Shown piece after piece: positions 1 through 64,000 of a DNA stretch of 64,000 nt (position 1 is its first letter; every line of letters begins with the position of its first letter). The DNA lies in the NCBI GenBank assembly GCA_013298125.1, contig JAAFJP010000015.1:1-64000 (forward strand), in the 5' to 3' direction. A program made the position numbers and the translations under genes. The DNA is from Cytophagales bacterium (lineage in GTDB: Bacteria > Bacteroidota > Bacteroidia > Cytophagales > Spirosomataceae). Below the pieces are notes generated by a model. That model saw nothing but the letters and a program-made list of their open reading frames with translations. It was not told where the DNA came from and did no database searches.

Positions 1-1990
1 CCCATGCGAAAATTGAACCTAAATCTGCATCCAAATTGGTACGAATTACGCCTTCTTCTACGCATTTTACGGTTTCTAAAACTTGACGATACAATAATCT
101 CGTTTTGATGTCGTCCGTTGAGATTTGTTCCGCTTTTACGGGGAACATTTCCGCTAAACCATCCCACAAATATTTCTTGCCACCTTCTGGATATTCATAG
201 AAACCTGCCTTCGCTTTTTTGCCTAAACGCCCCATTTCGGTAAACGTTTTGCTGACTTGGTAGGTCGTATCATTTTCTGACAAAATACCGTCCTTAACCG
301 CCCCAGCCGAGATTTTGTAGGCTAAATCCAAAGCTACTTCGTCCGAAACTGCCAAAGGTCCAACGGGCATTCCGATTTGCTTGGCTACGTTTTCAATCAC
401 CACTGGATTGATACCATCTTTCAATAATTCGATGCCTTCCGAAGTATAAGTCCCGAATACTCGTGAGGTATAAAATCCTCTCGAATCATTCACCACGATT
501 GGCGTTTTGCGGATTTTTTTCACGTAATCCATTGCCACAGCCAAGGCATAATCAGAGGTTTCTTTACCCATGATTATCTCGACCAACTGCATTTTATCAA
601 CGGGCGAAAAGAAGTGAATTCCGATAAAATTATCTGGTTTTGCCGAAGCATTTGCCAATTTTGAAATTGGTAAAGTTGAAGTATTTGAGCCAAAAACACC
701 TCCTGATGCCAATAATGGCTCAGAATCTTTGGTTACGGTGGCTTTCAATTCCCAGTTTTCAAAAACGGCTTCGATGATTAAATCTGCCCCTTCGATTTCG
801 GCATAGTTATCGGTTGGCGTAATCAAGTTCAAAATGCCTTCTGCTTTCAAAGAATCCATTTTTCCTCTCGAAATTGCTTTGTCCAAAATCCCTTTTGAAT
901 AGGCTTTTCCTTTCTCGGCGGCTTCCATCGACACGTCTTTCAACACAACTTTAATACCTGCCATTGCTGACACGTAAGCGATACCCGCACCCATCATGCC
1001 TGCACCCAAAATGCCTACTTTTTTGACATCCGTTTTATCAATTCCTTTCGGACGACCAACGCCTTTATTCACTTCGTTCAAACCAAAGAACATGGTACGA
1101 ATCAAGTTTTTGGCAACTGACGAATTTGCTACTTTCACAAAATGACGAGCTTCGATAACCAAAGCTCTATCAATATTTACCAAAAGTCCTTCATACACAC
1201 ACGACATGATTTCAATTGGTGCTGGATAATTCCCCTGCGATTTACCCAAAATCATTGCCGTTCCGCCCATCATCAACTGTACACCCTTGGGAGTCAGGAC
1301 ATTACCGCCTGGAATTTTATAATTTTCACGAGCCTGAATTTTGCCCGTCTTCTTATTTACTTCGTCCCAAGGCTGGATAGCGTTTGGATTTGCGTTGATA
1401 TAAGCAAAGGCTTTGTCCATCATTTCTTCTGGTGTCTCTGCCAATTCATTAATCATACCCATGCCCAATGCTTCTTTTGGAGAGATTTTTTTACCTTCCA
1501 ACAACATCGGAGCTGCCATTTCCATGCCTATCATACGGGGCAAACGTTGCGTTCCTCCGCCGCCTGGCAATAAACCAATCGTTACTTCGGGTAAGCCAAT
1601 GACCGATTTTGGAGCATTCAACGCCACACGGTGATGACACGCCAAACAGATTTCATAACCTCCGCCCAAAGCCGTTCCGTTCATGGCGGCAACAATGGGT
1701 TTTCCGTTGGTTTCCATCTTGCGGAAAAGGTTATTCAAGCCCATCGAAAGTTTTAATAATTCGGCAGGAGCTTTTCCATTATTTTCTAAAATCATCTTCA
1801 AATCCGCCCCAGCAACGAATTCTGGGCGTTCTGAGGTGATGATAATTCCTTTTGCTTCGGTATCTGCGTAAGCCTTTTCCAAAGCCTCACCCAAAGCGGT
1901 AATTGATTCACTATTCAAAACATTCATCGGCTGATTCGCCACATTGATGCTGAGGATAGCTACGTTGTTTTTTATGTTGTAATTAACCAT
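1..1990 (-). CDS. fadJ: 3-hydroxyacyl-CoA dehydrogenase / enoyl-CoA hydratase (FadJ/FadB-like), partial at window edge
   Basis: This is the multifunctional beta-oxidation protein that hydrates enoyl-CoA and oxidises 3-hydroxyacyl-CoA with NAD. The reading frame starts at the ATG at 1988-1990 (MVNYNIKNNVAIL) and runs open off the left edge, so about 663 residues are visible and the C-terminus is missing. The N-terminal crotonase domain shows the oxyanion-hole stretch GTALGGGYEI and the catalytic-glutamate region LPEVTIGLLPGGGGTQR. The dehydrogenase half has the Rossmann motif GAGMMGAGIAYVSA and the GIHFFSPVDKM segment with the catalytic histidine. The thiolase gene lies directly upstream on the same strand, as expected for a fatty-acid oxidation operon. 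The domain order (hydratase first) is typical of FadB/FadJ; which of the two it is cannot be settled here. Confidence 0.95.
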   Translation of the reverse strand, partial: MVNYNIKNNVAILSINVANQPMNVLNSESITALGEALEKAYADTEAKGIIITSERPEFVAGADLKMILENNGKAPAELLKLSMGLNNLFRKMETNGKPIVAAMNGTALGGGYEICLACHHRVALNAPKSVIGLPEVTIGLLPGGGGTQRLPRMIGMEMAAPMLLEGKKISPKEALGMGMINELAETPEEMMDKAFAYINANPNAIQPWDEVNKKTGKIQARENYKIPGGNVLTPKGVQLMMGGTAMILGKSQGNYPAPIEIMSCVYEGLLVNIDRALVIEARHFVKVANSSVAKNLIRTMFFGLNEVNKGVGRPKGIDKTDVKKVGILGAGMMGAGIAYVSAMAGIKVVLKDVSMEAAEKGKAYSKGILDKAISRGKMDSLKAEGILNLITPTDNYAEIEGADLIIEAVFENWELKATVTKDSEPLLASGGVFGSNTSTLPISKLANASAKPDNFIGIHFFSPVDKMQLVEIIMGKETSDYALAVAMDYVKKIRKTPIVVNDSRGFYTSRVFGTYTSEGIELLKDGINPVVIENVAKQIGMPVGPLAVSDEVALDLAYKISAGAVKDGILSENDTTYQVSKTFTEMGRLGKKAKAGFYEYPEGGKKYLWDGLAEMFPVKAEQISTDDIKTRLLYRQVLETVKCVEEGVIRTNLDADLGSIFAW

Positions 1991-2019
1991 TTTTTCTTTT
2001 TAATTTAACTGGACTGATT

Positions 2020-2100
2020 GAACACGGATTAAAAGGATTAGACACGGATGAACAAATTATTTTTCTTAAAATCCGTGTCTAATCCGTTCAATCCGTGTTC
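2020..2100. repeat. Intergenic imperfect palindrome, 30-bp arms
   Basis: The arms 2020-2049 and 2071-2100 are inverted complements with only two mismatches, separated by about 21 bases. Each arm is made of two near-repeats of the word ACACGGATT / AGACACGGAT. It fills the gap between the thiolase and the FadJ-like gene and could form a strong hairpin in the co-transcript. Confidence 0.85.
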
Positions 2101-2119
2101 CAATATTTGTCTAAAATCC

Positions 2120-3325
2120 TTAAACCCGCTCAATCACCGTAGCTATTCCCATTCCGCCACCGATACACAAACTGGCTAATCCTGTTCCTTTTCCAGTTCT
2201 TTCCAATTCGTCTAAAAGTGTCATTAGGATGATTGCACCCGTTGCTCCAAGTGGATGTCCGAGGGCAATTGCTCCACCGTTTACGTTTACTTTTGAAGGG
2301 TCAACGCCCAAAATATCCATGAACAACATCGGTACTGCCGCAAAGGCTTCGTTGATTTCAAATAAATCTATGTCGTTGATATTCATGCCGTTACGCTTCA
2401 AAACCTTTTGCGTTGCAGGTACTGGACCAGTTAACATAATCGTTGGTTCTGAGCCACAAACGCCAAAAGCGGTAATTTTTGCACGAGGTTTCAAACCTAA
2501 TTTTTCGCCCATTTCTTTGCTACCAATCAAAATACCAGCCGAGCCGTCCACGATTTGCGAAGAATTCCCTGCGTGATGTACGTGACGAATTTCGTTGAAT
2601 TCTGGGTATTTCATCAAAGCCAAATTATCCAAGCCCATTTGTCCCATCATCTCGAAAGAAGGCTTCAATCTTGCCAATGATTCAACCGTCGTTTCGGGTC
2701 TCATACCTTCATCGTAAGTCAAAACATCAATCCCGATGTCGTCTTTTACGGCAAACATAGATTTTTCAAAACGATTGGCTTGTTGAGCAATTCCCGCACG
2801 TCTCTGCGACTCAACGGCATAAGCGTCCACCATATCACGAGTGTAGCCATATTTCGTAGCAATCAAATCGGCAGAAATTCCTTGTGGCACGAATTTATGA
2901 GCCGCTATCAATTGCGGATTCATCATCATTGCTCCACCGTCTGACCCCATCGCAACTCTTGACATCGACTCAATACCCCCTGCAATCATCAATTCTTGCT
3001 GACCTGACATAATATACGCAGCCGCCATGTTCACCGCTTCAAGACCAGACGAACAAAAACGGTTGATTTGCACACCCGCCACCGACTGATTATAGCCAGC
3101 CGCAATCACAGCCGTGCGAGCAATATCTGCCCCTTGTTCACCGATGGGCGATACGCAACCCATGATAACGTCATCTACCAAGCTGGTATCCAGATGGTTA
3201 CGGTCACGGAGTTGTTCCAAAACTTGTTGAGCCAACGACACAGGTTGAATGTCGTGGAGCGAACCATCCGATTTTCCACGACCTCTTGGCGTGCGGACGG
3301 CATCATAAATATATGCTACGTTCAT
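2120..3325 (-). CDS. fadA: Thiolase (acetyl-CoA C-acyltransferase)
   Basis: This 401-residue thiolase cleaves 3-ketoacyl-CoA with CoA in the last step of beta-oxidation, or condenses acetyl-CoA in reverse. The acylated cysteine is Cys91 in NRFCSSGLEAVN. The conserved GHPLGATGA has His357, and the second active-site cysteine is Cys387 in SLCIGGGMG. The length matches the family. It is the first gene of a two-gene run with the FadJ-like protein, 130 bases apart with a palindrome between them. Degradative function is inferred from this pairing; a purely biosynthetic acetoacetyl-CoA thiolase is less likely. Confidence 0.95.
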   Translation of the reverse strand: MNVAYIYDAVRTPRGRGKSDGSLHDIQPVSLAQQVLEQLRDRNHLDTSLVDDVIMGCVSPIGEQGADIARTAVIAAGYNQSVAGVQINRFCSSGLEAVNMAAAYIMSGQQELMIAGGIESMSRVAMGSDGGAMMMNPQLIAAHKFVPQGISADLIATKYGYTRDMVDAYAVESQRRAGIAQQANRFEKSMFAVKDDIGIDVLTYDEGMRPETTVESLARLKPSFEMMGQMGLDNLALMKYPEFNEIRHVHHAGNSSQIVDGSAGILIGSKEMGEKLGLKPRAKITAFGVCGSEPTIMLTGPVPATQKVLKRNGMNINDIDLFEINEAFAAVPMLFMDILGVDPSKVNVNGGAIALGHPLGATGAIILMTLLDELERTGKGTGLASLCIGGGMGIATVIERV

Positions 3326-3416
3326 TTTGAGAATGAGATTTGATTTTAAATAGAAACACGAAATTACATAAAATGTTATGCAAGCATACTATTTTGTGAA
3401 AATTTTTAGAATTTGT

Positions 3417-3450
3417 TTTGATTTATTTGGAGTTGGGGGTTGTAGATTTG
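3417..3450 (+). promoter_or_regulatory. Candidate Bacteroidota promoter (-33 TTTG, -7 TAGATTTG)
   Basis: TTTG at 3417-3420 is followed after 22 bases by TAGATTTG at 3443-3450, matching the Bacteroidota pattern TTTG-N(about 19-23)-TAnnTTTG. It lies 36 bases before the ATG of the gene at 3487. The motif match is seen directly; promoter activity is inferred. Confidence 0.45.
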
Positions 3451-3486
3451 TATTTATACATTAAAATATCAAAACCAAGTTAAACA

Positions 3487-4749
3487 ATGAAATCAAATAA
3501 AATATTCCTGTATCTACTGATTAACTTCTTGGGTTTTACTTATACAAATGCTCAAAACAAAATTGAGAAAAAATATAGAAGCAAAGCGGAAGATTCCTAC
3601 TATGACGGACTAAAAAAGACGTGGAAAAATAAGGATTTTGTACCTGTTGATATATATGTTGTCAAAAAGATACCATATCCATTTATAAAGGTGTTCAAGC
3701 AAAATAATCCTACCCCATATTACAATGAAAATCCATTTTTAGGAATGCTGGACACATTAGTTGATGAAGATGTTGGAGATAAAAACGAATTTTTAAGAAA
3801 GAATTTTTCCAAAATAGATTCATTAATGGAAATTGAGAGAAGTGAAAAAGTAGGTGTTGTCTATAAAATGTCAATTATCAAACAAGGAAGATTTGGCAAT
3901 CGTTGGTGCATACTTTATTTTGATTCAAAGTATGATGATTTCGTTTACGGAGGTGCAGGTTATTGGCTTGCGATTTCTGATAATGATGGTAAAACGTGGA
4001 AGCAATATTACACGGGGCTAACTGAGAGCTTTTATTATTCCTTCAAAAAAAATTCAAAATTGGAATTATTGAAGGATGCAGATACATTTCAGATAGAGTG
4101 TGTTATTATTAGAAAAAAGGAAGAAGTGCCTCATCCAATGCCTCCAAATTATGAAATCGTACAAGATAGTCTTTCAATTGAAGTAGATATTAGAGAAATA
4201 ATAAAAGATTCAGATAACGATAGTCTAACTGATATTGCCGAATTTAAAATGTTACTAAATCCTAAAAATGCTGATACAGACGGTGATGGAATTATTGACT
4301 CAGAAGATAGAAATCCACGTTTTGCAAGTAGAAACAGCGAATTAATAAAAATATACAATGCTTTCTTTGGCAACTATCATAGGTCAAATGACAAAGGAAT
4401 TATAGAAATTGATAATAGTAATTTATCAGATTTAGGGAAAAATAAAAGTGACTCTTTGACGGAAGAAATGGATGAAATTTCTTTACTGATTACGGATGAT
4501 AAAGACTTGCAAGGTGTAAATCCTCGGGATAAAACATTGATAATTATGACATCAAATGAATATGAAAGGTATAAAGACATTTTTCCTTCAACTTTTATCA
4601 AATCAGAAATTTCACCAATGTTCAAATGTGATAAGTTAAAAGACACGTATAAAATAAATACGAGTTATTTAACAGGAGGAGCAACGTATATTATTCAAAA
4701 AACAAAAAAAGGGTGGAAAATATTTCTCTTATCAAGTTGGATTTCTTGA
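3487..4749 (+). CDS. Secreted hypothetical protein with thrombospondin type-3-like calcium-binding repeats
   Basis: I do not recognise a named family for this 420-residue protein. It begins with a signal peptide (hydrophobic segment ending near NAQ, residues about 5-23), so it is exported. Around residues 240-280 it has two acidic loops, DSDNDSLTDIAE and DTDGDGIIDSEDRNP, typical of TSP3/EF-hand-like calcium-binding repeats in secreted Bacteroidota proteins. The rest is lysine-rich with no motif I can place. A promoter-like sequence lies upstream, and it converges on the doxX gene with a hairpin terminator between. Its base composition is more AT-rich than its neighbours, as in many accessory genes. 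Confidence 0.75.
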   Translation: MKSNKIFLYLLINFLGFTYTNAQNKIEKKYRSKAEDSYYDGLKKTWKNKDFVPVDIYVVKKIPYPFIKVFKQNNPTPYYNENPFLGMLDTLVDEDVGDKNEFLRKNFSKIDSLMEIERSEKVGVVYKMSIIKQGRFGNRWCILYFDSKYDDFVYGGAGYWLAISDNDGKTWKQYYTGLTESFYYSFKKNSKLELLKDADTFQIECVIIRKKEEVPHPMPPNYEIVQDSLSIEVDIREIIKDSDNDSLTDIAEFKMLLNPKNADTDGDGIIDSEDRNPRFASRNSELIKIYNAFFGNYHRSNDKGIIEIDNSNLSDLGKNKSDSLTEEMDEISLLITDDKDLQGVNPRDKTLIIMTSNEYERYKDIFPSTFIKSEISPMFKCDKLKDTYKINTSYLTGGATYIIQKTKKGWKIFLLSSWIS

Positions 4750-4752
4750 TAT

Positions 4753-4848
4753 ATGTTGATTGATAAAAACGGAAAAGTAATAGATGCTAATTTCCCAAGA
4801 CCGAGTGATGAGGAAATTAGAAGGGTTTTGGATAGGTTGTTGAAATGA
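4753..4848 (+). pseudogene. Remnant of the C-terminal tail of a TlpA/thioredoxin-like protein
   Basis: Directly after the stop of the preceding gene, and in the same frame, 31 codons read MLIDKNGKVIDANFPRPSDE and onward to RLLK. This resembles the C-terminal end of Bacteroidota TlpA-like thiol-disulfide oxidoreductases, which close with a LIDKNGKIVDANAPRPS-type segment. No CxxC domain precedes it, so it looks like the surviving tail of a deleted gene. It could instead be a chance short ORF, but the match to the signature is good. Confidence 0.55.
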
Positions 4849-4857
4849 GATTTGGGT

Positions 4858-4893
4858 CTTGCTGTTGTTTACATTTCTATAAACAACAGCAAG
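4858..4893. terminator. Hairpin terminator between convergent genes
   Basis: A perfect 14-bp stem (4858-4871 with 4880-4893) closes an 8-base loop. It sits between the convergent secreted-protein gene and doxX-like gene and can act in both directions. The U-tract is weak. Confidence 0.65.
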
Positions 4894-4898
4894 AATAT

Positions 4899-5327
4899 TT
4901 ATTCACCTTTTCTCCCAAACAAATAATAATCCAAAGAAATCTTCCCCGAACCTGTAAGTACGAATGTAAGCATAACGATTGCGTAGGCAAAAACCATTTC
5001 TCCATCGCCTAAAAGTGCTGATTTGCCAGCGGTAAAAAAGGCAACTAACATCGTAATCATAATAAAAAATGCCCCTACACGGGTAAATAAGCCTAATAAT
5101 AACATAATTCCTCCAAATAATTCTGCTCCCGTTCGCAAGTAAGCCATGAGTAAAGGGACGGGAAAATTAAAGTCTTTTTGAAGCCAATCTGCAAAAGCTT
5201 GCATGACTTTGGCATCGAAGAATTCGTGTCCGTGATTAATGAAAAAGATGCCCATGATTACTCTTAAAGCTAAGATGTAATGTGGCGTAAGTGGTTCTGT
5301 ACCGAGAAGTGTTTTTGGTAAATTCAT
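4899..5327 (-). CDS. DoxX family membrane protein
   Basis: This 142-residue protein has about four hydrophobic segments and the DoxX-type pattern: an N-terminal helix with LRVIMGIFFINHGHEFF, then LRTGAELFGGIMLLLGLFTR, a third segment rich in methionine and phenylalanine, and a final VMLTFVLTGSGKISLDYYLF. DoxX proteins are small inner-membrane proteins, some linked to quinone-dependent redox or oxidative-stress functions; the substrate here is unknown. Its start is 32 bases after the stop of the GNAT gene on the same strand, so they may be co-transcribed. Confidence 0.85.
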   Translation of the reverse strand: MNLPKTLLGTEPLTPHYILALRVIMGIFFINHGHEFFDAKVMQAFADWLQKDFNFPVPLLMAYLRTGAELFGGIMLLLGLFTRVGAFFIMITMLVAFFTAGKSALLGDGEMVFAYAIVMLTFVLTGSGKISLDYYLFGRKGE

Positions 5328-5358
5328 ATTGATTATGGTTAAAATTGATTAAAAACTC

Positions 5359-5919
5359 TTACGAAAAATCCCAAGCCACCACCTCCCAAAGTTCAGGATA
5401 ATTCACATCAAAATACTCATGAATTATCTCGAAACCCACTCGTTTATGAGCTGCCAACGAACGAAGATTTCGTTTGGCGATTTCAGTAACACAAAGCTCA
5501 AAACGGTTGGATAATTCGGATTTATGCTTGTCGTAAAGTCCATCAAAAACGCCTTGTCCACGATACCCTTCTGCAACACAAATCTGCCCCATGGCGTAGT
5601 AGGCAGTATTTTTAATGAGTCTTCCTTCATATTCCAATTCATCCAACATCGTGAACATTGCCGTCAAAACTGGAATATCAAACCTAAAACTTTCGGGCAT
5701 CACTAAGGCATAACCTATCACTTTATCGCCGTCTTTGGCAATAATCTGAGGTACGGCTTGATTCATGCGTGAGAGCAAATCAAAATTATGGACAACCGTT
5801 ACAAATCCTTGGTCATTGGCAACATCTTCGGAGATATTTTTCGTCAGATTTTTTTGTTGCAAATCCAATAATTGTTGGATTTCTTGGTCGGTTTTGATGG
5901 TGGTGAATGTGATGTTCAT
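5359..5919 (-). CDS. GNAT family N-acetyltransferase
   Basis: The 186-residue protein has the GNAT fold signature. The acetyl-CoA-binding motif is VAEGYRGQGVFDGLY, near residues 114-128, preceded by the strand YAMGQIC. After it comes the late-domain pattern RSLAAHKRVGFEIIHEY. It would transfer an acetyl group from acetyl-CoA to an amine of unknown identity in the cytoplasm. The doxX-like gene follows it on the same strand. Confidence 0.88.
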   Translation of the reverse strand: MNITFTTIKTDQEIQQLLDLQQKNLTKNISEDVANDQGFVTVVHNFDLLSRMNQAVPQIIAKDGDKVIGYALVMPESFRFDIPVLTAMFTMLDELEYEGRLIKNTAYYAMGQICVAEGYRGQGVFDGLYDKHKSELSNRFELCVTEIAKRNLRSLAAHKRVGFEIIHEYFDVNYPELWEVVAWDFS

Positions 5920-6247
5920 TGGTAAAATTTAAAATCTAATGACTCTATGTAAATTTATGTAGATACTTTAATAAATCCAAGACCAATGTGTACGGAAACC
6001 ATAGCAAGAAATGGATTACATCAAGGAATCATCTGGAATATTTTATGCCTTTGAATTCAAATGGAGCGAGCATAAAAAAAAATAAAAATCCCTATCCCAT
6101 TTACAAAACAAAGCTGATGAATCATGATAATTTTTTGGAGTTTATAATGCAAAATATTACTATTGAGTGATTCAATTCACGAATTATTATAATATTTAGT
6201 GATTCAATTCACGAATTATTATATATTTGTTGAATAAATACAAAATA
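5920..6247. other. Gene-free gap with a 26-bp direct repeat (period 32)
   Basis: This 328-base gap separates the divergent GNAT and AAA-ATPase genes. Two identical 26-base copies, each beginning AGTGATTCAATTCACG, lie at 6166-6191 and 6198-6223, just before the ATPase start. Direct repeats about three helical turns apart upstream of a start are compatible with an operator. A 60-codon frame at 5988-6170 has no recognisable content and is not called as a gene. Confidence 0.6.
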
Positions 6248-7372
6248 ATGATAGTAAGAAGTTTAGAAAATCAGATAAAAGAAAAACTGTTTAAGAGAAA
6301 AGCTATTCTACTTTTTGGTCCAAGACAGGTAGGCAAGACAACGCTAATCAAAAAGATTGTAACTGAAATGGGTGTGTCTATTAGGTGGTTTAATGGTGAT
6401 GAACCTGATATGCGTCTGGCATTGACTAATATAACTTCAACGCAATTTGGGGCTTTGATTGGTGACGCTAAAATTGTGGTAATTGACGAAGCCCAACGCA
6501 TCGAGAATATTGGAATCACCTTGAAATTAGCAATTGATAATTTCCCTGATGTTCAAGTAATAGCCACAGGTTCTTCGGCTTTTGAATTAGCCAACAAAAT
6601 CAACGAACCTCTCACTGGACGTAAATTTGAATTTCATTTGTACCCATTTTCATTTGAAGAACTTGCTAAAAATCAAGGATTGATTGAAGAGAAGAGGATG
6701 TTGGAACATCGCCTAATTTATGGCTCATATCCCGAAGTAATTAATAACATAGGCAACGAAAGGGAAGGGCTTATCTTGCTGACGGACAGCTATTTATATA
6801 AAGATTTATTGATGTATGAGGGTCTGAAAAAATCCTCTTTACTCCATAAATTATTAGTCGCCTTAGCCTTACAATTGGGTAGTGAAGTTTCGTATCAAAA
6901 CTTAGGGCAAGTGTTAGGAGTTGATAAAAATACCGTTGAAAAATATATTGATTTATTGGAACAAGTATTTGTCGTATTTAGATTAAATTCGTTTAGTCGA
7001 AATTTGAGAAACGAGTTAAAGAAAACCAAAAAAGTATTTTTTTACGATAATGGCGTAAGAAATGCTATCATAGGTAATTTCCAACCCGTTGCCAGTAGAA
7101 CGGATATTGGAGCATTGTGGGAGAATTATTTGATTGCCGAGCGTGTTAAATACTTCAAATACAAGCAATTATACGGCGGTCAATACTTTTGGAGAACAGC
7201 CCAGCAACAAGAAATAGATTACTTGGAAGAAAGAGATGGACAAATAGATACATACGAGTTTAAATGGAGCGAAAAAAAACTACCCCGTTTGCCAAAATCA
7301 TTTCAAGAGGCTTATCCAGATTCAACTTTTAAGGTTGTAAATCCTGGTAATTATCAAGAGTTTTTGTGTTGA
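6248..7372 (+). CDS. AAA_14/DUF4143 family ATP-binding protein
   Basis: This 374-residue ATPase has a Walker A motif GPRQVGKTTL, a Walker B KIVVIDEAQRI and a sensor strand VIATGSSAFEL. A winged-helix region follows. The C-terminal DUF4143 domain ends in a nuclease-like fold (WRTAQQQEIDYLEERDG then YEFKWSEKK, resembling a D-x(n)-E-x-K core). The ATG at 6248 is preferred over the TTG at 6227 because family members begin close to this IxRxLE sequence. Such proteins are common single-gene accessory ATPases in bacteria, and their role is unsettled. A perfect hairpin terminator follows at 7525-7568. Confidence 0.85.
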   Translation: MIVRSLENQIKEKLFKRKAILLFGPRQVGKTTLIKKIVTEMGVSIRWFNGDEPDMRLALTNITSTQFGALIGDAKIVVIDEAQRIENIGITLKLAIDNFPDVQVIATGSSAFELANKINEPLTGRKFEFHLYPFSFEELAKNQGLIEEKRMLEHRLIYGSYPEVINNIGNEREGLILLTDSYLYKDLLMYEGLKKSSLLHKLLVALALQLGSEVSYQNLGQVLGVDKNTVEKYIDLLEQVFVVFRLNSFSRNLRNELKKTKKVFFYDNGVRNAIIGNFQPVASRTDIGALWENYLIAERVKYFKYKQLYGGQYFWRTAQQQEIDYLEERDGQIDTYEFKWSEKKLPRLPKSFQEAYPDSTFKVVNPGNYQEFLC

Positions 7373-7524
7373 TATTTTAGGCTCTACTTTTACTAACAAT
7401 TATCTCATTAATGAAACGGAGTAAATTAATCTTGGTGATTATTTGGAGTTTGGTATGTGAACAAAAGCCAAAATAAACAAGCACGGAAGACTCGTAAAAT
7501 GAATCGGAGGTAGGAAAAATGAGG

Positions 7525-7568
7525 CTAACAAAAACCCCACAGGAGCGATTCTGTGGGGTTTTTGTTAG
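7525..7568. terminator. Strong bidirectional rho-independent terminator
   Basis: An 18-bp perfect stem (7525-7542 with 7551-7568) closes an 8-base loop. Its core is CCCCACAG / CTGTGGGG and its lower stem supplies A and T runs on both sides. It lies between the convergent AAA-ATPase and methylase genes. The 150 bases before it hold no gene I can support. Confidence 0.85.
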
Positions 7569-7664
7569 TCAATTGTATTCTGCAATAAAAATATTGCTAT
7601 TTTTTTTGCAATAAAAAAAATGCAGAGTGGCTTTTTAGACATACAGAAACTGTGGAATAATTCC

Positions 7665-9647
7665 CTAAAAAGCAAAATCATGCTCAATCATAGCTAATTC
7701 CTTTTTGGACTCTTGTCTTAATTCAAACGCTTTTTTTACTTTTTGACTAATCTGTTTTATCACTTCTTCATCAGGAAGACGTATAAGGATATTGGCTAAA
7801 TCTGTGTCTGAGACGTTTGGAATGGCTGCACCTGTTCTATACATAAACATTTGCTTCAAAAACAATTCAGATTTTAAGAAATATAACATAAAATCACGGT
7901 CTATTTTAAAATTCCGAAAAACCCTAAAACCATTGGTACAAATAGAACCTTCAAAATCTTCTGTTACTAATGCAGTAGCGTGTTTTCGTGTACCAATCGA
8001 GTTTCCTGCGATGGCTGTAATTATATCACCTTCTTGAATTTCATAACTCGCACGACTTGGCAATTCATGGACAAAATACGTAGTAGAATTAATAATTTCG
8101 TAGGAATGTGTGTTTATATCTGACAATTCAACATATTCTACTTCTTGATTAGGGTCACGAAGTTTCTTACTTTTTATTTTTACAATATCACAAACATCAC
8201 CTAATCGAACGCTATTTTTATAATCAAAATCAGCAATCATTTTGCGGTTATCTGGACAGTAAAAATCGTAGTCAAAACGACCATTCAATTCTGTGTAATT
8301 AATTGAAAATGAATTACTTGTTTCAATATGAGTGCCTTTCAAAAATGACTTATAATTTTCAACAATCTCACTGAAATCTTCGTCTAAAATTAGTTGCCCA
8401 TTAGTATCTTTTATGTTTTGTCCGTATTGGTCTTTCCTGTAAATAGCTGTTCCATTTTTATTCCCTTGGTACCCCAATTTCTTTATTCTGCCAAAGAAAA
8501 TAGGATATTCTTGAACAACATTGGGTGTTTCTTTTTCTAAGAATAAAATAGAAGTTTTCACACCCGTACCATAAGGGATAAATGTTTCTTGGGGTAAATT
8601 GATGATTGCCAATAGTTTAGCTTTCAATTTTATGTAATATCGAAGATACTCCATTGATGGATTCTCGAAATTTCCATTTGGTAAAACGATTGCCATTCTA
8701 CCACCCTCTTTTAATAATTGAAGACATCTTTCAATAAATAAAACCTCTGCATTTTGATTTGGATAGATATTTTTTGTTTTGAAAAATTGATTTTCATTAT
8801 GAGTCCATTTATAGCCTAAATCAAAATGGTGAAGCGTTGAAGAATTGGTTATTTTAGCTCCGAAAGGTGGGTTTGCCAAAATTAAATCAAATCCTTGTGT
8901 TTGCCCAAGTGATAATTTTAGACTGTCTAAATCCTCTAACGAGTTTGTACAATGAATATTTGTTTTACCGTTCGCCTCCAATAATAGCTTCATTTTAGCA
9001 ATTCGGGCAATACTTTTGTTTATATCTAAGCCAAAAAGTTGATTTGAAACGGTGTTTTCAATGGATAAATCTGGATGAGTTTCTTTGAGATAATTTAAGG
9101 CTGAAATCAAAAAGCCTCCACTTCCACACGTAGGGTCAATAATTGTTTCATTAGGTTTGGGCTGCATCATTTTTACACAAAAATCAATGACAGGTTCAGG
9201 CGTAAAAAATTGCCCTCTACCATCTTTTTCATGGTGCGATAAGAACTTTTGGAAAGCTAAACCTTTGGCATCTTGCGAAGAATTGAGAAGCGAAATATTT
9301 TGTAATTTATTGACTGTAAACCCTAATGCACTGATTGACAGCTTGATAGTGTCATCAGCATCAAAAATATCTTGATAGGTTTGTTTAGTTTTTTCAAAAA
9401 GTGACGAAATTCGTTCTTGAAGAGAAGGAGAGGCTTTTCCAGACTTTACACTTGTCCATTCGTCCAGAGAAATGACAAATTTATTGAGGGCAGTTTGTTC
9501 ATCAACGATTTTGATAAACAAGATTTTGATAAATTCTTCGAGCGTTTGTTGTGGCGATAAGCCATCATTAGCATAGATATTATTATGAATTTCCTCAAAC
9601 CTTTTTAATAGGTTGTCTTCCTTAGCTAAATCAAAAATTAGTTCCAT
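7665..9647 (-). CDS. N6-adenine DNA methyltransferase with fused target-recognition domain
   Basis: This 660-residue protein methylates adenine in a specific DNA site. The HsdM-like core shows the AdoMet motif DPTCGSGGF at residues 171-179, the FTPEPVIDF entry motif near 148-156, and the catalytic NPPF at 259-262. From about residue 470 to the end it resembles one half of a type I HsdS specificity subunit: it starts at VRLGDVCDIV, has GDIITAIAGNS, and ends in a helix with EVIKQISQKVKKAFELR. It is therefore a single-chain modification plus specificity enzyme. The nuclease and controller genes lie directly upstream on the same strand. The recognition sequence cannot be read from the protein. 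Confidence 0.9.
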   Translation of the reverse strand: MELIFDLAKEDNLLKRFEEIHNNIYANDGLSPQQTLEEFIKILFIKIVDEQTALNKFVISLDEWTSVKSGKASPSLQERISSLFEKTKQTYQDIFDADDTIKLSISALGFTVNKLQNISLLNSSQDAKGLAFQKFLSHHEKDGRGQFFTPEPVIDFCVKMMQPKPNETIIDPTCGSGGFLISALNYLKETHPDLSIENTVSNQLFGLDINKSIARIAKMKLLLEANGKTNIHCTNSLEDLDSLKLSLGQTQGFDLILANPPFGAKITNSSTLHHFDLGYKWTHNENQFFKTKNIYPNQNAEVLFIERCLQLLKEGGRMAIVLPNGNFENPSMEYLRYYIKLKAKLLAIINLPQETFIPYGTGVKTSILFLEKETPNVVQEYPIFFGRIKKLGYQGNKNGTAIYRKDQYGQNIKDTNGQLILDEDFSEIVENYKSFLKGTHIETSNSFSINYTELNGRFDYDFYCPDNRKMIADFDYKNSVRLGDVCDIVKIKSKKLRDPNQEVEYVELSDINTHSYEIINSTTYFVHELPSRASYEIQEGDIITAIAGNSIGTRKHATALVTEDFEGSICTNGFRVFRNFKIDRDFMLYFLKSELFLKQMFMYRTGAAIPNVSDTDLANILIRLPDEEVIKQISQKVKKAFELRQESKKELAMIEHDFAF

Positions 9648-9655
9648 TGTTTTTT

Positions 9656-9698
9656 GTTTTACACATTTGTGTAAATGTACAACCCAAATGTGTAAAAC
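9656..9698. promoter_or_regulatory. Palindromic operator candidate upstream of the methylase
   Basis: Perfect 14-bp inverted arms, GTTTTACACATTTG at 9656-9669 and its complement at 9685-9698, flank a 15-base spacer. The inner part repeats the word in the opposite sense (TTTACACA-TT-TGTGTAAA). It fills the 57-base gap between the nuclease stop and the methylase ATG, so it may set methylase expression separately from the nuclease. Confidence 0.55.
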
Positions 9699-9704
9699 TG
9701 AAAA

Positions 9705-10652
9705 TTATCGTGAATCTAATTGAGAAATATCCAATTTTCTTGGTTCGGGTTTAGTCTCAGCAATACATTTATCTAAATCATCATACCAAGGTTTTAATAA
9801 TTCATGTCTTTGAAAACTCTCTTTTTCAATCAAAATATCAATCGTATAGTTTTGTTGAAGATGGTTGGGAGATGCGGCTTGATGATTTAATTGCTGGCTA
9901 TTCACAAACACGAATTCATGTTTCCCTGTTCTTAGAAATAGGTCCAAACAAAGAATGTTAAATTCTGAAACAAGTGGTCCTGTGCTTTTTATACCCAACT
10001 TATCAATCCTTGAAGATGGCATGTGTGTTTGGATTAGTCGAATCGGTGCTGTCAAATCCCAGAAAGCATTTTCAGAAAAATAACTTTCATCAAAGCCATT
10101 GAGCCAGTTTTCTATTTCTTCTGAATTTTTCCAAATACCTTCCAAATTAGGAATGCCCGCCCCAGGGTTTTCTTTAAGCCAAGAAAAATCAGGAAATTGT
10201 TGTTCTTTGTTTTGCTCAGTCCAAGATTCTTTGGCTTTTTCGTAAGTAGAAAAACCTGATTTCCAGATACTTTCAAGGTGTTTTTGCCTATCAATAGAAT
10301 GTTTTTTCAAGATAGTTAAGCAAGATTTTATATTTGTTAAATTTGCTCTTTTTTCAGAATTAGATTTGACTCCCTTACACTCAACAACAAGCCATTCATC
10401 TTGCAAAGAGTTTTTCTTTCTGATATAGAAATCTCCTCTTGCATCATCACTTTTAGCATTGTAACCTCCTTCTGGTTTCTCTTTTATTCTTAGAACTTCA
10501 TACCCGATACTTTCAGCATGTTCTTTGAATAATTGTTCTCCCAATGAGCCTAAAAGATAGCCCTCAGCACCAGGACTAATTTTAAAGACTTCTAAAAATT
10601 TCTCGTCACTAACTCCAAATTTTTTCTTGATGTACTCACTCAGTTTCTCCAT
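9705..10652 (-). CDS. Restriction endonuclease (PD-(D/E)XK type)
   Basis: This 315-residue protein is probably the cutting subunit of the system. The sequence GDFYI places Asp74, and VVECKG places Glu91 and Lys93, forming a D-x16-E-C-K core; a GE pair at residues 38-39 fits the helix before the core in this nuclease fold. The C-terminal two thirds have no motif I can name and may hold DNA recognition. Its start overlaps the end of the controller gene by 17 bases, implying translational coupling. The methylase follows 57 bases downstream. The family assignment rests on the motif and context, not on a known homologue. Confidence 0.75.
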   Translation of the reverse strand: MEKLSEYIKKKFGVSDEKFLEVFKISPGAEGYLLGSLGEQLFKEHAESIGYEVLRIKEKPEGGYNAKSDDARGDFYIRKKNSLQDEWLVVECKGVKSNSEKRANLTNIKSCLTILKKHSIDRQKHLESIWKSGFSTYEKAKESWTEQNKEQQFPDFSWLKENPGAGIPNLEGIWKNSEEIENWLNGFDESYFSENAFWDLTAPIRLIQTHMPSSRIDKLGIKSTGPLVSEFNILCLDLFLRTGKHEFVFVNSQQLNHQAASPNHLQQNYTIDILIEKESFQRHELLKPWYDDLDKCIAETKPEPRKLDISQLDSR

Positions 10653-10866
10653 TTGTTTCTATTTTTTTGAAGAAATCACTTAAAGAAATTTGAAGTGCTT
10701 GTGAAAGTTGAGAGATTATTTGAAGTGAAATGTTCCTCTCTCCTTTTTCAATATCACTAATGTAAGTTCTATCTATTCCAGATTCAAGGGCAAGAGATTC
10801 CTGTGAAAGGCTTTTCTCTAACCTTAATTCTTTGACGACTTTACCAAATTTCCTTTGTAATTCCAT
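10636..10866 (-). CDS. XRE-family controller (C) protein of the restriction-modification system
   Basis: The 76-residue protein is a compact helix-turn-helix regulator: LRLEKSLSQESLALESG, then IDRTYISDIEKGERNIS, then LQIISQLSQAL. It matches the C-protein family that delays restriction-enzyme expression until the DNA is methylated. The ATG at 10864-10866 (MELQRKFG) is preferred over the upstream start, which would add 12 unusual residues and run into the operator. The nuclease gene overlaps its end, so both are on one transcript. Autoregulation is inferred from the palindrome just upstream. Confidence 0.87.
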   Translation of the reverse strand: MELQRKFGKVVKELRLEKSLSQESLALESGIDRTYISDIEKGERNISLQIISQLSQALQISLSDFFKKIETNGETE

Positions 10867-10886
10867 AGAAACAAAGGTCTTGTGTT

Positions 10887-10917
10887 GAGGACAATTGTAC
10901 AACGGGCAATTGTCCTC
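10887..10917. promoter_or_regulatory. Candidate C-box operator
   Basis: Perfect 11-bp inverted arms GAGGACAATTG (10887-10897) and CAATTGTCCTC (10907-10917) are separated by 9 bases. Each half is itself near-palindromic around CAATTG, giving two dyads 15 bases apart, similar in plan to the double C-boxes of controller proteins. The site lies 21 to 51 bases upstream of the controller ATG. Confidence 0.65.
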
Positions 10918-10938
10918 ATTAAATTAAAATTTATTCAC

Positions 10939-13900
10939 CTACTCCACCACAGCAATCCCACCCCCACTATAACTCCGATACTCCCCACGATACATAGCAT
11001 CCGCAGACACGGGTCCCATTTGGAATTTGCCTTTTGAAACGGCTCTGACTAAATAATAGAACGTTTGTGGACGGTTGGAAATGTTGGTAAAGAAGTTAAT
11101 TCTGTCGTCTCTAATATCAAAATGTTCGGGATAGGTTTGGTCTTTTACCCACACTAAATCACGGTCTGCGGTTAGTCTTGGGTTTTCGATTTCTACGCCT
11201 GCGGGTAGCATATCCGTAACCACTACGTTATCAACCGCTAATCCGTTGGTGCTTTGGAGCGTGATTTTTACGACAATCAATTGATTTTGCTTGAATTTTG
11301 CCGCTCCCAAAGGCTGTCCTGAGCGTGTATAAAATTGCTTTCTGACCTTCAAAATATTGTCAATTTCTTCGTACTTACCCGTGGCACTGAGTCCTTCGGC
11401 TTGGGCAAAATAGTAGAGACTTCCCTTTCCTTGTGTACGAATGGAGGACGTATTTCCAATATTTTTTATCAACAAATCATTCGCTGTAAAGTTGCCCATC
11501 ACTTTGTTATTACTTGATATTGAGGCAGTTATGTTGCTGTTGTTTGCCTTCTTCGCCAATTTGCCCAAAGCCAAAAACGCAAAGGCTTCTTCCTGAGTCG
11601 TGAGCCATCTTTCAGCTTTTAGGTTGATAGAAAGTTGTCTCGCCAATAACGGAATCTGAATGTTGTTTGGGTCGGTGTCCACGAGCGTATTCAAGACCAA
11701 AGCCTGATTACGAATCGGTGAACTGAAACTTCCCCCCGACCATCTTTCGGTTACTTCATTAGCGTAATTTTTCGGTAAAATAGCGTTGTAACTTTTCACT
11801 TCCCCAATCAAACTATACGCCGCCGCCAAGAGATATTTTGAGTCGGAGGTCAATAGCTCAATATTAGATTTGTAATAATTCATCACCGAACGATTAGGCT
11901 TTCCCGCCAATGCCAAAACGTACAAACTATAAATGGTTTCACGAGCGGCAATGACTTTGGTATCGTAGCCTCCCGCTGGCAAATAATAATATTCCTTATC
12001 GGTCATTTTACTATTTGATTGCACCGTCAAATATTCAATTAATTTGCCAATCGTTGAGCTATTTACTTGAAAATCATTCTTTTGTGCCTCCAACATGAAG
12101 TGCGTGGCGTAAGCTGTTCCCCACCAAGATTCACGGTCTCCGCCTTGCCAGTACGACATTCCGCCGCTTGGCAATTGCATAGTTTCGAGTTTATGAATGG
12201 CAGCTTCGACGTTGTATCGTGGATTTAATTCGTTCTCGCCCGTCTTCATATACGGTTTTTTGCCTGACTGAATCTGTTTCACAAACTCAGAAAAGTACAA
12301 TTGCGGAAACGCTGCCGAAGTAGTCTGTTCTACGCAACCATGTGGGTACGCCAAGAGGTGTTGGAACTTATCCATAAACTGCACCATCGGCGATTTACTC
12401 ACGGTCATTTCTGATTTTATCGAACTCGGAATAAAATCGTGTTGCAAATCTACATTACCAACAGAACCACCGTTGACCACACCCGAAGTAAAGGTTTTCA
12501 TCAACGAAGTGGTTGGGCGAACGGTCAATTCTATTTTTTCGGTAAATTTTTCTTTCAATCCATTAACGACTACATTCACCGTAGCATTGCCAATACTTGG
12601 GGCGGCTCTCACGGCAAAATAGGCTCTTCCTTCCTTCTCGGAAGGAATCGTCATGGTTTGCGAAGCATTCCCAACTACCGACAAACCACCTGATAATGAG
12701 ACAGTTGCCGTTACGTTGGCGGCTTGTTTGGTCGTATTCGTGATATTGACAGGCACTTGGATTTCGTCATTGGGCGAAGCAAATCTTGGCAAAGCCGTAG
12801 AAATCACCAACGGGTCAGCGACTTTCATATTTTTATTTGCCGAACCAAAAGCCTCATCTTTGTAGGCAACCGCCATGATGCGTAAATCGCCCGAAAATTG
12901 AGGAATATCAAACTCAAAAGTGGCTTCTCCACCAATGCCCGTTTTCACAATTCCAGACCAAATTGCCACTAAATTTACTCGCCCATTATTCAAAGGATTG
13001 ACTCTTTTTTCCATATCATAACCATCTCCACCGCTTGACGATGAACCCGAAATGGATAATTCTGGAAATAAAAATGGGTACAAATCGTAGCTACTGACTT
13101 CCAAAGCCTGTTTTTGGTAGAAATGAGCGTGTGGGTCGGGCGTTTTGAAATTTTTGAGTTGCAAGATTCCCTCATCCACTACCGCAATCGTGACTTCGGT
13201 ATTTCCGTTGGTTTTGATGGTAATTTTTTGCTTGGTTTTTGAACGAGATTTTTCCACCGCCACAATCTCAACTGGCAGTTTTGTATCAGCATCTTCCACC
13301 ATCACGGGGGCGTAACCGTGGGCAACCGTCAGCGGCATATTTGAACCATCCATCGGGCGAATCAACGTTGCTGAAACATAGACATTTGGCAAATGTTCCT
13401 TCCCAATCGTGAAGCTCAATTCAGCCGATTTCTTATCAGTTTCAAGCACAAAATTTTCCAAAACGTGATTTCTTTCAATCGTAACAATCAGTTTTCCAGC
13501 AAAAGGCGTTTTGAAAAGTACCTTCGCTTTGTCGCCGACTTCGTATTTTTCTTTGTCAAATTCCATCTCCACTTTGCCCTCATTATTGACCTCAAACGAA
13601 CTATTTTCCGTTGCCCCATAACCATAAGCATAAAAATATTGAGCCGTCCAAGACTTCGCACCTTCGCTATGTACACGTATCTCGTACTCGCCCGAAACAG
13701 GCGGTGCAAAAGATACATTTGCCTTACCACCCTCAAAATTCATCGTCCGAGAATAGACAACTTTTGTTTGTTTTTTAGAAGAATATTTTAAAGAATTATC
13801 CGAATTTTTCTCGATAACTGTCTGATAATCAAACCTTACAATTTCTACACGACCTTTGGATGTGGTAGGTTGCCCGTCCTTATTCAGAGCCACCAACGGA

Positions 13901-16482
13901 ATCTGCGAAGGAACATTTGTACCAATATATGTATCTGGCATTCCGATACCATAAAAGACCGATTGCGTAAAAATATCCAACTTTTTCAAGCGATTGACAG
14001 GGCGACCTGTTTCATCAAAAACCGTAACGTAAGCCTTCGCCTCCAAAACGCCCATGTTCGCATACGTCGCAGGGATTTGGAAGGACTCCGTAGCCAAACC
14101 GTTTTCGTTGGTCACGCCTTCACGAGCAATCATTTCAAAATTGGTATTATCATTAATATCAAACACATAGCTGTTGTAGCCCTTCGGAATAAAGAGTTTG
14201 CGGTTCAGATTTAACTCCATCTGATAATTACGATTGGAAGCGGGCGGACCAAACAAATTCAGAGCCGTAGCATTGATTTGGATAGTTTCGCCATTACGAT
14301 AAAACTCCTTGCTTGATTTTACATCGACCTTGATTCTGTCAGGCATAAATTCCTCGATAGAAATGTTCCGAGAAGCCAAAAGTACATCGTTGGCGTTCAG
14401 CACTTCTACTACATACACACCCGTGATAGACGCACGGTCAGTAGGCACATTCATATCAACCGCACCTTGGGAATTGGTGGTTTTTTTGAAGGTTTTGAAC
14501 TCCTTTCCGTTGGGTAAAAGCAAACGGATTTTTACAGGAATTTCACCGACAGATTCCCAATTATTCTTTCGGATAATAGTGTTGAAATGCAGTGTTTCGC
14601 CTGGACGATAAATGTCTCTGTCTCCGTAGATAAATGCCTCAAAACCAGAGGTGTTATCTCTTTTTCCTTCCACATCAAAACGGGAAGTTTCGACATTTGT
14701 GCCTTCCATAAAAAGGTAGTTAAAATCGTCTTCGGTATGAGCCGTAATCATGGCAGTCGTGAATTTCGATGCCTTGAAATCCTTGAAAATTGCCATACCT
14801 TTTCCATCCGATTTTACGGTCTGAATCGTTTGGTTATTGGTCGAAATCAAACTCACTTCTACACCCGACATAGGTTCAGCCGTTTTGATAGAATTTGTAA
14901 AGACAACTACCTCATTTTCAGACGATTTCATAATCATTCCGATGTCCGAAATACTCACTAATTTAGTCGCACGGTTATAATATTCATCATTAGAATTAAC
15001 CGAAACAATGTAGATTCCTTTGATACCATTTTGCTCGGGCAAAGACAAATTCAAAGCCCTTACGTTTTTGGATTTTGCCAAATTTGCCGTCTCCACGGTT
15101 TTGTTCACAATAACGTCAGAAAACTGTCCGCCTTCGTCAATGTCGTAAGTATAATTCGAGGCATAAGAATTGCCTTCTTCATCATAATCATCGTAGTTTT
15201 CATAACGTCTTTCCTTCAAAAAGTGCAAAATGTTATTTTCATAAATCTTTGCAATTCTGACGTTTACTTTGGGCGTATTGACCACATTTATCGCAATATT
15301 TTTATTCCCTTTTGAAGATAAATAAATCGCTTTTTTATTGACAAATCCAATCGAAGCGGGCATTGTACCGAAGTACAAATCTTTGGTGTAATTGTCTGAT
15401 AATGAAGCCCCAAGAACTCCTTTGGCTTCTTTATTTATCGTTAAAACATAATTATCCGTTTCGTTAAAATCCCCTCGAATGATAAAACCATTTTCAGTAA
15501 TTTCTGCCTTCGTTTCGAGCGTTGGCGTTTTGGGTTTTGCTTTTACAGGAGCGGGCGTTTTCAAAATAGGATTCCCCAAAGAATCATATTCATAAACAGG
15601 TTCTGCCACGGCTACTTCTTCTTGTGGTTCAGAAGCTCCGTTGATTTCTATTTTATAAATTTTCTGTAAATCAGCAACACTAATCGACTGATTTGTAAGG
15701 ACTTTCACATAACCTTGATTATTCTCAAAGGCGTGTTGTACCTCCGTAATTTCAAGCGTTTTGATGTCGGGCAGAGAGGTTTCAATTGCCATTTCTTCGG
15801 TAGTTTCCGCCTTAGAATTGGGCATCGAAAGCCCTTTTTCCAAACTAACTTTCAAGGATTTTCCACCACCATCTGAAATGCCTTTTAGTTTCAAAGAAAT
15901 ATTCTGAGAAGCACCCGTTTGGTTTAAAGTAAAATCATATTTTTTATCATCTGAATCCTTGATAGTCAGCATTTTAGCTACTTCTTGTGGATTGACAGGA
16001 TAATTAAAATTCAGTTTCAAAACCGCAGCCCCTTGTCCATCCTCACGAGATTTCGTCCAGAAACTTTCTACGTTTTCTAATTTCAGATAGGGCGTATGAA
16101 ATTTGATTTTGTCGGTACTTAACCCAACTTTTTTCTCAGATTTTGCCGTAACAGAACTACTAATCGTCGCCGTGTATTCAGTGGCAGGTTCAAAACCCAC
16201 GGCTGGCGAAAACACGAGTTCGTTGGTGGCAGTCCATTTGTATTTGCCTTCCACTTTGGGCGAAAATTCGATGTACGGTTCAGACTCCCACGTGTTCAAA
16301 TCGCCCTCACGCACGAGGTCTTTGTCGAAGGTAAACACCAGATTTTGAGCCAGTTGTACTTCATCTTCAAAGTTCATACTCGACACCGAAACATCGCCGA
16401 ATTTAGAACAAGAAACCAAAAAGAAGAAAGAGAGCAATAAGAAATAAGTGATTTGTTGAGGAAAACGAAACGGGGTTTTCAT
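10939..16482 (-). CDS. Alpha-2-macroglobulin family lipoprotein with intact thioester motif
   Basis: At 1847 residues this is a large bacterial alpha-2-macroglobulin, a periplasmic protease trap attached by a lipid anchor. The signal peptide ends in LVSC with lipid-site Cys25. Repeated beta-sandwich macroglobulin domains fill the first half. Residues around FEAFIYGDRDIYRPGETL mark the MG3/MG4 region. The thioester motif GCVEQ (Cys1383, Gln1386) lies in YPHGCVEQTTS and should be active. After it come the alpha-helical thioester domain with the PSGGMSYWQGG segment and a C-terminal receptor-binding-like domain. No penicillin-binding protein 1C gene is adjacent, unlike the common pbpC pairing. 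Confidence 0.95.
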   Translation of the reverse strand: MKTPFRFPQQITYFLLLSFFFLVSCSKFGDVSVSSMNFEDEVQLAQNLVFTFDKDLVREGDLNTWESEPYIEFSPKVEGKYKWTATNELVFSPAVGFEPATEYTATISSSVTAKSEKKVGLSTDKIKFHTPYLKLENVESFWTKSREDGQGAAVLKLNFNYPVNPQEVAKMLTIKDSDDKKYDFTLNQTGASQNISLKLKGISDGGGKSLKVSLEKGLSMPNSKAETTEEMAIETSLPDIKTLEITEVQHAFENNQGYVKVLTNQSISVADLQKIYKIEINGASEPQEEVAVAEPVYEYDSLGNPILKTPAPVKAKPKTPTLETKAEITENGFIIRGDFNETDNYVLTINKEAKGVLGASLSDNYTKDLYFGTMPASIGFVNKKAIYLSSKGNKNIAINVVNTPKVNVRIAKIYENNILHFLKERRYENYDDYDEEGNSYASNYTYDIDEGGQFSDVIVNKTVETANLAKSKNVRALNLSLPEQNGIKGIYIVSVNSNDEYYNRATKLVSISDIGMIMKSSENEVVVFTNSIKTAEPMSGVEVSLISTNNQTIQTVKSDGKGMAIFKDFKASKFTTAMITAHTEDDFNYLFMEGTNVETSRFDVEGKRDNTSGFEAFIYGDRDIYRPGETLHFNTIIRKNNWESVGEIPVKIRLLLPNGKEFKTFKKTTNSQGAVDMNVPTDRASITGVYVVEVLNANDVLLASRNISIEEFMPDRIKVDVKSSKEFYRNGETIQINATALNLFGPPASNRNYQMELNLNRKLFIPKGYNSYVFDINDNTNFEMIAREGVTNENGLATESFQIPATYANMGVLEAKAYVTVFDETGRPVNRLKKLDIFTQSVFYGIGMPDTYIGTNVPSQIPLVALNKDGQPTTSKGRVEIVRFDYQTVIEKNSDNSLKYSSKKQTKVVYSRTMNFEGGKANVSFAPPVSGEYEIRVHSEGAKSWTAQYFYAYGYGATENSSFEVNNEGKVEMEFDKEKYEVGDKAKVLFKTPFAGKLIVTIERNHVLENFVLETDKKSAELSFTIGKEHLPNVYVSATLIRPMDGSNMPLTVAHGYAPVMVEDADTKLPVEIVAVEKSRSKTKQKITIKTNGNTEVTIAVVDEGILQLKNFKTPDPHAHFYQKQALEVSSYDLYPFLFPELSISGSSSSGGDGYDMEKRVNPLNNGRVNLVAIWSGIVKTGIGGEATFEFDIPQFSGDLRIMAVAYKDEAFGSANKNMKVADPLVISTALPRFASPNDEIQVPVNITNTTKQAANVTATVSLSGGLSVVGNASQTMTIPSEKEGRAYFAVRAAPSIGNATVNVVVNGLKEKFTEKIELTVRPTTSLMKTFTSGVVNGGSVGNVDLQHDFIPSSIKSEMTVSKSPMVQFMDKFQHLLAYPHGCVEQTTSAAFPQLYFSEFVKQIQSGKKPYMKTGENELNPRYNVEAAIHKLETMQLPSGGMSYWQGGDRESWWGTAYATHFMLEAQKNDFQVNSSTIGKLIEYLTVQSNSKMTDKEYYYLPAGGYDTKVIAARETIYSLYVLALAGKPNRSVMNYYKSNIELLTSDSKYLLAAAYSLIGEVKSYNAILPKNYANEVTERWSGGSFSSPIRNQALVLNTLVDTDPNNIQIPLLARQLSINLKAERWLTTQEEAFAFLALGKLAKKANNSNITASISSNNKVMGNFTANDLLIKNIGNTSSIRTQGKGSLYYFAQAEGLSATGKYEEIDNILKVRKQFYTRSGQPLGAAKFKQNQLIVVKITLQSTNGLAVDNVVVTDMLPAGVEIENPRLTADRDLVWVKDQTYPEHFDIRDDRINFFTNISNRPQTFYYLVRAVSKGKFQMGPVSADAMYRGEYRSYSGGGIAVVE

Positions 16483-16628
16483 GGAGAAATTGTCGGTTTC
16501 AAAAACCGAGAAATTGTATGGGTGAAATAATAGGTAGAAGTTCTGAAAAGTTTAGGTGATATTCAAGGGTTTGAGGTATAAAATTATTAAGCGGTCATTG
16601 GACTTATCTTTTCATGAGCCCAATAACT

Positions 16629-17045
16629 TTATGCAGAAACCAGTTTCCGACTACTCAAATACTTTTCCAGAGCATTATTGACTTCTTGAAGTACAAATTT
16701 TCTGAGTCTATCAGCTTCAAAAATCGGTGTTGATTCTTGATTCGTTTCAGCCAAAAGGCGAATATCAAGCACTTGTTCGATGTGCCAAAGGGTATCTGTT
16801 GTAAAATTATGAGTCCCACTCAACCAACGGCTGACCTCCGAAGGTCTTTTGCCCATCATTTCAGCAAATTGCTTCTGTGACCAATTTTTAGCTTTGATGG
16901 CTTCACTGATTCGTAAAGCCAATTGCATTCTGTTTGCCACAAAATCAAAAGTATTTTGAGAGATTCCTTCATAGATTTGTTCTATCAAAGGGCTGGTATA
17001 TTCTGGAATTTTAGTCTTCGTCTTCATCATTGTCATTAAATTCAA
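16629..17045 (-). CDS. XRE-family helix-turn-helix protein, antitoxin candidate
   Basis: The 138-residue protein has a helix-turn-helix core (LALRISEAIKAKNWSQKQFA, then MMGKRPSEVSRWLSGTHNFT) followed by an HigA-like segment TLWHIEQVLDIRLL. Its start region overlaps the end of the upstream gene by up to 35 bases; several methionines (residues 1, 4, 6 and 7) could serve as start, and one nearer 17030 is equally plausible. Overlap with a small upstream gene and an operator-like palindrome before that gene suggest an antitoxin of a type II toxin-antitoxin module. Confidence 0.75.
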   Translation of the reverse strand: MNLMTMMKTKTKIPEYTSPLIEQIYEGISQNTFDFVANRMQLALRISEAIKAKNWSQKQFAEMMGKRPSEVSRWLSGTHNFTTDTLWHIEQVLDIRLLAETNQESTPIFEADRLRKFVLQEVNNALEKYLSSRKLVSA

Positions 17046-17508
17046 ATTGTCCTACAAAATCGTTCCCGTCCCAAGATAAATCTCCATCACGTATCGCCTG
17101 AGTAAGAATTTGGGATATTTTTATCATTTCATTCGCCGCTTTGCTCAATTGTTCATCATCTTGCCAAGCTCTTACTTTCTTTTCTCCTCCATCACCCAAA
17201 ACCAAAGTAACACTCCCGTATCTGATACAGTAAAGTCGAAGTTTGGCGGAAGGATAATCATAAATTGCTTCGACACCATCACCCGCTTTACCTTCTTTTT
17301 TCTTACGAAAGAAAATATCATTTGCACCCACTTTCTTGCCAATAGAGTTCAAAGTTGCAAATATTTGTTCTACTTCATGTAGATTTTCAGAAACATTATT
17401 ACGGATAAATGTATCAAAAAGTGTTTCTTGTTCCCCATCAATTATTACTGAATACAAACTGGATTTATTTCCTGAAAATCGTGATAGCTTAACTATTTTA
17501 AATTTCAA
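17011..17508 (-). CDS. Unrecognised protein paired with HTH gene, possible toxin
   Basis: I do not recognise a family with certainty. The 165-residue protein starts MKFKIVKLSRFSGNKSS, is basic in its middle (FFRKKKEGKAGDG), contains a beta-rich section KLRLYCIRYGSVTLVLGDGGEKK, and ends in a very acidic tail (NDNDEDED). Size, order before an overlapping HTH gene and the LRLYCIRYG strand recall RelE/HigB-like toxins. It is somewhat longer than those toxins, so the function is an inference from context. Confidence 0.5.
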   Translation of the reverse strand: MKFKIVKLSRFSGNKSSLYSVIIDGEQETLFDTFIRNNVSENLHEVEQIFATLNSIGKKVGANDIFFRKKKEGKAGDGVEAIYDYPSAKLRLYCIRYGSVTLVLGDGGEKKVRAWQDDEQLSKAANEMIKISQILTQAIRDGDLSWDGNDFVGQFEFNDNDEDED

Positions 17509-17531
17509 AACAAGAGAGTGGTTAATTTTTG

Positions 17532-17570
17532 TTTACTTTAAAGTTAATAATAAATTTAATTTAAAGTAAA
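17532..17570. promoter_or_regulatory. Operator-like palindrome upstream of the toxin-antitoxin-like pair
   Basis: Perfect 11-bp arms TTTACTTTAAA (17532-17542) and TTTAAAGTAAA (17560-17570) are 17 bases apart, and ACTTTAAAGT at 17535-17544 is a second dyad. The site is 24 to 62 bases upstream of the first gene, a typical place for autoregulation by the HTH protein. Confidence 0.5.
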
Positions 17571-17599
17571 TATTTATTAAATTTATTGTAATCTTTTCT

Positions 17600-18172
17600 C
17601 TATTCATAAAACTTCTTCCATAAAATATATTCCTCCACAATCTCTGGCACCATGTATTTAATAGACTGTTTATTTTTCAAACATTCCCGAATAAAAGTCG
17701 CTGAAATATCTAAGGATGGGGCATTTACGAGCTTTACGTTTGGGTGATTTTCTAAGTCGCTTTTCACAGAATTGGGTCTTGGATAAACGTACAATCCAAA
17801 GTATTCCAAGATTTTATCGTGATTTTTCCAGTTGGGAAATTGGGCAAGATTATCACCCCCGATTATTAGTTTAAACTCATGCTGAGGGTGTTTTTCTTGT
17901 AGGCGAGTGAGCGTATCAATCGTGTAGGAAGGCTTTGGCATCGAAAATTCAATGTCCGTTGCTTTGAACTTAGCGTTGTCAGCAATGGCTTTTTCAACCA
18001 TCGTCAAACGGTCAAATTCGTGCAAAAGAGAGTTATTTTTCTTGAATGGATTTTGGGGCGAAACCACAAACCAAACTTGGTCTAAGTCGGTGGTGGTAGC
18101 CATGACATTTGCCACAATCAAATGCCCGATATGGATAGGGTTGAATGACCCAAAGAATAAACCGATTTTCAT
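17600..18172 (-). CDS. nadD: Nicotinate-nucleotide adenylyltransferase
   Basis: The 190-residue enzyme joins nicotinate mononucleotide and ATP to give deamido-NAD in NAD synthesis. It shows the nucleotidyltransferase start GLFFGSFNPIHIGHLIVAN with the HxGH motif, the WFVVSPQNPFK substrate loop, the GGDNLAQFPNW stretch and the late SATFIRECL motif. Length matches NadD. It follows gmk on the same strand, a common order in Bacteroidota, separated by a short palindrome. Confidence 0.96.
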   Translation of the reverse strand: MKIGLFFGSFNPIHIGHLIVANVMATTTDLDQVWFVVSPQNPFKKNNSLLHEFDRLTMVEKAIADNAKFKATDIEFSMPKPSYTIDTLTRLQEKHPQHEFKLIIGGDNLAQFPNWKNHDKILEYFGLYVYPRPNSVKSDLENHPNVKLVNAPSLDISATFIRECLKNKQSIKYMVPEIVEEYILWKKFYE

Positions 18173-18194
18173 GTTTATTAGGTTTTAGGCGTTG

Positions 18195-18239
18195 GGTTTT
18201 AGGTGTTAGGTAAAAAACTAATCCCTAACACCCAAAACC
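18195..18239. repeat. Short palindrome between gmk and nadD
   Basis: GGTTTTAGGTGTTAGG at 18195-18210 pairs with the CCTAACACCCAAAACC word ending at 18239, with one mismatch. Neighbouring copies of GGTTTTAGG and AATCCCTAAC extend the pattern into the last codons of gmk, whose stop codon touches the right arm. Confidence 0.7.
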
Positions 18240-18814
18240 TAATCCCTAACAATAAATTCCTCAAATAATACCTGTGCCTTTCTGAATGCCGTTGTTAGGT
18301 CATCATTTACCAAAATAATATCAAATTGGTCTTGGAAAGACATCTCGAATTTCATCTTGAAAACTCTTTTTGAAATAGAATCTTCTGAGTCTGTTCCTCG
18401 TTCACGAAGGCGTTTTTCTAATTCTTCCACGCTTGGTACTTTCACAAAGATTGACAAGGCTCTTTCTTTGTAATATTCCTTCAATTTCACACCTCCACGT
18501 ACATCTACGTCAAAAATTACGTGTTTACCAGAAGCCCAAAGTCGTTCGATTTCGGATTTTAATGTTCCATAATAAGCTCCAGGATAGACTTCTTCCCATT
18601 CCACAAATTCATTATTGACAATTCTTTGTTTGAACTCGTCGGGAGTCATGAAGTGATAGTCCTTTCCATTTTCTTCGTTGCGTCCACGTTTATCACGGGT
18701 ACAAGCGGAGATAGAAAAGCCCAAGTTATCGTTGTTCGCCAAAAGATGTTTGACGATGGTGGTCTTGCCCGAACCAGATGGGGCAGAGAAGATGATGAGT
18801 TTACCGTTTTCCAA
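18239..18814 (-). CDS. gmk: Guanylate kinase
   Basis: This 191-residue enzyme phosphorylates GMP to GDP with ATP. The P-loop is [19 protein letters not shown] at residues 7-25. GMP-binding residues lie in [20 protein letters not shown] and [13 protein letters not shown], and the [15 protein letters not shown] segment is the family Walker B-like strand. The length is typical. Upstream lies a long perfect palindrome and then the anti-sigma candidate; nadD follows. Confidence 0.97.
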
Positions 18815-18832
18815 GAGTGATTGAATGAAAGA

Positions 18833-18918
18833 ACCTCACCCCCGACCCCTCTCCTTCTGAGAGGGGAGTATTTGTCCGACTACCCCCCTCTCAGAAGGAG
18901 AGGGGTCGGGGGTGAGGT
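18833..18918. repeat. Perfect 34-bp palindrome, CCTCACC family
   Basis: Arms 18833-18866 and 18885-18918 are perfectly complementary, with an 18-base spacer. The outer ends read ACCTCACCCCCGACCCCTCT and its complement. It lies just upstream of gmk. Related elements occur at 20274-20389 and, inside ispE, at 56507-56624. Confidence 0.92.
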
Positions 18919-19009
18919 GAATTGACTACAAAAATAAAAAGTCATTAAGTGAAATCGTCAAATACGACCAACTTAATAACTTTCAAATATATTTATTTTC
19001 AAATATAAT

Positions 19010-19276
19010 CTATAACGAGCTGATTTTCTGTTTAATACAGTCAATCAGACTTGAAGGTACGCATTTTTTTTCTAAGCGTAATTGCATGGTTTCCTTAATA
19101 CATTTTTCGAGTTCATAGCCCTGTTCGCAAGGTAAACATTGATTCATGTTTAATTTAAAAGCATTTATTTGTTCATCACTCGCCTGACCATCCACAATCA
19201 TTTGCACCATTTTCATGCACTCAGCTTGATGCTCGCACGATGTCTTTTTTTGAATCTTCTCAGCTTCGGAAACCAT
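19010..19276 (-). CDS. Small anti-sigma factor candidate (zinc-finger type)
   Basis: The 88-residue cytoplasmic protein has seven cysteines. Its key stretch MNQCLPCEQGYE carries a CxxC as in zinc-binding anti-sigma (ZAS) proteins, but the histidine normally four residues before the first cysteine (HxxxCxxC) is an asparagine. Nearby histidine and cysteine residues (CEHQAEC) could supply ligands. It lies 221 bases after the ECF sigma gene on the same strand, the usual sigma/anti-sigma order, so a role in controlling that sigma factor is inferred. It is small and soluble, with no membrane segment. Confidence 0.65.
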   Translation of the reverse strand: MVSEAEKIQKKTSCEHQAECMKMVQMIVDGQASDEQINAFKLNMNQCLPCEQGYELEKCIKETMQLRLEKKCVPSSLIDCIKQKISSL

Positions 19277-19497
19277 TTGTTTATGTATTAACTGTTTTGT
19301 TTGGTATGGGTACTATTCTTTTATCAATCAAGTAGTTAGTAAACAGGAGGCTTTTTAAAATAATTCCCGAAGAAGCGAAAATTATTAGTGATTTGTGATT
19401 AGTAATTGGAGATTGGTTAGTGTGATGATGAACAAATTATCAAAATAGACTTATCTTAACTGATAATTGTTAATTGATAACTGTTAATTGAAACAAA

Positions 19498-20115
19498 TCA
19501 CTCTGCCATACTGTCAGCATTAACATCATAGCCCAACGATTTGGCATAAGATTTTAATTTTTCTTTTAATAACATTCTCGCACGGTGAAGGCGTGAACGA
19601 ACCGTCCCGATAGGAATATCAAGGATTTTTGCCATCTCTTCGTAGGTAAAACCTTCTACATCACAAAGGATAATCACCGTTCTAAAATCCACGGGAAGAG
19701 CATTCAAGGCATTGGCGATTTCGTCACCAATTAAATCTTGGACAGACTCTACTCGTAAATCTACGGTTTGGTTAGTCTCGGCATCTTCTTCCGAATTATA
19801 CGTTGTTTCAACATCCTGATAATCAACCTTGGCTGGCTCTTTAGATTTCTTTCTAAAATCGTTAATAAAGCTGTTTTTCAGGATTCTGAACAACCAAGCC
19901 TTGGCGTTTGTTCCTTGCGAGAAAGAGTTGATAAATCGAAATGCTTTGAGGTAGGTATCTTGTACAAGGTCGTTTGCATCGTCTTCATCGTTGGTCAGAC
20001 GGAAGGCAAAATTGTACATAGAGTCTATATGAGGCATGAATTCTTTATCGAAAACACGGTGCTTTTCGAGGTCAGAATAGGTTTGAGTTGCTTGGAGTTC
20101 TTCTTGTTCGTCCAT
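19498..20115 (-). CDS. RNA polymerase ECF sigma factor
   Basis: The 205-residue sigma-70 family protein has region 2 (MYNFAFRLTNDEDDANDLVQ, DTYLKAFRFINSF, NAKAWLFRILKNSFIND) and region 4 (ALPVDFRTVIILCDVEGFTY, EEMAKILDIPIGTVRSRLHR). A long acidic linker lies between. It recruits RNA polymerase to a set of promoters, probably in response to stress; the signal is unknown. The anti-sigma candidate follows it. A short inverted repeat (20161-20185) and a large palindrome (20274-20389) lie upstream. Confidence 0.95.
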   Translation of the reverse strand: MDEQEELQATQTYSDLEKHRVFDKEFMPHIDSMYNFAFRLTNDEDDANDLVQDTYLKAFRFINSFSQGTNAKAWLFRILKNSFINDFRKKSKEPAKVDYQDVETTYNSEEDAETNQTVDLRVESVQDLIGDEIANALNALPVDFRTVIILCDVEGFTYEEMAKILDIPIGTVRSRLHRARMLLKEKLKSYAKSLGYDVNADSMAE

Positions 20116-20160
20116 CGTTGTTGCTGAATATCATCAGTAAAAATAATCCATGATAATTGA

Positions 20161-20185
20161 TTTACAAAGAAAACATTTTTGTAAA
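20161..20185. promoter_or_regulatory. Inverted repeat upstream of the sigma gene
   Basis: TTTACAAA at 20161-20168 and TTTGTAAA at 20178-20185 are perfect inverted arms 9 bases apart, about 46 bases before the sigma-factor ATG. It may be an operator; no binding protein can be named. Confidence 0.4.
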
Positions 20186-20273
20186 CCATAATCAGGTCTG
20201 AATACTATTACAAACAAACAACTTGCCAAGGATTTTTTAGGTCATTTTCCTGACAAAAAGGCATTATTTTAAT

Positions 20274-20389
20274 CTCACCCGAGCGTCGGTCGCCCCGACC
20301 CTCTCTCCGATTGAGAGGGGGAGTAAGTGGACGAATGCTCCCCCTCTCATTAAGGAGAGGGGGCTGGGGGCGACCGACGCTCGGGTGAG
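20274..20389. repeat. CCTCACC-family palindrome with imperfect arms
   Basis: The element begins CTCACCCGAGCGTCGGTCGC at 20274 and ends with the complement of that word at 20389. Its inner part has GAGAGGGGGAG and its complement, with several mismatches in the middle of the arms. It lies between the sigma gene and the asparaginase-like gene, a few bases from the latter's stop codon. The word GCGTCGGTCGCCCC is shared exactly with the element in ispE. Confidence 0.88.
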
Positions 20390-20397
20390 GTTTCTCG

Positions 20398-21339
20398 CTA
20401 CTTCATATAACTCTTCGCCTCAAAAACCTTCGTAACGCCCTTTTCAGTAAGCGTATAGCTAAATCCTGACTGAATAGAATACGCTCCATATTCGCCTTTT
20501 TTGTTCAAAGCCAAATAGCCGATTTGAAATTCTTTGTAATTATATCGTTTCACAATTCGCATGATTGCCTCCTCACAAGCCTGTTGGGGCGTTTTACCAT
20601 TTCTCATTAATTCTACGATAAGAAATGAGCCTAATGTTTTCAGGACAAATTCGCCTAAACCCGTAGCACAAGCTCCTCCGACTTCATCATCACAGAACAC
20701 CGCCGCCCCAATTACGGGCGAATCCCCTACCCTACCGTGCATCTTGAAAGCTAATCCGCTGGTGGTACACGCCCCTGAGATTTCACCCTTATTTCCCAAT
20801 GCCAAAAGCCCAATAGTGTCGTGGCGTTCGATGTTAATTTTGGGTTCGTATTTTGAGGTTTTCTTCCATTCTTCCCATGCTTTTTTAGCAACATCTGTCA
20901 AAAGGTTTTCTTTCTTAAACCCCTGAGAAAGAGCAAATTGCAATGCACCTTCGCCCGAGAGCATCACATGAGGCGTTTTCTCCATCACAGCTCTGGCAAC
21001 GGAAATTGGGTGCGTGATATTTTGGAGAAAAGTTACCGAACCCGCATTGCCTTTTTCATCCATGATACAAGCATCCAAGGTTACATTTCCGTCTCGGTCT
21101 GGAAAGCCACCGTAGCCTACGGAAGTATCATTTGGGTCAGCTTCGGGGATTCTTGCTCCCGCCTCCACGGCATCTAAGGCTCTGCCCGTTTTTTGGAGAG
21201 ATTCCCAAGCGGCATTGTTGGCTTTTTCGTTTTTCCAAGTTGAGAGAACGATGGGAAAATTGGCAGTTTGGGCATTTATTTGGGTACTTGCCAATGCCGT
21301 TAGGGCAGTAGTCTGTTTGAGGAAAGTTCTACGTTGCAT
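20398..21339 (-). CDS. N4-(beta-N-acetylglucosaminyl)-L-asparaginase family Ntn-hydrolase
   Basis: The 313-residue protein is an exported N-terminal-nucleophile hydrolase of the glycosylasparaginase family, which cleaves asparagine-linked N-acetylglucosamine. A twin-arginine-like leader (MQRRTFLKQT) precedes the mature part. Autocleavage is expected before Thr175 in RHDTIGLLALG, and the substrate-binding region GRVGDSPVIGAAVFCDDEVG with GGACATGLGE follows. The order and spacing match glycosylasparaginase better than plant-type isoaspartyl peptidase. Confidence 0.9.
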   Translation of the reverse strand: MQRRTFLKQTTALTALASTQINAQTANFPIVLSTWKNEKANNAAWESLQKTGRALDAVEAGARIPEADPNDTSVGYGGFPDRDGNVTLDACIMDEKGNAGSVTFLQNITHPISVARAVMEKTPHVMLSGEGALQFALSQGFKKENLLTDVAKKAWEEWKKTSKYEPKINIERHDTIGLLALGNKGEISGACTTSGLAFKMHGRVGDSPVIGAAVFCDDEVGGACATGLGEFVLKTLGSFLIVELMRNGKTPQQACEEAIMRIVKRYNYKEFQIGYLALNKKGEYGAYSIQSGFSYTLTEKGVTKVFEAKSYMK

Positions 21340-21388
21340 GGGTTTTCAGTTTGTTTGTTTAAATTTATCGAAAATATTTGAGAATGTA

Positions 21389-21510
21389 TGGTACGCAGAT
21401 GACGCAGATGCTTCGCAACGCAGATTTACGCAGATTTTCTTCTGAAATTTAAACGAACATAAAAAATCAGCGAAAATCAGCGGTTGAAAATCAGCGTCAT
21501 CTGCGTACCA
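21389..21510. repeat. Palindrome of CGCAGAT words
   Basis: Arms 21389-21409 (TGGTACGCAGATGACGCAGA plus one base) and 21490-21510 are inverted complements with one mismatch. The interior carries further CGCAGATTTACGCAGATTTT and AAAATCAGCG words that also pair. It lies between the divergent asparaginase-like and phosphoesterase genes, ending 18 bases before the latter's ATG, so it may be in its leader. Confidence 0.85.
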
Positions 21511-21527
21511 ATTTTACCAACGAAAAA

Positions 21528-22151
21528 ATGAAAATAGTTTGCATATCCGACACTCACAGTCTCCAACACCACATGACGATTCCAGACGGTGATTTGTTGA
21601 TTCATGCGGGAGATGTTTCTTCAAGGGGGCGATTGGAGGAAATTGAGATGTTTAATGAATGGATGGGGTCGTTGCCGCATCGTCATAAAGTAGTCATTGC
21701 GGGCAACCATGATTTCTTTTTTGAGAAGTACCCCAAAGAAGCTAAACGCTTGATTACCAACGCCGATTACCTCAACGACAGCGGTATTTTGATTGAAGGA
21801 ATCCGTATTTGGGGTTCGCCAGTTCAGCCCTGGTTTTATGATTGGGCATTTAATCGCAAACGTGGCAAAGACATCCGCAAACACTGGGATTTAATTCCGA
21901 CCAATACCGATATTCTGATAACCCACGGACCACCATTTGGCATTTTAGATTCCACGGATAGAGGCGAAAAAGTGGGTTGTGAGGATTTGTTGGACGTTAT
22001 TCAGAATCGTGTACGCCCACAATTGCACGTATTCGGGCATATACATGAGGCGTATGGACAACAGCAAGTTGGGGAAACTTTATTTGTGAATCCTTCGATG
22101 GTGGACTTGGCGTATCGTCCTGTGCGTGAGGCGATTGTGGTGGAGATTTAG
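21528..22151 (+). CDS. Metallophosphoesterase
   Basis: The 207-residue calcineurin-like phosphoesterase holds the full set of metal-binding motifs: ISDTHS (residues 6-11), HAGDVS, AGNHDFF, THGPP and FGHIHE. It resembles the small single-domain enzymes that hydrolyse phosphodiesters or phosphomonoesters in the cytoplasm; the substrate is not evident. It stands alone on its strand and converges on the alpha/beta hydrolase gene, with a tandem-repeat hairpin between. Confidence 0.92.
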   Translation: MKIVCISDTHSLQHHMTIPDGDLLIHAGDVSSRGRLEEIEMFNEWMGSLPHRHKVVIAGNHDFFFEKYPKEAKRLITNADYLNDSGILIEGIRIWGSPVQPWFYDWAFNRKRGKDIRKHWDLIPTNTDILITHGPPFGILDSTDRGEKVGCEDLLDVIQNRVRPQLHVFGHIHEAYGQQQVGETLFVNPSMVDLAYRPVREAIVVEI

Positions 22152-22341
22152 TTATTGGTTTATTAGTTTATTGGTTTATTGGTTTATTGGTTTATTGGTT
22201 TATTGGTTTATTGGTTTATTGGTTTATTGGTTTATTGGTTTATTGTGAATCATTTTTTTAGATTTAAGTTCCATAAAATCAAGTATTTATGAATAAATTA
22301 CCTTTCTTCACCAATAAACCAGTAACCAATAAACCAATAAC
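22151..22341. repeat. Tandem 8-bp repeat (TTTATTGG) with inverted copies
   Basis: About eleven copies of TTTATTGG run from the phosphoesterase stop codon to about 22244. Inverted copies (CCAATAAACC words) lie at 22311-22341, just before the convergent hydrolase stop. The two blocks can pair to give a long hairpin between the convergent genes. The copy number is likely to vary by slippage. Confidence 0.85.
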
Positions 22342-22346
22342 TAATA

Positions 22347-23198
22347 TCACTCCCTAAAATCCCCCTTCTCATACTTATCAAAAAACAAATCAAAATGTCC
22401 TTTCAGGATTTCTTCTAACTTTTGATGATATTCTGGGAAGGATGGTAAATTATTATGTCCGCCTCCGTAAATGGGTGTTAATCTGGCAGTTAGTGGCACG
22501 AGACTCTGCAAACGAACAGACGATGAGTAGGGAATCAACCAGTCTTTTGTCCCGTGAATTATATAAATCGGACATCTGACATACTTAATCCAAATATCCG
22601 TTCTGATACTGAATCTCAACAAAATAGTGATGGGCATAAAAGGCAAAAACCGATTCGTCAGATGTGAAAACGAATAATACGGAGCATCCAAAATCAACAT
22701 TTTAGGGCGATTATTGGAGGCTAATTTACAAGCAAACCCACTCCCCAACGAACGCCCATAGACGATAATATCCTCTTCTTTATACCCATATTTTGACCTC
22801 ATTTTATTGTAAACATACTGAGAGTCTTTATTGAGATTTTCCTCCGTCCGCTTGCCAACTGATTTCCCAAAACCACGATAATCAATCATTACGACATCAT
22901 AGCCGTGACGAGTGAAGTCCACAGCATATTTCGACCAGCCTTTGATGCTTCGGGTATTGCCATGAAAGTAGATGACCAAACCTGCGGGTTTCTCATGAAA
23001 AAACCGTAAGCCATTGATTTTCACGCCTTCTTCGGGTTCAAAATGGAGTTCCTCAAAGGGGTCATCGTATTTATATTCAAAATCAGCATGGAGTTTTTCA
23101 GGCTTGAAAATGAATCTTTCTTGAATAAAATACGCAAGAATACACAAGGCAACGTAGCCAATGCCAATATAAATCCAAGTTTCAGTTGATAAATTCAT
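22347..23198 (-). CDS. Membrane-anchored alpha/beta hydrolase
   Basis: The 283-residue protein has one N-terminal membrane helix (WIYIGIGYVALCILAYFI) and then an alpha/beta-hydrolase domain. The oxyanion region is VIYFHGNTRSIKGW. The nucleophile elbow is YGRSLGSGFACKLAS (Ser in GRSLG). The acid is in HGTKDWLIPYSS and the histidine in YGGGHNNLPSF. It resembles the YqkD/BEM46-type membrane-tethered hydrolases. The substrate is unknown. The SnoaL-like gene lies 27 bases upstream on the same strand. Confidence 0.9.
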   Translation of the reverse strand: MNLSTETWIYIGIGYVALCILAYFIQERFIFKPEKLHADFEYKYDDPFEELHFEPEEGVKINGLRFFHEKPAGLVIYFHGNTRSIKGWSKYAVDFTRHGYDVVMIDYRGFGKSVGKRTEENLNKDSQYVYNKMRSKYGYKEEDIIVYGRSLGSGFACKLASNNRPKMLILDAPYYSFSHLTNRFLPFMPITILLRFSIRTDIWIKYVRCPIYIIHGTKDWLIPYSSSVRLQSLVPLTARLTPIYGGGHNNLPSFPEYHQKLEEILKGHFDLFFDKYEKGDFRE

Positions 23199-23225
23199 GA
23201 TGGGTTATTTATGGGCTTCAATTCA

Positions 23226-23615
23226 CTAACTAATATCGGTAATTTCTATAATTTTATCATCCCTAAATTTAAAAATTGATTTTCCCTTCAATTCTATTTT
23301 ATCATTCTCTTTCAATCCATTGGGCAAATCTATGGCTATAACGCCTTGATAATCAATAGTTACTTCTATAAACTCTTCATTATTGATAGTCTCAGTAATT
23401 ATTTGTTGTCTGGTTTTAAAAAATTGTTTGGCTTGTTGAGCTTGTTCTTCAAATGCTACCTTTCCATTAGTAGTCAGATTAACTTCACCATTTGAAATAT
23501 TCTTGAAAATAATGTCATTGTGAAGGTCTTTTATCATCCCTTCAACATCAAAATTATTGTAAGCCTCTACATAATTTTGGATAATTTGCGATAACTGTTC
23601 TGCATTTTTCATCAT
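23226..23615 (-). CDS. SnoaL-like / NTF2-fold protein
   Basis: This 129-residue protein has the NTF2-like cone-fold pattern: an N-terminal helix with IQNYVEAYNNFDVEGMIKDL, a HNDIIFKNISNGEVN strand pair, and a C-terminal run of beta-strands ending in GKSIFKFRDDKIIEITDIS. These proteins bind small hydrophobic ligands or act as isomerase-like enzymes. Nothing here fixes the ligand. It sits 5 bases after the fructosamine-kinase-like gene, so the two are likely co-transcribed. Confidence 0.8.
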   Translation of the reverse strand: MMKNAEQLSQIIQNYVEAYNNFDVEGMIKDLHNDIIFKNISNGEVNLTTNGKVAFEEQAQQAKQFFKTRQQIITETINNEEFIEVTIDYQGVIAIDLPNGLKENDKIELKGKSIFKFRDDKIIEITDIS

Positions 23616-23620
23616 AAAAT

Positions 23621-24508
23621 CTAATCTAAAAATTTCTTCAAAATCTTCTCCACCGCATCCAAATATCCACCGCCAAATAAATTTACGTGAACCATTAGTG
23701 GGTACAGATTATACAATGGAATTCTATCACCAAAGCCGTTTTCTATACTATTTACTTCGTGATAGGCTTCGTAAAAAGAGGTATCAAAACCGCCAAACAT
23801 GGTCGTGAAAGCCAGTTCAGATTCTCGCAAACCGTAATAACAAGCAGGATCAACTAAACCCACAAGTCCTTGATTATCAGCCATTACGTTACCCGTCCAT
23901 AAGTCTCCGTGGAGTAAAGCTGGTTTTTCGTTGGGGATTAATGACGGTAGCTTTTCGTATAAAAGATTAAACTTAGCGTGCAATTCTTCCGAAATTTTAC
24001 GGTCATACAAAGCCAATCCCGCTTGTACTTTGAGGCGTTTTTCGATAAAGAATTGAACACCATCGTCCATCCATTCATTCGACTGTCGCAAAGCCCCGAT
24101 GTAGTTGTTGAAATCCAATCCAAATTGTGTGTTTGTATGCTTATGGAGACGTGCTAATTTTTGCCCAAAATCCTGCCAATAGTTTGATTGCTTGAAACTG
24201 GTAGTCAAAAACTCCATCATCAAGTATTCTTTATCCACAATTTTTCCGTGATTAATCACCTCTGGAATCGACATCACGCCCGTATCACGTAAGACCTGCA
24301 AACTACGTGCCTCCGACTCAAACATACCCTCATGGTCGCCCTGATTCCATTTGATAAAATACTCACCCTCAGCTACTTTCACCTTTACGGCAAGGTTAAA
24401 ATTCCCTCCATAAAAAAACTGAAAATCAAGCATTTCAGGATTATAGCCCAAGTTTTCAAAAAGGATACTTTCGATAAATTGATATTGTTCTTGTGTTTGA
24501 AAAGTCAT
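23621..24508 (-). CDS. Fructosamine kinase family protein
   Basis: The 295-residue kinase-fold protein resembles fructosamine-3-kinase and ketosamine kinases, which phosphorylate sugar adducts on protein lysines so that they fall off. Motifs are the ATP-binding lysine in GEYFIKWN, the catalytic loop LLHGDLWTGNVM and the metal-binding LVDPACYYGLRESELAF. Length is right for the family. It leads a three-gene run with the NTF2-like and alpha/beta-hydrolase genes. It is divergent from the DUF2310 gene across a 103-base gap. Confidence 0.92.
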   Translation of the reverse strand: MTFQTQEQYQFIESILFENLGYNPEMLDFQFFYGGNFNLAVKVKVAEGEYFIKWNQGDHEGMFESEARSLQVLRDTGVMSIPEVINHGKIVDKEYLMMEFLTTSFKQSNYWQDFGQKLARLHKHTNTQFGLDFNNYIGALRQSNEWMDDGVQFFIEKRLKVQAGLALYDRKISEELHAKFNLLYEKLPSLIPNEKPALLHGDLWTGNVMADNQGLVGLVDPACYYGLRESELAFTTMFGGFDTSFYEAYHEVNSIENGFGDRIPLYNLYPLMVHVNLFGGGYLDAVEKILKKFLD

Positions 24509-24611
24509 TATTTTTGAGTGTCTGTAAAGTCGTAAGTCAAATTTAAGATAAAACTGTTAAATTGCAGTGTGGGTTTGGGATTTTAGTGGAGGAATTTAGA
24601 AATATAAAGTC

Positions 24612-25379
24612 ATGTATATTCAAGAAATATCAATTGAGATAAAAAAAAATGTTGATAGAGATGAACTTGTTGATGAGTTTGGAATACTGATGTCCTCCTA
24701 TCGTAAGAGTGGACAAACCCAAGGAAAAATAGAATCTCAATACATTAATGAACATGAAATCGTCTGTTTACCATACACTTTGGAAAAAGATTCTCTTGAC
24801 GAAAAATACAATAATTTCTATGTTACGAGAGGAATCAAGAAAGTTGAAGAGATTTGCGGTTCAAAATTTGAAATTAAATTGGTAGGACAATATAAAGATG
24901 ATTTTGAGCCAGTTTGTAAATGTAAAAAATCAGAATATTACATTTTAATTACAAACTACCTTTCTATCTCATCTCCTATTACCTGTGGAACGTGTAATAA
25001 TTATGTTCCTCTTTATCGCTTACCAGTTTACGAAGACCATGGATATGTACAGATATTAAATTGGGAAACTAATTATATCTCCTGTGATAGTTTACAAATG
25101 AATTGTCAAGTTGGAGAACGTTGGGCTTTGAATCAAATGCAAGAAATAGCATCACAACTTTCAAAGCAAGGTTTCAATATATGTAGGAAAATAGAGGAAT
25201 TGACTAATACTCCAACTTACTATTACCTGCACAATTACAACAAACGAAATGGATATAATTTATCGAGACCATGTCCAAGTTGTGGAGAGAATTGGGGTGT
25301 GAAAGAATCAGTACACGATTACTTTGATTTTAAATGTGATAACTGTAAAATACTTTCAACTTTATCTATGAAATCATGA
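24612..25379 (+). CDS. DUF2310 family zinc-ribbon protein
   Basis: The 255-residue protein has two zinc ribbons: CKCKKSEYY with TCGTCNNYVPLYRLP in the middle, and CPSCGENWGVKE with FKCDNCKIL at the end. This two-ribbon layout and the length fit DUF2310 (PF10071), a family of unknown function found next to unrelated genes in many bacteria. Its stop overlaps the start of the DinB-like gene by four bases (ATGA), so the genes are translationally coupled. Confidence 0.82.
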   Translation: MYIQEISIEIKKNVDRDELVDEFGILMSSYRKSGQTQGKIESQYINEHEIVCLPYTLEKDSLDEKYNNFYVTRGIKKVEEICGSKFEIKLVGQYKDDFEPVCKCKKSEYYILITNYLSISSPITCGTCNNYVPLYRLPVYEDHGYVQILNWETNYISCDSLQMNCQVGERWALNQMQEIASQLSKQGFNICRKIEELTNTPTYYYLHNYNKRNGYNLSRPCPSCGENWGVKESVHDYFDFKCDNCKILSTLSMKS

Positions 25380-25948
25380 CAAACGACTACCTCCAAAGCT
25401 CCCTAAAACAATTCGAGTATTACAAAATGCTCGGAGAAAAGACCTTTGCCCAAGTGTCGGACGAAGCATTATTTTGGCAATACAATGAAGAAAGTAACAG
25501 CATCGCCACCATCGTAAAACATCTTTGGGGCAATATGCTTTCTCGCTGGACAGATTTTTTGACCTCCGACGGTGAAAAAGAATGGCGAAAAAGAGAAGAA
25601 GAATTTGAAAACGACACCACCACCCGCAAGGAAATGATGGACAAATGGAATGAAGGTTGGGCGTGCCTTTTTAATGCTCTTAATTCACTGACAGACAATG
25701 ATTTAGATAAAATTATTTACATCAGAAACATGGGGCATAGCATTACAGAAGCTATAAACAGACAATTGGCACATTACCCGTATCATGTAGGTCAAATCGT
25801 TTTTATTGGCAAAATGGCTTCTGAAAATACTTGGAATTCTCTCTCAATTCCCAGAGGAAAATCAAAGGAATATAACGCTGAGAAATTCGCAAAACCGAAA
25901 CACAAAGAACATTTTACGAATGAATTTTTGAAAAATGAAAAAGAATAA
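25376..25948 (+). CDS. DinB superfamily protein (DUF1572)
   Basis: The 190-residue four-helix-bundle protein matches DUF1572 of the DinB/YfiT superfamily. Histidines in IVKHLWGN and in LAHYPYHVGQIVF are in the positions that bind a metal in related proteins, and SRWTDFLTSDGEKEWR is a family stretch. Many members are thiol-transferases dependent on bacillithiol-like cofactors, but the function here is open. It overlaps the DUF2310 gene and is followed 12 bases later by a ferredoxin-like gene. Confidence 0.87.
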   Translation: MTNDYLQSSLKQFEYYKMLGEKTFAQVSDEALFWQYNEESNSIATIVKHLWGNMLSRWTDFLTSDGEKEWRKREEEFENDTTTRKEMMDKWNEGWACLFNALNSLTDNDLDKIIYIRNMGHSITEAINRQLAHYPYHVGQIVFIGKMASENTWNSLSIPRGKSKEYNAEKFAKPKHKEHFTNEFLKNEKE

Positions 25949-25960
25949 AACAAACAAAAA

Positions 25961-26263
25961 ATGAAATACAAAAAACACGTTTTTATCTGTACAAATCAGA
26001 AAGATGCACCCAAGAAATGTTGTGGTGACGAAAGAGGCATGGCATTAGTCGATGCTTTCAAAAATTCATTAAAAGAAAAAGGTCTTTTGACCGAAATCAG
26101 AGCCCAAAAAACGGGCTGTTTAGATATGTGCGGTTTTGGACCTACGTTGGTAGTTTATCCAGAAGGAACGTTCTATGGCAATGTGCAACTATCTGACGTT
26201 GAGGAGATTATTGAGACTCATTTGGTTGGAGATGTTCCTGTGGAGAGACTTATTATTGGTTGA
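25961..26263 (+). CDS. Thioredoxin-like [2Fe-2S] ferredoxin
   Basis: This 100-residue protein has the thioredoxin-fold ferredoxin pattern with cysteines Cys10, Cys20 or Cys21, Cys53 and Cys57 (FICTNQ, KKCCGDERG, GCLDMCGFGP). It should hold a [2Fe-2S] cluster and carry electrons in the cytoplasm. The stretch GPTLVVYPEGTFYGNV is typical of the family. It is the last gene of a run of three (DUF2310, DinB-like, ferredoxin). Confidence 0.92.
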   Translation: MKYKKHVFICTNQKDAPKKCCGDERGMALVDAFKNSLKEKGLLTEIRAQKTGCLDMCGFGPTLVVYPEGTFYGNVQLSDVEEIIETHLVGDVPVERLIIG

Positions 26264-26288
26264 TAAGTACCAATTAATATTTACTTTA

Positions 26289-26384
26289 AATCTTACGGTT
26301 CGTCACTACGATAAGATTTTATAAACACTTGATTATAAGTCAATTATGTTGTAAAATCCTATCGCAGCGGCGAACCATAAGATT
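26289..26384. repeat. 36-bp imperfect palindrome next to a truncated NUDIX gene
   Basis: Arms 26289-26324 and 26349-26384 match at 30 of 36 positions, and all six differences are transitions. The outer ends read AATCTTACGGTTCG and the complement of AATCTTATGGTTCG. It lies between the ferredoxin gene and the broken NUDIX gene. Confidence 0.85.
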
Positions 26385-26441
26385 GATTTCAAACTATTAG
26401 GTAGAGATGCTTATGCTTAATATTTGGAAAGTTATATAAGA

Positions 26442-26630
26442 CTAAATCGTTGAAGGAATGATTTTGACGTTCAATTCTTCCGAAATTTCTCTGATTAAAG
26501 TCTCTTCGTCCGTCTCACCAATTTCTCTTTTTCCTCCTGGAATATAGTATTTTGTTTTGCCTTTCGAGCGTGACATTAATACTTTTCCTTGTTCGGTGTG
26601 GATGTAGGCGATTTTGTCGATTTCTTTCAT
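26442..26630 (-). pseudogene. Truncated NUDIX hydrolase
   Basis: The 62-residue product starts MKEIDKIAYIHTEQGKVL and contains a full NUDIX box (GGKREIGETDEETLIREISE, then EL), but it stops at IIPSTI. Family members continue for about 70 more residues. No homologous sequence is visible in any frame of the following 60 bases, and a palindromic element lies 58 bases beyond the stop. A deletion or replacement of the 3' half is inferred. The start at 26630 matches the family N-terminus better than an upstream ATG. Confidence 0.7.
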
Positions 26631-26680
26631 GTTATTGTTTTTGGAGAAAAGTAACAAATTAATTTTATAGTTAATTTACC

Positions 26681-27757
26681 TCATTTCAAACTTCCTTTAA
26701 GACCATCCATTTTAATGGTAGCTCTTCCGCCAGTTGCTTCCCAATAATTATACAAATCATTGTTTCCATCATCAGCCTGTTTAGTAAACCATTCAATATC
26801 AGCATTAACCGTTTCCCACTCTTTCTGACTTACTGGACGGTTACTGACAACTACAGTCAAAATTCTAAATAGTTTTTGAGAATTTTCAACACTTGGTAAG
26901 CGCTCCCCATTAATAGCAATTATATCATCAATGGTATAGGTTTTTACTTCGGTTGCATAAAATACTCCTTTACGTGTTTCTCCTACTGGAAGGCTAAGAC
27001 CCGAATATACTTTAATTGTTGGCACTTCGGTTTTTGGAATTAATCCCAATAAATACAACTCTATTTTCGAGTAAGGTATCTTATTTCTTCCATTAGAAGT
27101 AACTCCAAATCCATCCTCTTTATTTTTATAGCCAGCTTGATACTTATTTGCTTCTCCGTCTAATTTTGATGTCACAAATTCGGGCTTGAATCCTCCCATT
27201 TGCCCGCCAGCGTCAGAATATCCCCAATGGTCATAATGATTAATTTGTTTTCCATCTTTTCCAATATTATACATTGGTAAAATATACGCAGCGTTATAAT
27301 GGGCTAATTCATGTAAAAGAGGTCCGTTTTTTATAAAATCAATTGCAGGCAAAGTGACAATACCTTTGAGTGATTTCCCTGTTCCATAGTTTGCAGAAAA
27401 ATCATAAATGCCCCCGCCAATTCCTTTTATGTCGTTTTTGATTGAAGTAAATAATCCTGCATAATTAGATGATTTTGGCACTTCGGCATTATTCAAAACT
27501 ACGATTATAAAATCAAAATCATCCTTAAATTTTTTACAGACTGTACTTGTCAATTTAGTAACATCGCCATTGTCGCTGTTCCAAAATTCCAATTCTCCCT
27601 GAGCCACTCTAAATTCAACTGCCATATCTGCTTGATGCAAATAAACGTTGTCTCCCAAATTTTTCAAAGCTGGGTCTTCTTCAATAATAGAAGGTTTTTC
27701 TTTACATCCGAGATAGAAAAACAATGTTATTAGGATTAAAAAATAGTTCTTTTTCAT
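26681..27757 (-). CDS. Lipoprotein with HExxH zinc-metallopeptidase motif
   Basis: The 358-residue protein is a predicted lipoprotein (FYLGC, Cys18). A zinc-protease motif HELAH is at residues 149-153 in GPLLHELAHYNAAYI, and further candidate ligands occur in HYDHWGYSD. I do not recognise the exact family; it is not the SusD-linked zinc metallohydrolase seen at 59853. It is a single gene with the divergent valS upstream. Activity on proteins is inferred only from the motif. Confidence 0.72.
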   Translation of the reverse strand: MKKNYFLILITLFFYLGCKEKPSIIEEDPALKNLGDNVYLHQADMAVEFRVAQGELEFWNSDNGDVTKLTSTVCKKFKDDFDFIIVVLNNAEVPKSSNYAGLFTSIKNDIKGIGGGIYDFSANYGTGKSLKGIVTLPAIDFIKNGPLLHELAHYNAAYILPMYNIGKDGKQINHYDHWGYSDAGGQMGGFKPEFVTSKLDGEANKYQAGYKNKEDGFGVTSNGRNKIPYSKIELYLLGLIPKTEVPTIKVYSGLSLPVGETRKGVFYATEVKTYTIDDIIAINGERLPSVENSQKLFRILTVVVSNRPVSQKEWETVNADIEWFTKQADDGNNDLYNYWEATGGRATIKMDGLKGSLK

Positions 27758-27985
27758 GGTGTGATAAATTTAAAATTTATGATTTTCGTTAAAGGCTGTT
27801 TATAGTTCAAGTCGTTGAAATTCAATAAATTGAACTATAAATACAATTTACGTTAATTTTTGTAATTTCTTATTCCAAACTTTTTTAAAAGTTTATGAAC
27901 TTATCTTACTAATACTTACAAATAGAACAACAACAAACAACCATCATTCTTGCAAAAACACCCCAAACCATTGCCCAAAATTCCT

Positions 27986-27993
27986 TATCTTTG
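27986..27993 (+). promoter_or_regulatory. Candidate -7 promoter box of valS
   Basis: TATCTTTG matches the Bacteroidota -7 consensus TAnnTTTG and ends 20 bases before the valS ATG. No good -33 TTTG is found at the usual spacing, so the box may be weak or the -33 degenerate. Confidence 0.45.
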
Positions 27994-28012
27994 CAATCCA
28001 AATTTCAACATT

Positions 28013-30736
28013 ATGATTTCAAAAACATACGCTCCACAAGACATTGAAGCCAAATGGTATCAATATTGGCTTGATAATAAACACTTTGCGTCAAAACCCA
28101 ACCCTGACAAGGAACCTTACTCGATAGTCATTCCACCGCCTAATGTTACGGGGATTCTGCACATGGGACACATGCTCAATAACACCATCCAAGACGTGCT
28201 GATTCGGAAGGCTCGTATGGAAGGGAAAGAGGCTTGTTGGGTGCCTGGGACTGACCATGCGTCTATCGCAACGGAAGCAAAAGTGGTGGCGATGTTGAAA
28301 GAAAGGGGGATTGAAAAGAAAGACATTTCTCGTGAAGAATTCTTGGGTTATGCCCACGAATGGAAAGATAAATATGGTGGAATTATTCTCGACCAATTGA
28401 AAAAATTAGGGGCTTCCTGCGACTGGGACAGAACTAATTTCACGATGGATGCCCATTATTACGAGTCTGTAATCAACGTTTTTGTGGATTTGTACAACAA
28501 AGGACAAATCTATCGTGGCGTGAGAATGGTAAACTGGGACCCTCTCGGAAAAACCGCTCTTTCGGACGAAGAGGTGATTGAGAAGGATGTAATGGCGAAA
28601 CTTTATTATATTAAATATGCTGTCAGCAATCGGCAGTCGGCAGTCGGCGAAGAAATAGCCGAAAGCCAAGAGCCGAAAGCCGAAAGCTACTTAATTATTG
28701 CCACTACCCGCCCTGAGACCATCATGGCAGACACTGCACTTTGCGTAAATCCGAATGATGAACGTTATCTTGCTTATCATGGAAAATCTGTTAGGATTCC
28801 ATTGTTGAATCGTGAGATTCCTGTAATTACGGATGAATATGTAACGATGGATTTTGGAACGGGTTGCTTAAAAGTAACTCCTGCCCACGATTTGAACGAT
28901 TATGAGTTGGGTATCAAACATAAATTGCCCGTTATTGACATTCTGGACGACGACGGTTTTTTGAATGAAAAAGCTGTATTGTATGTTGGACAAGACCGTT
29001 TTGCTGCTCGTAGAAATATTGTGAAGGATTTGGAAGAAGAAGGGCATTTGGTGAAGATGGAAGAGTACAAGTCTATCGTAAAAACCTCAGAGCGTACAGG
29101 GGCGGTTATCGAACCGAAATTGTCGTTGCAGTGGTTTTTGAAAATGGATGTATTGTCTAAGCCCGCTTTGGAAAATGTGATGAATGACACCATCAAATTG
29201 TACCCTTCAAAATTCAAGAATACCTACCGTTCTTGGATGGAAAATGTGCATGATTGGTGTATCTCTCGGCAGTTGTGGTGGGGACAACAAATCCCTGCAT
29301 TTTACTTGCAAGACGGCACAATCATCGTTGCCAAAACCAAGCGTGAGGCGTTGCGTAAAGCTCAACATGACCTTTTACTTTTTGCCTTAACCGAAGAAGA
29401 TTTAACCCAAGACCCAGACGTTCTGGACACTTGGTTTTCGTCATGGCTTTGGCCCATTGCCACTTTTGATGGCATCAGACATCCTGATAATGAGGATATT
29501 AGCTATTATTACCCAACCAATGATTTAGTAACGGGTCCGGATATTTTGTTTTTCTGGGTGGCGAGAATGATTATTTCTGGCTACGAATACAGAGGAAAAT
29601 TGCCTTTTGAAAATGTGTATCTAACGGGTATTGTCCGTGATAAACAGGGGCGTAAAATGTCTAAGCAATTAGGTAATTCGCCCGATGCTTTGGAACTAAT
29701 TGAGCGTTTTGGGGCGGACGGTGTTCGCTCTGGATTGTTGTTCTCTGCCCCCGCAGGAAACGACTTGCTTTTTGATGAAAAACTCTGTGAACAAGGTCGT
29801 AATTTCTGTAATAAAATTTGGAATGCGTATCGTTTGGTTGAAGGTTGGACAATAAGCCCCCTAACCCCCAGAGGGGGAATTGCCGACTCCAAATTGGACG
29901 AGAAAGCTCCCCCTCTGGGGGCGGGGGAGGCTTTGGCTGTCTATTGGTTTAATTCACGAATCAATCAAACAGTTTCTGAGATTCAAGACCACTTTACGAA
30001 ATTCAGAATTTCGGATGCTTTGTTATCATTGTACAATTTAGTGTGGGACGAATTTTGTTCAAAATATCTTGAAATTATCAAACCAGCTTTTGAACAACCA
30101 ATCGACAAAGCAACTTATGATGCTACGATTGAGATTTTTGAGAAATTGATGTGTTTGTTGCATCCGTATATGCCATTCATTACCGAAGAAATTTGGCAGG
30201 CTTTGGCACAACGCAACGAAGGCGAAAGTATTTGTAGAACTGAATTTCCAAAAGGGGGAGAAGTAAATACAGAGCTTTTGGCAAGTTTTGAGGCAATGTT
30301 TGAGTTAGTAACAAAAATCAGAGAAATCCGTAATGCAAAACAGCTTTCTCCAAAAATTGCTTTGCCATTAGCCATCAAAACGGACAACAAAGCCCGTTAC
30401 GAAAACATCGAATCAATCATTGAGAAATTGGCAAATACAGAGACAATCAGTTACGTTTCGGATAAATTGGACGGAGCTTTATCTTTTGTAGTAAAATCTG
30501 ACGAATTCTTTATCAATCTCGAAGGAGAAATAGACGTTGAAGCGGAATTAGAAGCCGCTCAGAAGGATTTGGAATACAATTTAGGTTTCAAAAAAGCAAC
30601 AGAAGCCAAACTCGCCAACGAGCGTTTTGTAGCCAATGCCAAACCAGAATTAGTAGAAAGAGAACGCCAAAAATTAGCCGATGCCGAATCGAAAATTAAG
30701 GCTTTGGAAGAGAGGATAGCGAGCTTGAAGAAGTAG
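28013..30736 (+). CDS. valS: Valyl-tRNA synthetase with two in-frame palindrome insertions
   Basis: The 907-residue enzyme charges tRNA-Val. The start is the ATG at 28013 (MISKTYAPQDIEAKWYQYWL), as in the family; the frame is open 21 codons further up. The HIGH motif appears as ILHMGHML, the editing domain has LIIATTRPETIMADTA, and KMSKS appears as GRKMSKQLGN. The C-terminus is a coiled coil. Residues about 203-226 (rich in E, S, A) and about 614-642 (ISPLTPRGGIADSKL...) look foreign: their DNA is palindromic and matches repeat words elsewhere in the window. Each seems to add some 13-15 residues relative to relatives (estimate from memory). Both sit in surface linkers, next to the editing domain and before the anticodon-binding domain. 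Confidence 0.97.
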   Translation: MISKTYAPQDIEAKWYQYWLDNKHFASKPNPDKEPYSIVIPPPNVTGILHMGHMLNNTIQDVLIRKARMEGKEACWVPGTDHASIATEAKVVAMLKERGIEKKDISREEFLGYAHEWKDKYGGIILDQLKKLGASCDWDRTNFTMDAHYYESVINVFVDLYNKGQIYRGVRMVNWDPLGKTALSDEEVIEKDVMAKLYYIKYAVSNRQSAVGEEIAESQEPKAESYLIIATTRPETIMADTALCVNPNDERYLAYHGKSVRIPLLNREIPVITDEYVTMDFGTGCLKVTPAHDLNDYELGIKHKLPVIDILDDDGFLNEKAVLYVGQDRFAARRNIVKDLEEEGHLVKMEEYKSIVKTSERTGAVIEPKLSLQWFLKMDVLSKPALENVMNDTIKLYPSKFKNTYRSWMENVHDWCISRQLWWGQQIPAFYLQDGTIIVAKTKREALRKAQHDLLLFALTEEDLTQDPDVLDTWFSSWLWPIATFDGIRHPDNEDISYYYPTNDLVTGPDILFFWVARMIISGYEYRGKLPFENVYLTGIVRDKQGRKMSKQLGNSPDALELIERFGADGVRSGLLFSAPAGNDLLFDEKLCEQGRNFCNKIWNAYRLVEGWTISPLTPRGGIADSKLDEKAPPLGAGEALAVYWFNSRINQTVSEIQDHFTKFRISDALLSLYNLVWDEFCSKYLEIIKPAFEQPIDKATYDATIEIFEKLMCLLHPYMPFITEEIWQALAQRNEGESICRTEFPKGGEVNTELLASFEAMFELVTKIREIRNAKQLSPKIALPLAIKTDNKARYENIESIIEKLANTETISYVSDKLDGALSFVVKSDEFFINLEGEIDVEAELEAAQKDLEYNLGFKKATEAKLANERFVANAKPELVERERQKLADAESKIKALEERIASLKK
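28619..28688. repeat. In-frame repeat insertion 1 in valS
   Basis: The stretch is built of CGGCAGTCGG and GCCGAAAGC words, partly inverted. Its first 16 bases (GCTGTCAGCAATCGGC) are identical to 38407-38422 in the intergenic repeat after the TonB-receptor gene. It keeps the frame and codes for SNRQSAVGEEIAESQEPKAE. Confidence 0.72.
29854..29931. repeat. In-frame palindrome insertion 2 in valS
   Basis: Arms 29854-29881 and 29904-29931 are imperfect inverted complements around the perfect word CCCCCAGAGGGGGA. The CCCCTAACCCCC and GGGGGAGG motifs resemble the CCTCACC palindromes. The frame is kept. Confidence 0.75.
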
Positions 30737-30757
30737 AAAGGTTAAATTACAATCTAT

Positions 30758-30793
30758 AAGGGTCGTTGTTCTTCAAAAGAGCAACGACCTTTT
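30758..30793 (+). terminator. Rho-independent terminator of valS
   Basis: GGTCGTTGTTCTT at 30761-30773 pairs with AAGAGCAACGACC with one mismatch and is followed by TTTT. It lies 22 bases after the valS stop. Confidence 0.8.
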
Positions 30794-30929
30794 AACTCAC
30801 ACAAATCACGGAAGTACCAAAGATTTTTAAACAAATCACTGGTAAATATCCATCCCTAATTGCATTTCACCCTTATTGTGTATAAATTGTTTAAGGAATT
30901 TTCCCATAAGACACTTAAACAACCACAAT

Positions 30930-32036
30930 ATGAACCAACGCTACCTTTCGCTTGATATTTTTCGGGGTATTACTATCGCAGGAATGATTATGGTTAATAA
31001 TTCTGGTAACGGTAATTATACTTACGCTCCACTTCGCCATGCTCATTGGCACGGCTTCACACCTACTGATTTGGTGTTTCCTTCGTTTATGTTTATTGTG
31101 GGTGTGGCGATGCGATTTTCGCTAAAACCCTTCAATTATCAACTCACGCCTGATTTGCGGAATAAAATCTTGAAACGAACGGGGCTTTTGTTTCTGATTA
31201 GCTACATTATTTTTAATATTCCTTGGTACGATTTTGACATTTCCCATCTCCGTATTTTGAATGTTTTGCAACGAATTGCCTTAGCTTTTTGTATCGTTTC
31301 GTTTGTGGTTTTGAAGGTTGAACGAAAATATTTACCTTATTTGGCAGGTGGAATTTTACTTTTGTATTGGGCATTGATGTGGTTTCTGGGCGATAGAGGT
31401 GTAGAATATGACCTTCTGAGCAATGCCGAAAGGAAATTAGATTTATTGGTTTTGGGGGCAAATCATCTCTATCATGGCGAAGGTGTGGCATTTGACCCCG
31501 AAGGGATTTTGAGTACCCTTCCCGCCTGTGTGAATACGCTATTGGGCTATCTTACAGGTATTTACCTGCAAGAAGCCGAAGGGGATTTATTGCCCAGAAT
31601 CCGTAAAATGGCTATTTGGGGTATTGGACTCATTATCCTTGCGATGATTTGGGACACGGTTTTTCCTATCAATAAAAAACTCTGGACGAGTAGTTTTGTC
31701 TTGCTTACGGTTGGAATCGATTTGATGATTCTGTCTATTCTCGTTTGGATTATCGACTTGAAAGGAAAAACGAAATGGACAAATTTTTTCCATGTCTTTG
31801 GGATGAATTCCATCTTCGCTTATGGAATTTCGGAGGTTTTTGCTATCGTGTTTGGAATTATTCCAGTCAAAGAAGGTGATGGAACGATTACTTTTTCTGA
31901 ATGGCTTTATTGGCATATTTTTCAGCCCATTTTTGGGAATGCAAACGGGGCTTTGGCGTATGCTTTGAGCTTTGTACTATTATGCTGGATTTTTTCGTTG
32001 GTTTTATATCGGAAAAAAATATTTTTGAAAGTTTAA
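30930..32036 (+). CDS. DUF5009/NagX-like membrane acyltransferase
   Basis: The 368-residue protein has about ten membrane segments and the heparan-alpha-glucosaminide N-acetyltransferase-like start RYLSLDIFRGITIAGMIMVN, followed by the His-containing HAHWHGFTPTDLVFPSFMF. Such proteins move an acetyl group across the membrane onto a glucosamine. ATG 30930 is chosen because the family begins exactly at this motif; the frame is open 18 codons further up. It precedes the methyltransferase gene by 10 bases. Confidence 0.9.
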   Translation: MNQRYLSLDIFRGITIAGMIMVNNSGNGNYTYAPLRHAHWHGFTPTDLVFPSFMFIVGVAMRFSLKPFNYQLTPDLRNKILKRTGLLFLISYIIFNIPWYDFDISHLRILNVLQRIALAFCIVSFVVLKVERKYLPYLAGGILLLYWALMWFLGDRGVEYDLLSNAERKLDLLVLGANHLYHGEGVAFDPEGILSTLPACVNTLLGYLTGIYLQEAEGDLLPRIRKMAIWGIGLIILAMIWDTVFPINKKLWTSSFVLLTVGIDLMILSILVWIIDLKGKTKWTNFFHVFGMNSIFAYGISEVFAIVFGIIPVKEGDGTITFSEWLYWHIFQPIFGNANGALAYALSFVLLCWIFSLVLYRKKIFLKV

Positions 32037-32046
32037 AAACAGAAGC

Positions 32047-32715
32047 ATGAAACATCTATTAACAACCCTAATTCTTTGGTCAGTTTTCAACATAACCAAT
32101 TTTGCACAAAAAGCCCCCAAACCCTTCAAATGTGGCTATCCGACGAAAGATACTACGGAATTGAAACGGTTTTATAAAAGTAATTTGAGCCTTATTGAAG
32201 TAAAAAATGGAGAGCGAATTGCCAGTGTAGGAGCTATGAATGGCTATCAAGAAGTCCAGATTGCTATTATGAGAGATAGCATTGACTGGACTTTGCAAGA
32301 TATTGATACGAATTGTTTGAACCAAACTGAGTTTAATAAAGTCTTTAATTATTACGAAAAAATGAAGGGTTCACCTATCATTGGGAAATTTTCATTGCTA
32401 CACGGAGGCGAAACAAAGACCAATTTATCCGAGGATTCTTATGACAGGGTTTTATTGATTAACGTCTATCATGAATTGACTGATAAAACAGCGATTTTGA
32501 ATGACATTCATCGTGCCTTGAAAAAGAATGGGCGACTCGTAATCATGGAGTTTATGGCAAAAAAGAAAGGTCAGAAACGTAAGGATTGTAAACACATTAG
32601 ACCTTGGGAACCCGATTTTTTGAAAGAATTGGAAGCATTACATTTTAAATTTATTGATAGAAAAAGGCAGAATGAAAAGGCTTTACTTTCATTTTACACT
32701 TTTGAAAGTATTTGA
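32047..32715 (+). CDS. Exported class I SAM-dependent methyltransferase-like protein
   Basis: The 222-residue protein carries an N-terminal signal-like hydrophobic stretch (LLTTLILWSVFNITNFAQ) and then a methyltransferase-like domain: GERIASVGAMNGYQEVQIAI for the AdoMet strand, RVLLINVYHELTDKTAILND for the motif II region, and RLVIMEFM. The usual glycine-rich GxGxG is degenerate (SVGAMNG), so activity is uncertain. A periplasmic location is unusual for an AdoMet enzyme and recurs in Bacteroidota relatives (general knowledge). It lies between the acyltransferase and GNAT genes in one run. Confidence 0.8.
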   Translation: MKHLLTTLILWSVFNITNFAQKAPKPFKCGYPTKDTTELKRFYKSNLSLIEVKNGERIASVGAMNGYQEVQIAIMRDSIDWTLQDIDTNCLNQTEFNKVFNYYEKMKGSPIIGKFSLLHGGETKTNLSEDSYDRVLLINVYHELTDKTAILNDIHRALKKNGRLVIMEFMAKKKGQKRKDCKHIRPWEPDFLKELEALHFKFIDRKRQNEKALLSFYTFESI

Positions 32716-32721
32716 GAAAAA

Positions 32722-33234
32722 ATGAACCAAATCATTGAAACAAAAAGATTATTCTTGCAAAAACTAACAACGGAAGATGCTCCTTTCATGCTCGAATTAT
32801 TGAATACACCCGACTGGCTAAGATTTATTGGTGATAGAGGTGTGAGAACCGTTGAACAGGTTGAACAATATTTGCTCAATGGCTACATGAAAAGCTATCA
32901 AACGCATGGTTTTGGATTTTATAAAGTGGTGGTAAAAGATAGCAACGAACCTATCGGAATTTGCGGCATTATCAAGCGAGATTATTTAGAAGATGTTGAT
33001 ATTGGCTTTGCTTTTTTGCCCCAATTTGTGGGTAAAGGTTATGGCTTTGAAGCCGCTTCTGCAACGTTGGAATATACATTTAACGTCTTAAAAATCAAGC
33101 GATTAATTGCTATTGTTGATTCAGAAAATGTTGTTTCGATTGCTTTGATTGAGAAGATTGGATTAACTTTTGAAAAGATGATTCAATCGGATAGTGGGAA
33201 GGAGTTAAGAAGTTATAAGGTTGAAAAGTTATAA
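32722..33234 (+). CDS. GNAT family N-acetyltransferase (RimJ/RimL-like)
   Basis: The 170-residue protein resembles the RimJ/RimL subgroup: TKRLFLQKLTTEDAPFMLEL, then PIGICGIIKRDYLEDVDIGF, the CoA-binding motif PQFVGKGYGFEAASATLEYT and the final NVVSIALIEKIGLTFEKMIQ. It probably acetylates an amino group of a protein or metabolite. It starts 6 bases after the methyltransferase gene. The last codons of the gene form the left arm of a palindrome (33220-33238). Confidence 0.92.
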   Translation: MNQIIETKRLFLQKLTTEDAPFMLELLNTPDWLRFIGDRGVRTVEQVEQYLLNGYMKSYQTHGFGFYKVVVKDSNEPIGICGIIKRDYLEDVDIGFAFLPQFVGKGYGFEAASATLEYTFNVLKIKRLIAIVDSENVVSIALIEKIGLTFEKMIQSDSGKELRSYKVEKL

Positions 33235-33297
33235 AGTTTTGAAGTAAAACCTCAACTTTACAACTCTTCAACTGCTGTAACTCTACAACTCCTCAAC
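33220..33297. repeat. Palindrome overlapping two convergent stop codons
   Basis: GTTGAAAAGTTATAAAGTT at 33220-33238 pairs with AACTTTACAACTCTTCAAC at 33254-33272 with two mismatches. A further related word lies at 33279-33297. The left arm codes for the last residues of the GNAT protein, and the last word overlaps the stop region of the ABC-F gene. Confidence 0.75.
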
Positions 33298-34930
33298 CCT
33301 TCCGCTCAATCTCTTTCAAATTCTCTAATTTCTTATTCCTTAAGAAACCATTAATATCCTCAAAATGCTCTAAAACACGTTTATTGCCAAATTCAAAGAC
33401 CTTTTCAGCAAGTCCACTTAGGAAATCTCTATCGTGAGAAATCAGGATGATTGTACCTTCAAAAGCCTTCAAAGCATCTTTTAGAATGTCTTTGGTTTTT
33501 ATATCCAAGTGATTTGTTGGCTCATCAAGAATCAATAAATTCACGGGTTCGAGCAAGAGTTTTACCATCGCCAAACGGGTTCTTTCTCCCCCTGACAATA
33601 CGCTTACTTTCTTGTGAACATCGTCTCCACCAAACATAAATGCCCCCAAAATATCTTTGATTTTAGACCTAATATCACCAACGGCAATGTTATCAATCGT
33701 TTGGAAAACCGTTAAGTCACCATCCAATAACGCCGCTTGATTTTGGGCAAAATAGCCAATCATTGAGTTATGACCCAATTTCAATTCGCCTTCAAAATCA
33801 ATCTCGCCCATAATTGCCTTCACGAGTGTGGATTTACCTTCGCCATTTTTACCTACAAAAGCCACTTTTTCGCCTCTTTCAATCGTCAATCGGGCATCTT
33901 TGAAAACCAAATGGTCGTCATATTTCTTGGTCAAATCTTCAATAATGACAGGGTAATTTCCAGAACGTGGTGCTGGTGGAAATTTCAGATTCAAGGCGGA
34001 AGTATCTACCTCATCCACTTCCACAATGTCCAACTTTTCTAACATTTTAACCCTCGACTGTACCTGCAAAGTCTTGGAATACGTCCCTTTGAAACGGTCA
34101 ATAAATTCTGTCGTATCGGCGATGAATTTTTGTTGTTCGGCAAACTGTTTTTGTTGTTGTTCCTGACGCTCTTTACGGAGTTGGAGATAATGAGAATAGT
34201 TTACTTTGTAGTCATAAATCTTCCCCATCGTGATTTCAATGGTACGATTGGTAATATTATCGACAAAAGCTCTATCGTGCGAAATCACAATAACAGCTTT
34301 GGCAGAATTCATCAAAAAATCCTCTAACCATTGAATCGACTCAATATCCAAGTGGTTGGTAGGTTCATCTAACAGAATTAAATCGGGGTTTTGCAGAAGG
34401 ATTTTTGCTAATTCAATCCGCATACGCCATCCACCACTAAACTCATTGGTTTTACGAGTAAAATCTGAACGAAGGAAACCTAAACCCAATAGAGTTTTCT
34501 CGACCTCCGCATCAAAATTGATTTCTTCGATGGAATAATATTTTTCACTAACTTCCGAAACTCGTTCGATTATTTTCATATAATCGTCTGATTCATAGTC
34601 AGTTCTGATTTCTAATTGATGATTCAATTCGTCAATCTCAGCTTTCATGCTCAATATTTGAGAGAAGGCTTTGGTGGTTTCTTCAAAAACCGTAGAATCG
34701 TCTTCCATCAAAAGATGCTGAGGAAGGTAGGCAATTACGGCATCACTTGGAGCGGATATTTTACCCCTTGTGGCTTTGTCTGCCCCCGCAATAATCTTCA
34801 AAAGTGTAGATTTTCCTGCACCATTTTTACCCATGAGGGCTATTCTATCTTTTTCGTTGATGTTGAAAGTTACATCACTAAACAAAGCTCGTCCACCGAA
34901 CTCAACCGTTACGTTATCTACTGAAATCAT
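33293..34930 (-). CDS. ABC-F family ATP-binding protein
   Basis: This 545-residue protein has two ATP-binding cassettes and no membrane domain. Walker A motifs are GKNGAGKSTLLK and GKNGEGKSTLVK, signatures FSGGWRMR and LSGGERTR, Walker B both with LDEPTNHLD. The linker between cassettes (HYLQLRKERQEQQQKQFAEQ) is the charged arm that reaches the ribosome P-site in this family. ABC-F proteins act on ribosomes as translation factors or resistance proteins; the length and sequence fit the YbiT/Uup-like housekeeping type. A TATCTTTG promoter box lies upstream. Confidence 0.95.
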   Translation of the reverse strand: MISVDNVTVEFGGRALFSDVTFNINEKDRIALMGKNGAGKSTLLKIIAGADKATRGKISAPSDAVIAYLPQHLLMEDDSTVFEETTKAFSQILSMKAEIDELNHQLEIRTDYESDDYMKIIERVSEVSEKYYSIEEINFDAEVEKTLLGLGFLRSDFTRKTNEFSGGWRMRIELAKILLQNPDLILLDEPTNHLDIESIQWLEDFLMNSAKAVIVISHDRAFVDNITNRTIEITMGKIYDYKVNYSHYLQLRKERQEQQQKQFAEQQKFIADTTEFIDRFKGTYSKTLQVQSRVKMLEKLDIVEVDEVDTSALNLKFPPAPRSGNYPVIIEDLTKKYDDHLVFKDARLTIERGEKVAFVGKNGEGKSTLVKAIMGEIDFEGELKLGHNSMIGYFAQNQAALLDGDLTVFQTIDNIAVGDIRSKIKDILGAFMFGGDDVHKKVSVLSGGERTRLAMVKLLLEPVNLLILDEPTNHLDIKTKDILKDALKAFEGTIILISHDRDFLSGLAEKVFEFGNKRVLEHFEDINGFLRNKKLENLKEIERKG

Positions 34931-34950
34931 AATTTTCTTGAAATGAGGTG

Positions 34951-34958
34951 CAAAGATA
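34951..34958 (-). promoter_or_regulatory. Candidate -7 promoter box of the ABC-F gene
   Basis: On the minus strand TATCTTTG (complement of CAAAGATA here) lies 20 bases before the ABC-F ATG and matches the Bacteroidota -7 box. The -33 element is not clear. Confidence 0.45.
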
Positions 34959-35014
34959 AGGGTTTATTTTTTCTTTTAAGATAGCTTGGGGTCAGTTCAA
35001 CACTCTCATTTCAC

Positions 35015-35947
35015 CTATTGCCCAGTGAATAAATAAGTCCAAATATTAGGCAACTTTGCGTTTCCGCCAATGGTTGATGAATGGAAAGAATTTGCAGGAA
35101 TATTGAGCGATAATGCCCGTTGATTGTTGTAAGGACTCGCTAAATCATCTGCCAAGGTGGGGTTTTGAGTGGCAGTGAGTAAGCCCAAACCTCTCAAATT
35201 AGCTACTTGATTGGTAAAAGGTACTATTTCGTCTTGGGTGTGCAATAAGGCAAATTGCTTTGTCAGAGGGGTTTGTCCGTTTTGGGTTAGCCAATTTCCC
35301 GCCTTTTCGTAAAAGATGCTATAATCATTTGGACCTGAGAACATTACGACTCTATCCGCCAAGTTTTTCTTGCCCAAATAACAAGCGTGTCCCGAGCCTT
35401 GCGAGTGTCCTGAGAGGATAATTTTATCCCATTGCAAGGTATTAGAAGACGTTAAATATTGCCCCCAATTTTGCTCTGGATAGGTATTTTTAAGAAATAG
35501 AATCAATTTTGTTGCTCTCGTACTGATACAATTCAACGCATTTACAGATACTTCGTTACTGACTTGATTACCCAAACAAACCTCATCTCGATAATTATCA
35601 AAAATCAATTTGTCGGAACTTACGCCCAGCGGTGCGGCAGCCACGTCATTTGGATAAGACAAACTGATAACGTCCAAGCCAATCGTGGCGGCGTGGTCGC
35701 ATACGAGAGAGTAGTTTTTGGGAACGCTGTAACTACCGCCAATAAAGAGGAGTAGTTTATTCAGGTGAGTCTTGCTATTTCTAACCACATAATGACTTTC
35801 TTGATTGGCAGCATACCCCGCATCAGTCAGATTGGGTTGAATCAGGACGGAAATATTTTGTGCGATGGTATTATCAGGAGTAGGCTCACTGACTTTTTTG
35901 CAAGACGAAATGGATAAGAGGATGATGAGTAATAATACAATTTTCAT
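35015..35947 (-). CDS. Alpha/beta-hydrolase-like lipoprotein
   Basis: The 310-residue protein has a lipoprotein signal peptide (ISSC, lipid-site Cys16) and an alpha/beta-hydrolase pattern: LLLFIGGSYSVPKNY for the oxyanion strand, the nucleophile elbow LSGHSQGSGHACYLG, an acid region LLHTQDEIVPF and a late histidine in PANSFHSSTIGG. The elbow histidine and glycine-rich sequence match a group of extracellular esterase-like proteins sometimes called BPSS1187 family. It appears monocistronic. The substrate is unknown. Confidence 0.82.
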   Translation of the reverse strand: MKIVLLLIILLSISSCKKVSEPTPDNTIAQNISVLIQPNLTDAGYAANQESHYVVRNSKTHLNKLLLFIGGSYSVPKNYSLVCDHAATIGLDVISLSYPNDVAAAPLGVSSDKLIFDNYRDEVCLGNQVSNEVSVNALNCISTRATKLILFLKNTYPEQNWGQYLTSSNTLQWDKIILSGHSQGSGHACYLGKKNLADRVVMFSGPNDYSIFYEKAGNWLTQNGQTPLTKQFALLHTQDEIVPFTNQVANLRGLGLLTATQNPTLADDLASPYNNQRALSLNIPANSFHSSTIGGNAKLPNIWTYLFTGQ

Positions 35948-35995
35948 GTTTAATTTTTTCTGAATTAGACTGTAGTTAGGTGATTAGGTTTAATT

Positions 35996-37087
35996 TCACT
36001 TCCCCAATTTCAAAACCTCTTCCGCTATCTCTCTTGCCGCCTCGGGCTTCGCTAATTGAAAAATATTTTTACTCAAAACTTCCTGTTTATCAGCGTCTTG
36101 CAAGAGATTGATGGTGGCTTTCACTAAGTCTTCTCTTGCCGAAATATCCTTTACCAAAATGGCTGCATTGTTATTGACCAAACTCATGGCGTTCATGGTT
36201 TGGTGATCTTCGGCTGCCGTGGGGAGAGGCACTAAAATAGAAGGTTTTGCCGCCAAACATAATTCTGAAACCGACAACGCTCCCGCCCGTGAAACCACCA
36301 CATCTGCAACGCCATACGCCAAGTCCATTTCATAAATAAAATCAGATACAAATACCTGACCTTCAAATACTTCTGCGGCTTTCTTGGCTCTGTCGATGTA
36401 TAATTTTCCAGTTTGCCAAACGACTTGATAACCCGCCCCAACTAAGTTTGTCAAACCTGCATCAATGGCTTCGTTGATGGTTTTTGCTCCCTGACTTCCA
36501 CCGATAACTAAGACCGTTTTTCGTCCTGATAATAAGCCAAAATGTTCGAGAGCTTTTTGGCGTTTGGATCTTACTTCAAGAATATCTTTACGGACAGGAT
36601 TCCCCGTCATTTTGATTTTTTCTTGCTTGAAAAATTGCTCCATGTTTGGGTACGCCACGCAGATTTTATCAGCACTTCTTGATAAAAATTTGTTCGTAAC
36701 GCCCGCATACGAGTTTTGTTCTTGAATCAAATACGGAATCCCCATCATCGAAGCCGCCAACAGAACGGGTCCAGAAGCGTACCCTCCTACCCCAACGGCA
36801 ACATCAGGCTTGAAATCCTTGATAATTCCACGTGCTTCGGAAAGACTGGATAGTAATTTTTTGGGAAAACTAATATTCGCCAATAAGTTAGAACGGTTAA
36901 TCCCAGCAATGGGCAAACCGATGATTTCGTAGCCCGCTTTGGGTACTTTTTCCATCTCCATTTTGCCTTCTGCACCCACAAAAAGTACCTCAATGGCTGG
37001 ATTAATCTCTTTTAAAGCATTGGCAATGGCGATGGCTGGATAAATGTGTCCGCCCGTTCCGCCGCCTGAAATAATGACTTTTGGCAT
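35996..37087 (-). CDS. murG: UDP-N-acetylglucosamine-N-acetylmuramyl-(pentapeptide) transferase
   Basis: This 363-residue glycosyltransferase makes lipid II from lipid I on the inner face of the membrane. It shows the N-terminal GGTGGHIYPAIAIANAL, the GVGGYASGPVLLAA loop, the UDP-binding GGSQGAKTIN and the C-terminal SRAGALSVSELCLA and PLPTAAEDHQTMNA motifs. The length is correct. Interestingly it is not beside ftsW, murC or murD in this window: a lipoprotein gene lies downstream and the copper HMA gene upstream. Confidence 0.97.
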   Translation of the reverse strand: MPKVIISGGGTGGHIYPAIAIANALKEINPAIEVLFVGAEGKMEMEKVPKAGYEIIGLPIAGINRSNLLANISFPKKLLSSLSEARGIIKDFKPDVAVGVGGYASGPVLLAASMMGIPYLIQEQNSYAGVTNKFLSRSADKICVAYPNMEQFFKQEKIKMTGNPVRKDILEVRSKRQKALEHFGLLSGRKTVLVIGGSQGAKTINEAIDAGLTNLVGAGYQVVWQTGKLYIDRAKKAAEVFEGQVFVSDFIYEMDLAYGVADVVVSRAGALSVSELCLAAKPSILVPLPTAAEDHQTMNAMSLVNNNAAILVKDISAREDLVKATINLLQDADKQEVLSKNIFQLAKPEAAREIAEEVLKLGK

Positions 37088-37155
37088 ATTTTTATTGTTT
37101 TGAAAAATGGGTGAAAAGAAATGAAGAAGGGTGAAAAACGACTCCCTTACCTACT

Positions 37156-37503
37156 TTACTCCTTCATCCCGCCCTTCTTACAACATCCAGGCAATTTTTC
37201 ATACCCCGCAGGAACAGCCGTAACCTCATCGGCATCATAGCCAACTTCTGCGATTGCCTTTCTGATTTTATCGGCTGTGGTTTTCTTTGGATTAAAAATC
37301 ACCGTAGCGATTTTGTCTTTATCGTCCACATCAACATTGGCTTCTGTTACGCCTTTCGTGAAGGCTAATTTCTTCTCAATAATCTCCTTGCATTGTTCAC
37401 AGATGGCAGATGTCTTGATTTTGATGGTTTCTGTCTTTGGTTTATCAGCAAAAGTGATGGCTGAAACCAGTAAAAAGATGAATAAAAAAATGGTCTTTTT
37501 CAT
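37156..37503 (-). CDS. Periplasmic heavy-metal-associated (HMA) domain protein
   Basis: The 115-residue protein is exported (signal peptide FLFIFLLVSAITFA) and has one HMA domain with the metal-binding pair Cys35 and Cys38 in SAICEQCKEI. The C-terminal PGCCKKGG adds two cysteines that could also bind copper. It would bind and pass on Cu(I) in the periplasm. It is the last gene of the copper island and shares the direction of the other copper genes. A seven-unit tandem repeat separates it from the next HMA gene. Confidence 0.87.
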   Translation of the reverse strand: MKKTIFLFIFLLVSAITFADKPKTETIKIKTSAICEQCKEIIEKKLAFTKGVTEANVDVDDKDKIATVIFNPKKTTADKIRKAIAEVGYDADEVTAVPAGYEKLPGCCKKGGMKE

Positions 37504-37540
37504 GTTTATTTTTAATTAAGTGATTGGTTGAATGGTTACT

Positions 37541-37645
37541 GGTTGATTGGTAATTGGTTGATTGGTAATTGGTTGATTGGTAATTGGTTGATTGGTAATT
37601 GGTTGATTGGTAATTGGTTGATTGGTAATTGGTTGATTGGTAATT
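37541..37645. repeat. Seven tandem copies of a 15-bp repeat
   Basis: GGTTGATTGGTAATT is repeated seven times without a change at 37541-37645. Shorter related words continue on both sides (37521-37540 and, inverted, as CCAATAAACCAATAACC up to 37689). It lies between two copper genes. A minus-strand frame through it reads a repeated YQSTN peptide, which is a by-product of the repeat. Confidence 0.95.
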
Positions 37646-37672
37646 AGGTAATTGATACCAATAAACCAATAA

Positions 37673-38383
37673 CTAATAAACCAATAACCACCCCCCTATC
37701 AACACCATTAACGAATTTTCTATGATAGTTATGGTGCTCATGGGCAAATTAAATACTGTTCCTAAGCAAGCACAGCGGATTTTACGTTTGTCTAAAACAC
37801 TCTGAATCACACCCAAAGCCCCAAAAGTCATTATCACAATATCTGCCCAATATACGTAATTTGGCTGAAAATGGATGAGACAAAGCAAGCCCAAGCCTAA
37901 TTCGATGAAGGGATAAATCTTCCCGTAAACTGGTAATCTTGCTGCCAATAAATCGTACATCTGGAAACTCTCCGCAAAGGCTTTTACGTCTAATAATTTG
38001 AAAAACGAAAAGACTAAAAAGAATCCTGTCATAAAATTATGCAAGAACATCCTTAGTTCAAAATGCTCGTAGGCGTATATCCGTGCATGAAACGCCGTCA
38101 GAAAACTTACCAAAGTGATGAATCCTGCGATGAGGAATAAGGGATAATATTGGTTAGTTTGAGTCTGTGTTGTCGATGCTGTAATGAGTCCGTATTTTGA
38201 ATGAGGTTTCAAGACCTCCAAAATCGTCTCTTGGTTAATATTTTTGTCTGTTTCAATAGTTACAGAATTATCAGAATGCTTCGCAATAACTGATTTTACG
38301 CTTGAAATTTGTGAGAAAACGTGTTGAATTTTATACTCACAGGCTTCACAAGTCATGCCTGATATATGAATTGTTTGTTTCAT
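37673..38383 (-). CDS. HMA domain fused to a MauE/DoxX-like membrane domain
   Basis: The 236-residue protein begins with a metal-binding HMA domain (HISGMTCEACEYKIQ, Cys12 and Cys15) and continues as a membrane protein with about four hydrophobic segments (from YPLFLIAGFITLVSFLTAF onward), including FVFSFFKLLDVKAFAESFQM and a RCACLGTVFNLPMSTITIIE stretch with two more cysteines. This layout is common in Bacteroidota copper and mercury loci. It may move or hand over copper across the inner membrane. It follows the TonB-receptor gene, separated by a palindrome. Confidence 0.85.
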   Translation of the reverse strand: MKQTIHISGMTCEACEYKIQHVFSQISSVKSVIAKHSDNSVTIETDKNINQETILEVLKPHSKYGLITASTTQTQTNQYYPLFLIAGFITLVSFLTAFHARIYAYEHFELRMFLHNFMTGFFLVFSFFKLLDVKAFAESFQMYDLLAARLPVYGKIYPFIELGLGLLCLIHFQPNYVYWADIVIMTFGALGVIQSVLDKRKIRCACLGTVFNLPMSTITIIENSLMVLIGGWLLVY

Positions 38384-38406
38384 TTTATTGTGGCTTTCGG
38401 CAGTCG

Positions 38407-38517
38407 GCTGTCAGCAATCGGCTTTCGGCTGTCAGCTATCGGCATTACCCCAGTTTCCTAATTTGTATTTACATAATGAACTTATAGCCGACTGCCGATA
38501 GCTGACAGCCGAAAGCC
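38407..38517. repeat. Palindrome with perfect 24-bp arms after the TonB receptor gene
   Basis: Arms 38420-38443 and 38494-38517 (GGCTTTCGGCTGTCAGCTAT plus four bases) are perfect complements. The right arm touches the receptor stop codon at 38518. Extra copies of the words CTGTCAGC and ATCGGC extend the left arm to 38393. Sixteen bases (38407-38422) recur in valS. Confidence 0.9.
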
Positions 38518-40755
38518 CTACTTTATTTTATACCTCATCCCCACATAAACCATTCGTCCGATGACAGGTCCCCAGACCATTGCGGCTTCAAAGTTTCTGC
38601 CAAAAGGGTCATTTGCAGAGAGTATAGGGTCTTTTTGGGTAAAATTATTTAAGTTTTCACCTCCTACGTACAATTCCCATTTATAAAAACCTCTGGTAAT
38701 TTGGGCATTGATATTTGAAAATGCAGGGGCAAAAATGGGTGGTGAACTCGCTGAATGTAGGTGTCCATCCGAGAAATTTGGAATCCTTCTTGAACCGTTC
38801 CATTGCCACGTAAAATCCACTTTCCATTTGTCGAATTTAGTAGCGTAGCCCCAATTCAAGAGAAACCTATCACGATTGACAAATTGTTTTGGTAATAAAG
38901 TCAGCTCGCCTGTATAAGTTTGTACATCGTTTTGGACATCAAAAACTCGGTAAGCCAATTTCAAATCCATGCGTTTCATGGGCGAATAATTGACTTCTAC
39001 CTGAAAGCTATTTGAGAATGATTTTCCCTTTAAATTATAGAATCTTACCAAATCAGCACTCTCCATATCCACGATTAATTCTTGTTGAAAATCGGTTCGG
39101 TAAGCATCTAAAATAAGTGTTCCTTTTTGCCCAAAAAGAAAGAAATCGTGGCTTAAACTTACCCCAAAATTCCATGATTCTTCTGGTCTAATTGCCTCTC
39201 TTACAGACAGTTGTCTTGAATTTACTAACATTCCGAAGTTTTCAGCAATGGGGTTCGCTACTCGCCAGCCTTTGCCCGCACTTAGGCGTAGGTGAGTGTT
39301 GCTCGTAAGGTCGTATTTGAGGTGTACACGGGGGGTAAATCTTGTTCCGTAAAGATTATGAAAATCGACCCGACCACCCAAAACGACTACTAATTTATCT
39401 GGAATCGTCTCGGTATATTCCACAAAAACCCCTGGCACGGATTCAGTTCTCTTGAAAGTAGAGTCAATATATTTTTCGTCATAATCATCCAGTAAATAAC
39501 TCAAACCCGCTTTGTATTGGTGGTTGGTATTGCCAAAAATATTCTGGTAAATCAGATTAGCATAAACGCTTTTTTCAGTTCCAGTATAATTTCTAAATCC
39601 AAAAAACGAAGCATTATCGTGATACAAAGCATTGACAATTAGCCCCAGACCTTGATAGGGTTTTGATTGATACAATTTCGCTGTTTTACTAAAAATTTCA
39701 TAGCGTTGGGTCTTACTTCCGAAACCGTAAAATCCTGTGTAAGTGCCTTTTGTGTCAGGATTAAATGCAACTTGCCCACCCGTTCTGTCCTCATAAAGTG
39801 CTTTCACACCAAATTGAGCCATCATTTTGTCCGATTGATACTTCCAACGATTGATGCCGTTGAATTGAGTATAAAGCGGTAAATCTAAAAATCCATCACT
39901 ATTTTGGTCTAATTTGGTTTGTAACATACTGGCGTGTGTGAGGAAACCGACTGACCATTTTTTATTGATTTTATGGGCTGAATTTAGGTTAATTTCTCCA
40001 CGACCCTGACTATTTCCGTAGGCATTCACATACAACATTTCGGACATATCGGGCTTGGCTAATTCTACGTTGATTGCCCCTGTCATCGACTCATAGCCAT
40101 TCACGACTGAGCCAGCACCTTTGCCCACGTCAATCGAAGCCAACCATGTGCCTGGGATATAGTTGAGTCCAAAAGTAGAGTTTAAGCCTCGGATGGTAGG
40201 GATATTTTCGACATTGGTCTGAACATAATTTCCCGATAAACCCAACAACTGAATTTGCTTTGAACCCGTTACAGCATCCGAATAACTCACTGATACTGAG
40301 GCGTTTGTCTCAAAACTTTCTGAGAGATTACAACAAGCAGCTTTGGCAAGTGCTTTGGTCGTGATGATTTCGGTGTGAATGGGGTTCATCCTGTCCATCA
40401 TCGTTGCCTCACTTTTTACCACAACCTCTTGTAAATCAGAACTTTGAGATGTTAAAGTTATGGTTACAAAATCCAAAGAATGAACCATCAACGTATCGGT
40501 TTTATACCCTACCGAACTAACAATTAATTCATGATTTTGTGGAGATTTACTCAATGAAAACTCTCCCTTTGCATCGGTAGAAGTACCTTTTTTGGCATTT
40601 TCCCAACGCAAAGTTGCCCCGATGAGTGGCTCTGATTTTCCATCTGCTTTCTTTTCTAAAACAACTCCTCTGAGGGTTTCCGTTTGAGCGAAAATTGTTT
40701 TTGAAATGAACAACAGACTGAATAGTATGATTTTATATAGTGATTTTAATTTCAT
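38518..40755 (-). CDS. TonB-dependent receptor of the copper locus
   Basis: The 745-residue outer-membrane receptor has a signal peptide, a carboxypeptidase-regulatory-like N-terminal domain (LRGVVLEKKADGKSEPLIGA), a plug domain (VENIPTIRGLNSTFGLNYIP and SVVNGYESMTGAINVEL) and a beta-barrel ending in a terminal aromatic strand VYVGMRYKIK. The plug has a paired cysteine AACCNLSESFETN typical of receptors located next to multicopper oxidases. Import of copper or a copper complex is inferred from location. It follows the oxidase gene by 44 bases. Confidence 0.93.
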   Translation of the reverse strand: MKLKSLYKIILFSLLFISKTIFAQTETLRGVVLEKKADGKSEPLIGATLRWENAKKGTSTDAKGEFSLSKSPQNHELIVSSVGYKTDTLMVHSLDFVTITLTSQSSDLQEVVVKSEATMMDRMNPIHTEIITTKALAKAACCNLSESFETNASVSVSYSDAVTGSKQIQLLGLSGNYVQTNVENIPTIRGLNSTFGLNYIPGTWLASIDVGKGAGSVVNGYESMTGAINVELAKPDMSEMLYVNAYGNSQGRGEINLNSAHKINKKWSVGFLTHASMLQTKLDQNSDGFLDLPLYTQFNGINRWKYQSDKMMAQFGVKALYEDRTGGQVAFNPDTKGTYTGFYGFGSKTQRYEIFSKTAKLYQSKPYQGLGLIVNALYHDNASFFGFRNYTGTEKSVYANLIYQNIFGNTNHQYKAGLSYLLDDYDEKYIDSTFKRTESVPGVFVEYTETIPDKLVVVLGGRVDFHNLYGTRFTPRVHLKYDLTSNTHLRLSAGKGWRVANPIAENFGMLVNSRQLSVREAIRPEESWNFGVSLSHDFFLFGQKGTLILDAYRTDFQQELIVDMESADLVRFYNLKGKSFSNSFQVEVNYSPMKRMDLKLAYRVFDVQNDVQTYTGELTLLPKQFVNRDRFLLNWGYATKFDKWKVDFTWQWNGSRRIPNFSDGHLHSASSPPIFAPAFSNINAQITRGFYKWELYVGGENLNNFTQKDPILSANDPFGRNFEAAMVWGPVIGRMVYVGMRYKIK

Positions 40756-40799
40756 TTATTCTATTTTTTTAATCGAACATACTTGAATGTTTAACAAGT

Positions 40800-43133
40800 T
40801 TAATAATTAAAAGTCAAACCCGCTCCAAAACCCATATCACTATCGTAATGACTTGATAATGAGATGTTTCTGGTTAGAATATATTTTCCTCCGACCATAT
40901 ATTCTTTGTCAGTATTTACCATAAAATTAAGCCTTAATCGCTTGGAAATTGGCATATCTTTTCTTTCTAATTGCAGACGCACATTACCATCTGTGAAAAC
41001 CTCCGCTTGGGCAGTTACGAGCATTGGTAAAATATAGTTTACCCCGACACTAAAAACCGAACGTTGGTCTTTGGTATTGCTTTGTCCGAAGATATTTTTC
41101 TCCTGATTATCAATGCCTAATTTACGGTAACGCCAATCAAATCCCACAAAAGGCATGAGCCACTGCATTTTGCCCAAATACCGCCCAATATGCGTTTCAA
41201 CCTCGTACCCGTGAGCATCGTGATAACCCAAACGCCACTCCGAACCGATGCTCCAACGAGTGTTTGATATCATCAATTCGCCATCATTTCCATTGGTTTC
41301 CACACCATTTTCTGCCATGATATGAAACATTCTATCGTCGGCAAAAAGTCTTTTTTGGGCTAATTTTGGGTTAGGTATTTCAGGATTTGCGGGAGAATTT
41401 TCATACGAAAAAACCCTTCCCATCCCCGCCATCATGTGGTAAAGAATATGACAATGAAAAAACCAATCACCGCTTTCAGTTGCGGCAAATTCTAAGGTAT
41501 CAGTCTCCATGGGCATAATGTCAATGATATTTTTCATGGGTGCATAATCTCCCTGACCGTTCAAAACCCTAAAATCGTGTCCGTGCAAGTGCATGGGATG
41601 TCGCATCATGGAACCGTTATAAAGCACCATCCTGATAATTTCGCCCTTTTTTATCAAAATTTTATCACTTTCAGAAACCACTTTATTATTCATACTCCAC
41701 ACATAGCGATTCATATTTCCTGATAATTCAAAGCGTAATTCCTTGACGGGTGCATTTTTAGGCAAAGCTGTTTTCGTAAGAGATTTCAACATGGCATAAT
41801 TCAAGGTAACGATATCCGAAATTTCATTACTGTTGTATTGAGACTCGTCCATTTTCATATCCTTCATGACGTGTTTCATTTCACCAATTGAAGCCGTATC
41901 TTTTTCAGAAGATGCCTTTTCAGTAACTTCACCCGTGATTTCTGGATACATGACCGTATTCATATCCATTTGGTTTAGGCTCATACTCATGCCCATATCG
42001 TCCAAATTTCCATTCATTTTCATCATGCCATTCATCATTTTCATCCCTTCAAAATACTTTAATTTGGGCAATGGTTTGGCATTTATCTTGTTCCCAGCAC
42101 CTAAAAATATAGAAGTTGATTTTGTTCTATCTTCCGAAGTTGCCAAGAATTCGTAGCTCCCATTTTTCGGAATCGTAACAATGACATCGTAGGTTTCTGA
42201 AACGGCAATGATTAATCTATCCACCTCAACGGGTTCGACATCGTTGCCGTCGCTGGCAATAACTGTGATTTTCCCGCCTGCGTAGGTAAGCCAAAAATAG
42301 GTTGAAGCTCCTGCGTTTGAGATTCTTAATCTTACTTTATCCCCCGCTTTGAATTGCGATAATTGACTCTCACTCTTACCATTAATCAGAAATTTTTCGT
42401 AATAAATATCACTCACATCCATCGCATTCATCCGCTTCCATTCGTTGGAAATTTTGGTTTTGAAATGTCCTTGTCGAATGGCTTCCGAATAGCTTTGCGT
42501 TGTACCCTTTCTGATGGCAAACCAATCGGTAGCATTGTGCAACATTCGGTGAATATTATGAGGATTCAAGTCTGACCACTCACTTAAAATCAAAGGAATG
42601 GTTGGAATATCTAACTCCTGACGTTTATTCAAAATCATAGAACCATACATCCCAATTTGTTCCTGCAAACCCGTGTGACTGTGATACCAATGGGTGCCAT
42701 GTTGCACAATCGGAAATCGGTAAATATGGGTCGTATGCGGTTTAATGGGCATTTGTGTCAGGTTCGGCACACCGTCATACTGGTTTGGCAAAATCAATCC
42801 GTGCCAGTGCAGAGATGTTTCTTCGTTGAGTTCATTATGCACATAAATCTCGGCAGTATCACCTTCCGTAAACGTAAGCGTAGGCATCGGAATTTGTCCA
42901 TTTACGGCAATGGCTCGCTTGGTTTTATTTCCTAAATTTACCATCGTATCACGCACATACAAGTCATAATGCACAACTTTTGGCGTACCCGCAATAGCCT
43001 TACTTTTAGGCAATTGTATATCTTTTGTTGGCTCTTTTTTCGCTGGCATTGGCATTTGATGATGCTCGTGTTGGGCGAAAATTATTGTGCTTATTAATAT
43101 AAAATACAAACTTGCTATTATCGTCTTTTTCAT
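40800..43133 (-). CDS. Multicopper oxidase (CopA/CueO-like) fused to a CopB-like barrel domain
   Basis: The 777-residue exported protein oxidises Cu(I) and protects against copper. Copper-binding motifs are HWHG at 109-112, HWYHSH at 148-153, HPMHLHGHDF and WFFHCHILYHMM near the end of the oxidase part. A methionine-rich insert (MKMMNGMMKMNG and following, then MKHVMKDMKMD) may hold Cu(I). From about residue 578 to the end the sequence is unlike an oxidase and shows alternating beta-strands ending in GAGLTFNY, as in the outer-membrane copper protein CopB. The fusion occurs in Bacteroidota relatives (general knowledge). The signal peptide is residues 1-20. Confidence 0.95.
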   Translation of the reverse strand: MKKTIIASLYFILISTIIFAQHEHHQMPMPAKKEPTKDIQLPKSKAIAGTPKVVHYDLYVRDTMVNLGNKTKRAIAVNGQIPMPTLTFTEGDTAEIYVHNELNEETSLHWHGLILPNQYDGVPNLTQMPIKPHTTHIYRFPIVQHGTHWYHSHTGLQEQIGMYGSMILNKRQELDIPTIPLILSEWSDLNPHNIHRMLHNATDWFAIRKGTTQSYSEAIRQGHFKTKISNEWKRMNAMDVSDIYYEKFLINGKSESQLSQFKAGDKVRLRISNAGASTYFWLTYAGGKITVIASDGNDVEPVEVDRLIIAVSETYDVIVTIPKNGSYEFLATSEDRTKSTSIFLGAGNKINAKPLPKLKYFEGMKMMNGMMKMNGNLDDMGMSMSLNQMDMNTVMYPEITGEVTEKASSEKDTASIGEMKHVMKDMKMDESQYNSNEISDIVTLNYAMLKSLTKTALPKNAPVKELRFELSGNMNRYVWSMNNKVVSESDKILIKKGEIIRMVLYNGSMMRHPMHLHGHDFRVLNGQGDYAPMKNIIDIMPMETDTLEFAATESGDWFFHCHILYHMMAGMGRVFSYENSPANPEIPNPKLAQKRLFADDRMFHIMAENGVETNGNDGELMISNTRWSIGSEWRLGYHDAHGYEVETHIGRYLGKMQWLMPFVGFDWRYRKLGIDNQEKNIFGQSNTKDQRSVFSVGVNYILPMLVTAQAEVFTDGNVRLQLERKDMPISKRLRLNFMVNTDKEYMVGGKYILTRNISLSSHYDSDMGFGAGLTFNY

Positions 43134-43223
43134 TTATTTATAATATTTAAAATAGGTACAAATTGAATACATTATTCAACAAATTTTCTAAATTATTTTT
43201 ACTCCAAAATCATCAATTGAAGA

Positions 43224-43256
43224 ACTTCCCGAAAGTAGAAATAACTTTCGGGAAGT
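43224..43256. promoter_or_regulatory. Hairpin between the Csp and oxidase genes
   Basis: Perfect 13-bp arms (ACTTCCCGAAAGT at 43224-43236 and its complement at 43244-43256) close a 7-base loop. It lies between the Csp gene and the oxidase gene. It lacks a clear U-tract on the minus strand and may be a partial terminator or an mRNA-stabilising stem. Confidence 0.65.
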
Positions 43257-43276
43257 AGAAATAACTTCTAATAAAA

Positions 43277-43582
43277 CTACATTTTACAAGCCTCAGCACA
43301 CTTTTTACAAGCTGCTGCACACGATTTGCAACAGTCCATATCATGCTTTGAACACTCCTCGGCACACGCCTCACAACATTTCACACATACTGCACAAAGA
43401 GCATCGGCAAACTGTGATTCTCTTGCACAAAGTCTTGTACACAAGGCACAAATATCTGCACAGTCACGGCATAGTTTCACACATTCTTCGTGTCCTTTCA
43501 TATCAATACACATGGTAGTACACTTCTCGCACTCAGCCAAACAGGCTAAACACGCATCCAAACAGCTTTGATAGTTTTTCAT
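43277..43582 (-). CDS. Cytosolic four-helix copper-storage protein (Csp)
   Basis: The 101-residue protein contains 24 cysteines, mostly in CxxC and CxxxC pairs placed along four helices (CLDACLACLAECEKCTTMC at the start, CKSCAAACKKCAEAC at the end). This is the signature of Csp-type four-helix bundles, which bind many Cu(I) ions along a hydrophilic core. No signal peptide is present, so it should act in the cytoplasm, as Csp3 does. The count is higher than the 18 of described Csp3 proteins. It lies in the copper island directly before the multicopper oxidase. Confidence 0.93.
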   Translation of the reverse strand: MKNYQSCLDACLACLAECEKCTTMCIDMKGHEECVKLCRDCADICALCTRLCARESQFADALCAVCVKCCEACAEECSKHDMDCCKSCAAACKKCAEACKM

Positions 43583-43651
43583 TTTACTTAGATTTGAGTT
43601 GCAGAATTGTTTCTGCGATAATAAATTATTGAGATAGGTGCAAAAATTTCG

Positions 43652-44212
43652 TTATTTCAATGTCTCAGTGACCTTCCCACAAGTCAGCATTACCTTTCCG
43701 TAATAAGGATTTTTAACGGCTGCATTATCACTCAACCAATACGCCTTTTTCATGGGGCAATACTGTTGATAAACAGGGTTTTCATTCGCTTTCAAGCCTT
43801 TCACCAAAGCAAAAACATTGTTCGATAAATCATTGAAATAGTCCCTTTGCTTCTTCACGTCCGTGTTTTTGCTGATTTGTTCGGCATCCGTTTTAATCTT
43901 GTCCGACAAACTCATAAAAACGTTGTGTTGATCTTCGTTCATCTTTTTCATTGGCACATTCGCCAACGTTTTCACCAACTCGCCAGCCTGTGCATTAGCC
44001 GTTTTGCCATCATCGGCAATGAGAGCATTTTTCACGGCATAATAGTTTACTAACAACTTATTTACACCCGTTTGAACTTCCGAATCTAAACTTGATTTTG
44101 TTGATGTTTCCATCTTCATATCGTGTCCTGTGTGTGTATCAGGCGTTTTTGTTTGAGCCAATATGCCCAAAGAAAGGCTTAATAGTAAGCCTAAAAAAAT
44201 TGATTTTTTCAT
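43652..44212 (-). CDS. Exported DUF3347 protein of the copper locus
   Basis: The 186-residue secreted protein matches DUF3347: a signal peptide (LGLLLSLSLGILAQ), a helical core LLVNYYAVKNALIADDGKTA, and a C-terminal metal-site stretch YCPMKKAYWLSDN followed by NPYYGKVMLTCGKV. This C-terminal pattern is shared with the CusB-type copper-efflux adaptor. Methionine and histidine residues near the N-terminus (HTGHDMKME) add potential copper ligands. It is the first gene after the regulator gene; a possible promoter region lies in the 85-base gap. Confidence 0.88.
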   Translation of the reverse strand: MKKSIFLGLLLSLSLGILAQTKTPDTHTGHDMKMETSTKSSLDSEVQTGVNKLLVNYYAVKNALIADDGKTANAQAGELVKTLANVPMKKMNEDQHNVFMSLSDKIKTDAEQISKNTDVKKQRDYFNDLSNNVFALVKGLKANENPVYQQYCPMKKAYWLSDNAAVKNPYYGKVMLTCGKVTETLK

Positions 44213-44297
44213 GTTGTTTATCTTTAAATTCTATGATGCAAAGTTCGCAAATGTCAATTTTGAACTGTTACATAATTTCATAAACGATTTGCAAAAT

Positions 44298-44858
44298 TTA
44301 TAAATCCTCAATTTGCTTGCGTTCTCGGTACTTTGATTGCTTAAAATAGCTGGGCGAAAAACCCGTTATTTTCTTAAATTGATTACTTAAATGAGCTACA
44401 CTACTATAATTCAATTGATTCGTAATTTCGTTTAAATTCAACTCATCATACGTTAATAATTCCTTCACTCTTTCCACTTTTTGAGCAATAAAATATTTCT
44501 CAATTGTGATACCCTCAACTTCCGAAAAAAGGTGGCTCAATGTGTTGTAATCCTGCGATAATTGTTCGGATAAATAATCAGAAAGGTTGGTTTTCAATTT
44601 GTTATTTTTATTGTGAACCAACTCAATAATTAAGGTCTTTATTTTTTCGATAACGATACTTTTTTTATTGTCCATTAACTCAAAACCCAATAAATCTAAG
44701 TTTTTTATCAATTCTTCTTTCAATAAATCAATGTCATTTTCTTGAATTTCAATCACGCCAAGTTCTACGGCAAGGGGGAGCAATCCAAGTTTCTCAAGCT
44801 CAGTTTTCACTACCATTTTGCAACGGCTACAAACCATGTTTTTGATGTATAATTTCAT
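44298..44858 (-). CDS. AraC-type regulator with N-terminal HMA-like metal-binding domain
   Basis: The 186-residue protein combines an N-terminal HMA-like domain with the CxxC pair Cys10 and Cys13 (NMVCSRCKMV) and a C-terminal AraC-type DNA-binding domain with two helix-turn-helix units (VKELLTYDELNLNEITNQLN and the signature SSVAHLSNQFKKITGFSPSY). A copper-sensing activator is the natural reading, because the flanking genes are copper genes. Its start overlaps the propeller gene's stop by four bases. AraC domains are commonly C-terminal; the direct fusion with an HMA domain is found in Bacteroidota. Confidence 0.88.
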   Translation of the reverse strand: MKLYIKNMVCSRCKMVVKTELEKLGLLPLAVELGVIEIQENDIDLLKEELIKNLDLLGFELMDNKKSIVIEKIKTLIIELVHNKNNKLKTNLSDYLSEQLSQDYNTLSHLFSEVEGITIEKYFIAQKVERVKELLTYDELNLNEITNQLNYSSVAHLSNQFKKITGFSPSYFKQSKYRERKQIEDL

Positions 44859-45925
44859 AATCTAATCACAAGTCCATTCGGTTTTTCACCTACTTTGATG
44901 TCCTTAATTTTCTCATGTTTCATTACATCAACTACCGAAACTGAGGCGGCTTCTTGATTGGTAACGTAAGCCGTCATGCCCTTAAACGCAATGGCATGAG
45001 CACCGCTATCAGTTGAAAATGAACCACCTTTTACGAACTTCCCGTTGGCATCTTGTTTCCAATAATGCACTTTTCCAGCCATCGGGTCTGTTACCCACAA
45101 TTCCTTCATTTCACCATTGAAAGCAGCATATCCAGGCATAAAACCTAATGGAATTGTCTCCACCACTTTCAAGGTTTTTACATCAATAATCGAAACTGTT
45201 TGCCCGTCTTCATTATCCACATACATACGATTGTTCGAACCCGTCCACGCACCCACAGGATTTTTACCTACGGCTACGGTTGCTATAATGGTTTTAGTGG
45301 TCGGATTGATGCACGAAACCGTATTATCCATTCCATTTGCCACAAAAGCTACCGAACCATCATTTGAAAAGGTTACTTCGGCAGGTTCTCGTCCAACCGA
45401 AATTGTATTTTTGAGGGCATAAGTATTGGCATCATACACCAAAACTTTCCCTTTTGCATCCATCTGCGAAGTCCAAATTTCCTTTCCATCAGGCGAAAAA
45501 ATGGCGTTGTGGTTCATTTCAGGAACGTCAATCAACTTTACATTTGTTCCCTTAACAGCATCAATAACAACTATTTTTGCCGTACCCGTATGAGCAAGCA
45601 CCTCAGCCGTTCCGTGTCCTTCGCTCAAATCCATACCTGGGGCGGCAATAGCAATTTGGTTTTGCGTCGGACTCAAAGAAATATGATGTGGATATGACAA
45701 AAACTTACCCCCTCCGTTGCGTACCGTTCCGCTTAAATCATCCGTCAATTGTATAAACGTAGCTACTTCGTTGGTATTTAGATTAATAATTGACAAAGTG
45801 CTACTTGTTCCATTAACCACAAAAGCCGCAGGATAGTTGATATTCAAGACAGGATTATTGATGTCCCGAAGTTTGCAAGAAGTGGCAATAATGGCAATAC
45901 TCAAAAAATATGTTAGCTTTTTCAT
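44855..45925 (-). CDS. YVTN beta-propeller lipoprotein (YncE-like)
   Basis: This 356-residue lipoprotein (lipobox ATSC, start MKKLTYFLSIAIIATSC at 45925) consists of repeated 40-residue beta-propeller units: FVVNGTSSTLSIINLNTNEV, DVPEMNHNAIFSPDGKEIWT, VGREPAEVTFSNDGSVAFVA, VGKNPVGAWTGSNNRMYVDN, IPLGFMPGYAAFNGEMKELW and VGEKPNGLVIRL. Such propellers are surface or periplasmic proteins of the YncE type. It precedes and overlaps the regulator gene, so the two are co-translated. Its role in copper handling is inferred from position only. Confidence 0.88.
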   Translation of the reverse strand: MKKLTYFLSIAIIATSCKLRDINNPVLNINYPAAFVVNGTSSTLSIINLNTNEVATFIQLTDDLSGTVRNGGGKFLSYPHHISLSPTQNQIAIAAPGMDLSEGHGTAEVLAHTGTAKIVVIDAVKGTNVKLIDVPEMNHNAIFSPDGKEIWTSQMDAKGKVLVYDANTYALKNTISVGREPAEVTFSNDGSVAFVANGMDNTVSCINPTTKTIIATVAVGKNPVGAWTGSNNRMYVDNEDGQTVSIIDVKTLKVVETIPLGFMPGYAAFNGEMKELWVTDPMAGKVHYWKQDANGKFVKGGSFSTDSGAHAIAFKGMTAYVTNQEAASVSVVDVMKHEKIKDIKVGEKPNGLVIRL

Positions 45926-45957
45926 TTGATTGTAAGACACTAATTATCAATAAATTA

Positions 45958-46115
45958 GCTTAGAATCCACGGTAAGCGGATCACGAATTATTCGAAAAGA
46001 GTATAAATTAAATTAGTTGGTCAAATATTTAGAAAACAGGTATTGCTTAGGTACTTGTTTTTCTGGGGTTTTCTTTTCGTAAAGATTCGTACACCGCTTA
46101 CTATGGATTGTAAGC
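45958..46115. repeat. Palindrome 1 of three in the 500-base gap
   Basis: Arms 45958-46000 and 46072-46115 are imperfect inverted complements (about 32 of 43 positions) and start GCTTAGAATCCACGGTAAGC. The spacer is about 70 bases. The gap 45941-46440 contains no supportable gene; a 22-codon ORF at 46103-46168 is not called. Confidence 0.72.
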
Positions 46116-46133
46116 CAGAAATTATGGATGTGA

Positions 46134-46271
46134 TTCAGCACAAAGTGAATAGCTCAGGGACGAAATAAATTAAGTGGTGGTATTTTCAGAAACAGGATAG
46201 CCGAATGTTTGGACGCTTGTTCCCAGAGAGTATTTTCGTTGATACCGTGAGTCATTCACCTTGTGGATGAA
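46134..46271. repeat. Palindrome 2 of three in the 500-base gap
   Basis: The arm 46134-46156 (TTCAGCACAAAGTGAATAGC plus three bases) pairs imperfectly with 46248-46271. Inner words (ACGAAATA and TATTTTCGT) also pair. It lies between palindromes 1 and 3. Confidence 0.6.
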
Positions 46272-46275
46272 GGAA

Positions 46276-46436
46276 TGAAGCTGTTTAGACTTTCTCTTTT
46301 GAAATTAAAGTATTGTATTTTTGAATAAGTTATTTCAAAATTTTTGACATATAGCAGAGCTACATTGATAAAATTTTGGGATGACTTGTTTAAAAAGACT
46401 TAGTTTAAATCGAAAGGGAAAGTCTAAACAGCTTCA
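46276..46436. mobile_element. MITE-like element with 24-bp terminal inverted repeats
   Basis: TGAAGCTGTTTAGACTTTCT and the following CTTT at 46276-46299 match the complement of 46413-46436 with one mismatch. The 113 bases between code for nothing. Terminal repeats at both ends of a short non-coding block are the plan of a MITE. No transposase is present in the window. The element ends five bases before the HYC_CC_PP stop codon. Confidence 0.6.
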
Positions 46437-46440
46437 AATA

Positions 46441-46878
46441 TCAAATCAAGAAAGATTGGATGAAGATAATACGCTCTCGACCCGAAATCGGTGGAGCATT
46501 ACTGGTATAAGGAAGAGATGAATATGCAATTTGTACTGCCTGCGTATGGTCGTAAATAGGCACGACATTAGCCTCAAAAACCAACACAGGAGATTTAAAA
46601 TCAATTTGTTTTCCTTTCAGAGAATTGGGATTGATTTTATAATGCGTAACATGGTCAGAACAACACTTTGACCGCTTGATTGAAGGAGATTTAGAAGTCT
46701 TTTTGAGGTCTTTTCGAGAGGATTTTATAGAACAACATGACTTTTTAGGAACAGATAACGAATAAGTCTTTGCTCCTTTGATTTTGCAATAATGCTCGTA
46801 CATGGAAAACCCCGTGCTGGCAAACAGCACTTGGAAAGCCATGAAAAGGCACAGTATGCGAGTCAAGGATTTGTTCAT
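46441..46878 (-). CDS. HYC_CC_PP family exported protein
   Basis: The 145-residue protein has a signal-like N-terminus (ILCLFMAFQVLFASTGFSM) and the three marks of the HYC_CC_PP family: His-Tyr-Cys at residues 29-31, double cysteines at 48-49 and 72-73, and a Pro-Pro in SNAPPISGRER near the C-terminus. Members are found near TonB receptors and copper genes in Bacteroidota; the function is unknown. Copper binding through the cysteines is likely. It is separated from the rest of the island by the 500-base repeat gap. Confidence 0.85.
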   Translation of the reverse strand: MNKSLTRILCLFMAFQVLFASTGFSMYEHYCKIKGAKTYSLSVPKKSCCSIKSSRKDLKKTSKSPSIKRSKCCSDHVTHYKINPNSLKGKQIDFKSPVLVFEANVVPIYDHTQAVQIAYSSLPYTSNAPPISGRERIIFIQSFLI

Positions 46879-46885
46879 TTCGTTG

Positions 46886-46893
46886 CAAATATA
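46886..46893 (-). promoter_or_regulatory. Candidate -7 box of the HYC_CC_PP gene, close to the start codon
   Basis: On the minus strand TATATTTG (complement of CAAATATA) fits TAnnTTTG. It is only 7 bases before the ATG, so transcription would start at or near the start codon and the mRNA could be leaderless. Confidence 0.35.
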
Positions 46894-46928
46894 CAGATTT
46901 TTTAAAACTAATGTCTGAGAAACAATAA

Positions 46929-47018
46929 TTTGTCTGAATCAGGATTTACGAGATTTCAGGATTTTCATGATTCTTATCCTGTTTTTCCTAAAATTCTGTA
47001 AATCCTGATTTAGACAAA
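46929..47018. repeat. Palindrome of CAGGATTT words upstream of the HYC_CC_PP gene
   Basis: Arms 46929-46956 and 46991-47018 (TTTGTCTGAATCAGGATTTA and the complement of TTTGTCTAAATCAGGATTTA) pair with a few mismatches. Inner words CAGGATTTTCATG and ATCCTG also pair. It is between the HYC_CC_PP start and the mutase stop. Confidence 0.82.
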
Positions 47019-47047
47019 ATAAAGTTTTTAAACGCTAATAATTAATT

Positions 47048-48820
47048 TTACTTCAATCCCAAATCCTCCTGAATAGCTGAAACCTTAGCTTTCAAACCTG
47101 ATAAAACAGACTCAAAATCTTCTGGACGATTGAGCGGAGCATTGACAGAAACGTAAAACTTAATCTTAGGTTCTGTACCTGACGGACGAGCTGATACTTT
47201 TGTGCCATCTGCTAAAACCAATTGAATTACGTTTGATTTTTCCATCCCTAAGCCTTCTGGGATATTGGTAATTTCGCCCGTTTTTAAATCCTTTGACGTT
47301 AGGTTCGTATAGTCTAAGACGGTGATAGGTTCTGAGCCTGCAACGGTTGCAGGAATATTTGCCCGAAGGTTCACCATCATTTGTTGGATTTCTTCTGCCC
47401 CAGCCTTTCCTTTTTTCGTTAAAGAAATCAAGCCTTCGTAGTAAAATCCATTTTGCATATACATTTCCGTGAGGAAGTCGAACAATGATTTTCCATTGTC
47501 TTTGGCATAGGCGGTTAATTCTGCAATCATCGCACAAGAAGCCACGGCATCTTTATCACGGACAGCATCACCAATCAAATATCCATACGATTCTTCGCCT
47601 CCACCAATGAACTGTTCTTTGCCTTCCAGTTCACGAATAACTGCCGCAATGTACTTGAAACCAGTTAGCGTATTATAACACTTAACTCCTTGGTTATCAC
47701 ACATTTTGTCGATGATATTGGTTGTTACGATGGTCTTCGCCACGAACTCTTTACCCGTCAATTTACCCGCCTTTTTCCAAGCATCTAATAAATAGTAAAT
47801 AATCAAACTCGCCATCTGATTACCATTTAGAAGTACCCATTCTCCCGCTGGATTTTTGACGGCAGCTCCTACACGGTCAGCGTCTGGGTCGGTGGCAATT
47901 ACTAAATCTGCATCCAATTCCTTTGCCTGATTCATCGCCAATGTCATGGCTTCGGTTTCTTCTGGATTTGGATAAACAACCGTTGGGAAATCTCCATTTG
48001 GTTCGGCTTGGGCTTCCACTACGCTAACATTCTCAAAACCAAGCAATTGCAAAGCCTTTGGTACGAGCGTAATACCTGTTCCGTGAATAGAAGAATAAAC
48101 AATTTTTAGGTCTGATTGACGACCAATTACATCAGGATTGATAGAATTGTGCTGAATCGTTTTTAGATATTGAGCATCAACCTCCTCCCCTATCATTGTA
48201 ATTAAATCTGGATTTCCGACAAAATTAATTTCATCGACAGACTGGATTTTATTGACCTCCGCCACGATATTTTTATCATGCGGAGCAACCACTTGAGAGC
48301 CATCATTCCAGTACGCCTTATAACCGTTATACTCACGTGGATTGTGCGAAGCTGTTACCACCAATCCACCCTGACAACCCAAATGACGAATCGCAAATGA
48401 TAGCTCAGGCGTTGGACGTAAGGCATTGAATAAGAACACTTTAATACCATTTGCTGAGAAAATATCCGCCGCTACTTTGGCAAAATAAGGGGAGTTATTG
48501 CGTGAATCATGTGCAATGGCTACGCTCGCACCAGAGCCTCCGTGGTTGGTGTCCCCACCGACCACACGATTTATATAATTAGCAAAACCTTGTGTAGCAC
48601 TTCCGACAGTATATTTATTCATGCGGTTGCATCCTACGCCCATTTCGCCACGCATACCACCCGTACCAAATTCGAGGTCTTTATAAAACGAATCGGTCAG
48701 TTCGGTTTCTTTGTTTTCGTCTAAGAGCGATTGTATTTTGGCTTTGGTGTCAGTGTCATAATTACCTGAGAGCCATGCGTTGATTTTGTTTTGGGTAAGA
48801 GCGTCTAATCCTGTGGACAT
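47048..48820 (-). CDS. pgcA: Phospho-sugar mutase (phosphoglucomutase/phosphomannomutase)
   Basis: The 590-residue alpha-D-phosphohexomutase moves phosphate between C1 and C6 of glucose or mannose. It has the phosphoserine loop VVTASHNPREYNGYK, the metal loop DPDADRVGAAV, the sugar-binding loop GGEESYGYLIGD and the phosphate-binding RPSGTEPKIKFYV. Four domains and the length fit the long PgcA-type enzymes of Bacteroidota and Bacillota. Its start is 265 bases from the divergent SusC gene. Confidence 0.95.
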   Translation of the reverse strand: MSTGLDALTQNKINAWLSGNYDTDTKAKIQSLLDENKETELTDSFYKDLEFGTGGMRGEMGVGCNRMNKYTVGSATQGFANYINRVVGGDTNHGGSGASVAIAHDSRNNSPYFAKVAADIFSANGIKVFLFNALRPTPELSFAIRHLGCQGGLVVTASHNPREYNGYKAYWNDGSQVVAPHDKNIVAEVNKIQSVDEINFVGNPDLITMIGEEVDAQYLKTIQHNSINPDVIGRQSDLKIVYSSIHGTGITLVPKALQLLGFENVSVVEAQAEPNGDFPTVVYPNPEETEAMTLAMNQAKELDADLVIATDPDADRVGAAVKNPAGEWVLLNGNQMASLIIYYLLDAWKKAGKLTGKEFVAKTIVTTNIIDKMCDNQGVKCYNTLTGFKYIAAVIRELEGKEQFIGGGEESYGYLIGDAVRDKDAVASCAMIAELTAYAKDNGKSLFDFLTEMYMQNGFYYEGLISLTKKGKAGAEEIQQMMVNLRANIPATVAGSEPITVLDYTNLTSKDLKTGEITNIPEGLGMEKSNVIQLVLADGTKVSARPSGTEPKIKFYVSVNAPLNRPEDFESVLSGLKAKVSAIQEDLGLK

Positions 48821-48864
48821 ATTAGAGAGTGTTAATTTGAGATTCTGAGATATTTAAGAAAACA

Positions 48865-48872
48865 AAGATAAA
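48865..48872 (-). promoter_or_regulatory. Candidate -7 promoter box of the mutase gene
   Basis: TATCTTTG on the minus strand lies 44 bases before the mutase ATG. A perfect 12-bp palindrome ACGTATATACGT at 48896-48907 is near and may be an operator for one of the two divergent genes. No good -33 box was found. Confidence 0.4.
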
Positions 48873-49085
48873 AATTATTTGTGGGATTGATGTACGTATA
48901 TACGTTACATTAACAGAACGAAATATTTTACGGCACTTAAACTAATTTTTAGAATAAAAAAAGGTTTTTACGTAAAATGGTTATTATTTTATAAACAAAA
49001 AAAAGAGTTGTTAGTTTACAAATAACACATTATGGTACTAATTTTAGGGTTCAAATTTTATCAATAACTAAAACTAAATTACAAA

Positions 49086-52000
49086 ATGACAAAAAAACTA
49101 CTAATGAGTTTTGTGTTTTTGCTATGCCTCATATTTGGGGTATCAGCACAAGACAGAACAATCTCTGGGAAAGTTACTTCATCAGAGGACGGCTCGGCAC
49201 TGCCAGGGGTGAGTGTGAGTGTGAAGGGTTCAACCAAAGGTACAACCACTGGTTCCGATGGGACTTATAAGGTCTCTGTTGGTAATAACGCAACTCTTGT
49301 GTTTAGTTTTGTGGGCTTCAGAAAAGAGACTGCACCTGTTGGTTCAAGAACAGTTGTTGATGTGGTGCTTGTGTCTGATGCAAGTGAATTATCTGAGGTA
49401 GTTGTTACTGCTAATGGTATTGAGCGTGATAAACGTTCATTAAGTTATTCGACCCAAGAAGTAAAAGGAGACCAAATTGCTCAGAAAGGAGAGCCTAATA
49501 TGCTTAATGCTCTTCAAGGTAAGGTAGCGGGAGTTCAAATTGTGGGAGCCAGTGGTGAACCAGGTGCATCAACCAACATTAACATTCGTGGTATTCAATC
49601 ATTTACAGGAAGTAATCAGCCATTGTTTGTTATTGACGGTATTCCTGTTAGTAATGACTTAGACAGATTGAATGTTGGTTCACTTGGTTCATTGGGAGGT
49701 CCACAATCGTCCAATCGTGCGGTGGATATTAACCCAGATAATATTGAATCTGTAAACGTATTGAAAGGACCCGCTGCGGCAGCTTTGTATGGTTCAAGAG
49801 CAGCGTCAGGCGTTATTATTATCACTACAAAATCAGGGAAAGGCTCTAAGAAAAAAACAGAAATTACTTTCAATTCTTCATTAACCTTACAAGATGTCTA
49901 TGGTTTGCCAGATTTTCAAAATGAATATGGACAAGGAGGGTCGTGGGTATTTAATCCTCAATCTACGAGTTCATGGGGACCAAGTTTCAGCACAGTACAA
50001 AAAACAGGCTATACCCTTTACAATGGACTCTTAATAAGAAATGCTACCACGCCAGCGAAGTTAGATACCGCTATCAATGCTAATAATGGATATAAACTTT
50101 ATAGAGATAATATCAGAAATAGTTTCAATCAAGGTACTATTTTGCAGAATTCTATAAATTTCGCAGGAGGTGATGCTAAAACTAATTTTAACTTATCAAT
50201 TGCTAATACTTCTCAGAAAGGAATTGTGAAATTTTCAGAATTTAATAGAAATAATATTGCTTTTTCTGGAAATCATACTTTGGCAAATAATGTCAAAATT
50301 GGGGGGTCTTTACAGTATTCTAATTCAACTCAAAGAAGTTCTTTAACAGGTAATGGTGGTAGTGCTTTTGGACAACTTCAAGCAATACCACGTAGTTATG
50401 ATTTACAAGGTTTACCCTACATTGATGCCAATGGGAGAAGTGTATTTTTGGGTGGTGTAGCAGGTGTAGAAAACCCGTTATGGTCACTTGAAAAGAATTT
50501 TACAAATGGTAATACTGATAGATTTACGGGTAATATAACAGTTGCTTACGATGTTACGAAGTGGTTAAACATATCCACTCGTGTTGGATTAGATAATTAC
50601 ACAGACCGTCGTAAGCAACGTTTTGGGGTAAGTTCACTTAGACAACCTTTGGGAGAAATAGCTGATTTTGTAGCCTATCGAAGCCAAATCAATTCTGATT
50701 TAATAATTACTCTCAAAAAAGATAATTTATTTGAATCAAAGATTAATGGTACTTTACGTTTAGGAAACAATATCAATGCACGTAGTTCACAATTTATTAC
50801 GGCAAATGTTGAAAATACGTTGTTGCCTAATTTTGATAATGTGGCATTTGGAACAGTATTTTCTAATGGAACAACCGAATTTTCAGAGAAACGTCGTTTA
50901 GTGGGCTGGTATGCACAAGCCTTATTTGATTATAAAAACTGGGCATTTTTAGAGTTTACTGGACGAGCAGACCGTTCTTCTACATTACCAGTGGCAAATA
51001 GCAGTTTCTTTTATCCGTCTATATCAGGAAGTATTGTTTTGACAGATGCCTTTAAGATAAATTCAGATATTTTATCTTATGCCAAGATAAGAGGAAACTG
51101 GGCAAAAGTTGGTAAAGATGCTGATCCTTATCAAATAGCTACCTATTATCGTGTGTTATCGCAAGGAAATAACGTTGCAAACCTTGCTTTTCCTGTTAAT
51201 GGTTTAGGAGGCTTTGCGATTGATACTCAATTAGGAGCGGGTGAAACTTTGAGACCTGAGTTTACAACTTCAACAGAAGCAGGACTGAATATTGGTTTAT
51301 TAAAAAACCGTGTAAGTATTGATGCAACTTATTATTTGACAAGACATACTGATTTGATTACCAACGTTGGTTTGGCAGCGACCACTGGATTTACAAGTCG
51401 TACTATTAATGTGGGTGAAATGACAAATGAAGGGGTGGAAATCTTGTTAAATATTACACCACTCAAAATCAAAGATTTTAAGTGGGAGTTTACCGCTAAT
51501 TTATCAAAAAACGTAAATAAAGTAGTACGTGTAGGTGGTGGAGTGGACAGATTTAATATTAATGGTAACTCATTTATCGGTACTGCTCCAAGTATTGTAG
51601 AGGGATATCCTTATGGTGTAATTGTTGGAGGGGCTAAACCAAGAGTCGGTGATGTAGGCTTTCCTGTAACAGGTGCAGAAGGAAACAAATACGAAGGTCA
51701 AATTGTGATTAACCCTAATAATGGATTGTGGGCAACGCCTGATATTCAAAACAAAATTTTGGCTGATCCAAACCCAAAGGGATTGATAGGTATCACTAAT
51801 ACATTTTCTTGGAAAGGGTTAAGATTAAGTGCCTTATTTGATTCACAAATAGGGGGTCAGATTGTCTCATTCTCAACTGGTTTTTACAAGTCAAGAGGTA
51901 TGATTGTTGAAACAGGTAATCAGCGTGAACTAAGTAGAACTATCAATGGTGTAATTCCAGTAAGAGATGCTTCAAACACAATTATCGGATATACCCCAAA

Positions 52001-52313
52001 TAATATTCAAATTGATGCTCAAAACTATTGGGGAAGTATGGGTCTTCAAAGTGACTTGAATGTTTATGATGCAACCGTTTATCGTCTAAGAGAAGCAAGT
52101 TTTGGGTATGAATTCCCTTCTAAATTATTAGCGAAAACTCCTTTTGGTAGTGCTTCTATTAATTTTGTTGGCAGAAATTTATTCTTCTTTGCTCCATATG
52201 CGATTATTGACCCAGAGGTGAACACACAGGGTGCAGGAAATATTAGAGGACTTGAACTTCAAAGTGCTCCTAATACAAGAAATTATGGTGTTAATGTAAG
52301 ATTAACGTTCTAA
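49086..52313 (+). CDS. SusC/RagA family TonB-linked outer membrane protein
   Basis: The 1075-residue receptor imports glycans or peptides bound by its SusD partner. A signal peptide (MSFVFLLCLIFGVSAQ) precedes a CNA-B-like N-terminal domain (TISGKVTSSEDGSALPGVSV). The plug domain has NINIRGIQSFTGSNQPLFVI, the SusC-typical GPAAAALYGSRAASGVIIIT, and a barrel ending in the aromatic strand YGVNVRLTF. The SusD gene follows 55 bases later and a small lipoprotein gene after that, forming one operon. The 265 bases upstream, shared with the divergent mutase gene, should hold its promoter, but I see no strong box there. Confidence 0.97.
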   Translation: MTKKLLMSFVFLLCLIFGVSAQDRTISGKVTSSEDGSALPGVSVSVKGSTKGTTTGSDGTYKVSVGNNATLVFSFVGFRKETAPVGSRTVVDVVLVSDASELSEVVVTANGIERDKRSLSYSTQEVKGDQIAQKGEPNMLNALQGKVAGVQIVGASGEPGASTNINIRGIQSFTGSNQPLFVIDGIPVSNDLDRLNVGSLGSLGGPQSSNRAVDINPDNIESVNVLKGPAAAALYGSRAASGVIIITTKSGKGSKKKTEITFNSSLTLQDVYGLPDFQNEYGQGGSWVFNPQSTSSWGPSFSTVQKTGYTLYNGLLIRNATTPAKLDTAINANNGYKLYRDNIRNSFNQGTILQNSINFAGGDAKTNFNLSIANTSQKGIVKFSEFNRNNIAFSGNHTLANNVKIGGSLQYSNSTQRSSLTGNGGSAFGQLQAIPRSYDLQGLPYIDANGRSVFLGGVAGVENPLWSLEKNFTNGNTDRFTGNITVAYDVTKWLNISTRVGLDNYTDRRKQRFGVSSLRQPLGEIADFVAYRSQINSDLIITLKKDNLFESKINGTLRLGNNINARSSQFITANVENTLLPNFDNVAFGTVFSNGTTEFSEKRRLVGWYAQALFDYKNWAFLEFTGRADRSSTLPVANSSFFYPSISGSIVLTDAFKINSDILSYAKIRGNWAKVGKDADPYQIATYYRVLSQGNNVANLAFPVNGLGGFAIDTQLGAGETLRPEFTTSTEAGLNIGLLKNRVSIDATYYLTRHTDLITNVGLAATTGFTSRTINVGEMTNEGVEILLNITPLKIKDFKWEFTANLSKNVNKVVRVGGGVDRFNINGNSFIGTAPSIVEGYPYGVIVGGAKPRVGDVGFPVTGAEGNKYEGQIVINPNNGLWATPDIQNKILADPNPKGLIGITNTFSWKGLRLSALFDSQIGGQIVSFSTGFYKSRGMIVETGNQRELSRTINGVIPVRDASNTIIGYTPNNIQIDAQNYWGSMGLQSDLNVYDATVYRLREASFGYEFPSKLLAKTPFGSASINFVGRNLFFFAPYAIIDPEVNTQGAGNIRGLELQSAPNTRNYGVNVRLTF

Positions 52314-52368
52314 ATATTCATCAACAATGTACTCTGTTTGGAAGAGTACCTTAGTAATAAATAACATT

Positions 52369-53898
52369 ATGAAACAATATAGAAAAATAATATTTGCAAC
52401 TCTAACTTCAATGTTTCTTCTTGGAGGTTTGAGTAGTTGTAGTGATGAGTTTTTTGATGTAAACTCAAATCCAAATCAACCTGAAAGTGTGCCACCAGCT
52501 ACTTTATTAACTGGTGTTCAGTATAGCACTGCGTTTTTTAATGCTAATGAAGTAAGTAGGATAACTTCTCTTTGGATGCAACATATTGCTGGGGCAGCTA
52601 ATCAAGCAACTGGTTATGATGTATATAATATTTCTGGTGAATCTTATAATAATCAATGGAATGGAGAAATGTATAGTGGTATCTTGCAAAACTCTCAATT
52701 ATTGATAAATCAGACACAAGAAAAGAACCCTGCTTATGCGGGAATAGCGAAAATTATTAAAGCCTATGGCTTCGCAATGGCAACGGATATTTGGGGAGAT
52801 ATTCCATATTCACAGGCTTTAAAAGCATTAGGCTCTACTAATGCTGCCGACTTTACTCCTGCATTCGATACACAACAAGATATTTATGTTGGAAATGATG
52901 CAAAAAAAATACAAAGCCTTTTTGCTCTTGTACGTGAAGGAATGGCAGATTTAGATAAACCATCCGCTATCCGTCCTGGTAGTGATGATGTTATCTATGG
53001 CGGAAATGTTACTCGCTGGAAAAGATTAGGTAATACTTTATTAATGAAATTGGCATTAACAATCCGCTTACAAAATCCAGATTTGGCAAAAACTGTTATC
53101 AATGAAGTTCTTTCCACCCCTGGAGGACTAATCGTAGATAATGCTGATGATTTTCAAGTAGGCTTTGCCAATGAAAGTGGTAAGTGGAATCCATTTTACT
53201 CATTTAATTATATTAATCGTACAACAGACCAAATGCTTGGACAACGTTACAGAGATACACTGTTGCTCAGTAATGATCCTCGATTGGGTAGATTCTTTAC
53301 ACCTGTAACTGCTGCTAACGGTACAATAAGTTATCCAGCAGCTAATAATGGTGGTGGTGGTGCCATTCCAGTAACGGTAGCAGGTCGTTCAAGATATGGA
53401 CAATATATAGTGGGTACACACACCAACGCCGCTCTCACTACTGCTACTGGTGATGCTCCAGTGAGAATGATTACCAACTTCCAGCGTGCATTTATGATTG
53501 CTGAGGCAATTCTAACTTTAGGGATTGCAGGTAACGCAAATACTGTATATCAAGAAGGAATTAGAGCATCAATGCTTAAAGCAGGTTTAACAACGGCTGA
53601 AATCAACGCTTATTTTACAGCCAATCCTACTGTTGTAACTTTAAGTGGTTCGCCACAAAGACAGTTAAACCAAGTTATGACTCAAAAGTGGATTGCTAAT
53701 GTTGGAAATGGTTATGAGGCTTGGAATGATTGGCGTAGAACAGGATTTCCACGTTTGGCTGTTGCTAACAATGCAGCGGGAGAAGATGGAACTATTCCTG
53801 TACGCTTTCCGTATCCTACTAACGAACAACAACGTAATCCTAATTGTCCAAATCCTGGACCAAGAGCGAACGTTAAAGTGTGGTGGGATGCTAATTAA
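52369..53898 (+). CDS. SusD/RagB family nutrient-binding lipoprotein
   Basis: The 509-residue outer-membrane lipoprotein has a lipobox GLSSC and the SusD start (SDEFFDVNSNPNQPESVPPA). The TPR-like helical core includes AKIIKAYGFAMATDIWGDIP and YSQA, typical of the SusD-like_2 (starch-binding-associated) group, and RWKRLGNTLLMKLALTIRLQ. The start at 52369 (MKQYRKIIFATL) is chosen because it gives a clean lipoprotein signal; the frame opens 14 codons earlier. It is paired with the SusC gene. Confidence 0.95.
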   Translation: MKQYRKIIFATLTSMFLLGGLSSCSDEFFDVNSNPNQPESVPPATLLTGVQYSTAFFNANEVSRITSLWMQHIAGAANQATGYDVYNISGESYNNQWNGEMYSGILQNSQLLINQTQEKNPAYAGIAKIIKAYGFAMATDIWGDIPYSQALKALGSTNAADFTPAFDTQQDIYVGNDAKKIQSLFALVREGMADLDKPSAIRPGSDDVIYGGNVTRWKRLGNTLLMKLALTIRLQNPDLAKTVINEVLSTPGGLIVDNADDFQVGFANESGKWNPFYSFNYINRTTDQMLGQRYRDTLLLSNDPRLGRFFTPVTAANGTISYPAANNGGGGAIPVTVAGRSRYGQYIVGTHTNAALTTATGDAPVRMITNFQRAFMIAEAILTLGIAGNANTVYQEGIRASMLKAGLTTAEINAYFTANPTVVTLSGSPQRQLNQVMTQKWIANVGNGYEAWNDWRRTGFPRLAVANNAAGEDGTIPVRFPYPTNEQQRNPNCPNPGPRANVKVWWDAN

Positions 53899-53929
53899 TC
53901 CATTAGTTTAATTTTAAAATATCAAAGAA

Positions 53930-54481
53930 ATGAATATTAAAAACATATATAAAATTATACTCACTCTTACAGTCATCGTAACTGTGTTTGGATGTACAAA
54001 AGACTATGGTCCAAGTCTTCAAGATGCTATTTCAGCAACACCTGTAACAGTTCAAAATCAAAAATATTTTGAACGTTTACCTTATGTTGAAACATCAATT
54101 GCAGGTGGTGGAAGTATTGAAGTTGTACTGGCTATTCCAGAATCAAGCCCTCGTACAATTAAAGAAATAACTCGTATAACCTTGCACGCACTTACTGCGG
54201 CTGTTCCTGCTGGGACTCCTGCTTTTAATGCTGCAACAATTCAAAACCCTGCGAGTTATTATAACTATATCACAGCCCCTATTGCGGGTTCTGGAAAAAC
54301 AGTGTCTTTCAAAACATCTATTTCAGAATTTTTGGCAAAAAGAAAAATTACTACTTATCCAAAAAATACTAATGTACTTGCAAATGTTCCTAATCAAGAT
54401 ATGCAGATGTTTTTCTTAGTAACGTTAGATGATAATTCAACTGTGATTCCAGTAGAGACAAGATGTAGAGTATTGAATTAA
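53930..54481 (+). CDS. Small lipoprotein of the SusC/SusD operon
   Basis: I do not recognise a named family. The 183-residue protein has a lipoprotein signal (VIVTVFGC, Cys22) and a beta-rich body with ETSIAGGGSIEVVLAIPESS near the middle. It follows SusD by 31 bases and is followed by a terminator, so it is the last gene of the operon. Many SusC/SusD operons end in such a surface lipoprotein that helps bind the substrate; that role is inferred. Confidence 0.8.
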   Translation: MNIKNIYKIILTLTVIVTVFGCTKDYGPSLQDAISATPVTVQNQKYFERLPYVETSIAGGGSIEVVLAIPESSPRTIKEITRITLHALTAAVPAGTPAFNAATIQNPASYYNYITAPIAGSGKTVSFKTSISEFLAKRKITTYPKNTNVLANVPNQDMQMFFLVTLDDNSTVIPVETRCRVLN

Positions 54482-54597
54482 AAGTAAATCTTTCTGTTGA
54501 AAGTTCAAAAAACTTTAATTGCGTAAATTCGATACAAACATTTAAAACAAAATGACGGATATTAATTTTCATTTTGTCCATTTTCTCATTTACTTTG

Positions 54598-54637
54598 CAA
54601 GCCCTCCTGATTCAATCAAGAGGGCTTGTTAGTTTTT
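54598..54637 (+). terminator. Rho-independent terminator of the SusC/SusD operon
   Basis: The 9-bp stem CAAGCCCTC / GAGGGCTTG (54598-54606 with 54620-54628) closes a 13-base loop and is followed by TTAGTTTTT. The next gene starts at 54650. Confidence 0.75.
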
Positions 54638-54649
54638 AAATACTCCCAA

Positions 54650-55384
54650 ATGAACGAATTAATTATTCTCCTTTCTCTTCTAAGCCTTGTGGCTTTCTTG
54701 TATTCTTCCGTAGGTCATGGTGGGGCAAGTGGCTATTTGGCGGTGATGACTTTGATGGGAATTTCCTCTACTATGATGAAACCTTCGGCTCTGGTGATGA
54801 ACTTAGCAGTGTCTTTATTTTCATTCGTAGGCTTCTATCGAGCGGGGCATTTCAAGATGAAATTATTTCTTCCTTTTGCCCTTGCGAGTATTCCGATGGC
54901 ATATTATGGAGGTACAATGAGCCTTCCAGATGCTATTTATAAGAAAATTTTAGCAGTCTGTATTCTGCTTTCAATTATCCGAATGGTTTATCAATTTAAT
55001 CAAAAGGATGAACAAACTCGACCTATTCCTGTATGGGCTGGTTTACTTTCAGGTGGATTGATTGGTTTACTTTCAGGGATGATTGGTATTGGTGGAGGCA
55101 TTATTTTGAGTCCGTTGATGCTCTTGATGCGTTGGTCGAGTTTGAAAGAAACCGCCGCAGTTTCTGCCCTATTTATTTTTGTAAATTCATTGGCTGGGCT
55201 GTATGGACAAATGCAAAAAGGAGGTATTCATTTGACCGAAAATATGCAATGGGCTGTTATCGCTACGATTATCGGAGGATTATTAGGCTCGTACTATGGC
55301 AGTAAAAAATTCAATATTCCAACACTTCGGTATTTGTTGGCTTTAGGGTTATTGATTGCTTGCGGGAAGTTGATGTTTACGTAG
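54650..55384 (+). CDS. TauE/SafE-type (TSUP) membrane permease
   Basis: The 244-residue protein has about eight membrane segments with the internal duplication typical of TSUP permeases: FLYSSVGHGGASGYLAVMTL in the first half and LLSGMIGIGGGIILSPLMLL in the second. Such permeases export sulfite or organosulfur anions, or other small anions. ATG 54650 is chosen because it starts the first helix. No sulfur-metabolism gene is adjacent. It converges on the cytochrome oxidase gene with repeats between. Confidence 0.92.
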   Translation: MNELIILLSLLSLVAFLYSSVGHGGASGYLAVMTLMGISSTMMKPSALVMNLAVSLFSFVGFYRAGHFKMKLFLPFALASIPMAYYGGTMSLPDAIYKKILAVCILLSIIRMVYQFNQKDEQTRPIPVWAGLLSGGLIGLLSGMIGIGGGIILSPLMLLMRWSSLKETAAVSALFIFVNSLAGLYGQMQKGGIHLTENMQWAVIATIIGGLLGSYYGSKKFNIPTLRYLLALGLLIACGKLMFT

Positions 55385-55393
55385 ACTATTTTG

Positions 55394-55585
55394 AACTTAG
55401 AGGTTTGGAGGATTAGAGTTTATCATCAAACCTTTTTGGTTCTTCTACGATTTATACAGAAAATTCATCTGATGTTAATTCCTATACAAATCAGAGTTGA
55501 ACCATTTTCTCTAATCATCTACACCTCTAAGTTTTGTTTGGTCAATTTCTCATGTTATTTCTCTAATCCTCTATACCTCTAAGTT
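55394..55585. repeat. Palindromic repeat of CTCTAATCATCT words between convergent genes
   Basis: The word at 55394-55418 (AACTTAGAGGTTTGGAGGAT plus five bases) has inverted copies at 55509-55533 and 55561-55585. The last copy ends one base from the stop codon of the oxidase gene at 55587. Confidence 0.82.
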
Positions 55586-55586
55586 T

Positions 55587-56159
55587 TCAATTCCTCCAAA
55601 GCAAAAACGCAAATAACACAATCCAAAGCAAATCTACAAAGTGCCAATAAAAGATTATCAGATTGATTTTCAGTTGATTAGGGGGATTTACGGAATAAAT
55701 AAACGACTCAATGTAAGAGATTCGTTTGAGGGCTTCTACGAAGATTTTTATCAGAAAGAATAGTCCGAGGACAATATGAAAAATGTGTAAGCCTGAAAGT
55801 AAGTAAATATAACCTCGAGTTGTACGTACCTCGGCATTGGCATTCTGAGCAAAAAGCTCTTGCCACCCCCACAGTTGCATCCCAATAAAAAGCAATCCGA
55901 GAAACAAGGTTACTCCCATCAAAAGCCTGTAATTCAGATACTTATCTACTTTAAAATTCATATTAGCAAGGTGCAAAGTCAAGCTACTGATCATCATCAC
56001 GAGTGTACTAACCCAGAAGATTTGAGGGATTTTGATTTTATTAAAATTGGGAATCATCCCCTCACGGGCGATGTAAAAAGACATCAATCCAAAAAACATC
56101 AATCCACTTCCGAAGATTGCCATTTGGAGCATAAATTTAAAAGGTTCTCTGCGTTCCAT
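55587..56159 (-). CDS. Cytochrome c oxidase subunit III-like protein
   Basis: The 190-residue membrane protein has five hydrophobic segments and the subunit-III pattern: FMLQMAIFGSGLMFFGLMSF, LHIFHIVLGLFFLIKIF with a conserved histidine pair, and a final YWHFVDLLWIVLFAFLL. It belongs to the short subunit III of heme-copper oxidases. The catalytic subunit I and subunit II genes are not in the window, so it is a stand-alone copy. Confidence 0.92.
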   Translation of the reverse strand: MERREPFKFMLQMAIFGSGLMFFGLMSFYIAREGMIPNFNKIKIPQIFWVSTLVMMISSLTLHLANMNFKVDKYLNYRLLMGVTLFLGLLFIGMQLWGWQELFAQNANAEVRTTRGYIYLLSGLHIFHIVLGLFFLIKIFVEALKRISYIESFIYSVNPPNQLKINLIIFYWHFVDLLWIVLFAFLLWRN

Positions 56160-56259
56160 AAATTATAAGTCTCTAAGTCGTTAATTTTTAAGTCGTTAAG
56201 TTAATTGGAGTAGTTTCATTTTCTTAGCAAAACCTTACGACCTAATGACTTGCAACTAC

Positions 56260-57186
56260 TCACATTTTTCCTTGCCAAACTGAATACTCAGCAAAGGTTT
56301 CTTTCAAATCAATTTCTCTTGCAAAAATTCCAAAAACCGTCGAGCCAGAACCAGTCATACAAGCATATTCAGCTCCGTGTGTGTACAAGGCATTTTTGAT
56401 GTTTGCAAGGATTGGATATTTGGGTAAAAGATGACTCTCAAAATCGTTTTTTACTACAGCAACCCATTGATTTACAGGTTTTTGTAAAATTTCTTTTAGG
56501 TTTAGAACCTCACCCGAAGCGTCGGTCGCCCCAGCCCCTCTCCCGTGGAGAGGGGAGTTTTGGAGATAAGTAACTCCCCTCTCTACGGGAGAGGGGCTGG
56601 GGCGACCGACGCTTCGGGTGAGGTATCGAACTTTTACAGGCTTTACACCCGAGTACGCCTCAGCCGTTGAAATATGGATATTGGGATTGACCAAAACGAT
56701 ATATTTTCCAGATAAATCCAAATTTATTTCCGAAAACTCATCTCCTTTTCCAAAACAATATTGCGGACGATTTTGGACGAAGAAGGCACAATCACTGCCC
56801 AATTGTCGGGCGTAATTTTCCATCTGTTCGTTTGTAAGATGTAACTCAAAAAGCTCATTTAAGGTTTTAATCGTAAAGGCACAATCTGCAGAACCTCCGC
56901 CCATCCCCGCTCCTATCGGCACAACTTTATGGAGATGAATCATTACGGGAGGAATATCAAAGGTCTGTTTTACAAGGTGATAGGCTTTCAGACACAAATT
57001 CGTTTCAGGATTCCCTGGGATTGGAATACCTGTACTTTTAAATGAAAGTTTATCAGTGGGCAATATCTCCAAAACATCACTCCACCCCACTGGATAAAAG
57101 CAAGATTCGAGATTATGAAAGCCATCGGGGCGTTTTTCGGTAATGTGTAATCCGATGTTTATTTTGGCATTTGGGAAAGTTAGCAT
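56260..57186 (-). CDS. ispE: 4-(cytidine 5'-diphospho)-2-C-methyl-D-erythritol kinase with an in-frame palindromic insertion
   Basis: The enzyme of the MEP pathway phosphorylates CDP-methylerythritol with ATP. GHMP-kinase motifs are NAKINIGLHITEKRPDGFHN, PIGAGMGGGSADCAFTIKTL and MTGSGSTVFGIF. The product is 308 residues, about 40 longer than usual for the family. The extra part, residues about 188-227, is encoded by the 118-base palindrome at 56507-56624 and lies between the TAEAYSGVKP and KNDFE segments, a surface region. The reading frame is open across both arms. The essential nature of IspE in this pathway implies that the insertion is tolerated. Confidence 0.95.
   Translation of the reverse strand: MLTFPNAKINIGLHITEKRPDGFHNLESCFYPVGWSDVLEILPTDKLSFKSTGIPIPGNPETNLCLKAYHLVKQTFDIPPVMIHLHKVVPIGAGMGGGSADCAFTIKTLNELFELHLTNEQMENYARQLGSDCAFFVQNRPQYCFGKGDEFSEINLDLSGKYIVLVNPNIHISTAEAYSGVKPVKVRYLTRSVGRPSPSPVERGVTYLQNSPLHGRGAGATDASGEVLNLKEILQKPVNQWVAVVKNDFESHLLPKYPILANIKNALYTHGAEYACMTGSGSTVFGIFAREIDLKETFAEYSVWQGKM
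56507..56624. repeat. 118-bp palindrome inside ispE with 53-bp arms
   Basis: Arms 56507-56559 and 56572-56624 match at 52 of 53 positions around a 12-base spacer. The outer ends read ACCTCACCCGAAGCGTCGGT and its complement. Both arms lie fully inside the ispE frame and code for about 40 residues. The word GCGTCGGTCGCCCC is shared with the intergenic element at 20274-20389. Confidence 0.97.
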
Positions 57187-57217
57187 TGGGGAGAGGAAAG
57201 GAAAATGGAGGAAAGGA

Positions 57218-57275
57218 GAAATGGAAGAAAGGAGAAAGGAAAAATGATTTTTTTCTTTCTCCTTTCTTCCATTTC
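57218..57275. repeat. Purine/pyrimidine palindrome between ispE and accD
   Basis: The purine-rich arm 57218-57240 (GAAATGGAAGAAAGGAGAAA plus three) pairs with the pyrimidine arm 57252-57275. Further AGGAAAATGGAGG words extend the left side to 57190. It may act as a hairpin after accD. Confidence 0.82.
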
Positions 57276-57284
57276 CCCTTTTGA

Positions 57285-58127
57285 TTACGCCAGCATTCCA
57301 AGTAAAGAAACCAACTTATCTTTCAAATCTTTTCTATCGACAATAAAATCAAGAAAACCGTGTTCTAATACAAATTCGGCACTTTGGAAGCCTTTTGGGA
57401 GGTCTTTTCCGATGGTTTCACGAATTACTCTTGGTCCTGCGAAACCAATTAATGCTCCTGGTTCAGAGATGTTAAAATCTCCTAACATCGCATACGAGGC
57501 AGTTACGCCACCAGTCGTTGGGTCTGTCAGAAGTGAAATATAGGGTATGCCTGCCTCAGCCAAAAGAGCTAATTTTGCCGAAGTTTTTGCCATTTGCATT
57601 AACGAAAAACCTGCTTCCATCATTCTTGCTCCGCCCGATTTTGAAATCATCAAGAAAGGCATATTGTTTGCCAAGGCGTAGTCAATCCCTCTCGCAATTT
57701 TCTCGCCCACAACCGACCCCATCGAGCCACCAATAAACGAAAAATCCATTGCCGAAATCACAATATTGATACCATCCATCTCGCCGTAGGCAGTTCTACA
57801 AGCATCTTTCAAGCCCGTTTTCTTTTCAGTCGCTTTGATACGGTCTGGGTAGCGTTTAGTATCCACAAAATTCAGTGGGTCGCCCGAGGACATCATGGCA
57901 TCTAATTCTGTATATTTTGTTTGGTCAAAAAGTAGCTCAAAATACTCCTGAGAACCTATTTTTTCGTGATAATTACAATTGGAACACGTATAAGCCAATA
58001 GACGATGCTCACGAGTGTGCATGGCTTTTTTGCATGATGGACACTGATACCAAAGCCCATCGGGAGCTTCACGTTTTGATTCTGTGGGGGTCAAAATCCC
58101 CTTATCTTTTCTGGTAAACCAAGACAT
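57285..58127 (-). CDS. accD: Acetyl-CoA carboxylase carboxyltransferase subunit beta
   Basis: The 280-residue subunit transfers carboxyl groups from biotin to acetyl-CoA. An N-terminal zinc ribbon ([10 protein letters not shown] and [11 protein letters not shown]) is followed by the carboxyltransferase domain with [36 protein letters not shown], and [20 protein letters not shown]. The end [20 protein letters not shown] is typical. The alpha subunit (accA) is not in this window. A TATCTTTG box is about 120 bases upstream. Confidence 0.97.
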
Positions 58128-58247
58128 ATTTTTTCAATTAACAATCAGCTTTTGGCAATTGGCTATCAGCTATTGGCTTAAAATGGGAAAATTAATTCGT
58201 GATTTACGGAAGCTTCCCGTTTTATCGAAGGCTTCCGTTTTGAACCA

Positions 58248-58282
58248 CAAAGATACGTAAAAAAGCGAAAGGCTTTCTCAAA
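58248..58282 (-). promoter_or_regulatory. Candidate accD promoter
   Basis: On the minus strand, TTTG at 58282-58279 is followed after 23 bases by TATCTTTG at 58255-58248. The pair fits the Bacteroidota consensus but overlaps the terminator of the upstream gene. The predicted leader is about 120 bases. Confidence 0.4.
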
Positions 58283-58306
58283 TTTATGAGAAAGCCTTTC
58301 GCTTTT
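58261..58306 (-). terminator. Rho-independent terminator of the DUF4302 gene
   Basis: A perfect 20-bp stem (58261-58280 with 58287-58306) closes a 6-base loop; the core AAAGCCTTTCGCTTTT gives a U-rich end in either direction. It is 26 bases after the DUF4302 stop. Confidence 0.88.
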
Positions 58307-58331
58307 GATGAGTCTTTTCAACTTTGTATTA

Positions 58332-59699
58332 CTAAAACAATGCACCTTTTATCGTAATACTTGGTGTTCCATTACTTTTCAAAACCGCTATTTTAGTTTC
58401 TGTTGGGTCATAATCCCATTGGAAAGTATTAGTTTCAATAATGTCGGTTAATGGTTTTATACCTGCCAAAACAATACCACTTGCTCCGAGAGATAATTGC
58501 CCTCCCGACAAAGTTGCATTTTGATAAGATTTCCCAAAGCTGATATTTCCTTTGGCATCAAGCGTTGGGCGATAGTATAATACGGATGCTCCATCGAAAA
58601 GAAGTGAACCGTCAGGGTTTGTACGAGTATAAAACACGATTAATACAAATACTCCTTCGTCGGGTAAATATTGCAGAACTACATTACTAATTACCCGCAC
58701 AGGGGCGGCTGTCGACAAAGTAATGACATTACTCTTAATTTTGGCGTAAAGTGCCTTGTAATCAGCACTTTGCGAAGGAATATTTGGAGACATATTAAAA
58801 CCAACAAACAAATTCCCCAAGGCATAGTAAAATGGCAGAGTTGGTTTAGACGAAGCCGTTAAATTAATTCTGGTATTATTAACAGAAATATAATACACCT
58901 TTTTGACATCATCCCAGAATAATTCTTGAAATTTTATGCCATACAGAGTTATAGGTGTTTTTAAGAGAATACCCGTAGTAGTAGTCACATAGGGGCTAAA
59001 AAAACCGTCAACATCTCCACTTTTATTAATGAAGTAGATGCCAAATTGCTTGTTATCTGCGTCAATTCTTACATCCGTTTTTTCACCCGTAGGGAACACC
59101 AACGTTAAGAAATTTGGAGCATTGGCATAATTAAAGGTATTATTAAAAATATTTGCCAAACCACCTTTTGCCAATAAATCAGACTCTGGTTTGGCAATTT
59201 TTGTCAATTTCATTTCTGTTTTATTCTTTCTACCAACCAGTGTAATGACATTATTATCAACCGCTGAGGTGAATTCCAACTCTAAATCCGCTTTTTGCCC
59301 TGAGCCTCCGTCATAATCTGGATTTACCAACTCGTGTAAGTATGAGTATGAATCAAAAATCAAAGTTGTTTTTTGAAGTGACTTTACTTGATAAGTTGTT
59401 TCAAAGGCTTTATCATAACCATTGGCAAAATAATAGAAATTATCAATATCAGAATACATAGACACTTTCCCAGAACCATCAAATTTTAAATAGAAACTAT
59501 ATCCAATTCCATTGCCACCGTCAGGGTAATATTCTCCTCGCCAGCCAAATTCAGAGCCAGTCAAAAGTTTCTTGTAATTATCTACTTGTGTTGTAGCCCT
59601 TTTGTTGGCTGACTCATCAAATAGAGGTTCAACTTCGGCTTTTTTACAGGCAGTAAAAGCAAGTTGAAAGAGTATGAAATATAAAAGTATTTTTTTCAT
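58332..59699 (-). CDS. DUF4302 lipoprotein of a SusC/SusD locus
   Basis: The 455-residue lipoprotein (lipobox AFTAC) matches DUF4302, a family found in Bacteroidota SusC/SusD operons next to a zinc metallohydrolase. The N-terminal half has LLTGSEFGWRGEYYPDGGNG and YSFYLKFDGSGKVSMYSDID. It is the last gene of the operon and ends at a strong terminator. A role in binding the substrate outside the cell is inferred; no enzyme motif is seen. Confidence 0.88.
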   Translation of the reverse strand: MKKILLYFILFQLAFTACKKAEVEPLFDESANKRATTQVDNYKKLLTGSEFGWRGEYYPDGGNGIGYSFYLKFDGSGKVSMYSDIDNFYYFANGYDKAFETTYQVKSLQKTTLIFDSYSYLHELVNPDYDGGSGQKADLELEFTSAVDNNVITLVGRKNKTEMKLTKIAKPESDLLAKGGLANIFNNTFNYANAPNFLTLVFPTGEKTDVRIDADNKQFGIYFINKSGDVDGFFSPYVTTTTGILLKTPITLYGIKFQELFWDDVKKVYYISVNNTRINLTASSKPTLPFYYALGNLFVGFNMSPNIPSQSADYKALYAKIKSNVITLSTAAPVRVISNVVLQYLPDEGVFVLIVFYTRTNPDGSLLFDGASVLYYRPTLDAKGNISFGKSYQNATLSGGQLSLGASGIVLAGIKPLTDIIETNTFQWDYDPTETKIAVLKSNGTPSITIKGALF

Positions 59700-59711
59700 G
59701 ATAATATTAAT

Positions 59712-59842
59712 TAGGTGATTGAAAATTGGTTGATTGGTTGATTGGTTGATTGGTTGATTGGAATTAATGATTTAAGAATAAAAAACTTAAATCATTAATT
59801 CTAATCCCTAATCCCTAATCCCCTAATCCCTAACTCCTAATC
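59712..59842. repeat. Tandem words and a 16-bp palindrome between operon genes
   Basis: About six copies of TTGATTGG at 59715-59760 are followed by a perfect 16-bp palindrome (59761-59776 with 59786-59801) and by repeated CTAATCCCTAATCCC words to 59842. It separates the DUF4302 and metallohydrolase genes. Confidence 0.85.
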
Positions 59843-59852
59843 ACATGATGAA

Positions 59853-60713
59853 TCATTTTGTGAATGCTATAATGGCATTTTGAGTACGAGTTTGTAAACT
59901 TTTGAAATCAATATTATAGGCTTGTTTCAAATAATCTACTACAATAGCCTCTTTTTGACGAATCGCACTTTTGGCAGCAGTATTGGTAATTGCATTGATA
60001 CGTGCATCAAAAGCTGGTTTTCCTTCTACTAACATTTCAGCTAATACTTCTACAAAATCCTCGTTGGGGTCACTCATGGCATATGAAGTAACATATCCTA
60101 ATGATAGTGCGGTGGCATTAGAGACATTATACCAGTTGGAAGTATATGTCCCAGGCGTTATTTGGTTAAAAGCAGGAGTTGGCAAAATATTTTGTTGTAA
60201 AATATGGGCAAACTCATGGTGTATCGTATGGAGCATTTGTTTAATACCAGCCACATCTTTTTTATCAAAATCGTTGATGGCATATAAAACTACTTTACGT
60301 CCACCTTCGGCAGTTCCGAGGGTGATAGTGCCGTTAGCGTTCCACTCACGGCTACCCACTAATACATACTGTTTGGGGCAGAATTTCTTGATAAAATCAG
60401 CCCCTGCCTCCGCCTCGTAAGGGTCAATCCAGATGGCTTTCACGGCTTCCATCGTCGGTTGAACTCTTGACAATAAAGGAGGAGTAAGGGTTTTCCCTAA
60501 ATTTACTTCGTTTGCATCCCAGCGATATTTAACTTCGATATTGTAAGGCTTTGTGAAGGTATTTTCAAGCCATGTATCAATGGGTTGCTTGGTGAGTATA
60601 TCTCCACCCAAACCTTCTACTTTTGGACTCACGTCTTCTATTTTGCTACTACACGCAACGATAATACTCATTGCAAGAGATAGGATTGATATTTTTAAAA
60701 ATGTCTTTTTCAT
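59853..60713 (-). CDS. Substrate import-associated zinc metallohydrolase lipoprotein
   Basis: The 286-residue lipoprotein (lipobox IVAC) has the zinc-binding HEFAH in LHTIHHEFAHILQQN and a downstream acidic EDFVEVLAEMLVEG region. This is the family TIGR04549, found beside SusC/SusD pairs together with DUF4302 proteins. It presumably cuts a protein or peptide before import by the neighbouring SusC/SusD. The start at 60713 (MKKTFLK) is chosen over one four codons upstream because it gives a typical signal. It is 30 bases after the SusD gene. Confidence 0.92.
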   Translation of the reverse strand: MKKTFLKISILSLAMSIIVACSSKIEDVSPKVEGLGGDILTKQPIDTWLENTFTKPYNIEVKYRWDANEVNLGKTLTPPLLSRVQPTMEAVKAIWIDPYEAEAGADFIKKFCPKQYVLVGSREWNANGTITLGTAEGGRKVVLYAINDFDKKDVAGIKQMLHTIHHEFAHILQQNILPTPAFNQITPGTYTSNWYNVSNATALSLGYVTSYAMSDPNEDFVEVLAEMLVEGKPAFDARINAITNTAAKSAIRQKEAIVVDYLKQAYNIDFKSLQTRTQNAIIAFTK

Positions 60714-60742
60714 TTTTTTTATCATTAATATTTAAAAAATAA

Positions 60743-62194
60743 TTATCTTGGATTTAGAGGAAGTCCTGACAAGGTTGCCTCTTGTGGAATTTGTAACACT
60801 CTTCGCTTGTCATCAGCTTTGAGTACAATACTTGGTTTTCCATCAACTGTATGTGTTACTTCTATTTTATATCTCAAAACATCAAACCAACGCATTCCTT
60901 CGTGGATAAATTCTCTTCTTCTAAAATCAAGAATAGTCTGTAATAAAGCTCCTGCCGAATTGCCTGTACCATAAAAGGCATTGTTTTTGGCAATGGTTAA
61001 GTTATGGCTCGCTGGTACATAGTTTAGAACACGAAGACTCAAAAATGTATTCAAATCTGCTAAACAATTGGTTGCGTCTCCTTTATAAAGATACGCCTCT
61101 GCACGATTGAATAGAACTTCCTCTGTTGTCAACGCTGGCATCATCAAGTACACATTTCCAATATTTGAACTTGGATTAAGTCTTACAAAAAGTTCATTAT
61201 ATTTTGGAATATTTAAGAATTCTGCTTGGGCACCATATACATCATAAGCCAAAGCACCGCCCGATGGATTTGGTCTATCGAAAAGATTAGTTTTTACAGT
61301 AAGTGAAAACCCATAACGATTACCTGCAAAATATCTTGCCCATACAGAGGATGTTTCGGTTAATAACAGATTGGATTTCTCAGTTGCCAAGCTATATTCC
61401 GTACTGACGATGGTATAACTCTTATTGGTAAGATTTGTATTCCAATTTCTTAGATTTGCGGCAAAACCAACTGTGCCAGCCACTTTACTGGCGTATTCAA
61501 TTACTTTGTCATAATCCCTCTTGTAAAGGTAGAAACGAGAAGCAAGTGCATTGGCAGCATTACGAGTGAAATGATATGCTCCTACTTTATAGACTTCGTC
61601 TCTAATCAAAGGAATACCCTCGGTCAAATCTTTTTCTATCATGGCATAAACAGACTCCACAGTGCCACGGTCATATTTTTTGATAACTACTTTCTCTGTT
61701 TCGGTTACATACGGAATGCCAAGGTCTGACTTTGCTGTGGCAGGGTCATAAAACTTTGAAAATAATGACACTAACATTAGATGAGCGTAAGCTCTTGCTA
61801 CTAATGCTTCTCCTTTTTGTGGATTTAGATTGGGCGTATTTCCCAGCTCTTTGATTGCTTCTAAGGCTTGGTTAGATGCGGCAATGGCAGCATAGCAAGA
61901 AGCCCAATAAAATTGAGGAGTATCTTCGTTGAGTTGAAGCACATCTTCCCAGAAATAAGGCTTACTATACACAATGTCTGGTGTGGCGTTTGGAATGTTG
62001 TCACTAACATTATCTGACATCAATTCACAAAAAGCTGAGTAATTACCCTTTGGATAGGCATTTACCAAAACCTCAGATATTTTTGCGGGAGTATCAATAT
62101 CCGTTCTATTATCTGGAATAGTGTCTAAATAATTATCGCAACCTGCCAATGTTAGCAAGCTGAATGTACCTATATATATGATGAATTTCTTCAT
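60743..62194 (-). CDS. RagB/SusD family nutrient-uptake lipoprotein
   Basis: The 483-residue lipoprotein has a lipobox LAGC and the SusD/RagB pattern: LDTIPDNRTDIDTPAKISEV, ASCYAAIAASNQALEAIKEL, KGEALVARAYAHLMLVSLFS and the C-terminal REFIHEGMRWFDVLRYKIEV. It binds nutrient on the cell surface and passes it to the SusC receptor encoded just upstream (82 bases away). It differs from the SusD at 52369 and so belongs to a different system. Confidence 0.95.
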   Translation of the reverse strand: MKKFIIYIGTFSLLTLAGCDNYLDTIPDNRTDIDTPAKISEVLVNAYPKGNYSAFCELMSDNVSDNIPNATPDIVYSKPYFWEDVLQLNEDTPQFYWASCYAAIAASNQALEAIKELGNTPNLNPQKGEALVARAYAHLMLVSLFSKFYDPATAKSDLGIPYVTETEKVVIKKYDRGTVESVYAMIEKDLTEGIPLIRDEVYKVGAYHFTRNAANALASRFYLYKRDYDKVIEYASKVAGTVGFAANLRNWNTNLTNKSYTIVSTEYSLATEKSNLLLTETSSVWARYFAGNRYGFSLTVKTNLFDRPNPSGGALAYDVYGAQAEFLNIPKYNELFVRLNPSSNIGNVYLMMPALTTEEVLFNRAEAYLYKGDATNCLADLNTFLSLRVLNYVPASHNLTIAKNNAFYGTGNSAGALLQTILDFRRREFIHEGMRWFDVLRYKIEVTHTVDGKPSIVLKADDKRRVLQIPQEATLSGLPLNPR

Positions 62195-62276
62195 GTGTCT
62201 TTTATTTTTAATTGATAACTAATTGTTTTCTAATATGTTATATTGAAACTTTTAATTACTAATTGTACATTTTTAA

Positions 62277-64000
62277 TTAAATACTTGCTCTTAAAGAAAA
62301 TGAAACTTGTTGTGGAACTGGCAACGCAACTCCGCCTGAACCAAAGAACTCAGGGTCTTGACCCAACAAACGTTTATCTGAATATAACAACATTAAATTC
62401 GTTGCTGATACTTTTGCAGATAAGGTTTTAACGCCAATCTTTTTTGCCCATTCGACAGGTAAACTATAGCCGATTGAAACATTTTTTAATCTTACAAAGT
62501 CACCATTCACAACTCTGGCAGTTGATAGATTATAAACCGTCAATGGGAAAGTTCCTGTACCTAAATTAGATTGCGTTCTTCTATCTAAAATAGAGGGAAT
62601 ACTTGTTGTACTTTCATCACCTGATAGCACCCATCTATTTGAAAATTCTTTTGGGGAAGCAATCAAGTCAGTATATATTTCTGAAAACTTGGGATCAAGT
62701 TTGATTTTATTTCCTCCTTGGAAAGACACAAAGAAATTAAAGTCCCAGTTTTTGTATTTAAATGTATTTGAGAAACCCCCATTGATGGTTGGGTCAAGAG
62801 AACCTAAGTATTTCAGATATTGTGTCTCTTGACTTTGAATATCAATTTTGGTACTTACCTCGCCTTTTTCATCAACGAATGTTGGAATACCATTTTGATT
62901 TAATCCTTTAAACTCTAATCCAAAAATACCTCTCACTGGGTAACCTTGTTGTGGTCCACCTTCTTGTTTTACTAAATCAAAAATCAAAGGCAAGCTTTTC
63001 AAGTTGGTAATTTCAGTTTTATTAAAGCCAAAGTTGAAGTTAGTTTTCCATTGAAAAGCCTTGTAATTCAGAACTGTTGCAGATAAACCAATATCTATAC
63101 CGCCCGATTTCATGTCAGCATAGTTGGCATCTTTGAACAGCTCTCCACCTACGCCCGCAGTTTTTATTCTACCGATAAGGTCAAAACCTTTTCTTTGGTA
63201 GGCATCCACGATTAAACTAATTCTATTATTGAAAAGTCCCAAGTCAAAACCAATATTAGTTTCGTATTGTTTTTCCCACGTCAGTTCAGAGTTTTCTAAG
63301 TTATCAATGATGATACGAGACTCTTTTTCTATTTGAATAGGTCTGGTTGTGATTTCATTTTTGAAGATGGCTGTCGAATTCTTCGCTCTACCGATACTGG
63401 CTGTAAGTCCGTAAGTTCCTCTTAACGACAAACGGCTAATCACGTTATTGTCTTGTAAAAATGGCTCTTCCTTAGCATTCCATGAACCACTAATGTTCCA
63501 AGTTGGTAAATATCGTGCAGAAGTAGCACGCCCCAATTGGTTTGAACCGTCAATACGTCCTGTTAGGTTAAGCGTATATTTATTCTTGTATGAATAACTG
63601 GCATTAGAGAAGAAGGCTACAAAGCGGTCTCTAATATTATTGACTCCAAAATAATTGAAGTTATAATCTAATCCCTGCTTTACGATTCTATAGTCAGTAA
63701 ATGGAACGCCTCCTTTATCAAACTGATAACCATAGCCATTCAAAAACGATTCTTGTCTATTGGCAAATCTGATTTCTTGTCCAAGTAACACATTCACATT
63801 GTGATCTACATTGAAAGTATTGTTCCAGTTTAACTGATGTCTTGCGTAATAATTCACTAATCTATCTTCATTTTGTCGATAAATACCTCCTTGTGGTAGC
63901 ACGACTACGGGTTGAGCTTCTGGATTGGCAGGGTCACGATACAGATATTTATTTGCCTGTATTACTGTGGAATTCTCAGCAGCACGATAAGCATTAGCTT
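62277..64000 (-). CDS. SusC/RagA TonB-linked outer membrane protein, partial at window edge
   Basis: The frame is open from the right edge of the window to the stop at 62277, giving about 574 C-terminal residues of the receptor barrel. The first readable residues are ANAYRAAENSTVIQANKYLY; a GTG at 63902 is internal and not a start. Barrel landmarks are GRIDGSNQLGRATSARYLPT, PIQIEKESRIIIDNLENSEL and the closing QQVSFSLRASI. It lies upstream of the RagB/SusD gene, so this four-gene operon (SusC, SusD, metallohydrolase, DUF4302) is complete apart from the cut end. Confidence 0.94.
   Translation of the reverse strand, partial: ANAYRAAENSTVIQANKYLYRDPANPEAQPVVVLPQGGIYRQNEDRLVNYYARHQLNWNNTFNVDHNVNVLLGQEIRFANRQESFLNGYGYQFDKGGVPFTDYRIVKQGLDYNFNYFGVNNIRDRFVAFFSNASYSYKNKYTLNLTGRIDGSNQLGRATSARYLPTWNISGSWNAKEEPFLQDNNVISRLSLRGTYGLTASIGRAKNSTAIFKNEITTRPIQIEKESRIIIDNLENSELTWEKQYETNIGFDLGLFNNRISLIVDAYQRKGFDLIGRIKTAGVGGELFKDANYADMKSGGIDIGLSATVLNYKAFQWKTNFNFGFNKTEITNLKSLPLIFDLVKQEGGPQQGYPVRGIFGLEFKGLNQNGIPTFVDEKGEVSTKIDIQSQETQYLKYLGSLDPTINGGFSNTFKYKNWDFNFFVSFQGGNKIKLDPKFSEIYTDLIASPKEFSNRWVLSGDESTTSIPSILDRRTQSNLGTGTFPLTVYNLSTARVVNGDFVRLKNVSIGYSLPVEWAKKIGVKTLSAKVSATNLMLLYSDKRLLGQDPEFFGSGGVALPVPQQVSFSLRASI

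Follow-up and report, generated by a model that had tools for sequence, protein, structure and literature searches.

An in-frame palindrome in ispE of a Cytophagales bacterium appears to belong to a mobile element family whose larger members may carry a DUF559 nuclease

Introduction

How can a long palindrome lie inside the reading frame of ispE, where did it come from, and what could have carried it there? These questions are raised by a locus in a 64,000-nt stretch of DNA from a Cytophagales bacterium, hereafter the window. RPEs (Rickettsia palindromic elements) and intragenic REPs are already known (PMC2229807, PMC10969869, PMC3733652). RPEs are described as palindromes of 105–146 bp found both in intergenic DNA and, in frame, within conserved protein genes, and one tested product was reported active (PMC2229807). 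Herein, we compared the ispE palindrome and its family in the own genome of the window with Arcicella congeners, other relatives, and genomes across Bacteroidota.

Results

A stable hairpin within an open ispE frame

The features of the locus are as follows.

56507..56624, no strand assigned: palindromic element in ispE, in frame, with two long-type arms (GAAGCGTCGGTCG present)
56507..56559, + strand: left arm, 53 nt, with its own inner hairpin CCCCTCTCC-CGT-GGAGAGGGG
56560..56571, + strand: loop, 12 nt, varying from copy to copy
56572..56624, − strand: right arm, 53 nt, reverse complement of the left arm with one mismatch
56260..57186, − strand: ispE, 308 aa, extra segment at approximately residues 187–227

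The initial annotation had described a 118-bp palindrome within ispE with 53-bp arms and one mismatch, and an inverted-repeat search of the window recovered it at the same coordinates, with arms of 53 nt each that are 98% complementary and a loop of 12 nt. The hairpin had been called very stable, and RNA folding of the − strand agreed, giving −122.8 kcal/mol against −48.1 ± 4.0 for 200 shuffles. The reading frame is open over all 308 aa, palindrome included, and the ORF scores as ispE (TIGR00154, 155.2 bits; cut-off 138.7). Codon alignments revealed a net gain of 40 codons (120 nt) compared with a palindrome of 118 nt, bearing out the view that about 40 residues were added to an otherwise family-sized protein. 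In the AlphaFold2 model (mean pLDDT 86.9), residues 190–218 fall below 50, and we read them as a probable disordered surface loop.

The absence of stops in the arms had been taken as a strong constraint, which was overstated. When all six frames of 43 complete copies of the family were examined, 48% were open, compared with 42% in mononucleotide shuffles and 27% in random windows of the copies' own loci; the constraint is weaker than claimed because stop-freeness is partly a matter of base composition. A known RNA was rejected, all Rfam matches lying below gathering scores; most were microRNA-type hairpins, which in our reading is what any long hairpin gives. Other small inverted-repeat families were also seen in the window, at 38392–38517, 2010–2100, 22148–22340, 55394–55585, and 57197–57281.

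The site is empty in relatives

IspE was matched by 35 of the 38 relatives searched. All 35 matches were split in two, covering approximately residues 1–186 and 228–308 of the query, with the pieces overlapping or within about 50 nt of each other; the 40-residue block is therefore missing in each of the 35. In codon alignments, 7/7 Arcicella congeners have a linker of four residues where the own ispE has 44. A second collection gave the same picture among the best 80 of 554 relatives, in which the IspE match was 759–834 nt long in 80/80, compared with 924 nt in the own genome. The IspE motif span was 38–39 aa, compared with 78 aa in the own protein, as measured in 75 of these 80 loci, the other five being missed by the search expression. 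Aligning IspE from close relatives, the check suggested at the outset, thus found the element absent in every relative examined, and the insertion is polymorphic between species.

A family of doublet palindromes in Arcicella

Words shared with intergenic palindromes at 18833 and 20274 had been pointed out, and both belong to the same family.

18833..18918, no strand assigned: intergenic copy, short-arm type
20271..20392, no strand assigned: intergenic copy with long-type arms; the next ORF is 6 nt away

A genome-wide search for the arm, which had also been advised, found the motif 126 times in forward and 124 times in reverse orientation in the own genome (reversed-pattern control, 0), and the genome therefore holds about 125 doublet palindromes. 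Each doublet consists of ACCTCACC, in some copies a 13-nt block, then the inner hairpin CCCCTCTCC-nnn-GAGAGGGG and a variable loop, followed by the same parts inverted. Among the 43 complete copies, both arms were short in 22, both were long in 11, and 10 were mixed; short-arm copies measure about 85–93 nt. The inner stem was exactly complementary in 27/43 copies, a count on the low side since two rows were misread by the regular expression, whereas shuffles gave a mean of 9.2 and a maximum of 18. The arms of the palindromes covary. The first family set, 53 copies or parts, was picked by BLAST for likeness to the ispE copy and is hence biased. By DNA similarity, the family occurs in six of eight Arcicella genomes (weakly in G004) and is absent from G003 and G006; outside the genus, single weak matches were obtained in 3 of 31 other relatives searched.

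The flanks were compared for dyad symmetry past the element in 44 anchored copies (9 of the 53 could not be anchored). For 34 intergenic copies, 5.0 of 13 positions were paired, compared with 4.06 for mismatched flanks, and for 10 copies in genes the values were 5.2 and 3.3, respectively. This symmetry may reflect template switching or a preference for certain targets. A search for target duplication revealed no clear one at ispE and established no clean one elsewhere. At several other sites the net gain seems, in our reading, to be 10–50 nt below the element length, and loop residues would therefore be lost or different there.

Copies lie in frame within other genes

Across the genome, some 15 genes have short copies within their frame, about 20 in all. 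In the first set, 16 of 53 copies were in frame within 12 long ORFs, whose names rest on domain matches and partly on our own reading.

ispE, nitrate-reductase-like protein, GH106, exosortase, MutS2, and FUSC
CusA-type pump (3 copies), helicase (3 copies), and cryptochrome-related protein
DUF1549/1553 protein, THUMP-like protein, and a 1003-aa ORF

Later loci added a CusA paralogue, a 959-aa ORF (2 copies), and a 429-aa ORF. Counted as two-arm units, 15 of 79 distinct ones were in frame within ORFs, one of them doubtful; for the 40 later loci the count was 4/36, one of the four doubtful. Copies in short ORFs of 144, 104, and 179 aa were not counted as credible in-frame cases.

Host proteins were aligned at 13 sites in 10 genes with three to nine relatives per site; the alignment was complete at 12 sites and partial at the third cusA site. 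At 12/12 fully aligned sites the element peptide was absent from the aligned congeners and the insert lay in a loop of variable length. Genic copies occupy variable loops, they were inserted as whole units, and the frame continues through them. For the exosortase and the 1003-aa ORF, only the own genome was found among the matches listed. A Pfam scan of 30 proteins revealed no gene split by a copy among 14 neighbouring ORF pairs and two single ORFs at 16 copies, where five of the 14 pairs had at least one partner, and one of the two single ORFs, with no match at 1e-5.

Three CusA-type copies (L048:4601-4704, L307:2858-2943, and L119:2436-2491), in three genes of two species, lie at about one junction, which precedes the outer-membrane efflux domain, as if a single tolerant position had received independent insertions. 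In the pump of L048 and its relatives L089 and L091, the loop near own residue 430 holds another repeat family in frame, with peptides like AVGSRQLAIGG, and several repeat families therefore use one tolerant loop. In the narB-like loop of relatives L080 and L081, repeat-like peptides (FDVRYSIFDVGSSKP and similar) were seen where the own genome has the palindrome.

DUF559 nuclease domains lie between arms of the same family

DUF559 was found in four of eight Arcicella genomes. In the own genome, 2/2 DUF559 domains are enclosed by arms of the ispE-palindrome family and share the frame of a host ORF.

Host 1: isoleucyl-tRNA synthetase (IleRS), TIGR00392, 802 bits (cut-off 621)
Host 2: AddB-like nuclease gene, PDDEXK_1, the name being our reading

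The host frames run unbroken through arms and DUF559. In IleRS, the arms around DUF559 agree over 36 nt with one mismatch, and the site is empty in 7/7 congeners, with matches on both sides and two to five codons between them. The own genome, at 95.5% completeness, gave no second close IleRS match. The AddB-like site is empty in like manner in 6/7 congeners, the insert being common to the own genome and G007 (A. aurantiaca), in which an AddB-like ORF of 1199 aa holds an element, a DUF559 domain, and half an element in one frame. The AddB-borne DUF559 domains of the two species gave dN 0.23 and dS 2.0, the latter saturated. No intein or Hint profile was found when both host ORFs of the own genome, the G007 AddB ORF, and 10 embedded ORFs from the wider survey were scanned with Pfam. 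The DUF559 domains of G003 and G004 have no CCTCACC arms, and the G003 locus has a different inverted repeat. Two facts count against a tie between nuclease and palindromes: the own genome has two DUF559 copies compared with about 125 palindromes, and no DUF559 match was found in four of eight Arcicella genomes, among them G001, G002, and G005, all of which have short elements.

DUF559 and inverted repeats across Bacteroidota

DUF559 was present in 78 of 148 genomes. The 94 loci studied (five from the genus search, 29 from the phylum search, and 60 from the upper part of the listed matches) are not a random sample, and 92 remained after L213 and L223 were left out at contig edges. Inverted repeats joining the 300-bp flanks with a score of at least 12 were found at 56/92 loci, or 52/87 without the genus loci, compared with 0/173 displaced positions in the same loci and 18/600 positions in ispE loci. 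Most of these phylum repeats are REP-like (variants of CCCTCTCC...GGAGAGGG, or that sequence itself), and they are distinct from the Arcicella family. The domain was embedded in long ORFs at 24/92 loci, with hosts including LeuRS, MetH, HsdR, HsdM, a type ISP enzyme, and a DNA methylase. Such a repeat was seen at 15 of these 24; the other nine, including the LeuRS loci L207 and L209, have none at a score of at least 12 and count against the association.

The nuclease motif is conserved. Its residues E, D, E, D, G, H, and D are kept in 24/24 readable embedded domains, and the pattern D-F...E-x-D-G..H occurs in 24/24 embedded and 66/68 other DUF559 domains. Among PDB neighbours, DUF559 matched 3hrl (2.6e-21) and, weakly, 3r3p (E 0.19), a mobile intron protein that we take to be I-Bth0305I; such weak sequence kinship to a known mobile nuclease counts against a homing role. 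The arm motif was present in 35/78 genomes with DUF559 compared with 15/70 without it (p 0.003, uncorrected for phylogeny or genome size), and the latter 15 genomes count against a link.

In our reading, DUF559 lies in frame at the same LeuRS place in two genera (L207 and L209; L231 is also a LeuRS) and at one MetH place in two genera (L220 and L225). These common places may reflect insertions that are old and shared, or homing that returned to a single site.

Discussion

What the ispE palindrome is, and what moves it, can be approached by weighing several origins. It is extremely improbable that the 40 residues have long belonged to IspE in this lineage and serve its function. Such an origin would fit the intact frame, but the segment is missing from all congeners, the identical DNA family occurs in unrelated genes and between genes, and the 40 residues are predicted to be disordered; its absence from 35/35 relatives with matches and 80/80 further loci led to its rejection. 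Sequencing or assembly error as the source of the open frames was also rejected, because many genes, in two species, have frames that stay open across one to three copies each.

As to the mover, a Y1 (HUH) REP-associated transposase (RAYT) could drive the doublets as REPINs, with DUF559 a passenger caught between REPs, which we regard as unlikely. The inverted doublet, variable spacer, and compensatory arm changes match the REPIN architecture (PMC3116915), and the own genome has five PF01797 matches, RAYT-like in our reading, three of which are weak (24–33 bits). The element-free congeners G003 and G006 have the fewest Y1 matches, three each, and there are congeners with elements in which DUF559 gave no match. 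However, a pair of arms was found within 1.5 kb at 0/5 own Y1 loci, one of which has a single CCTCACC. Among the copies listed, the nearest to a Y1 gene in the own genome lies about 3.8 kb away (contig C4) and the next more than 20 kb away, and in G005 and G007 they lie far from the Y1 genes or on different contigs; REPINs, moreover, have been described outside genes, close to RAYT genes (PMC3116915). A MITE of a DDE transposase, or host repair or template switching with no dedicated enzyme, has little probability. The flank symmetry beyond the element (5.0 vs 4.06; 5.2 vs 3.3) and the covariation of the arms are compatible with template switching, but ispE showed no clear target duplication, and about 250 dispersed conserved arms together with a 540-bp ORF-bearing insertion would need more than arm correction.

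The ispE palindrome is almost certainly a mobile palindrome that inserts in frame, and the arms and DUF559 very probably form one mobile unit. We favour, with some reserve, the reading that the palindrome represents an in-frame mobile element in a non-autonomous form, lacking the DUF559 nuclease that the element otherwise carries; for DUF559 itself as the mobilizing enzyme, we consider the case evenly balanced. The unit would consist of a variable loop enclosed by a pair of inverted REP-like arms, and full-size members would carry in that loop the ORF of a DUF559 (Vsr-like, PD-(D/E)XK) endonuclease. Made as part of the host protein, the nuclease may cleave empty alleles or palindromic sites, and the element could then be copied in by repair, or by replication, across the hairpin. 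Spread would then resemble that of homing endonucleases, with no intron or intein to splice the insert out, and nuclease-less copies such as that in ispE would be mobilized in trans. Gene-breaking insertions would be lost, and in-frame ones in a tolerant loop, as in IspE, would survive.

More tentatively, these elements may represent a new class in Bacteroidota, in which a REP-armed, Vsr-like DUF559 inserts into genes (including those of aminoacyl-tRNA synthetases and methionine synthase), stays as an unspliced permanent host domain, and generates and mobilizes REP-like palindromes, some of them coding. The present lineage, which is free-living and from freshwater, offers about 125 copies, sites polymorphic between species, and a candidate enzyme between the same arms. 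If the proposal is true, a nuclease domain that was originally parasitic is part of host enzymes such as IleRS, LeuRS, and MetH, homing can follow a strategy that needs neither intron nor intein, and a domain of unknown function, DUF559, gains a role.

Comparison with known systems

The initial annotation had likened the ispE palindrome to RPEs and stressed its occurrence in Bacteroidota. The likeness stands as far as a mobile palindrome, in frame and absent in all relatives examined, is concerned; its novelty was overstated, because several other bacteria are reported to have in-frame intragenic REPs (PMC3733652). The initial annotation had missed the doublet build with its variable loop, the roughly 20 in-frame copies of the genome, and the DUF559 ORF between arms of the same family; the association of the palindromes with this nuclease is the new finding. 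In the open-access literature searched, we found no report that places DUF559 between REP arms or within the frame of such hosts; the DUF559 literature includes a Caulobacter Vsr-like protein (PMC12907096), and coding palindromes are also described in hairworm mitochondria (PMC6649704).

The family resembles RPEs and their Wolbachia counterparts in its in-frame insertion in conserved genes, absence in relatives, and additional intergenic copies, and RPEs also in being palindromic, with many copies of about 105–146 nt, although the short-arm copies of Arcicella are smaller (about 85–93 nt). This is a likeness of behaviour, drawn from descriptions of RPEs rather than from their sequences. Unlike RPEs, it belongs to another phylum and a free-living host, is a REP doublet with a variable loop, and has a nuclease ORF in its large forms. 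With REPINs or REP doublets (BIMEs) it shares two inverted REP units, a variable spacer, a hairpin, compensatory changes, and the occurrence of singlets; in contrast to them, no RAYT-type gene was found directly beside copies, a minority of copies lie in frame in genes, and DUF559 occurs between arms.

The GTAG/CGTC REPs of Opitutus terrae, Thauera, and Thioalkalivibrio are described as in-frame REPs and dimers in real proteins, the intragenic dimers coding for 20–30 residues with a proposed place in linkers or loops, and the CGTC REPs as lacking a known transposase (PMC3733652). The Arcicella family is like them in its in-frame, REP-type inserts within proteins and in loop placement, and differs in its end sequence ACCTCACC and its nuclease cargo, which the parts of that description drawn on here do not mention. 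As in EDxHD homing endonucleases (I-Bth0305I) and inteins, a nuclease lies in a host gene, motif residues are kept, the frame is open, and empty alleles exist; unlike in those systems, no intein profile was found around DUF559 in the ORFs scanned, the insert stays in frame, and REP-like arms enclose it.
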